Source of the DNA: Deferribacterales bacterium Deferri_01 | GTDB taxonomy: Bacteria; Chrysiogenota; Deferribacteres; Deferribacterales; Geovibrionaceae | Length of the DNA: 64,000 nt | Assembly (NCBI GenBank): GCA_001603805.1 | Contig: LUZY01000002.1 | Location: forward strand, 124,001-188,000 | Direction: 5' to 3' | Part shown: in pieces, positions 1 to 64,000 of the stretch | How positions within the stretch are numbered: position 1 is the stretch's first letter | Layout: the number at the start of each line of letters is the position of its first letter | The notes under the pieces: generated by a model | The model's input: only the letters and a program-made list of their open reading frames with translations | The model's database searches: none | Told to the model about the DNA's origin: nothing | Translations under genes and position numbers: made by a program

Positions 1-1
1 T

Positions 2-238
2 CTGGGCGATAAGGTGTTCAGCTTCCCTGTGGAGGAATCGTGGCTTTCCTATGCGGAACTCCGGCTTGTGGAGCGTTCCGCAAAGGAGCTTCTGGAAGAA
101 GTGAATAAAAGGAAGCTGGAACGCATAACGCTCCCCCTGCCCGGCTGCGGGAAAGGGGGATTAAAAAGAGAAGATGTAATCTCTGTTCTGGAAAAAATAT
201 TTGACGACAGATTCGCTATTACTGAAAAGCCTGCCTAA
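2..238 (+). CDS. Macro-domain-like protein, 5'-truncated
   Basis: The reading frame is open to the left edge, so only about 78 C-terminal residues are visible; the GTG at 14 is internal rather than a real start. The visible part reads VFSFPVEESW, then a helix, then LPLPGCGKGGL followed by EDVISVLEKIFDDRF. The Pro-Gly-Cys-Gly-x-Gly-Gly-Leu turn is typical of small macro-like proteins annotated as ADP-ribose-binding or phage-type macro proteins. These bind ADP-ribose-type ligands; the ligand here is an inference. Its stop overlaps the convergent cyclase gene by four bases. The N-terminal part must be read from the adjacent sequence before the family can be fixed. Confidence 0.6.
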   Translation: MGDKVFSFPVEESWLSYAELRLVERSAKELLEEVNKRKLERITLPLPGCGKGGLKREDVISVLEKIFDDRFAITEKPA

Positions 239-843
239 AAAGAAGCAAATGCGCGGACACTGCATCCGTCCGCATCAGCATACTTCAGCGGCAGTGCGGT
301 AAAGTTCACCTCAGAAGGCAGTTGTTCCAGCCCGGCGAGGTTTTCGATAATAAGCATACCGCTGCCTAAGAGAACTCTATGTACCGGCAGGGTGTTATTC
401 CCCACCTCATCAACCGAAATGGAGTCAAGCCCTATTCCTTTCAGCCCCAAACCTGCGGCATATTCCGCTGCATTAAGTGAAAGAACCGGAAATCCCTCAA
501 AGTATTCATCTGTCCCCCACTTGGCGCCCCAGCCTGTGCGGAGAATAATAAACTCAAAACCTTCTGCGGCTTTCAGCATATCGGGTTCAATCACCTTTAC
601 TCCGTGGGGTACGTCAATCACCACAGCTCTTCCTGTGAACTCACCTATGGAGTAGTCCTCAAGCTTTCTGCCATCCCTAAAGACATGATACGGCGCATCC
701 ATGTGCGTTCCTGTGTGGGAAAACATATGGAAAAGTGTCTCTCTGTATCCGTCTATCTCAAGCCTCTCAAGCACGGGCTTTTCTGTACCGGGGTAAACAG
801 GCATATTTTCTGTAATCGTATATGTGAGATCTATGTATTTCAT
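235..843 (-). CDS. Cyclase-family metal hydrolase (kynurenine formamidase-like)
   Basis: A 202-residue protein of the cyclase/arylformamidase family. It carries the metal-binding signature HTGTHMDAPYH at residues 43-53 (His43, His47, Asp49, His53) and the N-terminal DLTYTITENMPVYPG segment usual for the family. Members hydrolyse N-formylkynurenine, isatin or similar amide bonds with a divalent metal. No kynurenine-pathway gene is nearby, so the substrate is unknown. The length matches the family norm of about 200-220 residues. It is divergent from the MscS gene, with about 100 bases between the two starts. Confidence 0.85.
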   Translation of the reverse strand: MKYIDLTYTITENMPVYPGTEKPVLERLEIDGYRETLFHMFSHTGTHMDAPYHVFRDGRKLEDYSIGEFTGRAVVIDVPHGVKVIEPDMLKAAEGFEFIILRTGWGAKWGTDEYFEGFPVLSLNAAEYAAGLGLKGIGLDSISVDEVGNNTLPVHRVLLGSGMLIIENLAGLEQLPSEVNFTALPLKYADADGCSVRAFASF

Positions 844-943
844 TGACTTGACTCCTTATTTCCAATAGCATATATCTTGCGGGAGCATTTCCCCTATTCA
901 CAAAATACCCTATATTCAAAAGACTTTAAAGAGGTATCTCCTG

Positions 944-1744
944 ATGCAGCAGGAATTGATGTGGCGCATTATTACCACGGCGCTTGTATTCATTACAGCC
1001 ATAATTTCACGCATAATTTTTCTAAGATACGTCCAGAAGCATACTTTCCCGAATGCTGATGCAAAAAGACGTGTACTTGTCACCACAAGGAATGTCTTTT
1101 TTCTAACAGTAATCCTCATCGTAAGCATAATCTGGCTTTCCCATATACGTAATATAGCCATCTCCCTTGCCGCTATCGCTGTCGCTGTTGTTATAGCCAC
1201 CAAGGAGCTTCTGCTTTGCTTCCTCGCCGGAATAATAAGAGGCATCAGTCAGCCTTTCAGAATTTCTGACAGAATAGAGATCAACGGACTGCGGGGCGAT
1301 GTTATAGACGTAAATCTCATTAACACCACTCTCCTCGAAATCAGCTCCACCCACCAGTACACAGGGCGAACCATCACCGTTCCCAACAGCCTGTTTATGA
1401 GCAGTCCGGTGGTAAACGAAACCTATCTTGATGAATTTATGCTTCATATTTTCAGCATTCCTCTGAAAACAAATGAGGATATAGAAAAGATCGAGAAAGT
1501 TCTTCTTGATGCAGCAAACGAGGTATGCACCGAATATCTTGAAAGTGCAGTGAAATACATGACCGAGGTCAGTACCAGAGCCGGTCTTGAGGTTCCTTCC
1601 GTTGAGCCCCGCATATCAGTTGAATTTCATGACAGCGAAACCATCAACATGCTCGTCCGTGTTCCTGTGCCTTCACGCAGAAAAGGCCGAATAGAGCAGG
1701 CTATAATACGTCTTTATTTAGCAAAACTTAAGGCAGGTGCTTAA
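944..1744 (+). CDS. MscS-family mechanosensitive channel
   Basis: A 266-residue small-conductance mechanosensitive channel. Three N-terminal hydrophobic segments (about residues 5-27, 48-70 and 73-100) precede the MscS beta domain, where QPFRISDRIEINGLRGDV and the conserved TVPNS motif followed by PVVN are seen. Such channels open under membrane tension in the inner membrane to release solutes on hypo-osmotic shock. The ATG at 944 follows AGAGGT at a good distance. The stop overlaps the end of convergent corA by four bases. The short length fits the minimal MscS type without additional N-terminal helices or a nucleotide-binding domain. Confidence 0.85.
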   Translation: MQQELMWRIITTALVFITAIISRIIFLRYVQKHTFPNADAKRRVLVTTRNVFFLTVILIVSIIWLSHIRNIAISLAAIAVAVVIATKELLLCFLAGIIRGISQPFRISDRIEINGLRGDVIDVNLINTTLLEISSTHQYTGRTITVPNSLFMSSPVVNETYLDEFMLHIFSIPLKTNEDIEKIEKVLLDAANEVCTEYLESAVKYMTEVSTRAGLEVPSVEPRISVEFHDSETINMLVRVPVPSRRKGRIEQAIIRLYLAKLKAGA

Positions 1745-2802
1745 AACCATTTCTTACGCCAGAAGTAAACAAGCATAGCCCCCGCAACGGCAGTCATAAG
1801 CCCTAAAACCGCCGGATAGCCCCATGGCTTTGCAAGTTCCGGCATGTTCTGAAAGTTCATGCCGTAAAGACCTGCGATAAAAGTCAGCGGAATGAATATA
1901 GCGGAAAAAATAGTAAGAACCTTCATCACCTCGTTCATCTGCTGTCCGTTGAGCGAAACATAGAGATTAAACATGTCCGTTGCTGTGGCATGAACCGACT
2001 CCACAATGTCACGCATGTGTTTGTAATGGTCTTCCAAGTCCTTGTAATAAGGAAGAACATCATCGGGTATATCCATATAGTCGCTTACCTTTATGCTGTT
2101 TATTATCTCCATATAACGCCAGAGAGAACGCTTGGCGTGCCCCATCAGCTGTTTGATGCGGTAGATTTCAGCCACGTCAAAATCCTGAAAGTTTTCCTGA
2201 ACAGTCCCTTCGAGGTCTTCCATAATATCAATAATCCGGTTGAGGGTTTCATAGCTGCCGTCACTCAGTGCATCCAGAAGAGCAAAAAGAAGATAAGGTA
2301 CACCGAGCTTGCGGAGCTTGGTATTTTTCTGAGAAAGTCTTTTGAACAGCTTAAGATACATGGGCACAGGTTCAGCGCTGAAGGTTATAACGTAATTCTC
2401 ACCCACGAGAATCTTCGTGTCCGCAATGATGAAGTCCTCTCTGATATGGCTGTACATCAATGACTTAACGACTATAAAAACAAAATTGTCATATTCCTCA
2501 AACTTAAGAGGCTGTGAAGCGTTCTGGATGTCCTCCAGAACGAGGTCATGCACATTCAGTTTGCGCCCTATCTCACGGAGAACACCGTGAATAGCATCGC
2601 CTGTCACATTAAGCCAGTTTATTGTGCCTTCCCGTCCAATCGCCTCGATGCAGGCTTCCACAGTATCGCAGGAGCTATGCTCGAAAACATCTTCGTTGTA
2701 GCTTGTACAGGCGGCTAAAAAGCCAAAATCAGCCGATTCTTCATGGAGTGTACCCGGAGCGGATCCGAGTCTTTTTTCCGGAGTTTTAAAAACTCTCAGC
2801 AT
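1741..2802 (-). CDS. corA: CorA-type Mg2+/Co2+ transporter
   Basis: A 353-residue CorA channel. The large acidic cytoplasmic N-terminal domain is followed near the C-terminus by two membrane helices with the family-defining YGMN loop (YGMNFQNMPE) and a basic RKKWF tail. CorA pentamers mediate magnesium uptake across the inner membrane. The start follows a strong GGAGGT site. It lies 17 bases downstream of an MFS gene on the same strand, so the two may be co-transcribed, although no functional link is known. I see no magnesium riboswitch in the short spacer. Confidence 0.93.
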   Translation of the reverse strand: MLRVFKTPEKRLGSAPGTLHEESADFGFLAACTSYNEDVFEHSSCDTVEACIEAIGREGTINWLNVTGDAIHGVLREIGRKLNVHDLVLEDIQNASQPLKFEEYDNFVFIVVKSLMYSHIREDFIIADTKILVGENYVITFSAEPVPMYLKLFKRLSQKNTKLRKLGVPYLLFALLDALSDGSYETLNRIIDIMEDLEGTVQENFQDFDVAEIYRIKQLMGHAKRSLWRYMEIINSIKVSDYMDIPDDVLPYYKDLEDHYKHMRDIVESVHATATDMFNLYVSLNGQQMNEVMKVLTIFSAIFIPLTFIAGLYGMNFQNMPELAKPWGYPAVLGLMTAVAGAMLVYFWRKKWF

Positions 2803-2819
2803 AAAACCACCTCCAGAAC

Positions 2820-4193
2820 TTATTTAAGGGTATTTCTGCCTGCAAGTGACATAACCGCTCCAGCGGCGCAGATAAGTGAAAACAATATGAAAGCCATGCG
2901 TAAAGCGGTTATTAATCCTTCTTCGCTCATTGTCTCTATTTTAGCAGACCCTGCAAACATATTCAGTATTATAACGGATACTGCGATGCTGAATGTCTGT
3001 CCCATAAGCCTCATGGTCGAAAGGGTGGAAGAGGCAAAGCCGTAGTCCTTCTTCTCCACTGAATTCATGATCACAGTATTATTCGGAGTCGAAAACAGAC
3101 CCAGCCCCAGCCCAAGAATAAACAGCATGATCGAAACCTGATAAAGCTCCGCCCTGCCGGTCATAAAAGCCATTGAAACAAGAACAAGGGCAATTATAAG
3201 CATTCCGCCAAAGGCAAGGTTCTTCGGGTTTGATTTATCAGCCATCCTCCCGGCAAACGGCGTAACAGCAGCCATGGCAAGGGGTTGAGCCAGCATGACA
3301 AATCCCGCCTTTTCGGATGTTAATCCGTAATTAAGCTGCAACTCCATACTCACAAGAAACAAAACACCTGATGTGGCACAGTAATTCAGCATAGATGCGC
3401 TGTTTGCAAAGCCAAAGGTCCGGTTGCCGAAAAACAGACGCACATTTATCAGAGGATCTTTCTGATTGTATTCGTAAACAGTCATAACCACCATGACTAT
3501 AAGCCCCAAAACAAAAGCGGAATATCCCCGTACATCAGGGACTGATAGTCCGCCGAATATCAGCAGAACCATAAGCATGAACAACAGCATACCTCTGTAG
3601 TCGCTCACTTTTCCTTCACGCCCCTTTACTGGCTGAAGTGTTGCAAACGAATACACCGCAACAAGCGCCGCAAGAACCCATGTTACATGAAGGATGCTCC
3701 GCCAGCCGTAAAGCTCATTAAGAAAACCGCCGATAACAGGTCCCACCGATAATCCTGTATATACTGTAAACGTTACCCAGCCTATAGCACGCCCACGTTC
3801 TTCCGGCGGATACACGCAGGAGATAAGCGCCATTCCGCTGCAGTAAATAAGAGCTGACGCAGAGCCCTGCAAAAATCTGAAAACTATCAGAAACTCGCCG
3901 GAAGGTGCGAACCCGCACGCAAGAGTAGCAGCGGCAAAAGATGCCATACCTGCTTTAAACACAGCAGGATAACCAAGATAATCAGCAAATCTGCCCGCAG
4001 GCATCAGAAGAATGGCACTCGCCAGAACAAAGCCGGAAATTACCCAGCCCGTCATTGTGACGCTCATCTGTAAATTAAGCGCAATAACCGGCACAGCGAC
4101 AACCATTGCGCTTCCCATAAACCCTGTTAGGAAATAACCCGCCATGACGGCAAAAAGTGTATATTTTCTGTCTTTAATACCCAATTCATTCAC
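2820..4193 (-). CDS. MFS transporter (multidrug/DHA-type)
   Basis: A 457-residue integral membrane protein with a hydrophobic helix pattern along its full length, compatible with 14 segments as in DHA2-type drug:H+ antiporters. It shows the MFS motif-A region (GRFADYLGYPAVFKAG, after helix 2) and a second half carrying PFAGRMADKSNPK. It probably exports toxic compounds across the inner membrane; the substrate cannot be read from the sequence. The ATG follows AAGGTGA closely. It probably leads a two-gene transcript with corA. Confidence 0.85.
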   Translation of the reverse strand: MNELGIKDRKYTLFAVMAGYFLTGFMGSAMVVAVPVIALNLQMSVTMTGWVISGFVLASAILLMPAGRFADYLGYPAVFKAGMASFAAATLACGFAPSGEFLIVFRFLQGSASALIYCSGMALISCVYPPEERGRAIGWVTFTVYTGLSVGPVIGGFLNELYGWRSILHVTWVLAALVAVYSFATLQPVKGREGKVSDYRGMLLFMLMVLLIFGGLSVPDVRGYSAFVLGLIVMVVMTVYEYNQKDPLINVRLFFGNRTFGFANSASMLNYCATSGVLFLVSMELQLNYGLTSEKAGFVMLAQPLAMAAVTPFAGRMADKSNPKNLAFGGMLIIALVLVSMAFMTGRAELYQVSIMLFILGLGLGLFSTPNNTVIMNSVEKKDYGFASSTLSTMRLMGQTFSIAVSVIILNMFAGSAKIETMSEEGLITALRMAFILFSLICAAGAVMSLAGRNTLK

Positions 4194-4307
4194 CTTAAAA
4201 GATTTTTAATTATAACTCATAGCACTTAAAATATCACCCCTGCATTTTTCTTTTGCCAAAAAACAGTAAAAGAGCTATTTTTTTCTGCGGAAAAACTGGA
4301 GATCTCT

Positions 4308-5663
4308 TTGAGAAAAGTTCAGATATTTGTCCTCTCACACAAGTTTAATAAAAACAGCATAGCCGCCCTAACCGGAGCATTGCAGATTTTTCCTGAAACA
4401 GCGGAGATTGAGCCTCTTGTTATGTGGGACAGAGATGCTGTGGCATCTGCTGCTGCAAAAGCGGCGGAGGATGGCTTTGTCCCTGTCATATGTTTTTCCT
4501 TCACCACGCTCCATTTCCTTGACACGGTAAAAGATCTTCTTTTCCTCAAAAAAACTCTTAACAACCTGCCGCTGCGTCCTCTGTATGTTGCAGGCGGGGC
4601 TCACCCAAGCGGTTCAGCCGAGGAAACTCTGAAATGCGGATTTGACTACATTGTAAAAGGAGAAGGGGAATATTCCTTCCCTGCCATGATAACAGCAGTA
4701 ATGCGGGAGGAAGATCCGGCTTCCATAAAAGGGGTTTGCACACTGGCAGACGGCAAGCTTGTTTCAAAGGGGCGCAGCGATGCTGTAAACCTCGATGATT
4801 ACCCTCCATTCCCTATGCGCCTTACCAAGTTCAGCTATATAGAAATCACCAGAGGATGCCCCGTTGCATGCAAATACTGTCAGACAAGCTATATTCAGGG
4901 CGCACGCTACAGGCACAGATCTCCTGAAAAAGTTCTGGAATATGCAGAAAGGCTTGTGTCTCTCGGCGTGAAAGACATACGCTTCATCACCCCTGACTGC
5001 CTCTCCTACGGCAGTAAAACCGTTGGTAAACCGAATATAATGTTCATAGAAAAATTCCTGAACGATCTGAAAAAATGCGCAGGGGAAAGCAGCATACACT
5101 TCGGCTCATTCCCTTCGGAAGTTTTTCCATCTTCGGTAACAGAAGAGGCAATGGAGCTTCTGGCGGCTTATGTATCAAACAACAACATAGTTATAGGTGC
5201 GCAGACAGGCAGTGACAGGCTGTTAAAGCACTTAGGGCGCTCCCACACTGTTGATGACGTAAGAAAGGCTGTGGGACTTATTTTAAAAAAAGGATTCGGT
5301 GCTAACGTTGACTTCATGTTCGGGCTGCCGGGAGAAACCGAAGAGGACGAAGAGGAAAACATCCGCTTCATGACAGAGCTTTGGACAATGGGCGCAAAGG
5401 TTCACAGCCACACATTTATGCCGCTGGCGGGAACACCTTTCGGCAGCCTCCCCCCTGTGGTTGTGCCTCCCAAAACGGCTAAACTTCTTGAAAAGCTGGC
5501 AGGATACGGAATTCAGTACGGTTCATGGAAGGCGCAGATGGAAAAGTCCAACCGCCTGGCTGTTTTCAGAAAAGTTTTTGCGGAAACAAATGATACGGAA
5601 AGGGCGGTTACAGAGTCCGATAACTACTCTGCACCGCCCCTCCAGAGGTGTAGCCTTTTATAA
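4308..5663 (+). CDS. B12-binding domain / radical SAM protein
   Basis: A 451-residue protein. About residues 40-140 form a Rossmann-like cobalamin-binding domain without the classic DxHxxG site (LYVAGGAHPSG, FDYIVKGEGE). It is followed by a radical SAM core whose cluster cysteines are in TRGCPVACKYC (CX3CX2C) and by GADVDFMFGLPGE-like strands (here GANVDFMFGLPGE). It looks like the B12-binding/radical SAM family described as TIGR04013; the reaction is unknown. The start is TTG at 4308, preceded by GGAG at a suitable distance. The gene stands alone between oppositely oriented genes. Confidence 0.8.
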   Translation: MRKVQIFVLSHKFNKNSIAALTGALQIFPETAEIEPLVMWDRDAVASAAAKAAEDGFVPVICFSFTTLHFLDTVKDLLFLKKTLNNLPLRPLYVAGGAHPSGSAEETLKCGFDYIVKGEGEYSFPAMITAVMREEDPASIKGVCTLADGKLVSKGRSDAVNLDDYPPFPMRLTKFSYIEITRGCPVACKYCQTSYIQGARYRHRSPEKVLEYAERLVSLGVKDIRFITPDCLSYGSKTVGKPNIMFIEKFLNDLKKCAGESSIHFGSFPSEVFPSSVTEEAMELLAAYVSNNNIVIGAQTGSDRLLKHLGRSHTVDDVRKAVGLILKKGFGANVDFMFGLPGETEEDEEENIRFMTELWTMGAKVHSHTFMPLAGTPFGSLPPVVVPPKTAKLLEKLAGYGIQYGSWKAQMEKSNRLAVFRKVFAETNDTERAVTESDNYSAPPLQRCSLL

Positions 5664-5667
5664 TTCA

Positions 5668-6225
5668 TTAAAGCCCCAGGTCGTCTGAAATTTCGGAAAG
5701 TGCGTTTATGACAAAGCCGATATGCCCGTCAGCATCTATCCCAAGCTCTTCAATGCCCTTGGCGATGTCTTCTCTGTTTACTGCCCTTGCGAAGCTTTTA
5801 TCTTTAAGCTTCTTTTTAACACTCTTTACTTCAACATTTGCGATCTTCCTGTCGGGGCGGACATATGCACAGGCAAGAAGAAAGCCGCAAAGCTCATCCA
5901 CTGCAAAAAGAGTTTTCTCCATAGGGGTTTCACGCTTTACGCCTGTGTGTTCCCCGTGGCTCATCACCGCACGGATAATATCATCCGCCCAGCCTCTTTC
6001 CTTTAGTATCTCACACCCTCTGAACGGATGATCCTCAAGGGTCGGGTAGAGTTCATAGTCAAAGTCGTGAACCAGCCCCGTTATTCCCCATTTTTCCTCA
6101 TCACCGCCAAGCTTGCGGGCATATGCCCTCATTGCCTGCTCAACGGACAGAGCGTGCTTCAGCAAAGAGTCCGACTTGGTGTACTCCGTCAGAAGCGCAT
6201 AGGCATTTTCTCTGTTCTGCTCCAT
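5668..6225 (-). CDS. HD-domain phosphohydrolase
   Basis: About 185 residues starting at the ATG at 6225, which has GAGG seven bases upstream; an in-frame ATG at 6267 has no such site. The HD-domain residues are visible: H in LKHALSVEQ, the HD pair in TGLVHDFDYE, and later H in DHPFRGCEIL and MSHGEHTG. The helical pattern is that of single-domain HDIG proteins often annotated as HAD- or HD-superfamily hydrolases. It probably hydrolyses a phosphoester or nucleotide in the cytoplasm; the substrate is unknown. It ends five bases from the convergent radical SAM gene. Confidence 0.75.
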   Translation of the reverse strand: MEQNRENAYALLTEYTKSDSLLKHALSVEQAMRAYARKLGGDEEKWGITGLVHDFDYELYPTLEDHPFRGCEILKERGWADDIIRAVMSHGEHTGVKRETPMEKTLFAVDELCGFLLACAYVRPDRKIANVEVKSVKKKLKDKSFARAVNREDIAKGIEELGIDADGHIGFVINALSEISDDLGL

Positions 6226-6571
6226 TTTCTGCCTCACTATATCAGATAAAGCAAATTTTAAACCCATATGGAGCTTTCGGCAACTGTGTTATCGTTTTCA
6301 AACATGCAATGTTTTTGTTATTATCAAGAAAACCAAACATACCTATAAGAAATCTTGATAACTAAACAATGGATACCATTGTATTTTCAGCGGATCAACA
6401 TTTATTTTCAGCTTATTAACAAATGTGATTTTTCAAAACACTTTGTCAGATAATTCAAAAATAAAAAAAGCCCGCTTTGACGGGATCTTGTGTGAATACT
6501 ATATGAACATAAAAAATTAACTTTTTTCTTAGTATATTAATCAAATAATACTGTTGCCGGGTGCGTAATGC
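6226..6571. other. AT-rich intergenic region
   Basis: About 345 bases, strongly AT-rich, with no credible gene. The only structure seen is a short hairpin near 6469-6483 (CCCG, six-base loop, CGGG) flanked by an A-run on the + strand. Read on the - strand it gives a small stem followed by a T-run and could terminate the methyltransferase transcript. The rest probably holds the promoter for the HD protein. Confidence 0.5.
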
Positions 6572-7183
6572 TTATTTTTCAGCACAGAGAAGAAAAACAG
6601 CGTAGTTATTGACCTCTCCGTCACGCTCCTTAGCCGTATGGGCTGCAGTTTCAACAGAAATATTTATGAAACCGCATTCTTCAGCCGCTTTTTTTATCTC
6701 CGCCTTATCAAATCCTGAATGATGTACTCCTGCTCCGTGGTCGTGGAAGCTCCCGTCCTCTGACTCAAGATCAGCCGCACAGAGGTGACCGCCTTTTTTG
6801 AGAGCCGCATATGCTTTACGGAAAAATACACCTATGTCCTCAAGGTGATGAAGCATCATTCCGGTGGTAATCAGGTCATAGTTTTCCGAAGGCAGTTCAT
6901 CAGACACAACATCAAACTTCAGGGTTTCAACATTTATTCCTGCCTGTTCTGCCTTTTCTTTAAGAGTTTCCAGCATCCCCTGAGAGCTGTCCGCACCGGT
7001 CAGCTTTCCTGCCCAGCCATGAAACTTCAGCAGAATCAAGCCTGTGCCAGTGCCGACATCAAGAACGGACATATATCTGTTAACATTAACTTTCTTCATA
7101 ATGGCAGATGTTATATCCTCTGCCAGTTTCACTCTGCGTTCCTTTGCATCCCATGTGGGTGCGGCTTTGTCAAATTTATTCAT
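6572..7183 (-). CDS. Class I SAM-dependent methyltransferase
   Basis: About 203 residues from the ATG at 7183, which follows GGTGG; the open frame extends further but lacks a ribosome-binding site. It has the Rossmann methyltransferase motifs: VLDVGTGTGLILL (SAM binding), TGADSSQGML, the YDLITTGMMLHHLED strand, then a Lys-Lys-Gly-Gly-His turn typical of ubiquinone/menaquinone-type and other small-molecule methyltransferases. The N-terminus MNKFDKAAPTWD is characteristic of stand-alone metabolite methyltransferases. Substrate unknown. Confidence 0.85.
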   Translation of the reverse strand: MNKFDKAAPTWDAKERRVKLAEDITSAIMKKVNVNRYMSVLDVGTGTGLILLKFHGWAGKLTGADSSQGMLETLKEKAEQAGINVETLKFDVVSDELPSENYDLITTGMMLHHLEDIGVFFRKAYAALKKGGHLCAADLESEDGSFHDHGAGVHHSGFDKAEIKKAAEECGFINISVETAAHTAKERDGEVNNYAVFLLCAEK

Positions 7184-7371
7184 AATCCACCCGTGTTTAA
7201 TATTAAGTTTAATATGTTTTAGCATACAAACACCAAAAATGCACATTCCATGTCTTAAAGGATATATTTCACAGCAAATTACTTAACAACTGCTTGACAG
7301 GCGTTCATTTCAGATGTATCCTTGACTTAAATTCATAACATCATTCTATTAATATTTCAGGTTTTACAGCA

Positions 7372-7734
7372 ATGACTTTTAAAAAAATGACCACTAAACT
7401 GCATGATAAGCTTCTTGACGGTATTCATTTCCACACTACGGAACATGAACCGGAGACCCCGTTTTTCGATGCGGATAATATAAGAAAACTTCTTGATAAG
7501 GCAAGAACTTACGGCATTGATATTTTAGGAATAGAATGCTGGACAAGCAACCGGATGGACTATTTCACCACAGTCTGCCGTGATATTTATATGGCTACCC
7601 ACAAAATACCGGAAAATCTCTGGGCGGACAAAGCCCTCACCGAAATCATGGACGAATACGGCGAAAAAGTGCTGGAAAAATTCCCCGATGACAAACCGCT
7701 GTTTTCAATTGAGTTCACCGGAACAGGGGAGTGA
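7372..7734 (+). CDS. Hypothetical protein, 120 aa
   Basis: I do not recognise this family. The product is about 120 residues, or 115 if the second ATG at 7387 is used; soluble and acidic with no signal peptide or membrane segment. It begins with a basic stretch and continues with FFDADNIRKLLDKARTYGIDILGIECW, which suggests a helix then a strand. Two cysteines and several tryptophans occur in the middle (IECWTSNRMDY, VCRDIYM). Codon use resembles the neighbours, so it is probably real. It converges on the HD-GYP gene with a six-base gap. Confidence 0.6.
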   Translation: MTFKKMTTKLHDKLLDGIHFHTTEHEPETPFFDADNIRKLLDKARTYGIDILGIECWTSNRMDYFTTVCRDIYMATHKIPENLWADKALTEIMDEYGEKVLEKFPDDKPLFSIEFTGTGE

Positions 7735-7740
7735 CGTTCC

Positions 7741-9063
7741 TCACTCCTCAAGGTAAAGCTCGATCCCCTTGTTCTGCATACTGTCCAGAAAGTTATTGAA
7801 TGATTCCGCAGCGGCGCTCTGTGCTTTGTCCCGTTCGGTGTTTATCAGTTGGTAGTTATCCTTCAGAACCCCCACAACACGGGCATCTATCTTGTTTTTC
7901 CGCACAAGCTCGTCAAGAACGCTGATAACCCCTTCTTTGTCCATACCTGCTCTGTACGGTCTGTCTTCAGTGAGTGCGGTAAAAATGTCCGAAACCGCCA
8001 TGATCCGGCAGCCAAGGTCAAGCCTGTCCCCTTTTACATGAAAGGGATAGCCGTTGCCGTCAAGGGTCTCATGATGAAATGATGCCCACTCCTTGATATT
8101 GTCAAAGATCTCGAAGCAGTTAAGGGCGTAATAGGTGTAATAGGTGTGCTTTTTGATCATCCTCTGCTCGCTCACATTCAACGACCCGTTTTTATAAAGA
8201 ACATCCGGCAGAACGGCAAGCTTACCCAAGTCATGCAGGTATCCGGCTATCTCCATATTACGGATCGACTCGGCGTCCATTCCGCACATTTCCGCAAGGA
8301 TAGAGGCAGATTTTGCCACACCCGCTGAATGGGTGGATGTAAAGCTGCATCTGAAGTCAATAATCCGGCTGATCAGCTTTGAGATTTCAAGGATTTCCCC
8401 TGAACCAAGAACCAGAGTGTTAAAACGGTAGTCACGCTTAATAAGCCTGTATTTATCCGGTTCTTCAAGATTAAACCAGAAGGACTCCTTCTCTGCTATG
8501 TGCATAAAAGCGTCAACATGAGACGGCTTAAACCACCTGCCCTTCATGGACGCTATCTTTTCCATCACCACAGCTTTCTGCTCAAGTGCGCTTTTGTTTC
8601 TGTCGGTCATAATATCCACTCTGTCGGCAAGGTGGATTATCAGTGCGCCTTCCGGCAGCTTTGATCCCAAGTCGTACGAGGCTTTGCCATGGTTCCATTT
8701 TTCATGATGATAGCGGATCATCTGTGATATGTTGCCGAAGCAGTTCTGATTTTTAAAAAGCAGGTGTCCCACATAGCCGTGACCGTACTCATGCCCGGCA
8801 AATTCGGGATTGGCAAGCTCCTTAAACTCTTTTTCCGCAACGACACCTATGTCGTGTAAAGCGGCAGCGGCAACTACGTCATTAACATCCGTTTCCGGCA
8901 GTCCGCATTCCCTTGCTATCACGCCTGCGATAAATGCAACCCTTTGGTGGTGGCTGTTTATGAAAGGATTCACCAGATCCACAACTCTTGAGAGCCCCAT
9001 AACCAAATCAAGGCGTGAAATCACATAGGAAGTTATGTATTCTCCGTAGTTTTTGCTTTTCAT
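7741..9063 (-). CDS. HD-GYP protein with an additional N-terminal HD domain
   Basis: About 440 residues, starting at one of two adjacent ATGs (9066/9063) behind AAGAAGG. The N-terminal half contains a complete-looking HD domain (SHHQRVAFIAG, AAALHDIG, GHGYVGH, IRYHHEKWN). The C-terminal half contains a second HD domain of HD-GYP type (THSAGVAKSA, LHDLGKL, FHHETLDGNGYP). HD-GYP domains degrade cyclic di-GMP to pGpG or GMP using two or three metals. Both halves keep the metal-binding His/Asp pattern, so both may be active. There is no receiver or membrane segment; input must come through partner proteins or ligand binding. Confidence 0.85.
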   Translation of the reverse strand: MKSKNYGEYITSYVISRLDLVMGLSRVVDLVNPFINSHHQRVAFIAGVIARECGLPETDVNDVVAAAALHDIGVVAEKEFKELANPEFAGHEYGHGYVGHLLFKNQNCFGNISQMIRYHHEKWNHGKASYDLGSKLPEGALIIHLADRVDIMTDRNKSALEQKAVVMEKIASMKGRWFKPSHVDAFMHIAEKESFWFNLEEPDKYRLIKRDYRFNTLVLGSGEILEISKLISRIIDFRCSFTSTHSAGVAKSASILAEMCGMDAESIRNMEIAGYLHDLGKLAVLPDVLYKNGSLNVSEQRMIKKHTYYTYYALNCFEIFDNIKEWASFHHETLDGNGYPFHVKGDRLDLGCRIMAVSDIFTALTEDRPYRAGMDKEGVISVLDELVRKNKIDARVVGVLKDNYQLINTERDKAQSAAAESFNNFLDSMQNKGIELYLEE

Positions 9064-9118
9064 CATCTGACCTTCTTTAAGCAACATAGCAACACCGTTA
9101 TTCAGAATTTAAAAAAAA

Positions 9119-9973
9119 TCAGCCGCCGCTGAAAATTTTATATATTGCGGAAAAGTCCTCATCTGCAATTCCTTTGCGGAACATTTCACCGTAAAGCTCT
9201 TTAACAATTGAACCGGTATAAAGAGGCGTATGGAGTTCGTGGGCAAGGGACTGCAAATATCCCATATCTTTAAAAATGCAGGCACCGGAGAACTGAGCGG
9301 AAAACTCGCTGTTTTTAATTTTGTCTTTTTTTGCATCCATAACAAGTGATTTCCCTGCACCCTCTGCAAGAATATCAAGGAGTTCTCCCTTGTCTATTCC
9401 GGCTTTTTCACCCAAAGCAGCAGCTTCGGCTATGGAAGCGCAGAAAACCCCAAGAAGCATATTGTTAATCACCTTTACTTTGGACGCTGCTCCCTCTTTT
9501 TCAAGATAGCATGTTTTTCTGCCTATGGCATCAAGCACCGGACGTGCCTTTTCATAAGCCGCCGCAGAGCCGGAAGCAAGCACCACAAGCTGCCCTTTTG
9601 ATGCAGGCACTGTGCTGCCGAGAACAGGAGCTTCAAGGTACATTCCGCCCATTGACTCCACCTCATCATAAAGCTGGAACACATCACCGAAATGATTGGT
9701 GCTGGTGTCTATTATCAGCTTGCCTTCCATATCCGCAGAGAGAATCCCGTTCTCCATCCAAAGCACATCAAGGACAGCGGAAGTATCAAAAAGATTCAAA
9801 ACGGTTATATCAGCCGCTGATACCACTGCAGCAGGACTAAGCACAATTTCAGCTCCCAGCCCTTCGCATTTCTCAAGGGTTCTGTTCCAGATAACAAGCT
9901 CAAAGCCCTGCTCGATCAGCCTTTTTGCCATTGCTGTACCAAGATTGCCCAGTCCTATAAACCCGATCTTCAT
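9119..9973 (-). CDS. NAD(P)-dependent beta-hydroxyacid dehydrogenase
   Basis: A 284-residue member of the 3-hydroxyisobutyrate dehydrogenase/glyoxylate reductase family. The N-terminal dinucleotide fold is seen as IGFIGLGNLGTAMAKRL, the substrate segment as EAPVLGSTVPASKGQL, and the catalytic lysine region as KVINNMLLG. These enzymes oxidise short hydroxyacids or reduce semialdehydes such as succinic semialdehyde and glyoxylate. The start follows a strong GGAGG. The next genes upstream on the same strand are the YchJ-like gene and hflX, with a 45-base gap. The precise substrate is not evident. Confidence 0.88.
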   Translation of the reverse strand: MKIGFIGLGNLGTAMAKRLIEQGFELVIWNRTLEKCEGLGAEIVLSPAAVVSAADITVLNLFDTSAVLDVLWMENGILSADMEGKLIIDTSTNHFGDVFQLYDEVESMGGMYLEAPVLGSTVPASKGQLVVLASGSAAAYEKARPVLDAIGRKTCYLEKEGAASKVKVINNMLLGVFCASIAEAAALGEKAGIDKGELLDILAEGAGKSLVMDAKKDKIKNSEFSAQFSGACIFKDMGYLQSLAHELHTPLYTGSIVKELYGEMFRKGIADEDFSAIYKIFSGG

Positions 9974-10018
9974 ATACTCCTCCGAACCCCGCTGTGAGGG
10001 GGTGTTATAACTAAGATG

Positions 10019-10360
10019 CTACTTTATGCTTACCTCACGCTCTTCACGGAGGATACGCCATCTGCCGTCCTCAAAAACAAGTCTGCTTTTGCTGAAAAAG
10101 CTTAAAATTTTGCCGTCTTTTGAAAAATATTCTATAAAAGACACCTCGGCAAATTTGCCTTTCTGCTTTTCTTTAACAATATTCAGTCCGGCATGTGTGC
10201 TTTCGGCTGTCATTTCCGCAAAGCGTCCGCAGAATGACTCAATGTCAGGGAAAAAACGTTTAAGCTCGCTGTTTTCGGCGTAAAGGTCATATATTCCGCC
10301 GCCATTCCCTTCGGCGTATAGTCTGGCTCTGTGCTCAATAATCTGTTTCGGCGTCATCAT
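10019..10360 (-). CDS. Stand-alone YchJ-like (UPF0225 middle domain, NTF2-fold) protein
   Basis: About 113 residues from tandem ATGs at 10360/10357, overlapping the end of hflX by about 26 bases in another frame. The order of elements resembles the middle domain of YchJ: a helix (TPKQIIEHRARLYAEGN), a central region, then FIEYFSKDGKILSFFSKSRLVFEDGRWRI, which parallels the YchJ segment with aromatic, Ser-Arg-Phe and Asp-Gly-Arg-Trp residues. The SEC-C metal-binding motifs that normally flank it are missing. Function unknown; the overlap implies translational coupling to hflX. The assignment rests on pattern resemblance only. Confidence 0.6.
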   Translation of the reverse strand: MMTPKQIIEHRARLYAEGNGGGIYDLYAENSELKRFFPDIESFCGRFAEMTAESTHAGLNIVKEKQKGKFAEVSFIEYFSKDGKILSFFSKSRLVFEDGRWRILREEREVSIK

Positions 10361-12077
10361 TAAAATAAGTCTCCACAGGTATGTCACGCCCTTTACCCTT
10401 TGTAAAAAGAGAGAAGCGTATGCGTTCAAGAAGCACACGGAACGTTTTTCTGTCAAGAGCGGAAATATACACTGCATCAGGTCTGGAATTCTTTATTTCC
10501 ATAAGGCTGTGCAGCCTCGCATCCGCAAACATTGTGTCGGGCAGTACATCATTAAGCACAAACTCCCTCTCCTCCTGCGGCAGAAGATCCGTTTTGTTCA
10601 GAACAGTAATCATCTTTTTGTCTGTGAGTTCCAGTTCAGCCAGAACAGCTTCGACAGAGCGGATGTGGTTCATAAAGCCGTGGTTTGATATATCCACCAC
10701 ATGCACCAGCAGATCAGCTTCGTTAAGCTCTTCAAGAGTAGATTTAAAAGCTCCCTTAAGATTATCCGGCAAGTCACGGATAAAACCTACCGTATCAGTT
10801 ATGATAACATCCCGCTCTTCGGGAAAGCGTATTCTTTTTGAACTGGTGTCGAGAGTTGCGAACATCAAATCATCAGAATAAACCTCACTCTGAGTCAGGT
10901 TATTCAGAAGTGTCGATTTGCCGGCGTTTGTATAACCCACTATAGAGACAATAGGCAGACCGCCTCTGTTTCTGCGGCTTCTCTGCACTGTTCTGTTCTG
11001 CTCAATCTTTTCAAGCTTTTTTGAAAGAAAGGCTATACGGTCATTAATACGCCGTTTATCTATTTCAAGTTTGGTTTCACCGGGTCCTCGTCCGCCTATC
11101 CCCCCTGTCAGCCTTGAGAGAGCATCATCCCTGCCGGAAAGCCTCGGCAGAATATATTTAAGCTGGGCAAGCTCCACCCTGATTTTTCCTTCATTTGATT
11201 TGGCACGGCGGGCAAATATATCCAGAATAAGCTGTGTGCGGTCAATTACTTTAAGCTCCGTAAATTCCGAAACCGCTCTGGACTGAGCCGGAGAAAGCGG
11301 ATTATCAAAAACGATGAAATCGGCTCCGGTCTGCAAGGTACGGATCACCACCTCTTTGAGCCTGCCCGGACCCATTACATATTTTGGATGAATCTGCGGT
11401 TTTATCTGTGTGTATATCTCAAGCACGTCCATCCCAGCGCTTTCCGTAAGCTCTTTAAGCTCTGCCATATGCTCTTCCGCCTCATGCTTCCTGCGGTATG
11501 AACCCACAAGTATAGCGGAATGAGCGTTCTTAACCCTGAAAAGAGTCTTGGTTTTATCTTCAATCTCTTTTTCCAGAGCCGTTATAAATTCATAATAATC
11601 TGTATTCTGTCTATGCGGATCAGTATCATCCAGAAACCCGAACATATCCTGACTGTCCGGCGGAAGAAGATAAGCAGTCTGCATACTCATGGGTATGCCT
11701 CTGCTGTCTCCGTGAAGCACTGTTATGGAGTCAAGACGCAGCAGAGCAAGGTCCGTGAGGTCGTCATCGGTAAGATCCTCCCCGCCCGTATGAGTATGAA
11801 CAAGCCGCAGTCCACGAAGCCCGCCGGGGGTTATTCGGTATCTGCTCAGTACAGGAATAACAATTTCCGATGAACCGCCTATAATAACGTACTGCACTGT
11901 ATTTGTTCTGTCGAAAAGAACCGCAGTCTGTCTGCCTGTCTCAGCGGAAAGCTCGCAGAGAGCCCTTGCGAATTCGGGTGAAACCACGGAGAATGATGAT
12001 GACTTTCTGTTGTAAAGTTTTTCCAGACGTTTAATCTGCTGCGGGCGGAGCCCTTCAAGGTGACCGAATACTTCTAT
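10335..12077 (-). CDS. hflX: Ribosome-associated GTPase HflX, probable AUA start
   Basis: A GTPase of the Obg-HflX class. The N-terminal HflX domain is followed by the glycine-rich GGRGPGETKLE linker, a coiled region, and the G domain with GYTNAGKSTLL (G1), DTVGFI (G3) and NKTD (G4). HflX splits or rescues stalled ribosomes. The first ATG/GTG/TTG in frame is a GTG at 11987 without any ribosome-binding site, yet the upstream 30 codons encode the conserved family N-terminus (GLRPQQIKRLEKLY). An in-frame stop bounds the frame just above, and GGAGG sits seven bases before an ATA at 12077-12075. I therefore extend the gene to ATA, giving about 580 residues. Confidence 0.88.
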   Translation of the reverse strand: MEVFGHLEGLRPQQIKRLEKLYNRKSSSFSVVSPEFARALCELSAETGRQTAVLFDRTNTVQYVIIGGSSEIVIPVLSRYRITPGGLRGLRLVHTHTGGEDLTDDDLTDLALLRLDSITVLHGDSRGIPMSMQTAYLLPPDSQDMFGFLDDTDPHRQNTDYYEFITALEKEIEDKTKTLFRVKNAHSAILVGSYRRKHEAEEHMAELKELTESAGMDVLEIYTQIKPQIHPKYVMGPGRLKEVVIRTLQTGADFIVFDNPLSPAQSRAVSEFTELKVIDRTQLILDIFARRAKSNEGKIRVELAQLKYILPRLSGRDDALSRLTGGIGGRGPGETKLEIDKRRINDRIAFLSKKLEKIEQNRTVQRSRRNRGGLPIVSIVGYTNAGKSTLLNNLTQSEVYSDDLMFATLDTSSKRIRFPEERDVIITDTVGFIRDLPDNLKGAFKSTLEELNEADLLVHVVDISNHGFMNHIRSVEAVLAELELTDKKMITVLNKTDLLPQEEREFVLNDVLPDTMFADARLHSLMEIKNSRPDAVYISALDRKTFRVLLERIRFSLFTKGKGRDIPVETYFNDDAETDY

Positions 12078-12235
12078 TGGATGCCTCCGTTTTTTTTAAG
12101 TCTGCTATTTTATACTTCTGCAAGAAGTTTTGCAATATTTGCCGTGATAACTAAACTGGCAATCCGATTGTCATTTTTTATTGTTATTTTAAAAATTACG
12201 TTTATTATATTTCCTTAACCAATTCGGAGGCATGA

Positions 12236-12712
12236 ATGATTTCAGGCAATATGACAAACGACAAGAAAACCGAAATTATCCTTGATTTTGTAGTTGAAGC
12301 AGCACGGGCATTCGGAATAATTCAGGAAGCGGGGAAAAAAATAGGGGCTGTGAGCGAAACAGGCAAAAGGATCTGGGCTTTACTGAGAATTCTTAAGCTG
12401 TATGGTCCGCAGACTGTTCCGCAGATAGCTAAAATGCGCTCCGTTTCCAGACAGTATATACAGAGACTCGCCAATGATATAGTGGATGAAGGATACGCAG
12501 AATACAGCAAAAATCCGGGACACAAGCGTTCCCAGTTTCTCAAAATCACTCCCAAAGGAGAGGAACTTTACAGCGAGGTTTATGACGCAATGAGAGAAAA
12601 CGTTGATCCCGTTGCGCCGAGATTCAACGAAGAGGATCTCGCATCAGCTGACAGAGTCCTGAAATCTCTGATATATGAGCTTGAGCATTATTTAGGAAAG
12701 TCGAAAAAATAA
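12236..12712 (+). CDS. MarR-family winged-helix regulator
   Basis: A 158-residue transcription regulator. The winged helix is visible as LRILKLYGPQTVPQIAKMRSVSRQYIQRLANDIVDEGY (recognition helix around SVSRQYIQRLA), followed by a wing with NPGHKRSQFLKITPKG; helices at both ends would form the dimer interface. The ATG at 12236 follows GGAGG by five bases. It is divergent from hflX with about 160 bases of shared upstream DNA, and its 3' end overlaps the convergent PAS-GGDEF gene by 25 bases. Its targets are unknown. Confidence 0.85.
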   Translation: MISGNMTNDKKTEIILDFVVEAARAFGIIQEAGKKIGAVSETGKRIWALLRILKLYGPQTVPQIAKMRSVSRQYIQRLANDIVDEGYAEYSKNPGHKRSQFLKITPKGEELYSEVYDAMRENVDPVAPRFNEEDLASADRVLKSLIYELEHYLGKSKK

Positions 12713-14682
12713 GCGAAGCCGTTTTTTCCGCCGTGTTTCACATCATACATGGCGGAATCAGCTTTGCTGACCAGTTCATCAATGTTGCTTCCGTCATCGG
12801 GAATAATGCTTATCCCTATGCTGGCTCCGATCACCTGAGCGTCACCGCATCCCTTGTAGGGACGTGAAATCATTTCTATTATTCTTCTGGCAACTGCTCC
12901 GGCTTTTTCTCTGTTCTCTATTTTGCTTAATATAACAAGGAATTCATCCCCGCCTATCCGGCATGCAGTATCCGCTGTGCGTATACTTGTGAGTATGCGT
13001 CTTGATGTTTCCTTCAGCACCTCATCACCGACCTTATGCCCGAAACTATCATTCACATGCTTAAACCCATCAAGATCAATGAAAAGCAGCGCCGCCATCT
13101 CCCCGTATCTATGGGTTCTTTCCAGAACGCTTTCGAGCCTGTCTCTCATAAGAAACCTGTTCGGCAGACCGGTGAGGATATCGTGCATTGCCATATGGCG
13201 TATTTTTTCCTCACGGAGTTTTTTGTCAGTGATGTTCTCTTTCACCGCCACATAAAAAAGCAGGTTCCCTTTGCTGCACTTCACAGGGGTTATTGTGGAA
13301 AGCTCCCAGAATATATCACCATATTTTCCTCTGCTGCAAAGCTCACCGCTCCAAGTTTCACCGGAGAGTATAGTCTCCCAGAGATTTTTATAATATTCCT
13401 GCGGATGTATTTCTGATTTAAGAATATTTACATTCTTCCCCGTGACCTCTTTTGAGCTGTATCCTGTTATTTCACAAAAAGCAGCATTTACATATTCTAT
13501 ATGCCCTGATGAATCTGTTATAACAACAGAAACCGGACTCTGCTCCACAACAAGAGAAAGCTTCATTATCTCTTCAGAGCGCTTTTTTTCTTCGGAAATA
13601 TCCCTGAAAACACTCTGAATCGCCATACTGCCGCCGGTTTCATAAGGCTGGCTGGACATTTTTACTGTTATCTGTCTGCCTTTGCCGTCTATCAATGATC
13701 TTTCAAAACCAACAACGGGCTTGCCTTTACTAATCATTTCTCTGGCAAACTCCGCAACACTGTCTCTCTCCTCTTCAGGAACAAATGACAGTATACTGAG
13801 CCCTAGCACTTCCTCCGGTTTTTCATAACCCAGAATTTCTGCTCCGGCAGGGTTGATGTAAGTAATGTCCATATTTTCATGAACGATTATCCCCATAGGA
13901 GAAAACTCAGTGAGAATCCGGTACTTGGTCTCACTTTTTTCCAGAAGACTGCGGGTTTTTGTAATCTCGGTGCAGTCCTCAAGGGTGCAGACTATGCCTG
14001 TCACCTTGCCTGTGGCGTCTCTGCTGAGGGATGCGCTGATGTTGATATAGCCGACTCCGTCGCTCTTCCATGAGCAGAAAAGCTCACCGTAAAAAGCTTT
14101 GCCGTCTTCCAACAGCGAGTCAAACGGGCAATGGTAATCATAAAGAATGCAGTTATCCCCCACAAGCTTACCGGCAAAGAACTCCTTTATGCACCTGTTA
14201 AACCAGTTACTGCGGTCGTTAAGCATAAGCATTTCAATGGCGGAGGAATTGGCAAACTTTATTTTGAGTTCGGTGTCAAGTATAACAACACCGGAAGGGA
14301 GATGCTCTGTCACGGTTTCCAGAATATCAGGAAGTTCAGCAGAACCATATTCTTCCTCAATGCTTTCGGTGATATCTGACCCCACACACAGAAACTTTCC
14401 TTCCTCTTTATTCATAGGTATTCTGGTAAAACGGAATGTACGGCTATTGTTCTCTGTGTCGGAAAGAGTTATGCTTCTGGTGGAAACATATGAAGGTGAG
14501 AGGGAGTCGGAAATATCTGAAGAGAATCTGCCACAAAACTCACTTCCGTAGACAGATAAAAATTTCTCTGCTTCCTTGTTGACATAAAGGAAACATCTGT
14601 TTTTATCAGTTACAATCACGATGCTGTCGGAATCAGTAAGAATACCGAAATCAGTCAATCCGGAACTGAAATTTGTTTTCAT
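12688..14682 (-). CDS. Four-PAS diguanylate cyclase
   Basis: A 664-residue soluble sensor enzyme. I see four PAS domains, beginning around residues 10, 125, 255 and 380 (for instance YRILTEFSPMGIIVHENMD and VVEQSPVSVVITDSSG), then a GGDEF domain with CRIGGDEFLVIL. An RTAD inhibitory I-site lies five residues before the GGDEF, so it should make cyclic di-GMP and be product-inhibited. The absence of membrane segments suggests cytoplasmic redox, gas or ligand sensing. The start follows AGGGTGG. No EAL domain is present. Confidence 0.9.
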   Translation of the reverse strand: MKTNFSSGLTDFGILTDSDSIVIVTDKNRCFLYVNKEAEKFLSVYGSEFCGRFSSDISDSLSPSYVSTRSITLSDTENNSRTFRFTRIPMNKEEGKFLCVGSDITESIEEEYGSAELPDILETVTEHLPSGVVILDTELKIKFANSSAIEMLMLNDRSNWFNRCIKEFFAGKLVGDNCILYDYHCPFDSLLEDGKAFYGELFCSWKSDGVGYINISASLSRDATGKVTGIVCTLEDCTEITKTRSLLEKSETKYRILTEFSPMGIIVHENMDITYINPAGAEILGYEKPEEVLGLSILSFVPEEERDSVAEFAREMISKGKPVVGFERSLIDGKGRQITVKMSSQPYETGGSMAIQSVFRDISEEKKRSEEIMKLSLVVEQSPVSVVITDSSGHIEYVNAAFCEITGYSSKEVTGKNVNILKSEIHPQEYYKNLWETILSGETWSGELCSRGKYGDIFWELSTITPVKCSKGNLLFYVAVKENITDKKLREEKIRHMAMHDILTGLPNRFLMRDRLESVLERTHRYGEMAALLFIDLDGFKHVNDSFGHKVGDEVLKETSRRILTSIRTADTACRIGGDEFLVILSKIENREKAGAVARRIIEMISRPYKGCGDAQVIGASIGISIIPDDGSNIDELVSKADSAMYDVKHGGKNGFAYFFDFPK

Positions 14683-14830
14683 CTGCCACCCTGGCTATGC
14701 ATTGTGTCTATCAATAATGGTTATAGCTCCATAGAAATATAGTGATCCAATTTAACTATTTATGCAAGGAAATATTGTAAAGGCAGATCTAAAATACCAA
14801 TAAAGTAGGATAGTTGATAAAAACTCAAGG

Positions 14831-14860
14831 TTGACATGTTGTTTTTAAAAGCAATAAAAT
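14831..14860 (+). promoter_or_regulatory. Probable sigma70 promoter of threonine aldolase gene
   Basis: TTGACA at 14831-14836 and TAAAAT at 14855-14860 are separated by 18 bases. They lie just upstream of an AAGGAGTT ribosome-binding site and the ATG at 14883. The match is close to consensus, but no transcript evidence exists. Confidence 0.55.
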
Positions 14861-14882
14861 ATCATCTTTAATAAGGAGTTAT

Positions 14883-15911
14883 ATGATGTATTCTGGTTTT
14901 TTCAGTGACAACTGTGCAGGAGTGCTTCCAGAGATAATGAACTCGCTAATATCTGAAAACAATGGGTTTTCACGACCCTATGGTCATGATCAGACAACAG
15001 AAGAGGCAAAAAAAATTCTCAAAAAACACCTTGGGGATGCAGAAGTTAACTTCATGCTAACAGGAACAGGGGCAAATGTTGCGCTTATTGCTTCTGTTCT
15101 CAGACCTTTTCAAGGAGTGATATGCACTGACACAGCTCACATCAATGTTGACGAATGTGGGGCTCCGGAGAGATTCACCTCATGCAAACTTCTCACTGTT
15201 CCGTCTTATAACGGGAAACTGACTCCTGAAGATATTACAAGATATTCCCACTGCTCAGACTTTGAGCATAATGTCCAGCCGGCTATGGTTTCTATATCGC
15301 AGGCAACAGAAGCAGGCAGCCTGTATACGGTTGATGAAGTAAAAGAGATAGCACGCATAACCCATGAGAACGGTATGTATCTGCACATGGACGGCGCAAG
15401 AATAATCAATGCTGCATGCGCCATGAACAAAACTATAGGTCAGATCACCGGTGAATTGGGTGTTGATATTCTCAGCCTCGGAGGAACAAAAGCAGGAATG
15501 ATGTTCGGCGAGGCAGCAGTGTTCTTCAACAAACAATTAGCCAAAGACTTCAAATATATACGCAAGCAGTCCATGCAGCTTCTTTCCAAATTTCGCTTTG
15601 TGGCGGCACAGTTTAAAAGAATGTTTGAGGATGATCTCTGGTTTCGTGCGGCAAGCCACGCCAACAGCATGGCGGCGTATCTGGGAAGAGAGCTTGAGAA
15701 CATCGAAGGAGTAAAACTTAGCAGCACACCGGAGGTCAATGCAGTTTTTGCGCAGATTCCACGTAAGGCGGTTGATGAAATCATAAACGAGTTCGGCTTT
15801 TACATCTGGAATGAGAAAATAAACGAAATACGCCTCATGACCAACTTTGCCACCGACAAAAAAGACATAGACGCATTTATCAGCAAACTGAAGGAAATAA
15901 TGAAAAAGTAG
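14883..15911 (+). CDS. ltaE: Low-specificity threonine aldolase-type PLP enzyme
   Basis: A 342-residue fold-type I PLP enzyme of the beta-eliminating lyase/threonine aldolase family. Seen are FSDNCAGVLPEI at the N-terminus, the cofactor region TGTGANVALIAS, MDGARIINAA (Asp binding the PLP nitrogen) and LSLGGTKAGMM, where the Lys forms the Schiff base. It would cleave L-threonine or allo-threonine to glycine and acetaldehyde in the cytoplasm. It has its own promoter and an excellent terminator, so it is probably monocistronic. The aldolase name is the usual annotation; some family members act on phenylserine. Confidence 0.88.
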   Translation: MMYSGFFSDNCAGVLPEIMNSLISENNGFSRPYGHDQTTEEAKKILKKHLGDAEVNFMLTGTGANVALIASVLRPFQGVICTDTAHINVDECGAPERFTSCKLLTVPSYNGKLTPEDITRYSHCSDFEHNVQPAMVSISQATEAGSLYTVDEVKEIARITHENGMYLHMDGARIINAACAMNKTIGQITGELGVDILSLGGTKAGMMFGEAAVFFNKQLAKDFKYIRKQSMQLLSKFRFVAAQFKRMFEDDLWFRAASHANSMAAYLGRELENIEGVKLSSTPEVNAVFAQIPRKAVDEIINEFGFYIWNEKINEIRLMTNFATDKKDIDAFISKLKEIMKK

Positions 15912-15919
15912 TACAGAAT

Positions 15920-15950
15920 GCCCCGGGCAAACCCGGGGCGTTTTTTTTTA
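15920..15950 (+). terminator. Rho-independent terminator of ltaE
   Basis: Perfect 8-bp stem GCCCCGGG / CCCGGGGC with a four-base loop (15920-15939), followed by a run of nine T after one G. Placed nine bases after the stop codon. Confidence 0.92.
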
Positions 15951-15951
15951 T

Positions 15952-15979
15952 GTACATGCTCACGGCAGGATAAACCTGC
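15952..15979 (+). repeat. Dispersed hairpin repeat, partial copy
   Basis: GTACATGCTCAC is followed by a hairpin with GCAGG and CCTGC arms around ATAAA. The leading 12 bases match the full copies at 26879 and 62869 with one change, and the stem has a different but still paired sequence. The second hairpin of the full element is absent. It lies between convergent ltaE and def. Confidence 0.65.
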
Positions 15980-15984
15980 TTTTC

Positions 15985-16488
15985 TTATTTGTATTTTTTT
16001 CTGCGGAACAGATCTGTCCTGCGTGAAATCACACGATCTATGAAAAGGACGCCGTCAAGGTGGTCGGACTCATGCTGAATAAGAATAGCCTCGAAACCTT
16101 CGGTCTCAATCACTTTCTCTTCCAGGTTTTCATCATGATACTGCACAAGAATTTTCCTTGCCCTGTTAACGTTGCCTGTGTAATCCGGCACACTCATACA
16201 CCCTTCTCTGAAAGGGGTTATTCCTTCCCATTTCAGGATCACCGGATTGATAAGCACCTGTTTGCCGTGGTTATGCTCACACTTGGGGTTCTTACCCGGA
16301 TCTATTGCTATTATCCTGTAAAGTTCGCCTATCTGAGGCGCCGCTATCCCCACTGAATGCGAGGATGAATCCATTGTATCTTTCAGGTCTTCTATAACCT
16401 GTTTAATCTTATCGTTCAGCTCCGTCACATCCTCTGAAATCTCTTTCAGAACCGGATCAGGGTAAACCAGAACTTCTCTGACTGCCAT
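15985..16488 (-). CDS. def: Peptide deformylase
   Basis: A 167-residue deformylase with all three metal-site motifs: GIAAPQIG, EGCMSVP (Cys ligand) and HESDHLDG (both His ligands and catalytic Glu; Ser replaces the more usual Ile/Cys in the middle). It removes the formyl group from nascent protein N-termini. It follows the ACT-domain gene with a three-base gap, so the two are co-transcribed. The usual def-fmt pairing is not seen here, so this could be a second copy; the rest of the genome would be needed to tell. Confidence 0.92.
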   Translation of the reverse strand: MAVREVLVYPDPVLKEISEDVTELNDKIKQVIEDLKDTMDSSSHSVGIAAPQIGELYRIIAIDPGKNPKCEHNHGKQVLINPVILKWEGITPFREGCMSVPDYTGNVNRARKILVQYHDENLEEKVIETEGFEAILIQHESDHLDGVLFIDRVISRRTDLFRRKKYK

Positions 16489-16491
16489 ATA

Positions 16492-17034
16492 TTACAACTC
16501 GTATGTTTCAATCTGTCTGACGTGAATGTCTGTTCCAAGCTCTTTGGAAATTTCCTTCAGTCTGTCGGTCCATGTTTTGTCGGGGAAATATTCCGGCAGA
16601 ACAACTTCCAGAACCATTATATAAATCGGTTTTTTTTCCTTTCCCGCAACTTTGGTCTGGAGGTCAATGATATTTATACCTGTTTCAGAAAGGTACGAAG
16701 CCACTTTATGGACTATTCCCGGCTTGTCGGAACCGTAAACAGAAATAATGTAATGATCCCCGGCAGGCGCCTGCTCTGTTTCTGTCATGCTCTGAACCTT
16801 CACGGAAACGCCTTTTTTCTCCAGAAGCCCTTCAAAAAGCTCTTTGACTTCACATTCGCCCATGGGGTCTTCATGGCTCACTATAAAAATAGCAGCAAAA
16901 AAACCCTGAAGCAGTGTGGAGCTTGAATCTTCGATATTAAAATTATTCTCAAGGAGAACTTTTGTTACATCAGCCACGATACCGGGTCTGTCTCCCGCAA
17001 CGAGCATGAGTGAAAAAAGGTTTGCCTTTCCCAT
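16492..17034 (-). CDS. Tandem ACT-domain protein (GcvR-like)
   Basis: A 180-residue protein made of two ACT domains: residues about 5-75 (LMLVAGDRPGIVADVTKVLLENNFNI) and about 92-170 (SVYGSDKPGIVHKVASYLSETGINI). This is the arrangement of the glycine cleavage repressor GcvR and related amino-acid sensors. ACT domains bind amino acids such as glycine or serine. There is no DNA-binding domain, so it would act on a partner. The start follows GGGGTG. No gcv gene is visible in the window, so the role is open. Confidence 0.78.
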   Translation of the reverse strand: MGKANLFSLMLVAGDRPGIVADVTKVLLENNFNIEDSSSTLLQGFFAAIFIVSHEDPMGECEVKELFEGLLEKKGVSVKVQSMTETEQAPAGDHYIISVYGSDKPGIVHKVASYLSETGINIIDLQTKVAGKEKKPIYIMVLEVVLPEYFPDKTWTDRLKEISKELGTDIHVRQIETYEL

Positions 17035-17198
17035 AGATGCACCCCGTTATTACTAATGGCTTATTATGCTTTCACCTGAATATTTGTCAACGGACTTTTT
17101 CGCTCCCAAATAACATCCGAACCATATTAGTATTGAAAAGAAGTGTTTAAAGACCATATAATTATAAACACACATTTAAACAAAGGGGGCAGAAACAC

Positions 17199-19607
17199 AT
17201 GTTTGATCTCTTCACTGACAGAGCAAGGCGGGTGATACTCTACTCCAGAGAAGCTGCCGAAAAGCTCCTCCAGATATCGATAGATACTGAACATATCCTT
17301 ATGGGACTCCTTAGGGAGAAAACCGGAGTCGCCGCTGATATCTTTAATAAGCGGGGGCTGGATACGAATGTCCTGATAAATGACATTAAAAAAATGAGCG
17401 TTCAGGGCAGAAACCTGATGATAAAAGGCAGCCTGCCGTTCAGCCCTATGGGTAAAACTGTGCTTGAAGCGGCTGTTGAGGAAGCACGCCTGCTTGAAAG
17501 CAAATATATCAACACCGAGCACATACTTCTGGGTCTGCTCCGTGAGCGCAGAGGCAAGGCCTACATGCTCCTTAGCAAGCTGGGCTTCGAGCTTGCCCCG
17601 GTACGAGAGGAAATACGTGCCCTCTCCTCCACAAAAACCCAAGGCACATCAGTTGCAACCCCCACTCTGGATGAATTCGGACGGGATCTCACTGAGCTTG
17701 CCAAGGAAGGAAAGCTTGACCCCGTAATAGGAAGAAGCGGAGAAATAGAAAGACTGATCCAGATCCTATGCAGAAGAATAAAGAATAATGCCGTGATCAT
17801 AGGTGAGCCCGGTGTGGGTAAAACTGCCATTGTTGAAGGACTTGCCAGAGAAATGGTCTCCTCCGGAATACCGGAATTTCTTAAGAATAAGCGCCTGATA
17901 TCTCTGGAACTGGGCAGCCTTGTCGCAGGCACAAAGTACAGAGGTCAGTTTGAAGAAAGAATGAAAAACCTGATCAAAGAGATAGAACAGGCTACAAATA
18001 TCATCGTCTTCATTGATGAGATACATACCATAGTCGGCGCAGGTGCGGCGGAAGGCTCAATCGATGCCTCAAATATGCTTAAACCTGCTCTCGCAAGAGG
18101 TTCTTTCCAGTGTATCGGTGCTACAACCCTCACTGAATACCGCAAACATTTTGAAAAAGACGGCGCTCTGAACAGACGCTTTCAGACTATATCCGTAAAT
18201 CCGCCCAACTCAGATGAGACCATTGAGATCCTCGGCGGAATAAGGAAATATTATGAAGACTTCCACAAGGTCTATATACCCGATGATGTACTCAAAGAAA
18301 CAGTTTACCTGACAGACAGATACGTCACAGATAAATTTCAGCCGGACAAAAGTATAGACGTAATAGATGAAGCATGCTCAAAGCTGAAACTCAGCGTTAA
18401 TATCCTCCCTGATAACCTCAAGGAAGTAAAAAACAAGCTTGACGCTGCCATGGATAAGCGCAACAGACTCATAGCCGACAATGACTTTGACTCTGTGGAG
18501 AAAGTTACCAAAGATATTGACCGTCTCGGCGGTAAACTCCGCAATCTCATGGGTGAGTGGACTCAGGAACTTGACCTCAACTGGCCCTCACTGGACAAAG
18601 ACAAGGTGTCCGAAGTTGTTGCGATGATGACCGGAATCCCAGTCCAGAAGCTTAGGGAAGACCAGATGGAGCGCATCGCAAACGTCGGAAAAGACATAAA
18701 GAAATTTGTTATAGGTCAGGATGAGGCAGTTGATGCCCTCGCACGTTCCATAAAGCGGAGTTTCGCAGGACTCAATAATCCCGACCGTCCTCTCGGTTCT
18801 TTTATATTTCTGGGTCCCACAGGCGTGGGCAAAACAGAAGTTGCAAAACGTCTGGCAGAAATAGTTTTCGGTTCGGCAGGCTCACTCATACGGATTGATA
18901 TGAGCGAATTTATGGAAAAGTTCAACGTCTCCCGTCTTGTGGGCGCCCCTCCCGGATATGTGGGATACGAAGAGGGGGGCAAGCTCACCGAACAGGTACG
19001 CAGAAAACCTTACTCCGTGGTGCTTTTTGATGAAATAGAAAAGGCACACCCAGAGGTAATGAATATCCTTCTTCAGATTCTGGATGAAGGGCATATACAT
19101 GACAGCTTCGGGCACATGGTGAACTTTAAGAATACCGTAATCATCATGACATCCAACCTCGGCACAAAGCTTACGCTGGATTCACGCTCAATGGGCTTCA
19201 GCACATCTGAAGATAAAGTGAGCTTTGAGATAGATTACGGCAAATTTAAATCAAACGCTTTCCGTGAGCTGAGAGATCGCTTCTCACCGGAATTTCTCAA
19301 CAGGGTGGACAATCACATTGTGTTCAAACCACTTGGGAAAGAAGAGCTTTTCAAAATCATCGATCTTCAGGTTGAGGAAATCAACCAGAGACTTGAAAAG
19401 CATGAGAAAACTGTAGCTCTCAATAAAGAGGTTAAGGAATTTCTCCTTGAACAGGACTATAACTTCAACTACGGCGCAAGACCCATCAAGCGTCTGCTCC
19501 AGACACATGTTGAAGATAATCTGTCCGACATACTCATATCGGGCAGATACAAAAAACGCAAAAATCTCAAGGCGGTTTTAAAGGATGGACAAATCACTTT
19601 CAAATAA
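17199..19607 (+). CDS. clpC: ClpC-type AAA+ unfoldase of the Clp protease
   Basis: An 802-residue Clp/Hsp100 protein: duplicated Clp-N repeats (about residues 1-145), first AAA+ module with GEPGVGKT near residue 202, a middle insertion with a UVR-like coiled stretch, and a second AAA+ module with GPTGVGKT near residue 538. A MGF tripeptide in the second module (RSMGFSTS) fits the IGF-type loop that docks on ClpP. It would unfold substrates for ClpP. The ATG follows GGGGGC. Its end overlaps the panE-NUDIX fusion gene by 23 bases, implying co-expression with that gene and the downstream signalling genes. Confidence 0.92.
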
Positions 19608-20910
19608 ACGCATTGCCATAGTGGGAGCCGGTGCTATCGGCTGCTATTATGGTGCATTTTTTATAAAAGCAGGCATAAATACAGAACTTATCGCAAGGGG
19701 AACGCACCTGAAAGCTATGCAGGAAACAGGTGTCCTCAGCTTTAAGAGCAGAATCCACGGAGATTTTACCGTTCCGGTGAAGGCTGCGGGGGAACTTAGC
19801 GGCGAATATGATATAATAATATTCGCTGTTAAATCACAGGACACAGAAACAGTCTGCGCCGGCGCTGTTAAGCACCTGAAAAAAGACGGATACGCCGTGT
19901 CCTTTCAAAATGGTGTGGAAAACCCGGCAGTTCTTGAAAAATATTTCGGTAAGGATCGTGTGCTTGCAGCCAGCCTTTACATAGGAGTATGGATAGAATC
20001 ACCGGGAGTGCTTAAACATTCAGCATTCGGAACAATAACTTTCGGTGCATTCAGCGAAGAAAGCAAATCAAAAGAAGCTGATTTTGAGGCTATCCTTGCT
20101 GAATCGGGGCTTAAATATAACGCTGCTGAAAACATCAAATATATTCTCTGGAAAAAACTTGTCTGGAACATAGCCTACAACCCTCTTTCAGCCCTTCTTG
20201 AAAGCAGATGCGGGAAGATGGCAAAAGACCCCGAAGTTTTTGACATGATGGTGAAGATGGTGAAGGAAACTCTGGCAGCAGCAGAGACAGAGGGAGTCAT
20301 AATCCCTGAATCCGAATGGATGCCTCTGATCGCCCATAATGATAACCTTGACGACTACAAAACAAGTATGCTGATAGATATACAGAAAAATAGAACGCCA
20401 GAGATTGACGGCATTCTTATGCCTGTTATAAGCCGTTTGGAAGCAGCAGGTAAAAGCGCCCCGTACTGCGAAACAGTTTACAAGTCACTCAAGTTTAAAT
20501 ACGGCAAAACTTTTGTATATACCCCCCGTGTTGCTGCGGATGTCATAGTCAGAAACGGAAACTCCGTACTTCTTGTCGAAAGAAAGTACGAACCGAAAGG
20601 GTGGGCAATTCCCGGCGGCTTTGTGGAGTACGGAGAAAAAATTGAAGACGCCGCCTTGCGAGAGCTTCAGGAAGAGACAGGAATAAAAGCCTCTGATATA
20701 AGCCTCCTCGGCATATACTCCGACCCATCAAGGGACAAACGGGGGCATGTGGCTTCCGCTGTTTATTACACCGAATCAGACAGTGAACCGGTTGCAGGAG
20801 ACGATGCCAAAGCAGCACAGTTTTATTCTCTTGACGCCCTGCCCGCGGATCTGGCGTTTGATCATGCGGAAATACTGGCAGACTACGTAAGGATTAAGCC
20901 TAAAAAGTGA
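19585..20910 (+). CDS. Fusion: ketopantoate-reductase-like domain + NUDIX hydrolase
   Basis: A 441-residue two-domain protein. Residues about 8-305 are a 2-dehydropantoate 2-reductase (PanE/ApbA family): Rossmann IAIVGAGAIGCYYGAFF, FAVKSQDT, and the C-terminal helical domain with KKLVWNIAYNPLSALL and EID near residue 275. Residues about 312-441 are a NUDIX domain. Its box begins GGFVEYGE near residue 343 and fits GX5EX7REUXEEXGU with REL and EETG in place. PanE makes pantoate using NADPH; this NUDIX type often hydrolyses ADP-ribose or NADH. The reading frame is continuous, with no sign of frameshift. Translation is coupled to clpC by overlap. Confidence 0.88.
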   Translation: MDKSLSNKRIAIVGAGAIGCYYGAFFIKAGINTELIARGTHLKAMQETGVLSFKSRIHGDFTVPVKAAGELSGEYDIIIFAVKSQDTETVCAGAVKHLKKDGYAVSFQNGVENPAVLEKYFGKDRVLAASLYIGVWIESPGVLKHSAFGTITFGAFSEESKSKEADFEAILAESGLKYNAAENIKYILWKKLVWNIAYNPLSALLESRCGKMAKDPEVFDMMVKMVKETLAAAETEGVIIPESEWMPLIAHNDNLDDYKTSMLIDIQKNRTPEIDGILMPVISRLEAAGKSAPYCETVYKSLKFKYGKTFVYTPRVAADVIVRNGNSVLLVERKYEPKGWAIPGGFVEYGEKIEDAALRELQEETGIKASDISLLGIYSDPSRDKRGHVASAVYYTESDSEPVAGDDAKAAQFYSLDALPADLAFDHAEILADYVRIKPKK

Positions 20911-20920
20911 TATCTGTAAT

Positions 20921-21607
20921 ATGAATGAGCTTGATAATAAACTCAAAAAACATTCTGTTCTTTACGCAGAGGATGATGAAGGGATACGCAAAAGCTATGA
21001 GATGATACTCAGAAAGCTTTGCGGTCCCCTCCGCTGTGCGGCTGACGGCAACGAGGCATTCAGCCTCTATTCAGAAAAAAAACCTGACATCCTCATAGCC
21101 GATATAAAAATGCCGTATATTGACGGATTGCAGCTTATTAAGAAAATACGCAATGTAGACAAAGATATACGTATTCTTATGACAACAGCATACACAGATG
21201 AACAGTACACCTTACAGGCAATTGAACTTGATATAAGCCGTTATCTGGTTAAGCCTGTGATGCTTGAGAACCTGAAGGGAGCGCTTTACAAATGTGTCCG
21301 TGAAATAGAGGACAGAAACCCCGAACAGGTTTGCTTTGAAAACGGACTTGTCTATAACATCCCTCTGAAAAACATTACATCAGTTAACGGGGAAATTGCC
21401 CTCACCAATATAGAGTCACGGATACTCGAAATCCTTATAGAAAACAGAGGGAGAATAGTCCGCTACGAAAAATTTGAGACAGAAATCTGGCGCAACGAAT
21501 ACATGTCAAAAGAAACACTCCGCAGTCACATTAAATTCCTTCGCAAGAAAGTAGGAAATGACAGCATTAAAAGCGCTAAAGGTCTGGGTTACTTCATTAA
21601 TTCCTAA
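20921..21607 (+). CDS. Two-component response regulator, OmpR-type DNA-binding
   Basis: A 228-residue regulator. The receiver domain is complete: acidic pair in YAEDDEG, phospho-acceptor Asp in LIADIKMPYIDG, Thr in MTTAYTD and Lys in YLVKPV. The C-terminal part (about residues 140-228) is a winged helix of the Trans_reg_C type with LTNIESRILEILIENRGRIV and the recognition helix around SKETLRSHIKFLRKK. No histidine kinase is adjacent, so the partner is elsewhere. It begins ten bases after the panE-NUDIX stop. Confidence 0.87.
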   Translation: MNELDNKLKKHSVLYAEDDEGIRKSYEMILRKLCGPLRCAADGNEAFSLYSEKKPDILIADIKMPYIDGLQLIKKIRNVDKDIRILMTTAYTDEQYTLQAIELDISRYLVKPVMLENLKGALYKCVREIEDRNPEQVCFENGLVYNIPLKNITSVNGEIALTNIESRILEILIENRGRIVRYEKFETEIWRNEYMSKETLRSHIKFLRKKVGNDSIKSAKGLGYFINS

Positions 21608-21737
21608 ATACTAGCCATTCTAATCTTTTATCCGTAATCAGTCTGATTTTCCTTCACGATATTTTCACGCCCACATGATAAACCATATTTATAGTGATTT
21701 TTTAAGACACTCTAAGCATTACCGGACTGAGGTTAGG

Positions 21738-22319
21738 ATGAAAAACTATCTTGTTATCAGCAACAACACCATTCATCTCGAATGGATAAACGAAATACTG
21801 ACTATTCAGGGGAATAAATGCCTCACGCTGCGTTACGATGAAAAGGAAAAACTGGCAAATACCGAAAACACATTTAAGCCTGATTTTGTTATTTTTGATA
21901 TCTTTTCAAGCAACTTTGATGAGGACTGTATACGCCCTTTTCTGGATGAGGAAAATTCTGTAACTGTTATGCTCCTCACCTCTAAAAGCAACCCATTCCA
22001 GAAATATTATTTCAAAAGATACGGTATAATCAATTTTCTCTACATTGAAAATGACGTACACTCATTCACCGAAGCACTGAAAGGTGTTAAACCCAGAAAG
22101 CGCATGAAACCATGGCCGAAGACTGTTCTTCTGCTCACAGTGCGGGAATACGAAATTCTTCGTCACATTGCAGGCGGAAAAACAAGTAAAGAGATTGCAA
22201 AGCAGCTTCAAATAAGTAAAAATACTGTGGATACGCACAGAAACAAAATGCTGCAGAAGCTTAAGCTCTCCAACTCCACCGCTTTGGTAAACTACGCCAT
22301 CAAGTCAGGTTTAATCTGA
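21738..22319 (+). CDS. LuxR-type regulator with degenerate receiver domain
   Basis: About 193 residues from the ATG at 21738, which has GAGG in place; an earlier ATG at 21675 lacks one. The N-terminal 115 residues resemble a receiver domain: an Asp is present in DFVIFDIFSSN and a Thr/Ser in LLTSKSN, but the acidic pair at the start (here VISNN) and the conserved Lys are missing. The C-terminus is a typical LuxR/FixJ helix-turn-helix (LTVREYEILRHIAGG, SKEIAKQLQISKNTVDTHR). It probably acts without phosphorylation, or through a different signal. Confidence 0.82.
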   Translation: MKNYLVISNNTIHLEWINEILTIQGNKCLTLRYDEKEKLANTENTFKPDFVIFDIFSSNFDEDCIRPFLDEENSVTVMLLTSKSNPFQKYYFKRYGIINFLYIENDVHSFTEALKGVKPRKRMKPWPKTVLLLTVREYEILRHIAGGKTSKEIAKQLQISKNTVDTHRNKMLQKLKLSNSTALVNYAIKSGLI

Positions 22320-22356
22320 AGCAGGAGAAAACAGAGGCTCTCATACGGGTGACTAA

Positions 22357-23607
22357 GTGAAAAAAATTCCTTTATCCGAAATTCAGAAAGGAATGATAAT
22401 CTCCAGACTGGACAAACAAGGTGTACACTTTCCCCACTACGGGCAAGTGATCACAAATTTAGATTTCATTGATAATCTGAGAGAACAGGGTGTCGTTCAT
22501 GTTTATCTTGCAGATGAAGAAACGGAACAGACCCTGTTTCCATTTGAAAACTTCGGACTGGCGAAAAAAGATTCTCTGCGCCCACCATGCAGAAAACCTG
22601 AAGACGAACCGACTGATGATGAGAATATGCGTCCCGGAGTTTTCTCTCCGGGAAATAACCTCATGTTCGCACGGAAGATCCGCCAACGTGCCCGCAATAA
22701 TGTTAAATCCATCTTTGACAGAATAATAGCCGGTGATAAACCGGATCTTGATACAGCAAAATCAGTTGCTGACGAATTTGTCAGCACATGCCTGTATAAA
22801 AATGAAGTATTTATGAATATGCTTCTGGTAAAAGAAACACTCGAATGCGAAGTAAACCATGCAATCAATGTAAGTATTCTTTCAATAGCTTTAGGCAGAA
22901 GACTCGGTTTGCCCACATATGAGCTTGAAAACCTCGGTCTCGCCGGTCTCCTGCATGATGTAGGCATGCTTACCATGCCTGAATATGTTTACAGGGAGTC
23001 CTCGTCCCTTTCCGATTCCGAATTCAAAACCCTGATGAGCCATTCTGAAAAAGGTTTTGAAATGCTAAAACAATGCGGCGGACTTAACGAAACAGTCCTT
23101 CAGGCGGTATTGCAGCATCATGAAAAAGCCAACGGTACAGGATACCCCGAAGGTCTTCTTGAAAGACAAATAACAAAGAATGCCAAAATTATTTCTATAG
23201 CAGATACTTATGACACAATCACGGCAGACCGCCCCTACAGCAAAGGACGTTCACCTGTTCAGGCAATCAAAATGATATTCGGATGGTCAGGAAAGCACTT
23301 CAATGAAACTCTGGTCAAATTTTTTGTAAGCCTGCTTGGCGTATATCCGGTCGGCACAATCCTCCGGCTTGATACAAACGAAGTCGGCATAGTCTATGAG
23401 GTTTCAAGAGGAAGCTCAACGAAGCCCAAAATACTTGTGATTATTGATGAAAACGGTCAGGAAGTTGAACCCTTTCCCGTTGATCTGAATAATAGAAATA
23501 TTCTTACGGGACAGCCTCTTAAGGCTATAAAAGAAACTCTTACCCCTGATCAGATAACTACTGACATATTCAGTGTATTGGAAAAATATCTTTTCAACGG
23601 AAACTGA
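22357..23607 (+). CDS. HD-GYP cyclic di-GMP phosphodiesterase with DUF3391
   Basis: A 416-residue protein starting at GTG 22357. Residues about 1-130 are the DUF3391 domain (IPLSEIQKGMII and VVHVYLADEE). The HD-GYP domain follows at about 165-330 with HAINVSILS, LHDVGML, HSEKGF and HHEKANGTGYPEG. The C-terminal segment from VYPVGTILRL to the end is usual for this subclass. It should hydrolyse cyclic di-GMP. It lies 37 bases after the LuxR-type gene and ends a probable transcript starting at clpC. Confidence 0.87.
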   Translation: MKKIPLSEIQKGMIISRLDKQGVHFPHYGQVITNLDFIDNLREQGVVHVYLADEETEQTLFPFENFGLAKKDSLRPPCRKPEDEPTDDENMRPGVFSPGNNLMFARKIRQRARNNVKSIFDRIIAGDKPDLDTAKSVADEFVSTCLYKNEVFMNMLLVKETLECEVNHAINVSILSIALGRRLGLPTYELENLGLAGLLHDVGMLTMPEYVYRESSSLSDSEFKTLMSHSEKGFEMLKQCGGLNETVLQAVLQHHEKANGTGYPEGLLERQITKNAKIISIADTYDTITADRPYSKGRSPVQAIKMIFGWSGKHFNETLVKFFVSLLGVYPVGTILRLDTNEVGIVYEVSRGSSTKPKILVIIDENGQEVEPFPVDLNNRNILTGQPLKAIKETLTPDQITTDIFSVLEKYLFNGN

Positions 23608-23751
23608 AAGAACTGCGGCGGTGCAAAAACGCACCGCAGAGACCAACACAGAGAAATTAATTATAATTACAATAACGGAAATTTTATGAACTATTCTTCG
23701 GGCAGGTGTTCATATCAATACGAGAAGCAGAAAACAACCTCCCGAAAAGAC

Positions 23752-23779
23752 AGGGAACCGAAAGGTTCCCTTCTTTATT
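23752..23779. terminator. Hairpin between convergent HD-GYP and Fur genes
   Basis: GGGAACC / GGTTCCC with loop GAAA, followed on the + strand by a T-rich stretch (TTCTTTATTTT). It lies immediately before the stop of the Fur-family gene and could act in both directions. Another hairpin without a T-run (about 23611-23636, arms including GCGGTGC and GCACCGC) lies nearer the HD-GYP stop. Confidence 0.65.
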
Positions 23780-24190
23780 TTAAGAGTTCATTCCGGAGCA
23801 GTTTCTGCATGTGCCTTTGATCATAACACCGACAGAGTCCACATATTTTCCGTATTTTTCGTAAAAAAACTTTTTAAGCTCATAAGGATCAGTTTCAAGA
23901 TCTTCCACGTAACCGCATTTTGAGCATACATAATGAACGTGGTCGCCAATATTGATTTCATAAACAGGCTTCGCACCTTCAATAGGTATCTCTTTAAGGA
24001 GACCTTCCTCAACAAGAAGGTTTACGTTTTTATATATGGTCGCCAGAGAAACAGAAGGGGAAACAGCCTTCACAAGCTTATGGAGCTCGTCAATGCATAC
24101 ATGCCCTTTACCTCTGATCTCACTGAGCAGAAGCATCCTCTGAGGTGTAACCTTGAGGTTTTTCGACCTGAGTGATTCTTCAAAATTCAT
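23780..24190 (-). CDS. Fur/PerR-family metalloregulator
   Basis: A 136-residue Fur-superfamily repressor. The DNA-binding domain shows LKVTPQRMLLLSEIRG and SVSLATIYKNVNLLVEEGLL. The dimerisation domain has the metal residues of GDHVHYVCSKCG plus a second CXXC near the C-terminus (GTCRNC), which together form the structural zinc site. Whether it senses iron, peroxide (PerR) or zinc cannot be decided; the protein lacks the His-rich tail of classical Fur. Short length and CSKCG/CRNC spacing favour a PerR-like member. Confidence 0.85.
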   Translation of the reverse strand: MNFEESLRSKNLKVTPQRMLLLSEIRGKGHVCIDELHKLVKAVSPSVSLATIYKNVNLLVEEGLLKEIPIEGAKPVYEINIGDHVHYVCSKCGYVEDLETDPYELKKFFYEKYGKYVDSVGVMIKGTCRNCSGMNS

Positions 24191-24537
24191 ATAACTGCTC
24201 CTCTACCTTTCAGTCAGCTGTAACCGGCTTTTATATTCAAACTAATTATGTCTTCAATTACAAATATATTTCAACTAAAAATAATAATTCTTTAGTTCTT
24301 CACAATACTTTTTTAAAAGCCTGCAACAACCTGCTCTTGTAAAATACTGAGAACAAATAACTTTTAGCTTAATTTCGATATTTCTAAAAGAAAAAAAATA
24401 CTACCTGATAAGCTGTTCAATATTATTTTTTATATTATGATTCGCTATTTGTCCATAGAAATATCTAGAGAATGCTCATCATATGATAAAAATTACGACT
24501 TAATAAGGGCTTAAAATATTAACAAATTTAAATAAAA
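24191..24537. other. AT-rich intergenic region upstream of Fur-family gene
   Basis: Nearly 350 very AT-rich bases between the fur-type start and the cyclophilin terminator. Apart from the inverted repeat at 24273-24297 I see no gene or RNA-like structure. Confidence 0.5.
24273..24297. promoter_or_regulatory. Possible Fur/PerR autoregulatory operator
   Basis: Inverted repeat with arms AACTAAA and TTTAGTT around an 11-base AT-rich centre (AATAATAATTC), about 85 bases upstream of the Fur-family start. Size and A/T pattern suit a Fur-superfamily box, but it matches no published consensus exactly. AT-rich DNA gives such repeats by chance. Confidence 0.3.
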
Positions 24538-24570
24538 ATGCTCTTCTCCGTCAAAAACGGAAAAGAGCAT
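24538..24570 (-). terminator. Rho-independent terminator of cyclophilin gene
   Basis: A 13-bp stem (24538-24550 with 24558-24570, one G-U wobble on the - strand RNA) with a 7-base loop, followed on the - strand by a T-rich run. It lies seven bases beyond the cyclophilin stop. Confidence 0.88.
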
Positions 24571-24576
24571 GTGCCG

Positions 24577-25179
24577 TTACTTTTTTATAATTTTTACTGA
24601 TTCTATAACAATTGGATTCTGTGGGACATCGCTACCGAAATATCCGCTGCTTCCGGTGGGTATTTTAGCCATTTCGTCCACGACTTCCATACCTTTTGTC
24701 ACCTTGCCGAATACTGCATAACCCCAGCCCTGAGGAGTTTCAGATACATAGTCAAGGAAATAGTTGTCAACATAGTTTATAAAAAACTGTGACGTGGCCG
24801 AATGAGGATTATTTGTTCTTGCCATTGCGATTGTTCCACGCTCGTTTTTTAAACCATTTGATGCCTCATTTCTGATAGGTTCACCGCCGTCCTTATCCTC
24901 AAGGTCTTCGGTATATCCTCCGCCCTGAGCCATGAATCCGGGAATAACTCTGTGGAAAACAGTACCTTCGTAAAACCCTGATTCAACATAGGAAAGAAAG
25001 TTTTTTACCGTTTCAGGCGCTTCCTTGTCAAAAAGCTCAACCTCGAAATCTCCAAGATTTGTACTGAATAATACTTTTGTGTTTTTCATATTAACCTCTT
25101 CTGTTTTGTCAGCCTCTTTCCCGGTGCCGCAACCGAATATGAGCACAGCAGCCAGCAGAAAAATGAGTTTATGCCGCAT
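24577..25179 (-). CDS. Lipoprotein peptidyl-prolyl isomerase (cyclophilin)
   Basis: About 200 residues from the ATG at 25179. The N-terminus is a lipoprotein signal (MRHKLIFLLAAVLIFGC; lipobox LIFGC). The cyclophilin domain follows with GDFEVELFDKEAPETVKNF, FHRVIPGFMAQGG, the ARTNNPHSATSQFFI strand with the active-site region, and FGKVTKGMEVVD. It catalyses cis-trans isomerisation of prolyl bonds, here in the periplasm while membrane-anchored. It is divergent from the M23 peptidase gene, so the two share about 115 bases of control DNA. Confidence 0.9.
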   Translation of the reverse strand: MRHKLIFLLAAVLIFGCGTGKEADKTEEVNMKNTKVLFSTNLGDFEVELFDKEAPETVKNFLSYVESGFYEGTVFHRVIPGFMAQGGGYTEDLEDKDGGEPIRNEASNGLKNERGTIAMARTNNPHSATSQFFINYVDNYFLDYVSETPQGWGYAVFGKVTKGMEVVDEMAKIPTGSSGYFGSDVPQNPIVIESVKIIKK

Positions 25180-25295
25180 AAAAACCCCGCTTTTTTTATT
25201 TAAGTATAAATAATAGCTTGTATCTTTTAGGAATTCTAATATTTTCTGCAAATGTGACGATTATTTAATAAGTGATTACACCGGAAGGTGATTTT

Positions 25296-26243
25296 GTGGG
25301 AAATAAGAAAACCGTTATTATTTTGAGCCCTGACAGCAATGAACCGGTAAAGAGTTTTTCATTTACCGGACGTATGTTAAAAGTCTGTATTACTGGGGCA
25401 GTTATTTTTGTTGCAGCTTCGGCAGCCGTTTTTACAGTTTTATTTGACTTCACCGTGGACAGGTCACACTTTCTCCAGTGGAAAAAAGAAAACGACAGAC
25501 TGACGAAACAGATAAAAAAGTATGAACCAGTGATTGCTGAACTTCAGCAAAAATCATCAGCTCTTGACTCCACGCAGGGAAGACTACTTGGCACTGCTTC
25601 TCTCGCTGGGCTGCAGGTTTCTGACCCTCAGCCAGAGGGGGGGATCGAAAGCTCTCAACCATATGAAATTGCTGATGATATTTATCAGAATAATGCACTG
25701 AATCATATGACAGACTTTCTGCGAAAAGAGCTTGATACTCGTATATCAAGCATAAACGGGCTGGCTAACCTGATAGAAGAACAGGAGTTTCTTTTACAGT
25801 CAACACCGTCGGGCTCACCTACTGAAGGCTGGATCTCAAGCAAATTTGATTACCGTTTTTCTCCGTTTACAGGAAGGCTTGTATTTCACGAAGGAATAGA
25901 TATTGCATCTCCATTCGGCTCTCCTGTGCGTGCAACCGCAAAAGGGATTGTGATTTTCTCCGGTTATAAATACGGCTACGGCTACCTTGTTACCATCGAC
26001 CACGGTTACGGATTTGTCACAAGATATGGACATAACAGCAGACTGACTGTTGATGAAGGTCAGGTTGTGCAGCGTGGAGAAAGAATTGCACTTGTAGGTT
26101 CAACCGGACACAGCACCGGTCCGCATGTACATTATGAGGTTCTGATTAACGGTATTCCTGTCAACCCGATTAATTTCATGTTTAATACCTCATCAGACAA
26201 AAAAAAGAAAAATATCAGATACGTCAAGAATGAATATAATTGA
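25296..26243 (+). CDS. M23-family peptidoglycan metallopeptidase, membrane-anchored
   Basis: About 315 residues from the GTG at 25296, which follows GGAAGGTG; an in-frame GTG at 25272 has no such site. There is a short cytoplasmic N-terminus, one membrane helix near residues 28-52, a coiled coil (FLQWKKENDRLTKQIKKY), then the LytM/M23 domain with HEGIDIASPFGSPV, YGYLVTIDHGYGFVTRYGH and GPHVHYEV. These contain the zinc His/Asp residues and the catalytic HxH, so it should be an active endopeptidase. The role is cell-wall remodelling in the periplasm. Confidence 0.88.
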   Translation: MGNKKTVIILSPDSNEPVKSFSFTGRMLKVCITGAVIFVAASAAVFTVLFDFTVDRSHFLQWKKENDRLTKQIKKYEPVIAELQQKSSALDSTQGRLLGTASLAGLQVSDPQPEGGIESSQPYEIADDIYQNNALNHMTDFLRKELDTRISSINGLANLIEEQEFLLQSTPSGSPTEGWISSKFDYRFSPFTGRLVFHEGIDIASPFGSPVRATAKGIVIFSGYKYGYGYLVTIDHGYGFVTRYGHNSRLTVDEGQVVQRGERIALVGSTGHSTGPHVHYEVLINGIPVNPINFMFNTSSDKKKKNIRYVKNEYN

Positions 26244-26285
26244 TTTTAACCTCTTATAACCATATGTTATCTTAGAGGTTATGAC

Positions 26286-26708
26286 ATGCGTATTGAATGG
26301 ACAAGCTACATACAGACTAACAATGAACTCCTTGATTCCCAGCATAAAGAACTGTTCAGCAGAATGAACAGATACTTTGAATGCACTGAATGTAATTCGA
26401 CTCATCAGGAATTAATTGATACGCTCAACTATCTTGTTGAATACGTCAAAACTCATTTCAAAACCGAAGACGATATAATGACTGAAATTGAGTACACACG
26501 GCAAAAGGAACACAGAAGATCACACCGTGAGCTTACCGAAAGACTTGTGGAAATATATAAAGAACTTATAGACAACGGCGCATCGGATGAACTGCATGAT
26601 AAATTGGCAAGATTGTGTCAGGTGTGGTACGTGGCGCATATAAATGATTTTGACAAGCGGCTTGCTTCTTACATCAAGGCTTATAACAGAGCGCACAACA
26701 ACGTCTAG
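26286..26708 (+). CDS. Bacteriohaemerythrin
   Basis: A 140-residue four-helix protein with the di-iron pattern: N-terminal WTSYIQTNNELLDSQHKELF, then YVKTHFKTEDDIM (His and Glu ligands), EHRRSHRELT (two His) and YVAHINDFDKRL (His and Asp). Bacteriohaemerythrins bind O2 reversibly and deliver or scavenge it; in anaerobes they are thought to protect oxygen-sensitive enzymes. It lies 42 bases after the M23 gene but need not be in its transcript. A cysteine pair (ECTECN) between the first helices is unusual. Confidence 0.9.
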   Translation: MRIEWTSYIQTNNELLDSQHKELFSRMNRYFECTECNSTHQELIDTLNYLVEYVKTHFKTEDDIMTEIEYTRQKEHRRSHRELTERLVEIYKELIDNGASDELHDKLARLCQVWYVAHINDFDKRLASYIKAYNRAHNNV

Positions 26709-26767
26709 CCTGTCTAATCTGCCCGCAACCAGTCTCTTTCCCAGCTAATCTCTTTCTGCATACTAAA

Positions 26768-26816
26768 CGAATGGTATTCGCCTTCGCTGCACACGGTGTT
26801 GTCCCATCCATGGGAC
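26768..26816 (+). repeat. Dispersed double-hairpin repeat, copy 1
   Basis: Hairpin CGAAT-GGT-ATTCG, linker CCTTCGCTGCACACGGTGTT, then hairpin GTCCCA-TCCA-TGGGAC. About 70 bases including the following AAAAAAAGCGGAGCCGAAGCT stretch are nearly identical to copy 2, 125 bases downstream. The leading GTACACGCTCAC box is missing here. Confidence 0.8.
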
Positions 26817-26848
26817 AAAAAAAGCGGAGCCGAAGCTCTCACTTGATA

Positions 26849-26880
26849 ACATCAAACTGTACATCCAGTCAGTTTGATGT
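26849..26880. repeat. Inverted repeat between the two element copies
   Basis: Perfect 11-bp arms ACATCAAACTG and CAGTTTGATGT with a 10-base loop. It leads directly into the GTACACGCTCAC box of copy 2 and may be part of the same element family or a relic of its insertion. Confidence 0.6.
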
Positions 26881-26943
26881 ACACGCTCACGCCGAATGAT
26901 ATTCGTCTTCGCTACACACGGTGTTGTCCCATCCGTGGGACAA
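26879..26943 (+). repeat. Dispersed double-hairpin repeat, copy 2
   Basis: GTACACGCTCAC box, hairpin CGAAT-GAT-ATTCG, linker TCTTCGCTACACACGGTG, hairpin TTGTCCCA-TCCG-TGGGACAA. The box is identical to that of the copy at 62869 and one base different from the one at 15952, while both stems differ in sequence from the 62869 copy yet remain paired. Confidence 0.82.
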
Positions 26944-26948
26944 AAAAA

Positions 26949-26968
26949 AGCGGAGCCGAAGCTCCGCT
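26949..26968 (-). terminator. Terminator of the multihaem cytochrome gene
   Basis: Perfect 8-bp stem AGCGGAGC / GCTCCGCT. Read on the - strand it has a TTCG tetraloop closed by C-G and is followed by eight T, an excellent intrinsic terminator. It is placed 35 bases beyond the cytochrome stop. A similar, shorter copy with a T-run lies at 26824-26837. Confidence 0.85.
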
Positions 26969-27003
26969 TTAATTTAATTTGGTTTTGTACTTATGATGCA
27001 GTC

Positions 27004-29103
27004 TTAGTTAGGGCGAGTGAGGCCTGTGAGGTCTCCGCCAAGATCATCAATTGCATCATACATAAGCTGTCTGGCAAACTTACTGTTGTGAGCCCAAGCT
27101 GCGGGTTCTTCATACATAAAGTTTTTCCATACCGAGCCTGCTTTAGCAAGCTGGTTTGTGCCTATTTCAGAGTCTGCTGCACGAGCTGTAAGGATAAACT
27201 TAAGCCTGTTTTCAGGTGTATCTGCATCAAGATCTGCAGGATCGACTGCTGCAAGTATTGCTGCATGGTTAGTTTGAACTTCCGTAAGTATTGTGTCAAA
27301 CAGTCTATCACCATAAGTCTGAACTCTTGCTTCAAGTACATCAGTATCATAGAGTCCGCCTGAACCGTGGCAGCTTACGCAAGTTGTTCCTGTTTTCGTT
27401 ATGATAGCTTCAGCAGTGTGAACTTCGTGGCAGCTTGTACAATCAAGTTTACCGCCGAAATCTGCACTTATTGTAAGGTGTTCGAACTGTTCAGCATATG
27501 TATTAGTACCATAGGTTACATGCATTTCAGACTTTCCGCCGAAGAGTGTAGCAAATACAGGTGCATAGTGGATATAGTTAATATCATAAACCCTAGTAGC
27601 CGTATCAGCACCAACCTTAACGCCATCTCTGCCTTTATGGCACTCGAAGCATACCTGAGCATTGCCGAGTTCAGCAGCAGTTACAGTAGCACCGCTCTGG
27701 AATTCAAACACATGGTCTGCAGGGAATGTTCTTCTGGCAGTAATGTCAAAACCTTCAGTAGTGTTCACAGGATCGTGGCATGTTACACAGCCAAGGTTAC
27801 CGAACTTGATTGTAGTATCAAATTCTGCACCGACAGTCATGTTGACCAAGTTTTTACCATCGTGGCAGGGTGCGCAGGTTGCTCTGTCATATGTGAACGG
27901 ATCGCCAAGGTAGTTACCGTGTGTTTTGCCAAAGCCGGTAGCAAATTCAACGGCTTCTGCTTCTGCGCCTTCTTCAGCACCTACAAGTTTATTTGCAGAG
28001 TGAACATCGTGGCAGTCAGAGCAAGCTGTAGCAGAACCAGGGTTCACGCTGTAGCCCTCAACAGCAACGCCATTGAATGAACCGGCAAAGTGTGTGTCTG
28101 CGATAGTTCTTGTTGAACGTGAAGCATGATAGTCAAGATCATCTCCATTTGCTGTTACGTTGTCATAACCAGCAGCAAGAGTATAGCCTATCATATCCTG
28201 TCCACTGTGCCCTGCGTCAGTAAGAATTGTATAATCAAGTGAAACCTGATGGCAGGCAGTACAAAGGTTGAACTGTTGTGAGAATATTACTGTTTCAACA
28301 GGATTATTGCTACCGTCAAGGGTTGCTGTAGTTGTGACATCTGTAGCACGAAGTTCAAATGTGTGATCATCGTGGCATGTTGAGCAAGTTTTCTGAGAAA
28401 ACTCATCAAGCTCGGGAGCTACGAACGTATCAGCAAGATCGCCTTTATTTTTAGCAATAGCTCTTACACCTGTGTTACGGGCAACAAAACCTTCATTGCT
28501 GTGACAAGCCGAGCAGCTGCCGCTTCTTGCAGAGCCAGAGTGCCCACCGCTTTCAAACCTTTCGGTTATCATATCTGCATAAGGATGGTGGGGAATATGG
28601 CTGTCAGGAAGTGTAGCGTGGCATGTTCCACACTGTTCAGTACCGGGTTTTGAAAATTCAGGTTTGTATTTTCCGGGAGCGGAAATATGGTTGCTTGCTT
28701 TGCCGTGACAAGCTTCACAGCTTACTGCAGCAAGTCCGCCAGCAGGAATATCTGCTGAATCAAGATAGCCTTCAAACCAGATACCCTCATTAAGTGGATC
28801 ATGGCATGCTGTACAACCATCACCAACATCAGCACTGCTCACATGGGTACTGTGCGTAACATGTTTGCTTGCGATATGCTCTTCTAATGTTTTACCATTG
28901 TGGCATGTAATACAGGCATTAGCACCTGCGTAGTCATTTGATGCAGATGTGTCATTGTCAATAGTGTCAATGACATCATCGACAATACCGCCAACATCTG
29001 GGTTTGCTCCATCTTTTCCGTCGGAGCCGTCTGAACCGCAGCCGACAGCAACGAACATGCTAAGTAATGTTACCATTACAAGCAATAAAAGCCTTTTTGA
29101 CAT
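27004..29103 (-). CDS. 13-haem c-type cytochrome lipoprotein
   Basis: About 699 residues from the ATG at 29103 behind a perfect AAAGGAGG. The N-terminus is a lipoprotein signal (lipobox VAVGC, Cys22) followed by a flexible GSDGSDGKDG linker. I count 13 CXXCH motifs spread from about residue 64 to near residue 600 (CITCH, CTACH, CEACH, CGTCH, CSACH, CSTCH, CTACH, CSDCH, CAPCH, CVTCH, CFECH, CTSCH, CVSCH). It would be a lipid-anchored haem wire, likely on the outer membrane, for electron transfer to metals or other extracellular or periplasmic acceptors. No porin or partner cytochrome adjoins it. It resembles OmcA/MtrC-type proteins in plan, not clearly in sequence. Confidence 0.9.
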   Translation of the reverse strand: MSKRLLLLVMVTLLSMFVAVGCGSDGSDGKDGANPDVGGIVDDVIDTIDNDTSASNDYAGANACITCHNGKTLEEHIASKHVTHSTHVSSADVGDGCTACHDPLNEGIWFEGYLDSADIPAGGLAAVSCEACHGKASNHISAPGKYKPEFSKPGTEQCGTCHATLPDSHIPHHPYADMITERFESGGHSGSARSGSCSACHSNEGFVARNTGVRAIAKNKGDLADTFVAPELDEFSQKTCSTCHDDHTFELRATDVTTTATLDGSNNPVETVIFSQQFNLCTACHQVSLDYTILTDAGHSGQDMIGYTLAAGYDNVTANGDDLDYHASRSTRTIADTHFAGSFNGVAVEGYSVNPGSATACSDCHDVHSANKLVGAEEGAEAEAVEFATGFGKTHGNYLGDPFTYDRATCAPCHDGKNLVNMTVGAEFDTTIKFGNLGCVTCHDPVNTTEGFDITARRTFPADHVFEFQSGATVTAAELGNAQVCFECHKGRDGVKVGADTATRVYDINYIHYAPVFATLFGGKSEMHVTYGTNTYAEQFEHLTISADFGGKLDCTSCHEVHTAEAIITKTGTTCVSCHGSGGLYDTDVLEARVQTYGDRLFDTILTEVQTNHAAILAAVDPADLDADTPENRLKFILTARAADSEIGTNQLAKAGSVWKNFMYEEPAAWAHNSKFARQLMYDAIDDLGGDLTGLTRPN

Positions 29104-29256
29104 AAACTTTCCTCCTTTAATTTTATGCCCCTTATTCAAAGCCCTTTTCTCCTTCGAGAAGGATTAAGGACTATAACGCCATAGTCAAACGATGTTTCAA
29201 TTTTTTAGACTCTGTTAATAAACTAAATATCTATACGATATTACTCACGTTATCGA

Positions 29257-29284
29257 AGTATAGCAAAAAAAAATGATTTGTCAA
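29257..29284 (-). promoter_or_regulatory. Sigma70-type promoter of the 13-haem cytochrome
   Basis: On the - strand TTGACA (29284-29279) and TATACT (29262-29257) are 16 bases apart, the spacer being mostly T. Transcription from here gives a leader of roughly 145 bases before the ATG. A hairpin with arms CCTTCT... near 29148-29163 lies in the leader, just above the ribosome-binding site. Confidence 0.6.
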
Positions 29285-29834
29285 AATGAACTTAACTCTT
29301 GATCCTAATAAAATTTACATTAGCTTTACCACCTTCATTTTTCTATATTTTGAATACTAACGAATCTTGTTAGTTATTACTAATAAGACATAAATATTTA
29401 TCATATCACTTGTATATGAATTTCTTAATATTTGCATAAACTCCCACAAGAACAGTAGGAGTTCAATAAAACTTAACCATATTATTAATGACGAAATATA
29501 AAAACAAAGAAATTCTGGTAATGCCAAAGTAAAGATTATTAATAAAATAAATTAACATCGGTTTATTTTAGCTTGATAAAAATTTTCCGTTTACTATTGA
29601 TAAATAAGACATATTAAATCACTAGGATATGTTGGTAAATTAAGTTTCTATTGAAAAAAGACATCGTTTTCAACTCTGTTATAAAATTTTACCGATAGAT
29701 TACCAAAGATATTTAAAAGATTTTTTTATAAAAAAAAGTGGAATGATGCGAAAATAAAGATCACTGTTTATGAAATAATCCTCTGTCCTTCTTCAGAAAA
29801 AGGAGAGGACGCTGCTCAAAATAAAAAACTCATT
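29285..29834. other. Long AT-rich intergenic region
   Basis: About 550 extremely AT-rich bases without a credible open frame. Near 29780-29811 an imperfect hairpin (TCCTCTGTCCTT with AAGGAGAGGA) lies just past the stop of the response-regulator cyclase and may be its terminator. I see no tRNA-like fold or known riboswitch core. Confidence 0.5.
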
Positions 29835-30743
29835 CTACCTGCACTTGCCAAGTGTGAATGCGGAACCACCCTTTTCTTTTGATTTATAGACACAAGCATC
29901 TGCCTCTTCCAGAAGAACTTTGTAATCCTCAGCATGTTCGGGATAGAGACTTATCCCTATACTTACGCCAACCTCAAGAACAAGGTCATTGTTTGTATAT
30001 ATAGGGGCTGTCACTGCTTTGATAATTTTTTTTGACATGGCATCTGTTTCATCAACACTTTTTACGTTCTCAGCCAGTATAACAAACTCGTCACCACCAA
30101 GGCGCGCCACAGTATCAGTTGCCCGCACAGTATTAAGGAGTCTGGATGCAACTTCCTTCAGGACAAGATCGCCAATATGATGCCCATAAGTATCATTAAC
30201 CGGCTTAAATTTATCAAGATCCATATAAAACAGGGCAAAGCGTTTGCGGTATCTGTTCCAGTTGTCTATGTAATCTCTGGCTTTTTCCTGAAGGAGAAAC
30301 CTGTTGGCAAGTCCGGTCAAGCTATCGTGAGTGGCTTTGTAGTAATTTTCTTCGGATGCGTTTCTGAGCTCTTTTAAAGAGTTGAATTTTTCTATTCCCT
30401 GCTCCACAATTTTTTTCAAAACTTTTCTGTCACAAGGTTTCTGGAGAAATTTAAAGACTGAGCCCTCATTTACAGCCCTGACGGCTATTTCCAGATCAGC
30501 ATTTCCGGTAAGCATAATACGAACACTGTCAGGGTTGATTTCCGAAGCCCGTCTTATGAATTCCACGCCATCCATTTTTGGCATTTTATAATCGGAAACA
30601 ACCACATCAAACGCCTCCTCACGCATCATTTCCAATGCTTTGATAGGTGAGTTGCACAGAGTGATATCCATATCCCGGAAGGTACGCCGGAAGGTATCAA
30701 GAATAAACTTATCGTCATCAACAAAAAGAATCCTGTTTTTCAT
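29835..30743 (-). CDS. Response-regulator diguanylate cyclase (receiver-GGDEF)
   Basis: About 302 residues from the ATG at 30743, preceded by GGGA; ATGs further out (30749, 30782) are less likely. The receiver domain (residues 1-120) is complete: FVDDDKF acidic cluster, Asp in VVSDYKMPKMDG, Thr in MLTGNAD, Lys in FLQKPCD. The GGDEF domain (about 135-300) has ARLGGDEFVIL preceded by an RATD I-site. This is the WspR/PleD plan: phosphorylation triggers cyclic di-GMP synthesis. The cognate kinase is not nearby. Confidence 0.9.
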   Translation of the reverse strand: MKNRILFVDDDKFILDTFRRTFRDMDITLCNSPIKALEMMREEAFDVVVSDYKMPKMDGVEFIRRASEINPDSVRIMLTGNADLEIAVRAVNEGSVFKFLQKPCDRKVLKKIVEQGIEKFNSLKELRNASEENYYKATHDSLTGLANRFLLQEKARDYIDNWNRYRKRFALFYMDLDKFKPVNDTYGHHIGDLVLKEVASRLLNTVRATDTVARLGGDEFVILAENVKSVDETDAMSKKIIKAVTAPIYTNNDLVLEVGVSIGISLYPEHAEDYKVLLEEADACVYKSKEKGGSAFTLGKCR

Positions 30744-30809
30744 TAGCATTCCCGCTGTGTATCCATAACTATATATATACATTATTTACACAGTGTGCCA
30801 AAGGAAAAT

Positions 30810-32177
30810 TCAGGTTGCGGGCTGAATATCCTTCCATCTCCCGCTCTTGTAGCGTGCATAAAGCAAAACAGGAAACAGAAGAAAAAGCAGAACAACTGAT
30901 GTCCAGCCGGCTTTTGCGGAGAAATGCAGTGTGTTCATAATAATATATGTTGCCGCTGTGATAGACCAGTTTGTCCCCACTGAAATAATCATAGCCCAGA
31001 AGGTGTCTCCTGCTCCTCTGAGAGCGCCCATAAAAACAACCATCTGCGCAGTAACGAGAACATAAACAGAAGCAAGGCGGAGCATGTATGCCGTCAGTGG
31101 CACTGCGGACTCAAATGCGGGATCAACGGCATCGGGTCTGAAAAATTCCGTAAGCTGGTATGGGAAGAACACAAAGAAAAACGCCACTACCACAGAATAA
31201 ACAGTACCAAGCTTCAGACCGGAGATAACAGTCTTATGCACTATGTCGTGCCTGCCAGCTCCGATGTAGCGTCCCACAAGGCTTGTCACCCCTATTTCGA
31301 CTCCAAGTAAAGGAACAAAAGCAACATGATCCCAGTTAAACATAATAGTCGCCGCTGTAGCTGTCGCAAGCCCCTGAGCATGAAAAATCAGCACTATAAA
31401 CGTAAAAGCTGTAAAACCAAGAAGGAACTCAACTCCTGCCGGCGTGCCGAACTTCATGAGTTTCATAGTCAGCGCTTTATCAAAGCGGAAAGAGCCTTTT
31501 ATGCCGTATGCTTCAACATTTGATTTTCTCATATAAGCAAGAATCAGGATGGATATACCGAAAGCCGTTCCGACAATTGTTCCTACGGCAGCACCCCGCA
31601 TCCCCATTTCCGGCATGCCGAAGTGACCGAAAATAAGCACCCAGCTTGCTCCCACATTCATTATCATTGCGCCTATGGAGGAGAACATAACCACACCGGT
31701 TTTGCCTATCCCGGAGAAAAAGCAGCTGAGAGAATGTCTTATGAGGAAGAGAACAGATCCAAATATCAGGATATCAAAATACTGACGCTGATAGAAAAGC
31801 TGTGCCTCATCTATCCCTGTTTTGGAAAACATATAGTGTATCAGCGGACGGGAGAGGAGAATAAGAGGATATGCTAAAACAGCTATTATTATACTCTGAA
31901 ATGCGGAAACACCGCACATCTGCTTTTTACCCGCACCGTAAAACTGGGCGATCATCGCTGTGGAATAGCCTATAAGCCCTATGAAAAATACGGAAAGCAT
32001 GAAGCTGCTCATGCCGCCGCTCATGGCGGCGCTCATCTGTACCGAACCCAGACGGGAGAGGAAAACCCTGTCGGTAAAGACCATCACCGTTTCGCACGCA
32101 TTTGAAATAAGCATGGGAAACGCTATGTAAATCATCTCTCTGACGCCGCCTTCGGCGAACCTGACGTTACTGCTCAC
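30810..32177 (-). CDS. MATE-family efflux transporter
   Basis: A 455-residue membrane protein with about 12 hydrophobic segments in two homologous halves, typical of MATE Na+/H+-coupled drug exporters (NorM/DinF type). The start is GTG at 32177 with AGGTG close upstream. A recognisable MATE stretch is GIGKTGVVMFSS and the VFTDRVFLSRLGSVQMSA region of helix 1. The substrate is unknown. It is divergent from the GGGEF-domain gene. Confidence 0.87.
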   Translation of the reverse strand: MSSNVRFAEGGVREMIYIAFPMLISNACETVMVFTDRVFLSRLGSVQMSAAMSGGMSSFMLSVFFIGLIGYSTAMIAQFYGAGKKQMCGVSAFQSIIIAVLAYPLILLSRPLIHYMFSKTGIDEAQLFYQRQYFDILIFGSVLFLIRHSLSCFFSGIGKTGVVMFSSIGAMIMNVGASWVLIFGHFGMPEMGMRGAAVGTIVGTAFGISILILAYMRKSNVEAYGIKGSFRFDKALTMKLMKFGTPAGVEFLLGFTAFTFIVLIFHAQGLATATAATIMFNWDHVAFVPLLGVEIGVTSLVGRYIGAGRHDIVHKTVISGLKLGTVYSVVVAFFFVFFPYQLTEFFRPDAVDPAFESAVPLTAYMLRLASVYVLVTAQMVVFMGALRGAGDTFWAMIISVGTNWSITAATYIIMNTLHFSAKAGWTSVVLLFLLFPVLLYARYKSGRWKDIQPAT

Positions 32178-32309
32178 AAATCACCTGAATTATAAAGAAC
32201 AAAAATTATAACTCTGAAAATAGTTTTCAGCAAGAAAAATTCAGTCGCATATATAACTAAGCTTATCTGTATAATTTACGATTATATAAAAAAATATTAG
32301 GTATAAATT

Positions 32310-33413
32310 ATGACAAAGGAACAAAAGGCCGTATCTGACCGCATAAAGCTTGCGGACGGATTTAAAAACAAGCGCCTCGAAGCGCTTTTCCGCAGAGAGA
32401 AAATGAAAGTAACTGCAATGAAGACACGTCTGTTTTTTGCAGTTTATGCCATCATGTACTCATACTTTGCGGCTTTTTCCCAATTCAGCGAAGTCAGAGC
32501 AGCAGGAGCGGCAATGGCTGTTTTATCCGCTGTTTTTGTCATCAGGGTTCCCCGCAGAATATCCCATTTAAATTACCTGACCGGAGGAGGAGTTCTCCTG
32601 CTTTTTGTTTTCTGCGCCCTATCCACATTAAGCTCAGGCAAAATGCCGCTGACACTTTATACAGGAATAATTCTGCCGTTTCTTCTGCTTGAGATGCCGC
32701 TGAAAGCCCTTATTTATCTGACTGTTCTTCCTTTTACCGCTCTGATTTTTATCACAAACACAGGCAGCGCACTTTTAGCTGTTTTCCTTGAACTGTCAGG
32801 AATTTGTATCTACACAATATATGGTTATATGAGAAGAAGCTACTTCCTGCACATGAGGCGTGAAAAAGCAGGACAGCGCAGCTCCCAGACAATAAAAAGC
32901 GCAGGAAACGGCAAAGGAAAAGACACACTCACAGGGCTGATAACACTTGGCGTATTCCTTGAACTGGCAGAAAAAATAATGGAAACCCCGTCAAAAAATG
33001 ACAGCTTCATGATAGTGCTGGACATTGACGGATTTGAAAAGATAAACAGAGCCTTCGGACAGGAAAGCGGAGACATGATCCTTAAAGAAACTGCCCAAAG
33101 GCTTAAAAGTCTCATAAGCCCTGCGGATCTGCTAGCCAGAACAGGAGGCGGGGAATTTGCCTTACTCCTTGCAGACGAAACAGAAAAACATGCCAAAGGG
33201 CTCACAGAGCGGGTAAGGGTGAATATGGAAAACAGCAGATGGAAGACCCAGAAGTCAGAAGCAGTGGTCACTATAAGTGCAGGAATAGCCCTTGTCTGCC
33301 CTGAGGGAATGGAAAGCGCTGCAGACGTTTTCCACAAAGCAAGAGAAGCGATGTTCACAGCAAAATCCCACGGCAGAAACCGCATAGCGATGTACGGGGA
33401 TGCTGACTGCTAG
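32310..33413 (+). CDS. Membrane protein with degenerate GGDEF domain (GGGEF)
   Basis: A 367-residue protein. A soluble basic N-terminus (about 35 residues) is followed by five or six membrane helices to about residue 185, then a GGDEF-like domain (about 205-365). The signature reads ARTGGGEFALLL: the catalytic Asp/Glu of GG(D/E)EF is replaced by Gly, and no RxxD I-site precedes it (SPAD). The domain otherwise keeps the fold landmarks (DTLTGLI, VLDIDGFEKINRAFGQESGD, ISAGIAL). It is probably catalytically inactive and may bind GTP or act as a partner. Confidence 0.85.
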   Translation: MTKEQKAVSDRIKLADGFKNKRLEALFRREKMKVTAMKTRLFFAVYAIMYSYFAAFSQFSEVRAAGAAMAVLSAVFVIRVPRRISHLNYLTGGGVLLLFVFCALSTLSSGKMPLTLYTGIILPFLLLEMPLKALIYLTVLPFTALIFITNTGSALLAVFLELSGICIYTIYGYMRRSYFLHMRREKAGQRSSQTIKSAGNGKGKDTLTGLITLGVFLELAEKIMETPSKNDSFMIVLDIDGFEKINRAFGQESGDMILKETAQRLKSLISPADLLARTGGGEFALLLADETEKHAKGLTERVRVNMENSRWKTQKSEAVVTISAGIALVCPEGMESAADVFHKAREAMFTAKSHGRNRIAMYGDADC

Positions 33414-34129
33414 TTTATTATGCAGTTCTTCATAAAATGGCGTATCCTTTTAAAATCAGGGATATATTCAGCAACATAAGCCCAGAATTCAGCGCTGTGA
33501 TTAGGGTGTCTCAGGTGTGCCAGCTCATGCACGCAAACATAATCTGCACACTCCGGCGGAAGCTTGGCAAGTTCATAATTAAGGGAAATATTTCCGCCTG
33601 TGGTACAGCTCCCCCACCGGCTGCCTGTCTTGCGGAAAGTTACTTTACGGTATATAAGCCCCATTTCGGAAGAGCGTTTCTCAAGCAGAGGCGTAATAAT
33701 CTCCTCCGCTTTTCTTTTCCAGAAAAGCTCAAGTGCCCTGAAAAAATACTCCTCTTTAAAAAGGTAAGGATTTATTTCCGCCTTTATGCGCCCCTCCGCC
33801 AGCCAGAGTTCAGCCCTGCCTAAGCCTGCAAGCGTACTGCGGATTATCTCCAGCGGATATTTTTCACCGAATAAAGGAACGGGGAATCCATCCTTAAAAC
33901 AAACAGTGTCAAACCTTTCCCGCTTGACCGACATCCGGCGGAAAATCCATTCCGCCTTTTTATTAAGCACGGATATAATAGTTTCTTCCGGCACAGTAGG
34001 TGCTTTGACCGTAACCACACCTTCGGCGTCCACGGATATGTATATATTCTTAAGCCCTGCCTTCACTGTGTGGCGGTACAAAACCTCACGCCCGCAGGGA
34101 AGCAGAGCAGTTTTTACTCCATCTTTCAT
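33410..34129 (-). CDS. YgjP-like M48-type metallopeptidase
   Basis: About 239 residues from the ATG at 34129 (a TTG at 34150 is an alternative). The C-terminal half carries HELAH in VCVHELAHLRHPNHSAEFW, with the third zinc ligand expected in the downstream His, and upstream SRWGSC, the strand typical of YgjP/SprT-like DUF45 proteins. These cytoplasmic zinc proteins are often found beside type I restriction systems, which is not the case here. Function in the cell is unknown. The 3' end touches the GGGEF gene. Confidence 0.83.
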   Translation of the reverse strand: MKDGVKTALLPCGREVLYRHTVKAGLKNIYISVDAEGVVTVKAPTVPEETIISVLNKKAEWIFRRMSVKRERFDTVCFKDGFPVPLFGEKYPLEIIRSTLAGLGRAELWLAEGRIKAEINPYLFKEEYFFRALELFWKRKAEEIITPLLEKRSSEMGLIYRKVTFRKTGSRWGSCTTGGNISLNYELAKLPPECADYVCVHELAHLRHPNHSAEFWAYVAEYIPDFKRIRHFMKNCIIN

Positions 34130-34165
34130 GAAGCGGATAATAACCCGCAAAACATCGGATTACAA

Positions 34166-34564
34166 TCATTCATTAAGCGGATCTTCCCCTTCATGCCAAG
34201 AAGCAAGATAGCGTTCATACAAATGAAAATCCTCACCCTTATGCTCCGTAAAGGTCACATACATATTATCAAAAGGGATAAAAAACAGACTGTTAAGAAT
34301 ATCCATAAAACCAAGAGCAAGTTTGCGCCTCTGGTTCACTGTGCGCCCTTCTCTTATGTCCGCATTGACAAGCGCCACACCCTCCTTATTATTTTTCACC
34401 CTGCCAATGAAAAGGTTGTAAGTGTCATACTCCCGGATGCTTATGCCGATGTGGTCAGTGCCTGTGTCCATAACAAGTGAAAAAAGCTCTTTGACCCTCT
34501 CGGCGAGAGCTTTTTTCTCGTCGTCGCTTATTTTCCTGTTAATTTCGAACTGTAAGTGTGGCAT
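34166..34564 (-). CDS. Tautomerase/MIF-superfamily protein
   Basis: A 132-residue protein beginning Met-Pro-His-Leu; after removal of Met, the N-terminal Pro would be the catalytic base of tautomerases. The plan, strand-helix-strand twice with VNADIREGRTVNQRRKLALGF, fits the 5-carboxymethyl-2-hydroxymuconate isomerase-like branch. The start follows AGGAGG. Substrate unknown. It lies just upstream of the metallopeptidase gene on the same strand and may share its transcript. Confidence 0.75.
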   Translation of the reverse strand: MPHLQFEINRKISDDEKKALAERVKELFSLVMDTGTDHIGISIREYDTYNLFIGRVKNNKEGVALVNADIREGRTVNQRRKLALGFMDILNSLFFIPFDNMYVTFTEHKGEDFHLYERYLASWHEGEDPLNE

Positions 34565-34637
34565 ATACGCCTCCTTTATAGTATTAATTATATAATCAAA
34601 TAATGTATTTGCCAGTTGAAATGAGGCAGGAAAAGTT

Positions 34638-35081
34638 ATGGAAATTGTCAGAGCAGAAACATCCGATATACCTGAACTATGTGGTCTTTTATCTTACCTT
34701 TTTGAGCAGGAAGAAGAATTTACTCCTGATACTCAGGCTCAGGAAAGAGGGCTGAAAATGATTATAGAATCGCCCGAAACCGGCGACATATTAATAATGA
34801 GAGACAACGGACAAACCATAGGAATGGTCAACCTGCTTTATACCGTAAGCACAGCACTCGGCGGCAAAGTCGCAGTGCTTGAGGACATGGTGGTTACGCC
34901 GGAGAATAGGAACGGCGGAACAGGACGCTGGCTGCTGAAAGCAGCAGTGCAGCACGCAAAAAAGCAGGGCTGCATGCGGATAACGTTGCTCACCGATGCG
35001 GTAAATGAAAAGGCGCAGAGGTTTTACGCACGGCATGGTTTTTCACCCTCGCCAATGATTCCCATGCGCCTTATGCTCTGA
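34638..35081 (+). CDS. GNAT-family N-acetyltransferase
   Basis: A 147-residue acetyltransferase. The acetyl-CoA site is seen in LEDMVVTPENRNGGTGRWLL (the pyrophosphate-binding R/Q-x-x-G-x-G/A loop, here RNGGTGRWL), followed by the CMRITLLTDAVNEKAQRFYARHGF strand/helix with the conserved Tyr. It would acetylate an amine; the substrate is unknown. It ends one base before the convergent msrAB stop. Confidence 0.85.
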   Translation: MEIVRAETSDIPELCGLLSYLFEQEEEFTPDTQAQERGLKMIIESPETGDILIMRDNGQTIGMVNLLYTVSTALGGKVAVLEDMVVTPENRNGGTGRWLLKAAVQHAKKQGCMRITLLTDAVNEKAQRFYARHGFSPSPMIPMRLML

Positions 35082-36140
35082 TTACTTCTCAAAAAGTTTC
35101 AGGTACTCCCCGTAGCCTTCCTTAACGAGATCTTCCTTGGGGATAAAACGTAAAGCAGCAGAGTTCATGCAGTACCTCATACCCGTGGGGGCAGGACCGT
35201 CTTCAAATACATGCCCAAGGTGAGAATCACCGTATTTGCTGCGAACTTCTGTCCTTGCCTGAAACAGGCTCTTGTCAACACGGGTGACTATATTATCCTG
35301 CTCAATAGGCTTGGTGAAGCTGGGCCATCCTGTGCCGGAATCATACTTATCTTTTGACGAAAAAAGGGGCTCACCGGATACAACATCAACATAAATCCCT
35401 TCACGCTTGTTATCCCATGTTTCTCCGGTGAAGGCTCTTTCGGTTCCTTCATGCTGTGTAACTTTATACTGCATAGGGGTTAGGCTGCTCTTCAGCTTAT
35501 CGTCAGAAGGTTTCTTAAATCCCTTCCAGTCTTTTTTCACGGCATTTTGCCCCTTGCCCCATGTTTTTTCGATATAACCTGCCCTGCCTGAGCCAACTTT
35601 ATATCTGTTATAGTGGGCAGCGTTCTTTTTATAATAATCCTGATGATACTCCTCGGCTTTGTAAAACTTTACGGCGGGAAGAATCAGCGTTGCAATGGGT
35701 TCCTTGAATTTGCCTGAATTTGCGAGGGCAAGTTTTGAGATCTCCGCTTCATCTTTCTGCGTGTTTGAATGGTAGAAGATTGCTGTTTTATACTGCGTTC
35801 CTTTGTCCGCAAACTGACCGCCTCTGTCTATGGGGTCAATATTTCTCCAGAAAACTTCAAGCAGTTCAGGGTATGATATTACCGCAGGATCAAAGGTTAT
35901 CTGTACTGCTTCATAATGCCCTGTGTAGCCTGCGCTCACATCCTCATAGCTGGGATTTTCAACCCTTCCGCCTGTATATCCGGCTATGACATCTTTCACG
36001 CCGTCAAGCTTTTCAAAGGGAGGCTCCATGCACCAGAAGCATCCGCCCGCAAATGTTGCCGTCTCGTATTTTTCAGCACTCATAGATTCACCTGTCAATA
36101 TAAGAATAAGTAACACCGGAATGAGAAAAAGCTTTTTCAT
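35082..36140 (-). CDS. msrAB: Periplasmic methionine sulfoxide reductase MsrA-MsrB fusion
   Basis: A 352-residue two-domain enzyme. A signal peptide ([22 protein letters not shown]) precedes the MsrA domain with the catalytic [11 protein letters not shown], which reduces methionine-S-sulfoxide. From about residue 220 the MsrB domain follows with [21 protein letters not shown] and the catalytic Cys in [11 protein letters not shown], specific for the R-isomer. The zinc-binding CXXC pairs of many MsrB proteins are absent. It repairs oxidised proteins in the cell envelope and needs an electron donor that is not encoded nearby. Confidence 0.93.
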
Positions 36141-36241
36141 ACAACCTCCGTTAAAGGGGTATAAATAAATATATGGTTAGTTATGATGTAATGAAAGGGG
36201 ATTGATGAATAAGTTCGGCACACTCTGCAGAGAGCGGTTAA

Positions 36242-36267
36242 GCCGGACCACTGAGCGTGAGTCCGGC
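36242..36267. other. Hairpin downstream of ccsA
   Basis: Perfect 7-bp arms GCCGGAC / GTCCGGC with a 12-base loop, 11 bases past the ccsA stop on its downstream side. No T-run follows on either strand, so it may protect the transcript end rather than terminate it. Confidence 0.5.
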
Positions 36268-36278
36268 GGTATATGAGA

Positions 36279-37355
36279 TTAAAATGTCCCGTAACTGTGC
36301 AGTCCGGAAAGGAGCAGGTTTACGCCGACATAAGTAAAAATAGTGCTTAAGAAGCCGATTACAGCAATAACAGTTACTCTGCGCCCCTGCCACCCTTTAA
36401 CGTATCTTCCGTGGAGGTAAAAGGCGTAAATCAGCCATGTTATGAGGGACCATGTTTCTTTCGGATCCCAGGACCAGTAATGCCCCCAAGCCTTATCCGC
36501 CCATATTGCACCGAATATCAGACCGCCGACAGTAAACACAGGGAATCCAACGGAAACGGCCTTATATGTAAGTTCCTCAAGAAGCTCAGAGGTCAGTCCC
36601 AGTTTTTCAGCCAGAGATGATAAAATATTTCCGAAATACCAGAGAAAAAGCCACACAGTCAGGAAACCCACAATAATTATAGCCACATCCGAACTGTCGG
36701 CCCTTCTGAACAGATCAGAAAACGGTTTAGACATCCCTTCTCTGTCGCCGGAGGAAATTTTAAGGAGCATGTCTGCCATCATTCCCCCCATTGTAAAAAT
36801 GAAAAGAGATAATGTACCTGTCCAGAAAATATAAACACCGGAACTTTTGCGCCTGTCGCTCATGGCAAGATGCAGAATCGCTGCTATGAACGAAACAGCA
36901 AATGCAGCATAAGCTATAAAACTCAGTGAAGCATGAGCAAGCAGCCAGTTACTTTTCAGTGCCGGCAGAATGGGCTGAATATCTTTTGACATTCCTGTTG
37001 TGTCGATAAACGCCACCGCCATTCCCGCAAGCATAGCCGCAAGCGCCCCGAATGCCTTTGTTTTATAGTAATACTCAACAAGAATATTGCCCAGTATAAG
37101 ACACCAGGCAAAGAAAACCAGAGACTCATAAAGGTTTGTTATCGGGATGGACTGAAAAAAGCCCAGATTATATAACTGAGAAAAAGCGAACCAACGGATT
37201 ACAAACGCTCCGGTGTGGCACGCAAAACTTATTACGGCAACAGAAGACGCGACCTTGCCCACTATATCTTTTCCGGTAACAAAATAAGCTATATAAATAA
37301 CCATTGCGAGCAGATAGCCGAGACCTGCCGCCGCAAAAAGCGGTGATGAACTCAT
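36279..37355 (-). CDS. ccsA: System II cytochrome c biogenesis protein CcsA (ResC/CcsB-type)
   Basis: A 358-residue membrane protein with about eight helices. The haem-handling WWD motif is present as WGHYWSWDPKETWSLITW, and flanking histidines are seen (HASLSFIAY, LHGRYVKG). With ResB it moves haem across the membrane and ligates it to CXXCH motifs of apocytochromes. Its start overlaps the ResB stop by one base. It is the third gene of a likely transcript with the octahaem cytochrome and resB. Confidence 0.93.
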   Translation of the reverse strand: MSSSPLFAAAGLGYLLAMVIYIAYFVTGKDIVGKVASSVAVISFACHTGAFVIRWFAFSQLYNLGFFQSIPITNLYESLVFFAWCLILGNILVEYYYKTKAFGALAAMLAGMAVAFIDTTGMSKDIQPILPALKSNWLLAHASLSFIAYAAFAVSFIAAILHLAMSDRRKSSGVYIFWTGTLSLFIFTMGGMMADMLLKISSGDREGMSKPFSDLFRRADSSDVAIIIVGFLTVWLFLWYFGNILSSLAEKLGLTSELLEELTYKAVSVGFPVFTVGGLIFGAIWADKAWGHYWSWDPKETWSLITWLIYAFYLHGRYVKGWQGRRVTVIAVIGFLSTIFTYVGVNLLLSGLHSYGTF

Positions 37356-38740
37356 TATTTTTCCCCCTTTCGTTCTTCAATAGATGCCGAAAGGTTCTTA
37401 AACATTTTTTCGGCTTCCCTGCGTGCAGTCACCCTGCCTTTGTCTTTACTATAGAAAAAACTCACGGAAACATTGCCGTTTGTTTCTTTTACAACTACCC
37501 AGACCCTTCTGTGAGAAGTGTAGAAAGCCACGATGACGCCTATAGAAATGATTATAAAGCCTATGTATATAACCGGCAGTCCCGGATCGATTCGTGCAGA
37601 AAGAACGGAATACTCCGCCCCCCAGACATCATTAAAAGTAATATGGAGATTGCTGAAATCGCCTGATGCGGGATCTTTCATAAAAATCCACTCACTTACG
37701 GAATCGCCTTCTTCGTTTATAAAAACAATATTCAGCGCAGGGTTGAGAAGCTGGGTGCTGAAGTTGATAAGATTCCCGTCTTTGTCCTGGCCGAGCGCAG
37801 GGGCAAAGTCATTCAGCTTCGCTTTAAGCTTCAGTTCCGGAATATCGAACTCCTGTCCGAGAATCATGGAATATTCTGAGCTGATACCTGAAATCAGAGA
37901 ATCGACAGTAAATTTAAAAATGACATCCTTATTAGGAAAAACTCCGTAGCTTGACTGATAAAATGTTATGCCCTCAAACTTTACTGGGCTGTTTACTGAA
38001 ACATAAGCGTCTGTTGTTACATTATCTTTTATAAAGTGTATTTTAGAGCGGAAAGAACTCTGCTTGGGGGAGTTCTCGTAAAATTCAGTTTCAAAGTTTT
38101 CAAGATAAATGTTGAAAGGGAGGGTAATATCTTTTCCTTTACCTATGGTGACAACATTTTCCATCTTCCCTTCCAGAACAGCGATATTGCCGTTATAGCC
38201 GAAAATACCGCCGATAAAGCCCCCGGCAATAAGAATAACAAGACCGAGATGAGTTATAAAAGCGCCGGATTTGCCGTATCTGCCTTTTTCAGCAGCTAAA
38301 ACATCGCCCTCTTTTATCTTATTCCAACGGGAGAAAACCTTGTCAAAAGTTTTCAGAACGTCTTCGGAAGAGGCTTTAAACTCTTTTTCCTCAAAGAAAT
38401 ATGGCTTAAAAACATCCTTATCGGTGCTTATTTTTCCGGTGAGTTTCTTCCACGTGGAAGGAAACTTCTCAACGGAGCAGAAAATGAGGTTCAACGCCAA
38501 AAGCAGAAGGATGAAGTTAAACCAGTATGTATGATAAAGGTCAGTAAAACCTGTTTTATCCAAAAATGACCAGACAGCGGGTGCGGCGTCTCCGAAAATC
38601 TCTGCAAGCCTCTGCGTGGTTTCTTCTTCAGGTGCATGCTGTCTGATGAATGTACCTACTGAAGATACGAAAATGATGACTGCGAAAATAACGAGTGCGA
38701 ACCTGAGTGAACCCATGGCTCTTAAGATTTTTTTTATCAT
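37355..38740 (-). CDS. resB: System II cytochrome c biogenesis protein ResB (Ccs1)
   Basis: A 461-residue ResB/Ccs1 protein. Three N-terminal helices (starting FALVIFAVIIFVSSVGTF, LLLLALNLIFCSVEKFPS and GLVILIAGGFIGGIFG) are followed by a large periplasmic domain and a last helix near residue 400 (VIYIGFIIISIGVIVAFYTSHRRVWV) with conserved basic residues. It forms the haem lyase with CcsA. It lies 174 bases downstream of the octahaem cytochrome, separated by that gene's terminator, so read-through or a separate promoter is needed for joint expression. Confidence 0.92.
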   Translation of the reverse strand: MIKKILRAMGSLRFALVIFAVIIFVSSVGTFIRQHAPEEETTQRLAEIFGDAAPAVWSFLDKTGFTDLYHTYWFNFILLLLALNLIFCSVEKFPSTWKKLTGKISTDKDVFKPYFFEEKEFKASSEDVLKTFDKVFSRWNKIKEGDVLAAEKGRYGKSGAFITHLGLVILIAGGFIGGIFGYNGNIAVLEGKMENVVTIGKGKDITLPFNIYLENFETEFYENSPKQSSFRSKIHFIKDNVTTDAYVSVNSPVKFEGITFYQSSYGVFPNKDVIFKFTVDSLISGISSEYSMILGQEFDIPELKLKAKLNDFAPALGQDKDGNLINFSTQLLNPALNIVFINEEGDSVSEWIFMKDPASGDFSNLHITFNDVWGAEYSVLSARIDPGLPVIYIGFIIISIGVIVAFYTSHRRVWVVVKETNGNVSVSFFYSKDKGRVTARREAEKMFKNLSASIEERKGEK

Positions 38741-38864
38741 AATTAAAATTCCCGTTTATAAAATAAATTACTGATTCTTTGTCTGAGCGATTTTGTTTTA
38801 AAAGAATCCGGTAATATATATAAACCCTTTAGACCGATTGAAACAGTTTTTTTTTGTAAAAAAG

Positions 38865-38889
38865 AATCGGGGGCACTATGCCCCCGATT
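38865..38889 (-). terminator. Terminator after octahaem cytochrome gene
   Basis: Perfect 10-bp stem AATCGGGGGC / GCCCCCGATT with a 5-base loop, followed on the - strand by C and six T. It separates the highly expressed cytochrome from resB-ccsA, perhaps lowering their expression. Confidence 0.9.
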
Positions 38890-38913
38890 ATATGTTTTGT
38901 CAGTTTTCTTTAA

Positions 38914-40572
38914 TTATTTCGCTGAAGCCTGAGCTTTCTTCATTTCAGCTATGGCATCGTTAATCATTTTGATTCCGAGCTGAGATTCATCAACAGACTT
39001 GGTGAGAGATTCTCTCGCCATTTCAGGGTTGTGGAAACCGTCAGAGTTTTCAGCTACCCAGTATTCCCAAAGGATATGGGCTTTAAGCTGCTGCTGCTGA
39101 GCCTGTTTAATGATATCTTCGCTGATGCCTTTGTCTTTGCCTTCAACTATTTTGTCGATAAGCTGAGACAGCCAGAATTCAGCTTTTCTCATTTTGCCTT
39201 TAGTGTAAGCCTTTACAGAGTCAATAGAGTAGATTGCATCTTTCTCTGTCCAGTTCGGGTGGCATCCGCTGGAAAGGCATGATTCTTTAATATGCTCTCT
39301 GGGTGTCACTGCGAAGTGAGAAGTAAAGGTTTTGCCTGTCTTCTTATCTTTAATCTTCGGAGTGTGGCATCCATCGCAGCTTACGCCTGCTTTAGCGTGT
39401 TTAGAATTGTAGTGTGTTTCAGCTTCGGGGTGCTGTGCTTTCCAAAGAGGTGCGCCGCTGAAAGCGTTTTTAAAGTCTATGAAGCCTATTTCGTTTACGT
39501 AGTGGTCATAGAGCTGAAGCACGTCTTTGAAGGGGAAATGGTTAGTTCTGTTGTCGTCAAAAGTAACTTTTCCGCCGGTTTTAAGATCAGTACCGGGGTT
39601 ACAGTTATATTCAACGTGACACTGACCGCACTGAAGCGTAGCATCATATTTTTCAAGCAGAGCGATCTTTCTTGTGTAGCCCCTCATACCCATATCGATA
39701 ACTTCGATTTTGGTTCTGTTGGGATCTTTATGCCACAGAGTGTCCGCTTCGGGTCTTGTAAGAGCCTGAATAAGAGCATCTCTCACGATTCTGGGTTTAG
39801 CAGCGTGAGGATCGTGGCATGTGTAGCAGTTAAGGCTATGCTGAAGTTTTTTGCTCTGGATCATAGCTGTGGGGTTGCTTTTTCTTGAGAAAGGCGCGCC
39901 GACATTAGGATCACCAAGGTAAGCCCAGTCAAGGATATGATCCTGAGTTTTACACTGGAAGCATACGGGGTTTACCGCAGCAGCAGTCTGTCTCATGAAA
40001 GGTTTGTGATCGCTTGATTCGGGGTGAGTATCAACGATGCTGTCCCAAAGTTTGCCGGGTTTTTCGTTAACATACATCCATCCGTTTTTAGGCTGGAATC
40101 TTCCGCCCGCTGCACGGTCAACTATAACCTGATCAAGCAGCATGTAGCCGTGGCTTCTTGTAAGAGCATGCTCTTTTGTGAAGCCGTGGGGAGCCATAAG
40201 CTTGTCCCAGAAGGGGTTGGGGGCTCTATTAGTGAGCTGAGACTTTTCATCTCTTGCGGGTCTGTGTTTGTTGACCTCAAGGAAACTTCCGTGCTGTTCT
40301 TTGTGGCATGCTCCGCAGGCATCCCATGAAGTGAAAACCTCGGGACGTTTTGAGGAATCAGCAAGGTGAGCATCAAGCCCGCCGTGACAGCTGATACAGT
40401 TAACGTCTTTGTGCTTTCCGGACTGGTGAAGCCCCTGAACCACGTCATGACATTCATAACAGGTTTTAGGGTCGACTTTTTTGACTTTCTGAGCAGCCTC
40501 AGCGGACTGAGCTGATACGAGAAGCATAAGTCCTGCGAGAGCGCCGAGAATAAAAGCGCACTTTTTAAACAT
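38914..40572 (-). CDS. Octahaem nitrite reductase-like cytochrome c (CXXCK haem)
   Basis: About 552 residues from the ATG at 40572 behind AGGAGG. A signal peptide ends near AEA-AQ (residue 27). Eight haem motifs occur: CYECH (38), CISCH (59), CGACH (86), CFQCK (204), CYTCH (249), CGQCH (315), CDGCH (399) and a CX4CH site (432-438). Haem 4 with Lys as the proximal ligand, three extra N-terminal haems, QCHVEYNC with Tyr322 and Cys324, and QHPE (His381) match the octahaem nitrite reductases, where Tyr and Cys form a thioether. It would reduce nitrite (and perhaps sulfite or hydroxylamine) to ammonia in the periplasm. The last haem motif, with four spacer residues, is unusual. Confidence 0.88.
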   Translation of the reverse strand: MFKKCAFILGALAGLMLLVSAQSAEAAQKVKKVDPKTCYECHDVVQGLHQSGKHKDVNCISCHGGLDAHLADSSKRPEVFTSWDACGACHKEQHGSFLEVNKHRPARDEKSQLTNRAPNPFWDKLMAPHGFTKEHALTRSHGYMLLDQVIVDRAAGGRFQPKNGWMYVNEKPGKLWDSIVDTHPESSDHKPFMRQTAAAVNPVCFQCKTQDHILDWAYLGDPNVGAPFSRKSNPTAMIQSKKLQHSLNCYTCHDPHAAKPRIVRDALIQALTRPEADTLWHKDPNRTKIEVIDMGMRGYTRKIALLEKYDATLQCGQCHVEYNCNPGTDLKTGGKVTFDDNRTNHFPFKDVLQLYDHYVNEIGFIDFKNAFSGAPLWKAQHPEAETHYNSKHAKAGVSCDGCHTPKIKDKKTGKTFTSHFAVTPREHIKESCLSSGCHPNWTEKDAIYSIDSVKAYTKGKMRKAEFWLSQLIDKIVEGKDKGISEDIIKQAQQQQLKAHILWEYWVAENSDGFHNPEMARESLTKSVDESQLGIKMINDAIAEMKKAQASAK

Positions 40573-40699
40573 GTAAACCTCCTGAAGAATTAACAAATGT
40601 TTATGCGTTGTCTAACTATACCTGTAAATTCGTAAATGAGGCGTTAAGGTTCTTAAAAAGACTGTAAAGATTGTAAACACAAAGACAAGATAATCCCTT

Positions 40700-41590
40700 T
40701 TATACCCTTGATTCAGCAGGCGTTTTTAAAGACTTCGGAGAGGGTGAACCGTCGTAAGAAAAAGACTGGAAGATAAGAGCAGCAAGTATAATTACTCCTC
40801 CGGCAAACGTAGATAACCCCGGCATTTCAGCATATATAAGCCATATCATCAATGGTGCAAGGAACGTTCTTGATAGAGAAAACAGGCTTATTTCCATTGC
40901 GGTTATGTATCTTGCTGCGGTGGACATGAACACTCGCCCCACGGGAGCTGATAAAAGCCCCATCGCAGCCATAACAAGCCAAGTACGCATGTTAAGCTCT
41001 GACGGTTCAGCAGCATAAAAACTGATTCCCGCAATTGAAAACCCTCCGAGAGCTATAACCATTGTTCTGCTGATATGCGGATACTTGCGCCAGATAACAT
41101 AGTTCAGGGCTGAAAACGATGCGCACACTATTGCCATCACATTACCGAACATTCCGCCTGTTCCCAATGAGTCTGCTGTTATCACAAAGATACCGCCCAT
41201 AGCCGCCGCCATGGAAATAAGTATTCTGGGAGAGGCTTTTTCTTTAAGAAGTATACGGCTGTAAATTGCAGCAAAAACAGGTGAAACGCTCATAATAAGC
41301 ACTGCATTTGCAACAAGAGTATGTTTAACAGCAAGAACAAGGGTTGTTCCGCTTCCTCCCATAACCAGTCCTGAAATAATTATTGGCAAACCGCCGCTGA
41401 AAACAGCGCCTTTTATTCCTCCTTTCTCTTTAGCCTGTGTGAGAACAGACATGGAAAAGAATGTAAACAACCCGAACAGAAATGCTGTATCCCAGCCGGA
41501 CGCTCCGGACATCCTTATAAAAACCGGATCAAGACTCATAAGCAAAATACCGGTCAATACAAAAAATAGTCCTTTTTTCTTATCTGACAT
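40700..41590 (-). CDS. EamA/DMT-family transporter
   Basis: About 296 residues with ten hydrophobic helices in two EamA repeats; the second repeat begins around GGMFGNVMAIVCASFSAL. The ATG at 41590 has AAGG seven bases upstream. DMT proteins export amino acids, drugs or other metabolites across the inner membrane. It is divergent from a TetR-family gene, with a palindrome between the two, so the TetR protein probably represses it. The exported molecule is unknown. Confidence 0.87.
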   Translation of the reverse strand: MSDKKKGLFFVLTGILLMSLDPVFIRMSGASGWDTAFLFGLFTFFSMSVLTQAKEKGGIKGAVFSGGLPIIISGLVMGGSGTTLVLAVKHTLVANAVLIMSVSPVFAAIYSRILLKEKASPRILISMAAAMGGIFVITADSLGTGGMFGNVMAIVCASFSALNYVIWRKYPHISRTMVIALGGFSIAGISFYAAEPSELNMRTWLVMAAMGLLSAPVGRVFMSTAARYITAMEISLFSLSRTFLAPLMIWLIYAEMPGLSTFAGGVIILAALIFQSFSYDGSPSPKSLKTPAESRV

Positions 41591-41604
41591 CAATCACCTT
41601 CTTA

Positions 41605-41626
41605 AATCATACTCTATAGTATGATT
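41605..41626. promoter_or_regulatory. Palindromic operator between tetR-type gene and EamA gene
   Basis: Perfect inverted repeat with 9-base arms AATCATACT and AGTATGATT around CTAT. A further half-site AGTATGATT is at 41641-41649. The position overlaps the probable EamA promoter, as expected for repression by the adjacent TetR-type protein. Confidence 0.75.
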
Positions 41627-41670
41627 ATATAATACTTGACAGTATGATTTGCAAGGAATAAAAATAAGCA

Positions 41671-42249
41671 ATGAGCAGATCAGTTGAAAAATACATGGAA
41701 AAACAGCACCTGATACTGGATTGCGCCCGTAACCTTTTTCTTGATAAAGGGTACAGAACCACCAGTATGGACAGTGTGGCGGAAGCTGCCGGAGTCACGA
41801 AACAGACTGTCTACAGGTACTATCCGTCCAAGAAGGATCTTTTTGCCGCCGTTCTGGAGGCTATGGGAAAAAACAAAAGGGTTTATGAGTTCGGAGACGG
41901 AAAGCTGCGTGACGAGCTGGAGAAATATGCCGTTTTCTTCCTGACACAGCACTTGACACCGGAACGTATCGGGTTTTACCGTCTTGTGGTTGCAGAATCA
42001 GTTCATGAGAAGGAGCTTGGGAGCATATTCTTCACCAACGCCCAGTCGGTAAGGCAGAATAACCTGGCGGAATATCTTGAAAATAAGCTTTCCAGCGGGG
42101 ACAGTGAAAAACTTGCGGGAATCTTCGGTTCGATGCTTCTCCACATGCGTTCAGGCGTTCTTCTCGGCACAACAGCCATACCTTCACAGCAGGAAATTGA
42201 GGATTTCTGCCGTTTTAGTGTCAACGTGTTTCTCAACGGCTGTCTGTAG
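41671..42249 (+). CDS. TetR/AcrR-family regulator
   Basis: A 192-residue TetR-type repressor. The N-terminal HTH is clear: ILDCARNLFLDKGYRTTSMDSVAEAAGVTKQTVYRYYPSKKDLFAAVLEAM in outline, with TVYRYY in the recognition helix. The helical C-terminal half would bind an inducer. It probably controls the divergent EamA exporter and itself through the palindrome at 41605-41626. Its end overlaps the convergent flavoprotein gene by 17 bases. Confidence 0.88.
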   Translation: MSRSVEKYMEKQHLILDCARNLFLDKGYRTTSMDSVAEAAGVTKQTVYRYYPSKKDLFAAVLEAMGKNKRVYEFGDGKLRDELEKYAVFFLTQHLTPERIGFYRLVVAESVHEKELGSIFFTNAQSVRQNNLAEYLENKLSSGDSEKLAGIFGSMLLHMRSGVLLGTTAIPSQQEIEDFCRFSVNVFLNGCL

Positions 42250-43477
42250 CGGCAGCTTTGCCGGCAAGCGCACCTGTACTCCAGCACATCTGAAGATTAT
42301 ATCCGCCCGTGGGAGCATCCAGATTCAGGATTTCCCCTGCGAAATAAAGGTTATCTATTATTTTTGATCTCATGGTTTTAGGGTCAACCTCTTTCAGGTT
42401 CACGCCGCCTGCTGTCACTGTGGCTTTATTGAAATCGTGAAAAGAATCTATAACAGTTTCAAGCTCTTTCAGCATACCCACAAGCACCTTTCTGTGCGCT
42501 TTTGAAACCTTCGCTCCGTGTATTTCACCATCCAGAGCGGAAAGCTTCATCACAACTGCCAGCATCTTAGGGGGCAGAACAGAACCCAGAACGGTCTTCA
42601 TCATCTTTTTATCATTGGCAGCAAAAAGCTTCCCAAGGCGCTTGTCAAGCTCCTCACGGGATTCATCAGGAAACATATCCAGCAGAAGGCGCATTCCATG
42701 TTCCTGCCCTGAAATGCTCCTGCTTATGTTGTAAACGGCGGGTCCGGTCATACCGTCCTTTGTGAAAAGAAGATCACCTCTCTCTTCGGCCGTTTTTTTC
42801 CCTGAATATGCGCTGATGGAAACATCACGCAGGCTTAAGCCTTCAAGATCAGCTATCCAGCGTTCTTTTAACTTCACAGGGGTAAGTACAGGGCGCAGCG
42901 GAGCCAGGGAGTGTCCGCACTTTTCCGCCCACTTATACCCGTCACCTTTTGAACCTGTTGCGGGGTAGCTCAGACCGCCTGTTGCAACTATCACTCTTTT
43001 TGCACGTATTATACTGTTTTCAAGGACTATCCCGGTTATGAGTCCGTCCTTAATCTCAAGGCGTCTGACTTCGGCATCTGTCCATATTTTAACGCCGTTA
43101 AAGCGGACAAAGGTCGTGAGTGCTGCAAGTACCGTTTTTGCGTCATCAGTATCCGGAAAGACTCTGCCCGCATCCTCTGTGACGCACTTTACACCCAGAT
43201 CACCAAAAAACTTCAGTGTATCCGCAGGGGAAAAAGAGCTGAAAGCACTGTAGAGAAAGCGTCCTTCACGCCCGAATACTTCTGCAAGCCGTTTTATATC
43301 AGGTTCATTATTGGTAATATTACAACGTCCGCCTCCGGTTATCAGAAGCTTTCGCCCCAGAGAAGCACCTCTTTCAAGAAGCACTGTTTCAGCGCCTTTT
43401 TCAGCGGCAAAACCAGCCGCAATAAGCCCTGCGGCTCCGCCGCCTATAACGGCTATGTCAAAAATTCTTTCAGTCAT
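42233..43477 (-). CDS. HI0933/BaiN-family flavoprotein
   Basis: A 414-residue FAD-dependent protein. The N-terminal FAD-binding motif is IAVIGGGAAGLIAAGFAAEKGAETVLLE in outline (GGGAAGL loop); GGGRCNITN and the C-terminal GEILNLDAPTGGYNLQMCWSTG region are the signatures of the HI0933/YhiN family. Related enzymes reduce steroid-like or unsaturated compounds; the bacterial housekeeping function is unsettled. The start codon overlaps the stop of the HemN-like gene (ATGA), so the two are translationally coupled. Confidence 0.9.
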   Translation of the reverse strand: MTERIFDIAVIGGGAAGLIAAGFAAEKGAETVLLERGASLGRKLLITGGGRCNITNNEPDIKRLAEVFGREGRFLYSAFSSFSPADTLKFFGDLGVKCVTEDAGRVFPDTDDAKTVLAALTTFVRFNGVKIWTDAEVRRLEIKDGLITGIVLENSIIRAKRVIVATGGLSYPATGSKGDGYKWAEKCGHSLAPLRPVLTPVKLKERWIADLEGLSLRDVSISAYSGKKTAEERGDLLFTKDGMTGPAVYNISRSISGQEHGMRLLLDMFPDESREELDKRLGKLFAANDKKMMKTVLGSVLPPKMLAVVMKLSALDGEIHGAKVSKAHRKVLVGMLKELETVIDSFHDFNKATVTAGGVNLKEVDPKTMRSKIIDNLYFAGEILNLDAPTGGYNLQMCWSTGALAGKAAATDSR

Positions 43478-44700
43478 TCATCTTCCGTACAGCCAAGGCA
43501 GATTCTTTCATCTGATTCTTTAAGATCTGCTCTCATGGATTCCCTTATATAGTCCATACCGTTATAGAACCCTTTCATCATTACGGAAAGAAGAAAACGC
43601 CCCTTGGGTGTAATAACGGCGTGACCGTTCTTTCTGCCTATCACACCCACAGCCCGAAGAGCATTGTATTCAAAAAACGGTTTGTAGGACGGCTCTCCCC
43701 GCAGACCGAACATCTCAACCATCATCCTGTACTGCTTGACGGAGTAAGACCCGAACCTTGTGCTTTTAACCACGGATGCCATACCAGCCGCTACACGGTC
43801 CGCATACTCCTTTAATGAAAATGAGTTAGCGTAAAGAGTACCGTTCAGAAAACTGAATGCACCGGAACCAAGCCCCACATATTCACTGTGGTCAACCACA
43901 TATTCATCTATAAATTCCTTCTGTTTCAATGCAAAAGCCCATGATGTGCGCTGGATGTAAGGTTCGTTCATGTTTTTCAGAATAAGCGAAAAAAGCTTTG
44001 CCTCATTCTCATTGGTTGATTTTCCGATCTGCTCTTTCAGTTTTTTTCCCACAAAAGGAGCATACATCAGCGGATAAAAAGTTGCCTGTTGAGGTCTGAG
44101 CTCACGCACTTTCAGTATATCATCGAGGAGTTCTTCCTCCGTTTGCCCCGGAAAGTTATACATCAGATCCACATTGACGATGGGGAAATGCTTCAATATC
44201 GCCTTAACCTTTTCAAACTGCTCCACACCTGTGCCGAACTTCTTTCTTCTGCCTATATTTTCCAGATATTTATCATTGAAAGTCTGTATACCAACAGAAA
44301 GACGGTCTATGCGCCCTTCTGTGTATCTCAGACTTTCCGGATCTATATGGTTAGGATCGCTCTCGCATGAAACTTCTGTTATGCCGAAAAGCTCCCTCGC
44401 CAGATCTATTGTTTTCGCAAGTTCATCAGGAAGGATAGAGGTTGTGCCTCCGCCGAAATAGACAGAATTAAAGCTGTAGCCCAGCCTTGCTGTCATCCTC
44501 ATTTCATCACGCAGAAGGCTGAAATAACGCCTTGCTGTCTCCTCATGAAATTTGAATCTGTGAAACGAGCAGTATGGACAAAGAGTAAGACAAAAAGGCA
44601 CATGAAGATAAAGAAGATAGTTTTTATTTCTGTCCGCAGGCGGTAGAACTGTTGCGCTTTCGTCAGAAAAACGGAGATAATATCTAACAGCCGCTTTCAT
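43474..44700 (-). CDS. HemN/HemW-like radical SAM protein
   Basis: About 408 residues from the ATG at 44700; the frame is open for a further 54 codons upstream without a convincing ribosome-binding site. The cluster site is PFCLTLCPYC (CX3CX2C) followed by YFGGGTTSILPD, SVGIQTFND and NVDLMYNFPGQTEEEL, the order seen in coproporphyrinogen III dehydrogenase-like proteins. Members act as oxygen-independent coproporphyrinogen oxidases or as haem chaperones (HemW). The divergent N-terminus and C-terminal part leave the role unclear. A haem link would suit the many cytochromes in this window. Confidence 0.82.
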   Translation of the reverse strand: MKAAVRYYLRFSDESATVLPPADRNKNYLLYLHVPFCLTLCPYCSFHRFKFHEETARRYFSLLRDEMRMTARLGYSFNSVYFGGGTTSILPDELAKTIDLARELFGITEVSCESDPNHIDPESLRYTEGRIDRLSVGIQTFNDKYLENIGRRKKFGTGVEQFEKVKAILKHFPIVNVDLMYNFPGQTEEELLDDILKVRELRPQQATFYPLMYAPFVGKKLKEQIGKSTNENEAKLFSLILKNMNEPYIQRTSWAFALKQKEFIDEYVVDHSEYVGLGSGAFSFLNGTLYANSFSLKEYADRVAAGMASVVKSTRFGSYSVKQYRMMVEMFGLRGEPSYKPFFEYNALRAVGVIGRKNGHAVITPKGRFLLSVMMKGFYNGMDYIRESMRADLKESDERICLGCTEDE

Positions 44701-44868
44701 TATAAGCCTTGCGGCTTTTGAGGAAAAGTCCCATCTGATCCCGTTCCGCCCTTCTGTTCCGTTTTCGGACGAGCGTGAGAATGAGCTTTCCCTAGGGAAT
44801 CCCGACAAAATACACCCCCACAAATGAATAGTGCCGTCCGACCAAGACGGCGTCAGTACCATTAACAG

Positions 44869-45642
44869 TTATACATGTTTAAAGAACATTTCGTAAAGAG
44901 TAAGCATTATCTCCACTAAGATTAATATAACAATATACCACTCGACCCTGAGAGAATGAGCATTGTGCTGAAGTCCGAGCTGCTTCTCCGTGGTGTCTGT
45001 CACCAGCTTAAGTTTCCTTTCCAGAGCCTTGCTGCGCTCTATTATCTCGTACTCGTCCTCAAGTTTGAGATAAAGTCTTTCCAGTTCGGGATGCTCCCAG
45101 AGGATTTCGGGCTTCTCATTCACCTCAACACCGCCTACCATTGTGTGCTGAATAAGCAGCGCAGAACCGATAGTGCTGACAAGCTCCCTGTAGGTGCGTG
45201 TTTTGCCCATACCGGACTTAAGGCGCATAGCAAGCGGCTCTATCTGTTGGAAAACCTCGGACATCGCAGCCTCATATCTGCCAAGCATAACGCTTTTTGC
45301 CAGTATATCCGCCATGGTAAGCACATGCTGGCGGGTAAGCTCGGTCACACGTACGTAGTCACCCTCAAACTTATCCTCATTTGAACCAGTCTGGATGAAC
45401 AGGCTTTCAGATTCCACCGAAGGATTGGGCTCATCAATAAACGGCTCAAGTTCAGAGAGAATATCGTTTTTTTCTTTATCACTCAGCCCCACAGTGACAA
45501 CAACGCCAAAACGGAATATAACCACCCACTGATCCTCTCCCAGACGGAAGCTCAACGGAAGATGAGAGGTCCGTTCGCCGATTTCGATTCCTTTTGTGCG
45601 TATTTTTTCGCTGACGGACATTGCCGTCATTATGAGTTGCAT
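44869..45642 (-). CDS. RMD1/YagE-family (DUF155) protein
   Basis: A 257-residue protein of the RMND1/YagE family. The N-terminal beta domain shows WVVIFRFGVVVTVGL, the central helical part KSVMLGRYEAAMSEVFQQIEPLA and ERKLKLVTDTTEKQLGLQHNAHSLRVEWYIVILILVEI, the latter leading into a single C-terminal membrane helix. Eukaryotic relatives act in mitochondria; the bacterial function is not known. The start follows AGGTG. It shares its upstream region with the divergent formate/nitrite channel gene. Confidence 0.83.
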   Translation of the reverse strand: MQLIMTAMSVSEKIRTKGIEIGERTSHLPLSFRLGEDQWVVIFRFGVVVTVGLSDKEKNDILSELEPFIDEPNPSVESESLFIQTGSNEDKFEGDYVRVTELTRQHVLTMADILAKSVMLGRYEAAMSEVFQQIEPLAMRLKSGMGKTRTYRELVSTIGSALLIQHTMVGGVEVNEKPEILWEHPELERLYLKLEDEYEIIERSKALERKLKLVTDTTEKQLGLQHNAHSLRVEWYIVILILVEIMLTLYEMFFKHV

Positions 45643-45767
45643 TTTTTCACCTGCCGATATAAAAACTACTTATATTATAGAATTATAGAACTTTCCCATA
45701 AACTAATCATCAGAATTTAACCGTTTTTACAAAAATAAAACAAATACAGACATATAACAGGTGGCGA

Positions 45768-46622
45768 ATGCGGAAATTCCTTACTCCTCCCGAAATTACC
45801 CAGACCATGCTCGAAGCATCCGCATCAAAATGCGCCATGCCCGCTGGAAAAGTGTTTGTACTTGCCCTTCTGGCGGGAGCATACATCGGCTTTGCCGCTC
45901 ATCTGGCAACTATGGTAACAACCGGCAGTTCGGAGTGGATAGGGGTTCAGCGTTTTCTTACGGGAGCTGTTTTCTCATTCGGTCTCATGCTTGCTGTGAT
46001 ACCCGGTTCGGAACTCTGGACAGGCAACACAATGATGATAGCCGGAGTCATGGACAGGCGTATCACCTTCGGCGCCATGATGCGGAACTGGGTTATTGTG
46101 TACATCGGCAATCTGGTCGGCGCTGTCCTTCTTGCTGCGCTGATTGTCAAAGGAACGGGGCTCACTGACGGACAGTTCGGAGCAACGGCAATCAAAATAG
46201 CCTACGCCAAAACCAACGAATCTGTTTACGGAATTCAGCATCAATATGCTTACTTCTTCCGTGGGCTTCTATGCAACTGGCTGGTGTGCCTCGCTATACT
46301 CATAGCCATGAGCGCACAGGATATAGCAGGAAAAATACTGGGAATCTTCTTTCCCATAATGGCATTCGTTGCCAGCGGATTTGAACATTCAGTGGCGAAT
46401 ATGTACTTTATCCCTGCGGGCATATTTGCTTCTGCATTCCCCGCAGCAGTATCTGCCGGCGGGTTTGAACCCGCATCGCTGGCAGCTCTCAACTGGGGCA
46501 CTATGTTCACCGGAAACATCATAGCCGTAACCCTCGGAAACCTTGTGGGCGGCGGAATCCTCACTGCGTGCGCCATGCTTTTCATATACGGCGGGAAAAA
46601 GCAGGAAAACGGCATCAAATAA
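45768..46622 (+). CDS. Formate/nitrite transporter (FocA/NirC family)
   Basis: A 284-residue channel with six membrane helices. Landmarks are GAYIGFAAHLA in helix 1, GSELWTGNTMM in the loop after helix 2 and FEHSVANMYFIPAG, which holds the pore histidine. It conducts formate, nitrite or similar monovalent anions across the inner membrane. The ATG follows AGGTGG. A nitrite role is attractive given the octahaem cytochrome 5 kb away, but the substrate cannot be assigned from sequence. Confidence 0.9.
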   Translation: MRKFLTPPEITQTMLEASASKCAMPAGKVFVLALLAGAYIGFAAHLATMVTTGSSEWIGVQRFLTGAVFSFGLMLAVIPGSELWTGNTMMIAGVMDRRITFGAMMRNWVIVYIGNLVGAVLLAALIVKGTGLTDGQFGATAIKIAYAKTNESVYGIQHQYAYFFRGLLCNWLVCLAILIAMSAQDIAGKILGIFFPIMAFVASGFEHSVANMYFIPAGIFASAFPAAVSAGGFEPASLAALNWGTMFTGNIIAVTLGNLVGGGILTACAMLFIYGGKKQENGIK

Positions 46623-46702
46623 ATATTGATTTGCTTATAAATAGGATTATAGTTTTATTTCGTCTGCCCGTGATATTTTCTGATACGGGAATGAGGTAGG
46701 CT

Positions 46703-47050
46703 TTGTTCCGCACGATTTTTCTTCTCATATTGTCCAATGTTTTCATGACTTACGCATGGTATGGTCATCTTAAGTCTCTCAGAGACAAACCTCTGATAAT
46801 AGCAATACTTGTCTCATGGGGCGTGGCTTTCTTTGAATACTGTCTTCAGGTTCCGGCAAACAGGCACGGCTTCGGCATATTATCCCTGCCTCAACTTAAG
46901 GTTATTCAGGAAATCATTACGATGGGTGTATTTGCTGTTTTTGCCGTGTGGTACATGAATATTCCTGTCACGCGTAATTTTTTCTACGCCTCCATGTGTC
47001 TGGTGGGTGCTGCGTTTTTCATATTCAGAGATGCAGTGGCAATTCCGTGA
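46703..47050 (+). CDS. Small DMT-like membrane protein (DUF486)
   Basis: A 115-residue protein with four membrane helices. The start is TTG at 46703, preceded by GAGGTAGG. The sequence (NVFMTYAWYGHL, VSWGVAFFEYCLQVPANRHG, LKVIQEIITMGVFAVFAVWY) is characteristic of DUF486, a half-size relative of DMT transporters that probably dimerises. Function is unknown. It lies 64 bases before the C39-like peptidase gene and may be the first gene of the amidoligase cluster. Confidence 0.85.
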   Translation: MFRTIFLLILSNVFMTYAWYGHLKSLRDKPLIIAILVSWGVAFFEYCLQVPANRHGFGILSLPQLKVIQEIITMGVFAVFAVWYMNIPVTRNFFYASMCLVGAAFFIFRDAVAIP

Positions 47051-47114
47051 AACCCTAACTTCCGCTTGATAATTTTCCGACATGGGTAAAACATATAATT
47101 ATGGATGAAAGCAT

Positions 47115-47840
47115 ATGAGCGCAAGCATGAACATAAGCATTCTTCCGCAGCCGGATGATACCTCCTGCGGCCCGACCTGTCTTCACGCTGTTTACAGCTA
47201 TTACGGTGAAGAAGTGGAGCTTTCAAAGCTCCGTGAAGAGATAGCCGAACTTGAGACCGGAGGAACCCTCGCCGTTGTTCTCGGTCTGCATGCCCTGAAA
47301 AGGGGATATAAAGTCACGATCTATTCATATAACCTTGTTGTTTTCGATCCAACATGGTTCCGTCTTCCGTCTGAGGGCATAATAAAAAAGCTGAAACAGC
47401 AGATGGAAGTGAAAACTGACCGTAAACTGCGCTATACTTCTAAAAAATATATAGAGTTTCTCACTCTCGGCGGTGAGCTTAAATTCGCAGACCTCTCCCC
47501 TGCACTGCTCCGCAGGTATCTGGACAGGCAGACTCCGGTGATAACGGCACTCAGCGCCACTTATCTTTACCGCAGCCCAAGAGAAATACCGGAAAACACC
47601 GACTATGACGACCTGAAGGGCGAACCCTCCGGACATTTTGTTGTCATAACCGGATATGACAAACCTGCAAAGAAAGTGAGTGTGGCAGACCCCATGCTGC
47701 CCAATCCGTTTATGAAAACAAACCGCTACAGCGTGAGGATGACTCATCTCATCAACTCCATTCTGCTGGGCGTACTGACATACGATGCCAAGCTTCTGGT
47801 TATCGAAAAAAATGAAAAAAATGGTGATGTGCAGAAATGA
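47115..47840 (+). CDS. C39-like cysteine peptidase of the amidoligase cluster
   Basis: A 241-residue papain-fold protein. The N-terminal motif QPDDTSCGPTCL has the oxyanion Gln12 and nucleophile Cys18 of C39-type peptidases; the catalytic His is in SGHFVVITGYD and the Asp in VADPML. There is no transporter domain or signal peptide, so it works in the cytoplasm. In related gene clusters such a peptidase accompanies RLAN-type ATP-grasp and GCS2 ligases and may process or transfer a peptide intermediate. The stop overlaps the ligase start by four bases. Confidence 0.82.
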   Translation: MSASMNISILPQPDDTSCGPTCLHAVYSYYGEEVELSKLREEIAELETGGTLAVVLGLHALKRGYKVTIYSYNLVVFDPTWFRLPSEGIIKKLKQQMEVKTDRKLRYTSKKYIEFLTLGGELKFADLSPALLRRYLDRQTPVITALSATYLYRSPREIPENTDYDDLKGEPSGHFVVITGYDKPAKKVSVADPMLPNPFMKTNRYSVRMTHLINSILLGVLTYDAKLLVIEKNEKNGDVQK

Positions 47841-49294
47841 CAAACCTTATAGTAGTTAACACACCTTCAGAATGGAAGTTTGATACCCCTGATGCGAGGG
47901 TGGTTTCCGCATGGAACTACCTTACCGACCCTGAATTCAACACAATGAAAAAAGCCAAAGTCTTCAACCTTTGCCGCTCCTACCAGTACCAGAGCTACGG
48001 GTACTATGTTTCGCTTCTGGCAGCGGCAAGGGGGCATATGCCTTACCCCAACGTAATGACGATTCAGGACTTCAAATCAAAAGCCTTCGCAAAGCTTATT
48101 TCAGATGAAATAGACGAGCTGATTCAGAAGAGCCTGCACCATCTCACATCAGAGAACTTCACCCTGAGCATATACTTCGGGCGTAACCTCGCCAAAAGAT
48201 ACGATAAGCTCAGTTCACGGCTTTTCGGCATGTTTGTGGCACCTATGGTGCGTGCTGATTTCATCAAGGTGAAGGAAAAGTGGATGATACACTCCATAGC
48301 GCCCATATCCATGAAACAGGTTCCCGAAGAGCATTTCGGTTTTGTGGAGCAGGCAGCCTGCGATTTCTTTGTCCGCACCCCCAGAGCCACACATAAAAAA
48401 AATTACCGTTTCGACCTCGCCATACTCACCAATGCTTCTGAAAAAACCCCGCCGTCTGACGATGTGGCTATTCAGCGTTTTATAAAAGCCGCAGAGAAGG
48501 AAGGAGTAAGCACAGAAATAATCAGCAAGGATGATTATAACAGGATACCTGAGTTTGACGCTCTCTTCATAAGAGAAACCACAAGCGTAAACCACCATAC
48601 CTACCGTTTTTCCCGCAAGGCAGAGACCGAAGGGCTGGTGGTTATAGATGACCCAACCTCAATCCTGAGATGCACAAACAAGGTTTATCTCTCTGAGCTG
48701 ATGCAGAAAAATAAAATACCTACACCCAAAACCACAATTCTGCACAGACATAACATGAACCACGCTAAAAAAGTGCTTCCTTTTCCCATAATTCTCAAAC
48801 AGCCTGACAGTTCATTCTCCCAAGGAGTTGTTAAGGTAAATGATGAAAAGGAATACAAGGAGGCTATGGAAAAACTCCTTGATAAATCAGCCCTTGTTGT
48901 TGCACAGGAGTTTATGCCCACAAGCTTTGACTGGCGAGTGGGAATAATAGGCGGAAAAGCGCTTTATGTCTGCCGCTACTTTATGCACGGAGACCACTGG
49001 CAGATTGTGGAATGTGACGAAAACGGACAGCTTCATAACGGAACCTTTGACACAATGCCTGTTGAGGATGCTCCTGCCGGTGCTGTTGAGCTTGCGCTGA
49101 AAGCAACCAAATGTATAGGCAACTCACTATACGGAGTGGACATAAAACAGGTCGGAAACAAGTTTTACGTAATTGAAGTAAACGACAATCCCAGCATTGA
49201 ATCAGACGTTGAAGACAATGTACTCGGCAAAAAGCTCTATGAAATAATCATAGGCGAATTTGTGAACAGGCTTGTTGCGAGGAAGGTAAAATAA
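47837..49294 (+). CDS. RimK-type ATP-grasp ligase with RLAN N-terminal domain
   Basis: A 485-residue ligase. Residues about 1-190 form the RLAN (RimK-like ATP-grasp N-terminal) domain with CRSYQYQSYGYYVSLLAAARGH. The ATP-grasp domain follows: LRCTNKVYLSELMQKNKIPTP, PIILKQPDSSFSQGV (ATP lysine and glycine-rich loop), DWRVGIIGGKALYVCRY and VIEVNDNPSIES (metal-binding Glu/Asn). Such enzymes form amide bonds between a carboxylate and an amino acid with ATP. Overlap with the peptidase gene and a two-base gap to the GCS2 gene indicate one transcript. Substrates are unknown. Confidence 0.88.
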   Translation: MTNLIVVNTPSEWKFDTPDARVVSAWNYLTDPEFNTMKKAKVFNLCRSYQYQSYGYYVSLLAAARGHMPYPNVMTIQDFKSKAFAKLISDEIDELIQKSLHHLTSENFTLSIYFGRNLAKRYDKLSSRLFGMFVAPMVRADFIKVKEKWMIHSIAPISMKQVPEEHFGFVEQAACDFFVRTPRATHKKNYRFDLAILTNASEKTPPSDDVAIQRFIKAAEKEGVSTEIISKDDYNRIPEFDALFIRETTSVNHHTYRFSRKAETEGLVVIDDPTSILRCTNKVYLSELMQKNKIPTPKTTILHRHNMNHAKKVLPFPIILKQPDSSFSQGVVKVNDEKEYKEAMEKLLDKSALVVAQEFMPTSFDWRVGIIGGKALYVCRYFMHGDHWQIVECDENGQLHNGTFDTMPVEDAPAGAVELALKATKCIGNSLYGVDIKQVGNKFYVIEVNDNPSIESDVEDNVLGKKLYEIIIGEFVNRLVARKVK

Positions 49295-49296
49295 AT

Positions 49297-50508
49297 ATGT
49301 ACGATCTATTTTCCGTCTGCGGAATTGAACTGGAATACATGATTGTATCAAAAAACGGACTGAGCGTACTGCCCGTATGCGATAAGATTCTCGAAGCGGC
49401 TGCGGGTGAAATCACCCAGAGCCTTGAGAGGGGAGCGGTCGGCTGGTCCAATGAGCTTGTACTTCATGTTATAGAGCTTAAAACAAACGGTCCGGCAAAA
49501 GATATCGCCGGGCTGGACAGCCTGTTCGCAGACAGCATAAGAGAGATCAACCGCATTTTAGAGCCCATGGGCGGAATGCTCATGCCTTCTGCCATGCACC
49601 CGTTTATGAATCCGGATACGGATATGCACCTCTGGAACCACGGCGACAGAGAAATATACGAAACCTACAACAGGATATTCAACTGCAAGGGGCACGGCTG
49701 GTCTAACCTCCAAAGCACGCACATCAATCTCCCCTTCTCATCAGACGGGGAATTCGGCAGGCTGCACGCCGCCATCAGGGTTCTTCTGCCTCTGATCCCT
49801 GCCCTTGCAGCAAGCTCACCCTTCAGAGAGGGAAGCCACACAGGCTGGCTTGACACAAGGATAGATACTTACAAAAACAACCAGAAAAAAATCCCTTCCA
49901 TAACCGGACAAGTTATACCTGAACAGTGTTTCTCGTGGGAAGCGTATGAAAAGGGCATTCTTGAGCCCATGTACCGTGACATAGCTCCATATGACCCTGA
50001 ATGTATATTGCAGGAGGAATGGCTTAACTCCAGAGGGGCAATAGCCAGATTTGACCGTAAAGCCATAGAGATACGCCTCATGGACATACAGGAATGCCCC
50101 AGAGCGGATCTTGGTGCTGTTTCGCTGATCACAGAAACCCTGAAAACCCTCGTTAAAGAAGACTGGAGTTCATATGAAGCCCAGAAGGACATGGATCAGT
50201 CCTACCTTGTTGACCTGCTCCGCAAATGCGCCAAAGACGCCCGCAATGTTGATATTGAACATGAAGGGTATCTGAGCCTTTTCGGTATAGAAGAAAAAAC
50301 CACCGCAGCAGAACTCCTCCAGAAACTTGCAGAAAGAATGCCCGAAACATCTAACTATAAGCAGGAGGCGCTTAAGCTCTGCTCCATAGATTCACTGGCG
50401 GAAAGAATAATGTCGCGTACGGGCAGCAGACCGTCACCTGACGTTTTGAAAGAGGTTTACGGTGAACTTGCTGTATGCCTTGCGGAAAACAGGTTCTTTG
50501 AACCGTGA
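49297..50508 (+). CDS. GCS2-type carboxylate-amine ligase
   Basis: A 403-residue glutamate-cysteine ligase family 2 protein. Seen are FSVCGIELEYMIV at the N-terminus (metal-binding Glu residues), SNELVLHVIELKT, STHINLPF, and RFDRKAIEIRLMDIQECP near residue 255. The fold is that of glutamine synthetase-type ligases, which activate a carboxylate as acyl phosphate and join it to an amine; gamma-glutamylcysteine is only one possible product. Here the neighbours point to a peptide-like metabolite. Its stop overlaps the next start (50505-50508). Confidence 0.85.
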   Translation: MYDLFSVCGIELEYMIVSKNGLSVLPVCDKILEAAAGEITQSLERGAVGWSNELVLHVIELKTNGPAKDIAGLDSLFADSIREINRILEPMGGMLMPSAMHPFMNPDTDMHLWNHGDREIYETYNRIFNCKGHGWSNLQSTHINLPFSSDGEFGRLHAAIRVLLPLIPALAASSPFREGSHTGWLDTRIDTYKNNQKKIPSITGQVIPEQCFSWEAYEKGILEPMYRDIAPYDPECILQEEWLNSRGAIARFDRKAIEIRLMDIQECPRADLGAVSLITETLKTLVKEDWSSYEAQKDMDQSYLVDLLRKCAKDARNVDIEHEGYLSLFGIEEKTTAAELLQKLAERMPETSNYKQEALKLCSIDSLAERIMSRTGSRPSPDVLKEVYGELAVCLAENRFFEP

Positions 50509-51176
50509 ACATAGTAATAACCTGCGAACATGCAAGCTTCGCCGTTCCTTATGAATATGTGAATCTGTTTCAAGGTGAGGAGGAAATACTTCTCACACAC
50601 AAAGGATGGGACGAAGGGGCAAAACACTCAGCAGAGGCTTTGGGCAGACTCATGGGCGTTACTCCGATTAACGGCGAGGTGAACCGTCTGCTTGTTGATC
50701 TCAACAGGTCAGAAGGGATCAGCGAGCTGTTCTCCGGGTATATCAAAACTGCTGAGGCAAAGCAGGCGATCCTTAATGAATATTATAAACCGTTCCGAAA
50801 TAAAGTTCTCATTGCCGTAAGCGCCGGAGTGCCAGTGCTTCATATCTCCGTCCACTCGTTCACCCCTGTTCTGGATGGGGAAATGCGTGAGGCGGAAATA
50901 GGCATCCTCTACGACCCTGACCGTGAGTCCGAAAAAACCTGCACCGGCATAATAATCGAATCCCTGAAAAATTTACCCTATAAGGTTATGGAAAACAGCC
51001 CATACGAAGGCAAAACAGACGGAACTGCCGCTTGGCTCCGCAAACTTATGCCCGATGGCAGATACACAGGCTTTGAAATCGAGCTGAATCAGAAACTTCT
51101 GACTGACGGCAGGTTTCCCCAGGAAATAACAGACGCCCTCTACTATGCATTCAAAAAAGCAGCAGAAGCTATTTAG
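50505..51176 (+). CDS. N-formylglutamate amidohydrolase-family protein
   Basis: A 223-residue zinc hydrolase with GTG start at 50505. The family plan is visible: VITCEHAS at the N-terminus (metal ligands near Glu/His), LLTHKGWDEGAKHSAEALG, VNRLLVDLNRS, and LHISVHSFTP in the centre. N-formylglutamate amidohydrolases cleave formyl or similar amides in histidine breakdown, but no hut genes are here, and this branch regularly accompanies RLAN/GCS2 clusters. It probably trims a product or intermediate of the ligases. Confidence 0.85.
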   Translation: MNIVITCEHASFAVPYEYVNLFQGEEEILLTHKGWDEGAKHSAEALGRLMGVTPINGEVNRLLVDLNRSEGISELFSGYIKTAEAKQAILNEYYKPFRNKVLIAVSAGVPVLHISVHSFTPVLDGEMREAEIGILYDPDRESEKTCTGIIIESLKNLPYKVMENSPYEGKTDGTAAWLRKLMPDGRYTGFEIELNQKLLTDGRFPQEITDALYYAFKKAAEAI

Positions 51177-51213
51177 CTGTTGCTTTTTATTTTTTTAGTG
51201 ATAATGTCCGCCG

Positions 51214-52092
51214 ATGAAGTTCAATTACCGTAATCCTCACTTGCTTATGCTCATTTACACTGTCCTCGTATCCGGCTCATTCCATATAGGTCATGTTCTT
51301 GTAAACTATATGGATTCCACTGTCCTTACCTTTGTGCGGTTTCTTATGGGCTCCATTCTCTTCGGAATATATGTTTTCCCCAGATATGAAGTTAAGTTCC
51401 CCTCAATGGGCGCTCTTGCAAGGTATTTTGCCATAAGCGCCAGCATGATATTCTACTTCTGGGCAATGTTTGAAGCACTGCGCTACACCACTCCCCTGAA
51501 TACAGGGATAACTTACACTGTCGTGCCTCTTTTTTCCGCTGTTTACGGTATTTTTCTGTTGAAGGAAAGAGTTTCCGCACGGAACTTTGCCGTTCTTCTC
51601 GCCGCCATGTTCGGTGCTGTCTGGGTAATAATAGACGGTTCACCTGCAAAGCTTATAGAGCTTGATTTTAATAAAGGAGATCTGATCTTCCTCGCTGGGT
51701 GTCTCTGCATAGGTCTTTATTCGCCGCTGTCAAAGCTGCTCCACAAAGGCGAGCCCATGCCTGTTCTCACTCTATGGACCATGATAACCGGTACGGTATG
51801 GCTGCTTCTTATAGCCAATGTGAAAATACTTGAAATAAATTACAACGTTCTTGATGCGGTTTTCTTTTCCGGCATGGCTTATATAACTGTTTTCGCCACC
51901 ATAGCCACATTTTTCATAGTACAGTATTCCAGCAAAAAACTTCCGGTGAGCAAGGTGATGAGCTATGTGTATCTGACGCCTGTGTTTATTATACTTATTC
52001 AGACACTTCTGGGAAAAGGTCTGCCCGATGCGGCAGTTATCCCCGGAATAGCAGCATCACTTGTCGCCACATTCTACTTTCTGCGCTCCTAA
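51214..52092 (+). CDS. EamA/DMT exporter at the end of the amidoligase cluster
   Basis: A 292-residue protein with ten membrane helices and two EamA repeats (the second starts GDLIFLAGCLCIGLYSPLSKLL). It follows the amidohydrolase gene by 37 bases on the same strand. EamA proteins export amino acids and related small molecules, so it is a good candidate exporter for the cluster's product; this is inference from position. Its end overlaps the convergent GGDEF gene by four bases. Confidence 0.87.
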   Translation: MKFNYRNPHLLMLIYTVLVSGSFHIGHVLVNYMDSTVLTFVRFLMGSILFGIYVFPRYEVKFPSMGALARYFAISASMIFYFWAMFEALRYTTPLNTGITYTVVPLFSAVYGIFLLKERVSARNFAVLLAAMFGAVWVIIDGSPAKLIELDFNKGDLIFLAGCLCIGLYSPLSKLLHKGEPMPVLTLWTMITGTVWLLLIANVKILEINYNVLDAVFFSGMAYITVFATIATFFIVQYSSKKLPVSKVMSYVYLTPVFIILIQTLLGKGLPDAAVIPGIAASLVATFYFLRS

Positions 52093-53522
52093 AGGGCGCT
52101 CACTCTGTTGCGCCCGCCTTTTTTAGCTTCATAAAGCGCTCTGTCTGCACGTTTTATGATACTGTCCATACTCTCGCCCGGAATGTACTTAGCCACCCCG
52201 CAGCTTACGGTAACTTTGGGCGCTCCGCCGCAGCTTATCAGGTCTATTCCGGCCCTTATCCTTTCAGCTATGGCGAGGGCTATTTCCTCACCGCCGTAGG
52301 CAAGAATAATAAATTCATCCCCTCCCCAGCGGGCATATACATCAACCTGACGTATTTTTTCAGCAGCGGAAAGCACTACCTTTTTAAGTATCTCATCTCC
52401 GGTACTGTGACCGCAGGTGTCATTTATTGCCTTGAATCCGTCCAGATCGAACAGAATGATTGAAAAAGCGCTTCCGTTCCGTTCCGCAAACGCTTCCGCA
52501 CGGCGGAACTCACCCTCAAAGGCCCTTCTGTTCAGAAGCCCGGTAAGCTCATCGGTTGTCGCCATCTTCTCAAGTCTGCTCTGGAATATGTTTACAGTGA
52601 AAATATTAATAAGGATTACGATGATACTCACAAACAGTCCCAGAAACATATTCTGCCAAAGGTTTTTGCGTAAGCCTTCAAGGGACTTGCTCTGGTTGTT
52701 TTCAACAAAGAGAAACCAGTCCAGCTCTTCCACATAGCGAACAGTGAGAAAAATATTGTCCCCGCCTCTTTTAAACTCATAAAAGCCGGAAAGCTCGCTC
52801 ACTGTCAGCGCACTTTGTGCAAGATCCTTCAGCCCCTCTTCCTCGTATATGTTATCAGCCAGAATCTTGCCTCCGGGGTGCATCTGGATGAAACCGTCTC
52901 TGTCCACAAGATATATATCACGGTCATATTTAACCTGATAAGCGCTAAGAAGATTTGTTATGCGCTGAAGCTCAAGCCCCACCCCCGTGACGCCGAGAAG
53001 GTTGTTGTCATAGTCGTTCAGCCTGTGGTTGATAAAAACCGTGAGCGTGTCTTCCGAAGCCTGATTTTCATCAATGATTATATCGTAATCCTGATGCAGA
53101 TTCTTGAAGTCGTAATACCACACATCGTGGGGATCGCCTTGGTGGACAGTTTTAAGAATCCCGTCATAGTAATAGTATTTTCCAGTTGCTTCAGAAACAA
53201 AGAAAGCTGTGAAAAAGCCGTATTTGCTTCTTATTTCCTGAAGATATTTTTCAACTGTTGCGGTGTTCTGTTCACCGTGAAGAACCCAGTCCTTCAGAAA
53301 AGTATCATGCGCCATAAGGGACGATACGAACACAGGACGCATAAGATCCCGCTGAATTTCTGTGTATATATTATCCCTTGTAAGGGGCAGAGAGCCGTAT
53401 ATTTCATTCTCTCTCATGGTCTTCTTTACGGAAAAGTAATTGATCAGGTTAACACACAGGAAACCTGTAAAGAGAACGAGACACAATATGGTTATAAGCT
53501 TAGGTTTTACGGAAACAGCCAT
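52089..53522 (-). CDS. Cache-domain diguanylate cyclase
   Basis: About 477 residues from the ATG at 53522 behind AAGAGGT. A membrane helix near residues 8-30 is followed by a periplasmic double-Cache sensor (about 35-285; YFSVKKTMRENEI, FFTAFFVSEATGKYYYYDG, DRDGFIQMHPGG), a second membrane helix (FLGLFVSIIVILINIFTV) and a cytoplasmic GGDEF domain with ARWGGDEFIIL and an RQVD I-site five residues before it. It should convert an external small-molecule signal into cyclic di-GMP. There is no HAMP domain. Confidence 0.9.
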   Translation of the reverse strand: MAVSVKPKLITILCLVLFTGFLCVNLINYFSVKKTMRENEIYGSLPLTRDNIYTEIQRDLMRPVFVSSLMAHDTFLKDWVLHGEQNTATVEKYLQEIRSKYGFFTAFFVSEATGKYYYYDGILKTVHQGDPHDVWYYDFKNLHQDYDIIIDENQASEDTLTVFINHRLNDYDNNLLGVTGVGLELQRITNLLSAYQVKYDRDIYLVDRDGFIQMHPGGKILADNIYEEEGLKDLAQSALTVSELSGFYEFKRGGDNIFLTVRYVEELDWFLFVENNQSKSLEGLRKNLWQNMFLGLFVSIIVILINIFTVNIFQSRLEKMATTDELTGLLNRRAFEGEFRRAEAFAERNGSAFSIILFDLDGFKAINDTCGHSTGDEILKKVVLSAAEKIRQVDVYARWGGDEFIILAYGGEEIALAIAERIRAGIDLISCGGAPKVTVSCGVAKYIPGESMDSIIKRADRALYEAKKGGRNRVSAL

Positions 53523-53634
53523 CGGATACCTCTTGTATGTATCCAAAATATAATATTAAAGGATAATAGTGAAGAAATATTGTGCCGGATGACAAAAATT
53601 TATGCAGGGGGTACAGCCTGCACCCCCTGTTTTA

Positions 53635-55503
53635 TCATACGCTTTTGTAATTGAGAAGAAGGGCAGAGTTAATTATAACCGCTACAGAACCGAGGTTATG
53701 CACCAGTGCCCCCATAACAGGATTAAGAAGACCGCCCATAGCCAGAAAAATTGCAACAAAATTAAGTATAAGTGAAAGAGTGATGTTTATATTTATAGTG
53801 GACATGGTTTTTCTTGCCAGCTTAAGAAGGTGGGGCACCGACTTGATCTCGTCACCCACAAGGGCGATATCCGCCGCCTCAACGGCTATATCACTGCCGA
53901 TTCCGCCCATTGCTATCCCCACATAGGCACATTTGAGCGCAGGAGCGTCATTTATTCCGTCTCCTACCATGCAGACCATCTTTTTCTGCTTCTGGTATTT
54001 GTCTATGTAGTACATCTTGTCTTCCGGCAGGCAGTCAAAATGCACTTTTGCGATTCCGGCGTTTTTGGCTATATGTCCGGCCGCTTCCTGATGATCTCCG
54101 GTGAGAAGTACACTTTCGACTTTTAATCCGCCGAGTTTTCTGATCATTTCGGCAGATTCATTCCTTATGGCGTCAGCGAGGGCTATTATTCCCGCTTCTT
54201 TGCCGTTTACAGCAACATATATGACAGTGCATCCTTCCTTTCTGTGTGCAGAGGCTGCACTTTTAAGTTTATCAGACAGTTCAACAGAGTTTTCCGACAG
54301 CATATCCAAATTTCCGGCAAGAACTGTTTTCCCGTCAACAACCGCCCTAACGCCTCTGCCTGCTGTCATCACAAAATCATTGGGTTCTTTCAGAGATGTA
54401 TTATGTTTTGCTTTAAAACCCGCCACAACAGCTTTTCCCAGTGGATGTTCCGAGCGTGCCTCGGCAGATGCGGCAAGTTCAAGAAGATCCGCCGCCGTTA
54501 TTTCAACGCTGAAACTTTCCACAGCAACCACTTCCGGTTTGCCGTAGGTGAGCGTGCCTGTTTTATCAAAGGCTATTTTTGTAACCTTAGCCAGCCGCTC
54601 AAGGGCATCCCCCTCACGAATGAGTATGCCGAACTTAGTTGCGTTGCCTATTCCCGCCATGATAGCGGTGGGAGTGGCAAGAACCAGAGCGCAGGGGCAA
54701 AAGACAACCAGTATCGTCACTGCACGTATTATCTCACCTGTGACAAGCCATGTACCTGCGGCGGAAACAAGTGCTATGACAACAATCCATGTTGCCCATT
54801 TGTCAGCAAGCCCGACAATTTTAGCCTTGCCTGCATCCGCTGACTCCACAAGGCGGATCATTCTCTGAAGAGATGAATCCTCGCCGACTTTCACCGCCTT
54901 CATGTCAAAAGCGCCGAACTGGTTCACAGTTCCGCTGGACACCTCATCCCCGACTCCCTTATCAACAGGGAGGGATTCGCCTGTCATAACAGCCTGATCT
55001 ATTGATGTCTGACCTGCAGCTATAACTCCGTCAACAGCAACAGTTTCCCCCGGAAGAACACGGAGCAGATCCCCGACCTTCACATCTTCTGCCGGGATAA
55101 TCGTTTCGCTGCCGTCAGAGGCAATAATTCTCGCCGTACGGGGTGAAAGCTGAACCAGCTTCTCTATGCCTGCTCTTGCCTTTGCCACTGTCCGCTCCTC
55201 AAGCATAGCTCCCAGAGCCATGATGAAGGCAACTTCACCAGCGGCGAATGTTTCCCCTATGATTACAGATGCAGTCAGGGCAAGTGCCACAAGCACATCC
55301 GCCTTGATGTCAAACTCGGTAACAAGACCTATTACAGCGCCTTTGATTATCGGCACTCCGCAGAGGATTATAGCAACCCACGCAGGGTCAACGGGAAACC
55401 GTCCCCATTCAAAAAAACTTAACCCCAGAGACAGGCATGACAACACCAGAAACAGAACCGTGCGTTTGTCTTCGTCTGTAAAATATTCTTTTATTTTATC
55501 CAT
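53635..55503 (-). CDS. Heavy-metal P1B-type ATPase without N-terminal metal domain
   Basis: A 622-residue P-type ATPase. Present are VMTGESLPVDK (actuator), CPCALVLATPTAIM (transmembrane metal site), DKTGTLTYG (phosphorylated Asp), SEHPLGKAV (HP motif) and GDGINDAPALK. There is no N-terminal heavy-metal-associated domain, and CPCALVL rather than CPCALGL leaves the metal undecided among copper, zinc, cadmium and others. It exports metal ions from the cytoplasm. It lies seven bases after the csoR-type gene and is doubtless controlled by it. Confidence 0.92.
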   Translation of the reverse strand: MDKIKEYFTDEDKRTVLFLVLSCLSLGLSFFEWGRFPVDPAWVAIILCGVPIIKGAVIGLVTEFDIKADVLVALALTASVIIGETFAAGEVAFIMALGAMLEERTVAKARAGIEKLVQLSPRTARIIASDGSETIIPAEDVKVGDLLRVLPGETVAVDGVIAAGQTSIDQAVMTGESLPVDKGVGDEVSSGTVNQFGAFDMKAVKVGEDSSLQRMIRLVESADAGKAKIVGLADKWATWIVVIALVSAAGTWLVTGEIIRAVTILVVFCPCALVLATPTAIMAGIGNATKFGILIREGDALERLAKVTKIAFDKTGTLTYGKPEVVAVESFSVEITAADLLELAASAEARSEHPLGKAVVAGFKAKHNTSLKEPNDFVMTAGRGVRAVVDGKTVLAGNLDMLSENSVELSDKLKSAASAHRKEGCTVIYVAVNGKEAGIIALADAIRNESAEMIRKLGGLKVESVLLTGDHQEAAGHIAKNAGIAKVHFDCLPEDKMYYIDKYQKQKKMVCMVGDGINDAPALKCAYVGIAMGGIGSDIAVEAADIALVGDEIKSVPHLLKLARKTMSTININITLSLILNFVAIFLAMGGLLNPVMGALVHNLGSVAVIINSALLLNYKSV

Positions 55504-55510
55504 TCACTAC

Positions 55511-55786
55511 CTAGCCTATTCTCGAAAAATGCTCCACGGCTTTAGCGAATTCGGCTATGGTTTTATCAGCGTTTCCGTGTTCAATACCGTCACGGACACA
55601 ATGCTGGAGATGTCCCTCCAGAACAAGCTGCCCCACCTTGTGCAGTGCGCTTTTAGCAGCGTTTATCTGGATGAGTATATCCTCGCAGGGAACATCCGTA
55701 TCAACCATATCTGAAATAGCCCTGAGCTGACCTTCGATTTTTCTTATTCGTGTGCGCACCTTCGGTACGTCTATACACTGACGCAT
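55511..55786 (-). CDS. CsoR/RcnR/FrmR-family metal-sensing repressor
   Basis: A 91-residue all-helical repressor. It keeps the CsoR-type Cys-His-Cys site: Cys in DVPCEDIL, His in EGHLQHC and the following Cys. The family leader KVRTRIRKIEGQLRAI is basic and DNA-binding. Metal binding releases it from DNA. The CHC pattern favours copper sensing, although nickel and aldehyde sensors share the fold. The start follows GGAGG; it begins the two-gene operon with the P-type ATPase. Confidence 0.9.
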   Translation of the reverse strand: MRQCIDVPKVRTRIRKIEGQLRAISDMVDTDVPCEDILIQINAAKSALHKVGQLVLEGHLQHCVRDGIEHGNADKTIAEFAKAVEHFSRIG

Positions 55787-55811
55787 TGTTTACCTCCTAC
55801 AGCTATGCCGG

Positions 55812-55837
55812 CTATACCCATAGGGGTATGGGTATAG
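55812..55837. promoter_or_regulatory. CsoR-type operator
   Basis: Perfect 10-base arms CTATACCCAT / ATGGGTATAG around AGGGGT, 26 bases upstream of the csoR-type start. G/C tracts flanked by A/T are the known operator style of the CsoR/RcnR family, so autoregulation of the operon is very likely. Confidence 0.8.
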
Positions 55838-55965
55838 ATACTCCTGTTCTTTGACACAGTCAACAAATTTATTTTGAACATCAAACTTTATTTTTCAAAG
55901 TCATATTGAAAAAATTCCCTTAACTGATAAACTTTCAATTCTAAATATACCTATGGAAAACAGAA

Positions 55966-56373
55966 ATGGAAAAACTCTCTAACGTAGTTGTGGAATTTTA
56001 TGAAAAGCTCTCATCATGGGAGCATTCAGTGGTAAAGGATACCGGGCTGACTCTGCCTCAGATGCACACCATAGAGGTGCTGGGCAGCAGTGAACCGATG
56101 CGTATGAAGGAACTTGCGGAGAAAATGGGTATAACCACCGGAACACTCACGGTGAATATAGATAAGCTGGTTAAGCTTGGTTACGTAGTGAGGAAACCGA
56201 ACGAGACAGACAGAAGGTCGTACTACGTTGCGCTTTCTGATGAAGGGGAAGAGATATACAGCCGTCACCACGCACTGCACCTTGAACTGACAGAGGAGAT
56301 CTTAAGCGAACTCACACCGGAGGAGGGGCAGCTTCTGGAAAAACTGCTCACCAAGGCAATGCGGGCGTTCTAA
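55966..56373 (+). CDS. MarR-family regulator
   Basis: A 135-residue winged-helix protein. The HTH is seen as MRMKELAEKMGITTGTLTVNIDKLVKLGYVVRKP, the wing as NETDRRSYYVALSDEG, with dimerisation helices at both ends. It is divergent from the csoR-ATPase operon and lies 61-73 bases upstream of the PtuA-like gene on the same strand. Its own base composition matches the host rather than the AT-rich defence genes, so it is probably not part of that module. Targets unknown. Confidence 0.87.
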   Translation: MEKLSNVVVEFYEKLSSWEHSVVKDTGLTLPQMHTIEVLGSSEPMRMKELAEKMGITTGTLTVNIDKLVKLGYVVRKPNETDRRSYYVALSDEGEEIYSRHHALHLELTEEILSELTPEEGQLLEKLLTKAMRAF

Positions 56374-56446
56374 AAGACATAAAACTAGACTATTTTTATA
56401 TATAGGTTATACTTTTAAAAATAAATCAGGATAATTGAGATTTAAA

Positions 56447-57766
56447 ATGCGCATTGAAAAAATAAAGATACATCAAATAGGTATTTTTGATGATCTAGAA
56501 ATTGAGTTTGCTGCTAAAACAAATCAAACTAATGCCGAAGTTCATGTCTTTACAGGACCAAACGGAAGCGGTAAAAGTACGATTTTATATTCAATTGCTT
56601 CTCTATTTGGCTTTCAGGCAGGAATGTTCAACAGGTGCAGAACATCAGAAAGTTATTGTGAAGGTAAGGCAGATGGCAAGCCTTTAATTACGTCCAGAAG
56701 CAATATTAAGATTTTGGATGAACTTTCTCCATTAGATATGAACGCAGGAAAAGACAAGTTATATATGCATAAAACAATGAAGACACCCTTCGATTTGGAC
56801 AAAGTTTATCCTTTTAAAACCAGACAATACAACCCAACAGACAAAATCAAAAATGATAAATTTGATTTTGCTGTTTTTACTTATGCAGGAAACAGAGATA
56901 TAAACAGTATAAAGCTTGAAGGCATAATTGAAGATAAAGATAACCCTTTTGCAGACAGCCTCTCTTTTACTAAATCCGCAAACTCTCAAAAAATCATCCA
57001 ATGGATCGCAAACACTATTACTAAAATCGCCCTGGCAAAAAATAAGAACGATTTTGAAAGAGCAGAACAGCTTCAAGCCTATTTGGATAAAATCAGTAAT
57101 TTCATCGGAGAAGTAAGCAGTTTCCAAATAGGTTTCGAGTTGGAAGATACTCCGCTTAATGTTGTTCTCAGGATGGATGGCAAAATAATAGAATTTGATG
57201 TTCTGCCAGACGGCTTGAAATCAATAATCAGCTGGATTGCTGATTTGCTTATGCGTATGGACAGAATCAACTGGGTAGACAATACAAACATCTTTGAACG
57301 CAACTTCATTCTTTTACTTGACGAAATTGACATTCACCTGCATCCGGCATGGCAGAGAAAAATACTCCCTGCGGTTCAAAAACTATTCACAAATGCACAA
57401 ATATTTGTTTCTACGCACTCGCCTTTCGTTGTTGCATCCATAAGCGACGCATGGATTTATAAACTCAAACTTGAAAATGGGAAGTCTGTCCTTGAAGAAG
57501 TTATTGAAGCTAAACAGGGATATAGTTACAGCTATATTCTTGAAGAAATATTTGGCATTAGTGAAGAATTTGATGTCGAGACTGAAAAGAAATTCGCACG
57601 TTTCTATATTTTAAGAGATGAAATTAATGGAAACAATTTTGATAATGAAAATGAATTCAGAACATTAGCAACAGATCTTGCTTCCAAAAGCTCCGAAACC
57701 AGAGACATTATCGGACGAGAATTAAGACAGCTAACAAAACAAACGGGAAAAGACTTCAAGATATGA
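56447..57766 (+). CDS. ptuA: Septu-type defence ATPase PtuA
   Basis: About 439 residues from the ATG at 56447 (a TTG at 56435 is possible). An SMC/OLD-like ABC ATPase: Walker A TGPNGSGKSTILYS, Walker B LLLDEIDIHLHP, and the D-loop/H-loop region IFVSTHSPFVVAS. The N-terminal MRIEKIKIHQIGIFDDLEIEF strand pattern is typical. The next gene, overlapping by four bases, encodes a PtuB-type HNH nuclease, the defining partner in Septu anti-phage systems. Both genes are clearly more AT-rich than the neighbours and use AT-rich codons, indicating transfer. The ATPase probably senses or gates the nuclease. Confidence 0.87.
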   Translation: MRIEKIKIHQIGIFDDLEIEFAAKTNQTNAEVHVFTGPNGSGKSTILYSIASLFGFQAGMFNRCRTSESYCEGKADGKPLITSRSNIKILDELSPLDMNAGKDKLYMHKTMKTPFDLDKVYPFKTRQYNPTDKIKNDKFDFAVFTYAGNRDINSIKLEGIIEDKDNPFADSLSFTKSANSQKIIQWIANTITKIALAKNKNDFERAEQLQAYLDKISNFIGEVSSFQIGFELEDTPLNVVLRMDGKIIEFDVLPDGLKSIISWIADLLMRMDRINWVDNTNIFERNFILLLDEIDIHLHPAWQRKILPAVQKLFTNAQIFVSTHSPFVVASISDAWIYKLKLENGKSVLEEVIEAKQGYSYSYILEEIFGISEEFDVETEKKFARFYILRDEINGNNFDNENEFRTLATDLASKSSETRDIIGRELRQLTKQTGKDFKI

Positions 57767-58359
57767 ACAAACTATCTAGGTGTGATTGCCCTGACTGTTT
57801 AAGCAACTGGGAAAAATTAGGGGCAGAATTCAAAGAAAAGCGTGAAACTAACCCTTCTCATTCATTTTCTTGGAGAAACTTTAAGGGACAAAGTATTAGA
57901 ACACATTTGATACCCGTTCTTGAAGAAATGACAAAAAATCACTGTTCGTTCTGTGACGGCTATCCATTAGGAACAGAGAGCAGACAAACTATAGAACATT
58001 TCAGACCAAAATCTAGATTTCCTGAGTTGGCGTATCAATGGGAAAATCTATTTTTATGCTGTGATGTATGCCAAAGCTCAAAACAAGAGGAATTTGATGA
58101 AAAATTACTGAAACCAGACGATCCTGATTACTGTTTTTCAGATTTCTTTACATGCAACTTTAAAAGCGGTATCATTGAGCCTAATCCGCAAGCTACACAG
58201 GAAAAGCAGGAAAGGGCAAGAATAACAATCAAATTATACGATCTCAACTCTACACTGCGCTCTCAGTCACGCTTGAGACAACTTAAAAAATTTGAAAAGA
58301 ATACGGGTGAAGATATTAATACATTTCCCTACAGATACTTTATCAACGCAAGCCTATAG
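57763..58359 (+). CDS. ptuB: Septu-type HNH nuclease PtuB
   Basis: A 198-residue protein with an HNH-type zinc-cysteine architecture: CDCPDC near the N-terminus, HCSFCDGYPLG, then IEHFRPKSRFPELAYQWENLFLCCDVCQSSK, the conserved core of the PtuB/TIGR02646 nucleases (His in EHF, Asn in WENL, CXXC pairs). It should cut nucleic acid of invading phage when released or activated by PtuA. The ATG lies inside the ptuA stop (ATGA). It converges on the EVE-domain gene with a six-base overlap. No reverse transcriptase accompanies the pair, so it is not a retron system. Confidence 0.87.
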   Translation: MNKLSRCDCPDCLSNWEKLGAEFKEKRETNPSHSFSWRNFKGQSIRTHLIPVLEEMTKNHCSFCDGYPLGTESRQTIEHFRPKSRFPELAYQWENLFLCCDVCQSSKQEEFDEKLLKPDDPDYCFSDFFTCNFKSGIIEPNPQATQEKQERARITIKLYDLNSTLRSQSRLRQLKKFEKNTGEDINTFPYRYFINASL

Positions 58360-58815
58360 TCCCGCCATTTCAAGAATTATATTGTATTCCTCTGCAGTTA
58401 CAGGCTGAACGGAAAGGCGCATTCCCTTCTGAACAAGCTTCATCTCCTCAAGTCTTGGCATGTTCTTTATATCCTTCAGGGTGACAGGCTTATCAAGCTT
58501 CTTCACAAAGCTTACCTCTGTCATAAACCAGCGTGGCTTCTCCTGCGGTGATTTCGCATCGTAATACCTACTGTTTTTATCCCACGAGGTGAAGTCCGGA
58601 ACGGCATTTTCGGCACAAATTTCCGCCAGCCCCACCACAGATGGCTCAGTGGTGTTTGAGTGATAGAAAAGAACTTTGTCCCCTTTTTTCATCTCATTCA
58701 TCATAAAGTTGCGGGCCTGATAGTTCCGCACACCTTCCCAGAAGGTTTTGCCTTCCTTCGCCAGCCTGTCTATGGAGTAGGACTCCGGCTCGGACTTCAT
58801 AAGCCAGTATTTCAT
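58354..58815 (-). CDS. EVE-domain protein
   Basis: A 153-residue EVE (PUA-like) protein beginning WLMKSEPESYSIDRL, with WEGVRNYQARNFMM and KVLFYHSN, the residues that line the modified-base pocket in this family. EVE domains bind modified bases in DNA or RNA; bacterial single-domain forms are often part of restriction or RNA-modification contexts. It is translationally coupled to the nitroreductase gene (ATGA overlap) and therefore seems to belong to the glnS transcript rather than the Septu module it meets head-on. Confidence 0.9.
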   Translation of the reverse strand: MKYWLMKSEPESYSIDRLAKEGKTFWEGVRNYQARNFMMNEMKKGDKVLFYHSNTTEPSVVGLAEICAENAVPDFTSWDKNSRYYDAKSPQEKPRWFMTEVSFVKKLDKPVTLKDIKNMPRLEEMKLVQKGMRLSVQPVTAEEYNIILEMAGL

Positions 58816-59333
58816 TTCCCGTCCCAGCGGTTTTTATGCACCTTTGCGGCATCGTACCTGTCAACACTGTGCCCTTTGGCATCAGAATAGCCGATGGCAA
58901 CAAGCGCAAATGCATGTATATTTTCAGGAATTTTCAGCAGTTCCTTAATCTGTCTTTCCGCATTTTCATTGGGATAAAGCCCGCACCAGACAGCCTCAAG
59001 CCCTAAGTCCTGCGTGGCGAGGAGAATATTCTGCACAGCGGCGGCGCAGTCCTGCGGCCAGTAGCCTTTGTGTTTTTCCTTTGAAGGATCAGCGCAAACG
59101 GCGATACCAAGGGGCGCCTGTGAAAACATAGCTCCGTAAGGGTGGATGGAGGGGACTTCCCGCAGGGTGGATTCATCGTCTATAACCACAAAAGCCCACG
59201 GCTGGGAATTTCCCGCTGAAGGGGCACTCATCGCCGCTTTCAGAAGCAGTTCAATCTTGTTTTTTTCAACTTTTTTAAATACGGAAAAACGCCTTATGCT
59301 TCTTCTGTTTAAAATTGCCTCAAGAATCTGCAT
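58812..59333 (-). CDS. Nitroreductase-family FMN enzyme
   Basis: About 173 residues from the ATG at 59333 behind GGAGGAG; a longer frame exists but lacks support. NRRSIRRF at the N-terminus and APSAGNSQPWAFVVI are the FMN-binding motifs of the nitroreductase family; the NIHAFALVAIGY strand follows near the C-terminus. It transfers electrons from NAD(P)H to nitro or quinone compounds; the true substrate is unknown. It lies 20 bases after glnS. Confidence 0.88.
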   Translation of the reverse strand: MQILEAILNRRSIRRFSVFKKVEKNKIELLLKAAMSAPSAGNSQPWAFVVIDDESTLREVPSIHPYGAMFSQAPLGIAVCADPSKEKHKGYWPQDCAAAVQNILLATQDLGLEAVWCGLYPNENAERQIKELLKIPENIHAFALVAIGYSDAKGHSVDRYDAAKVHKNRWDGK

Positions 59334-59352
59334 GTCTCCTCCTTTATAACAA

Positions 59353-61038
59353 TCAGCTTTTCTGCTGTTCCTTCGCCCATGAGTCTTTAAGCGAAACTGT
59401 CCTGTTGAACACAGGTTTTTCTTTGGTTGTATCCGGATCCGCCACAAAATATCCCTGCCTCATAAACTGAAACGAGGTGAATTCAACAGCTTCCGCCAAG
59501 GCAGGTTCGCCCCAGCATTCGGTTATTTTAAGAGATTCAGGATTTATATTAGCGGTAAAATCCTTACCTTCTTCAACATCATCAGGGTTTTCTTTGGTAA
59601 AAAGGTTGTCATACATACGCACTTCACACTTAACGGCGTGCTTCGCACTCACCCAGTGGGAAGTTCCCTTAACCTTGCGCCCGTCCTCTGTCCAGCCGCC
59701 ACGGCTTGCGGGATCGTAGGTGCAGTGAACCTCTGTCACATTGCCGTCAGCATCTTTTATGACGTCAACACATTTAACATAATATGCGTGCTTCAGCCTT
59801 ATTTCACCGCCGGGTGAAAGCCTGAAATATTTTTTAGGCGGATTTTCCATGAAGTCTTCCCGCTCTATGTAAAGCTCCCTTCCAAAAGGAATCATTCTCT
59901 TGCCGTCTGCTTCGTTTTCAGGATTGTTTTCCGCTTCAAGCAGTTCTTCCTGTCCTTCCGGATAGTTCACAATCACCATCTTAAGGGGATCAAGAACCGC
60001 CATGCGCCTGTGCGCCCTCTTGTTAAGGTCATCACGCAGACAGTTTTCAAGAAGGGAGTATTCAATAATGCTGTTGCTCTTGGAAACGCCTATTATGTCC
60101 GTGAACATGCGTATAGATTCCGGCGTAAATCCTCTCCTTCTCAGCCCTGCTATAGTGGGCATTCTGGGGTCGTCCCACCCGTTGACATACTTATCCTGAA
60201 CCAGCTTAAGCAGTTTTCGTTTACTCATTACGGTATTGGTAAGATTGAGTCTGGCAAACTCAATCTGCTGAGGATGATACACGCCGAGTTTTTCCAGAAA
60301 CCAGTCATAAAGCGGTCTGTGGTCCTCAAACTCCAGCGTGCAAAGCGAGTGTGTTATCCCTTCGATGGAGTCCTCAAGCCCGTGGGCGAAATCATACATG
60401 GGATAAATACACCACTCACCGCCGGTATTATGGTGTTCTGCGTGGGCTATGCGGTAGATAACCGGATCACGCATGTTAATATTCGGAGAACTCATATCTA
60501 TTTTCGCACGGAGAACCTTTTCCCCGTCCTTAAATTCGCCTTTTCTCATGCGTTCGAGCAGACCGAGATTTTCCTCCGCACTGCGGTTTCTGAAAGGGCT
60601 TTCTTTTCCCGCTTCGGTCAGTGAACCTCTGTACTGCCTTATCTCTTCCGCTGTGAGGTCGTCAACATACGCATAGCCGTCTTTAACAAGCTGAACGGCA
60701 TATTCATAAAATTTCCCGAAATAGTCTGAGGCAAAATACTCCCTGTCCTCCCAGTCAAAGCCGAGCCATTTGACATCACGCCTGATGGACTCCACATACT
60801 CCGTGTCCTCCTTGAGCGGGTTGGTATCGTCAAAACGCAGATTGCACTTACCGCCGAACTCTTCTGCCATTCCGAAGTTAAGGCAGATAGATTTTGCGTG
60901 ACCTATATGAAGATAACCGTTCGGTTCCGGCGGAAAACGGGTATGCACACGCCCTTCGTTTTTGCCTTCTTCAAGGTCTTTTATGATAATGTTCCTTATA
61001 AAGTTTGAACCTTTGTAAGTTTCTTTAGAATCGCTCAT
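59353..61038 (-). CDS. glnS: Glutaminyl-tRNA synthetase
   Basis: About 561 residues from the ATG at 61038, preceded by GGTGA. Class I motifs: [15 protein letters not shown] (HIGH) and VMSKRKL (KMSKS equivalent). The C-terminal anticodon-binding beta-barrels are present ([13 protein letters not shown] and following). It charges tRNA-Gln directly, so this organism need not rely solely on the transamidation route. It starts a likely three-gene transcript with the nitroreductase and EVE genes, and is divergent from the acyl-CoA synthetase gene. Confidence 0.95.
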
Positions 61039-61207
61039 GAGTTTCACCGCTTATTTTTTGTTAAACTTCAATATTAAAGTAAATATACTCCGAATGCAAC
61101 ACCGTACAGGAACACACCTATTATTACACATATCTGTTAATTCCCGCTTTACTTTCTTCAGTAACACTATTATATTCTGTAACCATATTTTATATTCGGA
61201 GATTTTT

Positions 61208-62860
61208 ATGCCCGACAGTTTATTTAAAACAGACCCGTCAACAGGCGATTTCAGAATAGAAATTCCGGAGTTTTACAACTTCGGTTTTGATGTGATAGAT
61301 AAAAGAGCGGAACTGACGCCGGACAAGACAGCCCTTATTTTTGTGGATACCGACGGTGAAACAGACGCCCGATTTACATACAGAGATTTAAGTGAAATGA
61401 GCGCAAGGTTTGCCGGCGTTCTCAAAAAACACGGCTTCACCAAGGGCGACAAACTATATGTGATGATTCCCCGTGTGCCGGAGTGGTATGCGGTTATGCT
61501 CGGCTGCTTCAAAATGGGTGTTGTTCCCATGCCCGCACCGAAGATACTTCAGCCCAATGATATAAACTACCGTATAGCGGCATCCGGCGCTAAAGGTGCA
61601 GCGGTTTATCATGACTGTCTGGAAAAGATGCAGAAGTGCAACCTTAACAACCTCGACGGAAAAATAGCCGTAGGTGCGGAATGCGAAGGCTGGATATCTT
61701 ATGAAAATGAGATGCAGACAATCTCCCCTGCCTTCACCAGAGAAGATGCAGAGCCCACTCTTTCGACTGATCCTCTCATAATGTACTTCACAAGCGGCAC
61801 AACAAAGTTTCCACGCATGGTTCTCCACGACCAGACATACGCTCTGGGGCATTACATAACTGCCCGCTTCTGGCAGGATTTAACAGAAAACGACATCCAC
61901 TGGACACTCAGCGACACAGGCTGGGGCAAGGCAGTGTGGGGCAAAATGTTCGGACAGTGGATCATAGGGACAACAGTTCTGATGCACAACGCCGCAGACC
62001 ATTTTGAACCGGAGAAACATCTCTACATAATGGAAAAATACGGTGTAACCACCTTCTGCGCCCCCCCCACGGCTTACAGGATGATAATCCTGCAGGACCT
62101 CGCCAAATACGATTTTACAAAGCTCCGTCACTCCGTAAGTGCAGGCGAGCCTCTTAACCCGGAAGTCATACGCATCTGGAAGGAAAATACAGGCACAACC
62201 ATATACGACGGCTACGGACAGACAGAAACAGTGAACACCATAGCCAACTGCCCGGCTTTTGAAATACGCTTCGGCAGCATGGGCAAGCCGACTCCGGGAT
62301 TTAATATTGATGTTGTTGATGATGACGGTCTGCCCATGCCCGCAGGAGAGACAGGACACATAGCCATAGAATGTTCATCAGGCCACCCTGTCGGGCTGTT
62401 CCATGGATATTACAATGATGAGGAAAGCACAAAGGAAGCATTCCGAAACGGCTGGTATTTCACAGGAGATAAGGCTTACAAAGATGCCGATGGCTATTTC
62501 TGGTTTGTGGGAAGATCTGATGATGTAATAAAAGCAAGCGGATACAGAGTCGGTCCGTTTGAAGTTGAAAGTGCTCTCCAGAGCCACGGCGCAGTTGCAG
62601 AGAACGCAGTTGTCGGCTCTCCGGATCCGATCAGGGGAACAATAGTCAAGGCGTTTGTAGTGCTGAAAAAAGGCTATGAACCGTCGGCTGAACTTATTAA
62701 ATCACTTCAGGAGCATGTTAAAAAAGAGACAGCTCCGTATAAATACCCCAGAGAAATCGAGTTTGTGGACTCACTGCCTAAAACCGTCAGCGGAAAAATC
62801 CGCCGTGTTGATCTCAGGCAGAGAGAGGAAGCAAAACACGCTGATATGATTAAGGAATAG
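61208..62860 (+). CDS. AMP-forming acyl-CoA synthetase (medium-chain type)
   Basis: About 550 residues from the ATG at 61208 behind CGGAGA; the upstream extension of the frame is not supported. The adenylate-forming signatures are MYFTSGTTKFPRMVLH (P-loop), YDGYGQTET and YFTGDKAYKDADGYFWFVGRSDDVIKASGYR (hinge), and the C-terminal catalytic Lys is in SGKIRRV. It activates a carboxylic acid, probably a medium-chain or aromatic acid, to its CoA thioester. It resembles the ACSM-type branch more than acetyl-CoA synthetase. Confidence 0.88.
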   Translation: MPDSLFKTDPSTGDFRIEIPEFYNFGFDVIDKRAELTPDKTALIFVDTDGETDARFTYRDLSEMSARFAGVLKKHGFTKGDKLYVMIPRVPEWYAVMLGCFKMGVVPMPAPKILQPNDINYRIAASGAKGAAVYHDCLEKMQKCNLNNLDGKIAVGAECEGWISYENEMQTISPAFTREDAEPTLSTDPLIMYFTSGTTKFPRMVLHDQTYALGHYITARFWQDLTENDIHWTLSDTGWGKAVWGKMFGQWIIGTTVLMHNAADHFEPEKHLYIMEKYGVTTFCAPPTAYRMIILQDLAKYDFTKLRHSVSAGEPLNPEVIRIWKENTGTTIYDGYGQTETVNTIANCPAFEIRFGSMGKPTPGFNIDVVDDDGLPMPAGETGHIAIECSSGHPVGLFHGYYNDEESTKEAFRNGWYFTGDKAYKDADGYFWFVGRSDDVIKASGYRVGPFEVESALQSHGAVAENAVVGSPDPIRGTIVKAFVVLKKGYEPSAELIKSLQEHVKKETAPYKYPREIEFVDSLPKTVSGKIRRVDLRQREEAKHADMIKE

Positions 62861-62868
62861 ATATTGCT

Positions 62869-62933
62869 GTACACGCTCACGGCGGGCTGAACCCGCCTTC
62901 GCTTCGCACGGCGCACTCCCGTCCTGGGGAGTG
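62869..62933 (+). repeat. Dispersed double-hairpin repeat, copy 3
   Basis: GTACACGCTCAC box, hairpin GGCGGG-CTGAA-CCCGCC, linker TTCGCTTCGCACGGCG, hairpin CACTCCC-GTCCTG-GGGAGTG. The box and linker match copy 2 while both stems are rewritten in paired fashion. It lies between the convergent acyl-CoA synthetase and sulfhydrylase genes. Confidence 0.82.
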
Positions 62934-62955
62934 TTGGGAGTGTTGGGAGTGTTGG
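62931..62955. repeat. Short tandem repeat, 9-base period
   Basis: GTGTTGGGA is repeated nearly three times, starting inside the second stem of repeat copy 3 and ending three bases before the sulfhydrylase stop. It probably arose by slippage from the stem sequence. Confidence 0.75.
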
Positions 62956-62957
62956 TT

Positions 62958-64000
62958 CTATATCTTTTCTAAAGCCTGCTCAAAGTCTTCTTTGATATCT
63001 TCGATGTGTTCAATGCCCACAGAGACACGGATAAGCTCGTCCGGTGAGCCAGCGGCTCTTCTGCCTTCGCTTGTGAGCTGCCTGTGGCTTGTGCTTGCCG
63101 GATGAGTAACCAGAGTGCGTACATCTGCAAAGTTCGCCACATGGTTAGCTATGGTGAGTGACTCTATAACCTTCACCGCAGCATCCAGACCGCCCTTAAC
63201 ACCAAAACTCAACACGCCGGAGCCATAACCTTTAAGATACTTATCTGCCCTTTCTTTATTTGGGCTGTCATTCAGGGAAGGATAATTAACCCACTCCACC
63301 TTTCCGTGACTGTTGAGGAATTCCGCAAGTGCTAGAGCGTTTTCCGAATGAGCCTTTATTCTTAAATGGAGGGTTTCAAGTCCCTGAAGTATATAAAACG
63401 AATTTTGCGGTGAGAGACACCCGCCTGCATCACGGAGCGCCTCAACACGCACCTTTACACCGAAAGCAGCCGCACCGAATGTTTCTGCAAACTTCAGCCC
63501 GTGATAGCTTGGGTTGGGTTCTGTAAATGACGGAAACCTGCCAGAACCCGCCCAGTCAAATGTTCCGAGATCAATAACAGCACCCCCCATTGAATTGGCG
63601 TGTCCGCCTATATATTTAGTAAGCGAATGTATGACGACATCAGCTCCGAAATCCTTGGGACGGCATAGAATGGGTGTTGCCTGCGTGTTGTCCACAATCA
63701 GCGGCAGTTTATGCTTCTTAGCTATCCTGCTCCATGCCTCAAAATCGGCAACATCGCATGAGGGATTGCTGACAGTTTCTATAAACAAAGCCTTTGTTCT
63801 TTCATTAATAGCTTTTTCCACGGCATCAAGGTCATACTGGTCAACAATATGCACTTTCACACCGAGGTTTCCGAGAAAATATGTAAAAAGGTTCACCGAA
63901 CCGCCGTATAGTCTGGATGATGAAACTATTTCATCGCCTGTTCCTGCTATGGTGCTTATTGCGGCGAACTCCGCAAAGTGCCCGGATGAGGTCACTACAG
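62958..64000 (-). CDS. metY: O-acetylhomoserine sulfhydrylase-type PLP enzyme, N-terminus off window
   Basis: A Cys/Met-metabolism PLP enzyme whose N-terminal part lies beyond the right edge; the frame is open to base 64000, and the GTG at 63995 is internal (VVTSSGHFAEF). About 347 residues are seen: SSGHFAEFAAI, LFIETVSNPSCDVADF, VDNTQATPILCRP, the Schiff-base Lys in HSLTKYIGGHANSMGG, and the C-terminal RVSVGIEHIEDI. Such enzymes join O-acetylhomoserine with sulfide to make homocysteine. The length from SSGH to the end fits the O-acetylhomoserine aminocarboxypropyltransferase group of about 425 residues. Confidence 0.9.
   Translation of the reverse strand, partial: VVTSSGHFAEFAAISTIAGTGDEIVSSSRLYGGSVNLFTYFLGNLGVKVHIVDQYDLDAVEKAINERTKALFIETVSNPSCDVADFEAWSRIAKKHKLPLIVDNTQATPILCRPKDFGADVVIHSLTKYIGGHANSMGGAVIDLGTFDWAGSGRFPSFTEPNPSYHGLKFAETFGAAAFGVKVRVEALRDAGGCLSPQNSFYILQGLETLHLRIKAHSENALALAEFLNSHGKVEWVNYPSLNDSPNKERADKYLKGYGSGVLSFGVKGGLDAAVKVIESLTIANHVANFADVRTLVTHPASTSHRQLTSEGRRAAGSPDELIRVSVGIEHIEDIKEDFEQALEKI

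Follow-up and report, generated by a model that had tools for sequence, protein, structure and literature searches.

What would two amide-forming ligases of different folds make together when they are encoded in one tight row with a peptidase-like and an amidohydrolase-like enzyme? This question is raised by a locus in the genome of Deferribacterales bacterium Deferri_01, within a window of 64,000 nucleotides (G000:C2:124001-188000). A preliminary description had singled out six co-directional genes in the window, four of them overlapping or lying within 2 bp of each other, and we confirmed all six ORFs, on the plus strand at 46703-52092, together with their families, each Pfam match being well above its gathering score. 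In order, they encode a small DUF486/DMT_6 membrane protein (46703-47050; 143.9 bits); a C39-like papain-fold cysteine enzyme of 241 residues (C39; 47115-47840; Peptidase_C39_2, 51.2 bits, and Peptidase_C39, 36.5 bits); an RLAN-RimK ATP-grasp ligase of 485 residues (47837-49294; RLAN, PF14401, 159.7 bits against a gathering score of 25, and RimK, 47.5 bits); a GCS2-type carboxylate-amine ligase of 403 residues (49297-50508; PF04107, 110 bits against 21); an N-formylglutamate-amidohydrolase-type hydrolase of 223 residues with a GTG start (FGase; 50505-51176; PF05013, 65.7 bits against 28.9); and an EamA/DMT transporter (51214-52092; 91.2 bits). With gene starts assigned mechanically, C39 overlaps RLAN and GCS2 overlaps FGase by 4 bp each, 2 bp separate RLAN from GCS2, and the outer spacings are 64 bp from the end of DUF486 to C39 and 37 bp from the end of FGase to EamA. 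Upstream lie genes for FocA (45768-46622, plus strand), a DUF155 protein (44869-45642, minus strand) and a HemN-like radical SAM protein (43474-44862, minus strand). Promoter and terminator scans gave matches near the shuffled expectation. A role in anti-phage defense was dropped, as none of the four enzymes corresponds to a family in the PADLOC models.

Which of these genes form a unit can be read from their conservation. RLAN is present in six of 60 related genomes. A scan of contigs with the single RLAN protein sequence gave zero matches, and an alignment of six RLAN sequences was used instead; scanned against 84,980 species, it returned 163 relatives, of which the best 80, those most similar to the query, were used and combined with the loci from related genomes into a set of 86. 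All loci were gathered via RLAN, and the survey covers GCS2 and C39 relatives that occur with it; many loci are from metagenome bins, whose taxon names can be wrong. In this set of 86, which includes the best 80 of 163, C39 is found at 79 loci, GCS2 at 80 and FGase at 50. Among the best 80 of 163 themselves, C39 lies at most 300 bp upstream of RLAN in 71 and GCS2 at most 300 bp downstream of it in 67, FGase is present at 41 of the loci that have a full-length GCS2, and the median intergenic gaps are 0, 21 and 12 bp (approximate values, measured at the edges of the matched domains), consistent with translational coupling. FGase has no match at many loci with space for it, indicating that the core can do without it, and at one locus its slot is occupied by a different branch of PF05013. 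The survey thus shows that the conserved unit consists only of C39, RLAN-RimK and GCS2, with FGase added in approximately 60% of loci.

The order C39, RLAN-RimK, GCS2 and, where present, FGase holds in at least 14 phyla, as judged from NCBI names. Its retention in most of the 80 loci from these phyla shows that chance does not explain why the four enzyme genes lie together. Moreover, the distance matrix of each of the four proteins correlates with those of the others (Mantel r 0.53-0.64, compared with a maximum of 0.23 in 499 permutations). Clustering of the neighbors across loci revealed no further conserved gene and no conserved transporter, precursor, carrier or target gene. Within the phylum of the host the distribution of RLAN is patchy, a pattern consistent with either horizontal transfer or loss on several occasions. 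The four enzymes alone are retained at locus L012, from the same family as the host, and at L008, from another class.

Several loci depart from this arrangement. In L012 the GCS2 gene (L012:9221-10430, genome G007) carries two in-frame TAG codons, at 9905 and 10295, whereas the other three enzyme genes of this locus are intact; an early pseudogene, a sequencing error and readthrough are alternative explanations. At L009:7724-9190 (G049) a lone RLAN-RimK gene adjoins a chemoreceptor-hemerythrin gene; this upstream MCP-hemerythrin gene was considered as a possible C39 relative and is not one, and a protein search of the G049 genome for GCS2 found none. RLAN may therefore, judging by G049, act without its usual partners. 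Conversely, G050 has a diverged lone GCS2 (L179:5268-6311), 39% identical to the L008 copy, with none of C39, RLAN and FGase found at its locus. It is flanked by a PreP-like peptidase gene and an apparent lpxC. In G048 the same two neighbors flank a complete cassette, so the lone gene may be what is left of one that has decayed or been repurposed.

The preliminary description had given the cassette its own exporter, with EamA and DUF486 framing the enzymes and EamA exporting the peptide or amino-acid conjugate that they would make. In the window the spacing is short on both sides, and EamA and DUF486 hold the same place at the cassette in all three species of the host genus. However, these three are the only ones of the 86 loci (including the best 80 of 163) at which either gene occurs, FocA likewise being found at three, again all of this genus, and in the two congeners FGase and EamA are split by three genes on the opposite strand, two of them DUF2589 and the third without a Pfam match (L010:11590-12668 and L011:3392-4470; absent from the window). 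Neighbor clustering found no other transporter that recurs beside the cassette. EamA and DUF486 are thus genus-specific bystanders outside the conserved cassette. We have rejected EamA and DUF486 as a dedicated exporter, and the export reading, which we hold to be very improbable, is largely refuted when the cassette is considered across its hosts. The double framing by membrane proteins, then, is real in this genome and is not conserved outside the genus. A gene-neighborhood survey of the six families, which had been proposed as a check, accordingly finds the four enzymes together and the two membrane proteins limited to one genus.

All four enzymes appear equipped for catalysis, with catalytic residues that stay the same from phylum to phylum. 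In C39 the Gln/Cys/His/Asp set is present, with C18, H174 and D192 invariant and Q12 kept in 99% of 75 homologs. The protein begins at the catalytic domain with no leader visible in the sequence. In a pathway for a modified ribosomal peptide (RiPP) this enzyme would remove the leader and the RimK-like ligase would carry out the modification, a proposal that draws on the C39 peptidases of exporters, which cut double-glycine leaders, and on the graspetides, which are products of ATP-grasp enzymes (PMC8939145). However, the window C39 is free-standing, and no ABC transporter is fused to it or encoded next to it, unlike what is expected of bacteriocin-processing C39 peptidases, and the intergenic gaps in the host cassette are too small for a precursor. 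GCS2 and FGase are not known as typical RiPP enzymes either, and we regard RiPP modification as extremely unlikely.

The RLAN-RimK ligase combines an RLAN domain (residues ~1-179; Pfam match 27-172) with an ATP-grasp domain (~190-485; RimK match 281-456). K282, K321, D435, E447 and N449 are invariant in 84 homologs, and alignment with RimK and LysX points to ATP-binding roles for the two lysines and metal-binding roles for the other three residues. An AlphaFold2 model (pLDDT 88) has its best solved matches in ArgX/LysX, RimK and Ddl, over the ATP-grasp part; the first 50 PDB matches are ATP-grasp proteins of fewer than 320 residues, aligned over ~300-330 columns, and include no separate fold match for the RLAN domain. 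By sequence as well as by fold, RimK, LysX and ArgX are the best solved matches, and they share the conserved ATP and metal residues. The window ligase differs from them in its additional N-terminal domain of ~180 residues, in missing the curated RimK cut-offs (TIGR00768, 82.2 vs 143.4 bits; PRK10446, 30.3 vs 331 bits) and in that no LysW, S6 or RimB gene adjoins the cassette. We tried a RimB-like retropepsin as a general RLAN partner by a search for the DTGA motif and rejected it, as it lies beside one cassette locus only; there, in a Desulfuromonas (L090:12349-13196), the cassette is succeeded at a distance of ~1 kb by a Zn_protease/RimB-type retropepsin gene and then a partial RimK-like ORF.

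GCS2 carries the GhExE signature of GCS2-type ligases (PMC2588565) as G9-I10-E11-L12-E13, with 97% of homologs retaining each of G9, E11 and E13, and its model (pLDDT 96) matches YbdK best (1r8g, TM 0.79 on the target), followed by plant GCL and GshA, with PafA/Dop matched weakly. It has the same fold as the YbdK-type and the plant/EgtA-type ligases; in contrast to them, it is ~15% identical in the structural alignment, falls under every curated cut-off (TIGR02050, 46.7 vs 176.4 bits; TIGR02048, 27.1 vs 249 bits; the glutamate-cysteine-ligase models of PRK13517, 26-35 bits against cut-offs of 332-427), is unmatched by the EgtA profile TIGR03444 and lies beside RLAN throughout the RLAN-based survey. 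In FGase, E8, H9, H32, D36, R61, N67, H117, R128, N164, Y167, R179 and E193 are invariant in 47 homologs, and a solved relative is 2odf (profile E 1.5e-38). The HutG equivalog TIGR02017 does not match the window protein and gives weak matches in 15 of 36 relatives (best E 1.4e-08). Because the RimK, YbdK, GCL and EgtA cut-offs are not reached and HutG is unmatched, the four enzymes are, by these profile comparisons, assigned to a distinct set of subfamilies.

A pair of ligases of the GCS2 and ATP-grasp types mirrors GshA and GshB, raising the prospect of a glutathione-like pathway for a low-molecular-weight thiol in which GCS2 would form gamma-glutamylcysteine and RLAN-RimK would stand in for glutathione synthetase. 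The window GCS2 is the sole GCS2 of the host, and the GshB domain PF02955 is absent from the host and its two congeners, in line with such a replacement. (A sub-cut-off PF02955 match in G007 was discarded, looking like carbamoyl-phosphate synthase.) On the other hand, the window GCS2 reaches no equivalog cut-off for glutamate-cysteine ligases or EgtA. Moreover, RLAN occurs in 49 of the 229 gammaproteobacterial genomes drawn, and among the eight of these that have the window's gene arrangement with FGase (G071, G089, G095, G096, G108, G136, G187 and G238) six, all but G095 and G187, also encode a true GshB with a full-strength match. Since GshB is present separately in these cassette-bearing bacteria, the cassette does not simply stand in for the glutathione pathway. 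Ordinary glutathione synthesis is thus unlikely as its function, and the wider thiol reading is, in our estimate, quite improbable. The preliminary description had itself set out two outcomes that would count against it; the membrane proteins did prove not to be conserved, while a product that is plain glutathione is not what the host's lack of GshB and the low GCS2 scores point to.

Taken together, the findings favor a model in which 47115-51176 is a self-contained, horizontally mobile cytoplasmic cassette whose two ATP-dependent ligases assemble a small gamma-glutamyl peptide, which its two hydrolases mature or turn over; we give this model a probability of about 0.55. The functions of the families suggest how it might work. 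GCS2 would use ATP to activate the carboxylate of a side chain, most likely that at the gamma position of glutamate, and would join it to an amine. RLAN-RimK would convert a carboxylate to an acyl phosphate and attach one more amino acid, so that a short peptide or conjugate with a gamma-glutamyl group results. C39 would cleave or transfer an amide of this product and FGase would deacylate an N-acyl-glutamate-like part, the two hydrolases in this way maturing it or turning it over, and the product would probably remain in the cell. In support of this model stand the conserved gene order, the correlated divergence, the invariant catalytic residues, the lack of a conserved transporter or precursor gene among the surveyed loci, and the split of the RLAN tree by partner genes that is described below; against it count the absence of FGase from many loci and the occurrence of RLAN alone, without GCS2, in G049. 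The earlier proposal that two amide ligases, a peptidase and an amidohydrolase constitute one conserved unit is borne out, with catalytic residues intact, and a peptide-like product is still its best reading.

Enzymes of the GCS2 and RimK families can also modify proteins, as do PafA, which acts with Pup, and RimK, which modifies ribosomal protein S6, and this makes a macromolecular target an alternative. RLAN-RimK and GCS2 would then add glutamyl or other residues to a macromolecule as a tag or a modified tail, and C39 and FGase would remove or edit it. Consistent with this, RimK and the carrier-protein ligases ArgX and LysX are among the nearest solved relatives of the RLAN ligase, the GCS2 fold matches PafA/Dop, if at lower rank, no product exporter is conserved, and DUF155, a family with members linked to mitochondrial translation, is encoded near RLAN loci in several lineages. 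We nevertheless consider tagging rather unlikely: no carrier or target gene is conserved nearby, whereas the Pup and LysW systems do have one in their neighborhood, and GCS2 is far closer to the small-molecule ligases YbdK and plant GCL than to PafA. The cassette resembles the Pup ligase and RimK/RimB systems in that an amide ligase of the glutamine synthetase (GS) or ATP-grasp fold is opposed by a hydrolase (PMC2588565, PMC12239564). It differs from them in combining, within a single operon, ligases of two distinct folds, in lacking a tag or target gene, and in having hydrolases of the C39 and FGase types in place of Dop or a retropepsin.

RLAN ligases divide into two types, each with its own partner genes. 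In type A, to which the window belongs, the order is C39-RLAN-GCS2-FGase; in type B, RLAN is paired with a GNAT-C39 (DUF3335) fusion. Type A is exemplified by Rhodopirellula maiorica and by Legionella adelaidensis, which has a RimK family protein, a glutamate-cysteine ligase family protein and an N-formylglutamate amidohydrolase; type B is exemplified by Azospirillum brasilense. Ten gammaproteobacterial RLAN loci are of type A and none of them has a GNAT-C39 gene, in contrast to 29 of the 36 others, at which the fusion lies near RLAN. In a tree of 130 RLAN proteins the types are separated by a single change (SH-aLRT 100). The tree was a quick search. The type labels had been set from the neighbors before it was made, and the match between clade and partner is therefore a real association. 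Type-B pairs from Gammaproteobacteria and Azospirillum share with the window a C39-fold domain beside an RLAN-RimK ligase; they differ in forming a separate RLAN clade and in having GNAT where the window has GCS2 and FGase. This replacement suggests that one core can be supplied with different N-acyl groups, C39 and RLAN being the shared part for ligation and cleavage and each type having its own module for forming the N-acyl group. We speculate, as a tentative extension that we hold to be possible rather than probable, that a large and unrecognized pair of pathways, spread by horizontal transfer, has RLAN ligases at its center. In type A, with its 14 or more phyla, a gamma-glutamyl module of GCS2 and FGase would feed C39 and RLAN-RimK, and in type B a GNAT acetyl module, present as a fusion, would do so; the products would be capped peptides or conjugates inside the cell, of a class that is common but undescribed.

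DUF155 (RMND1/Sif2 family) genes were observed near RLAN loci of both types in approximately five lineages, directly adjoining RLAN in two. Besides the window gene, they lie at L020:15475-16266, L022:12350-13174, L159:9331-10131, L144:4278-5072 and L172:7402-7878. In the 229 gammaproteobacteria, RLAN is present in 16 of 30 genomes with DUF155 and in 33 of 199 without it (Fisher p 3e-5, a test that ignores relatedness). All 12 members of the host family have DUF155, with or without RLAN.

The Pfam RLAN domain probably derives from the work of Iyer et al. 2009 (Mol Biosyst 5:1636), which was likely the first to describe amidoligase neighborhoods with RLAN/RimK, GCS2 and peptidases. Going by citation, ligase and peptidase partners of similar kinds occur there as in the window. 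That work is cited for GNAT-fused DUF3335 papain-like domains (PMC10318531), and the preliminary description is right in placing these neighborhoods among the amidoligase systems recognized by comparative genomics. Full-text searches, with most subscription journals outside their coverage, found no literature on this particular cassette and no product for it; the split into type-A and type-B clades, the spread across phyla and the exclusion of EamA and DUF486 are results of the present analysis.

With the exporter idea removed and plain glutathione made unlikely, the target is narrowed to four genes, and culturable hosts, a Legionella and a Rhodopirellula, have been identified. Finally, we note that a unit of two ligases and two hydrolases whose gene order holds in 14 or more phyla, and which diverges as a block and has fixed catalytic residues, must do something widely useful for the bacteria that carry it.
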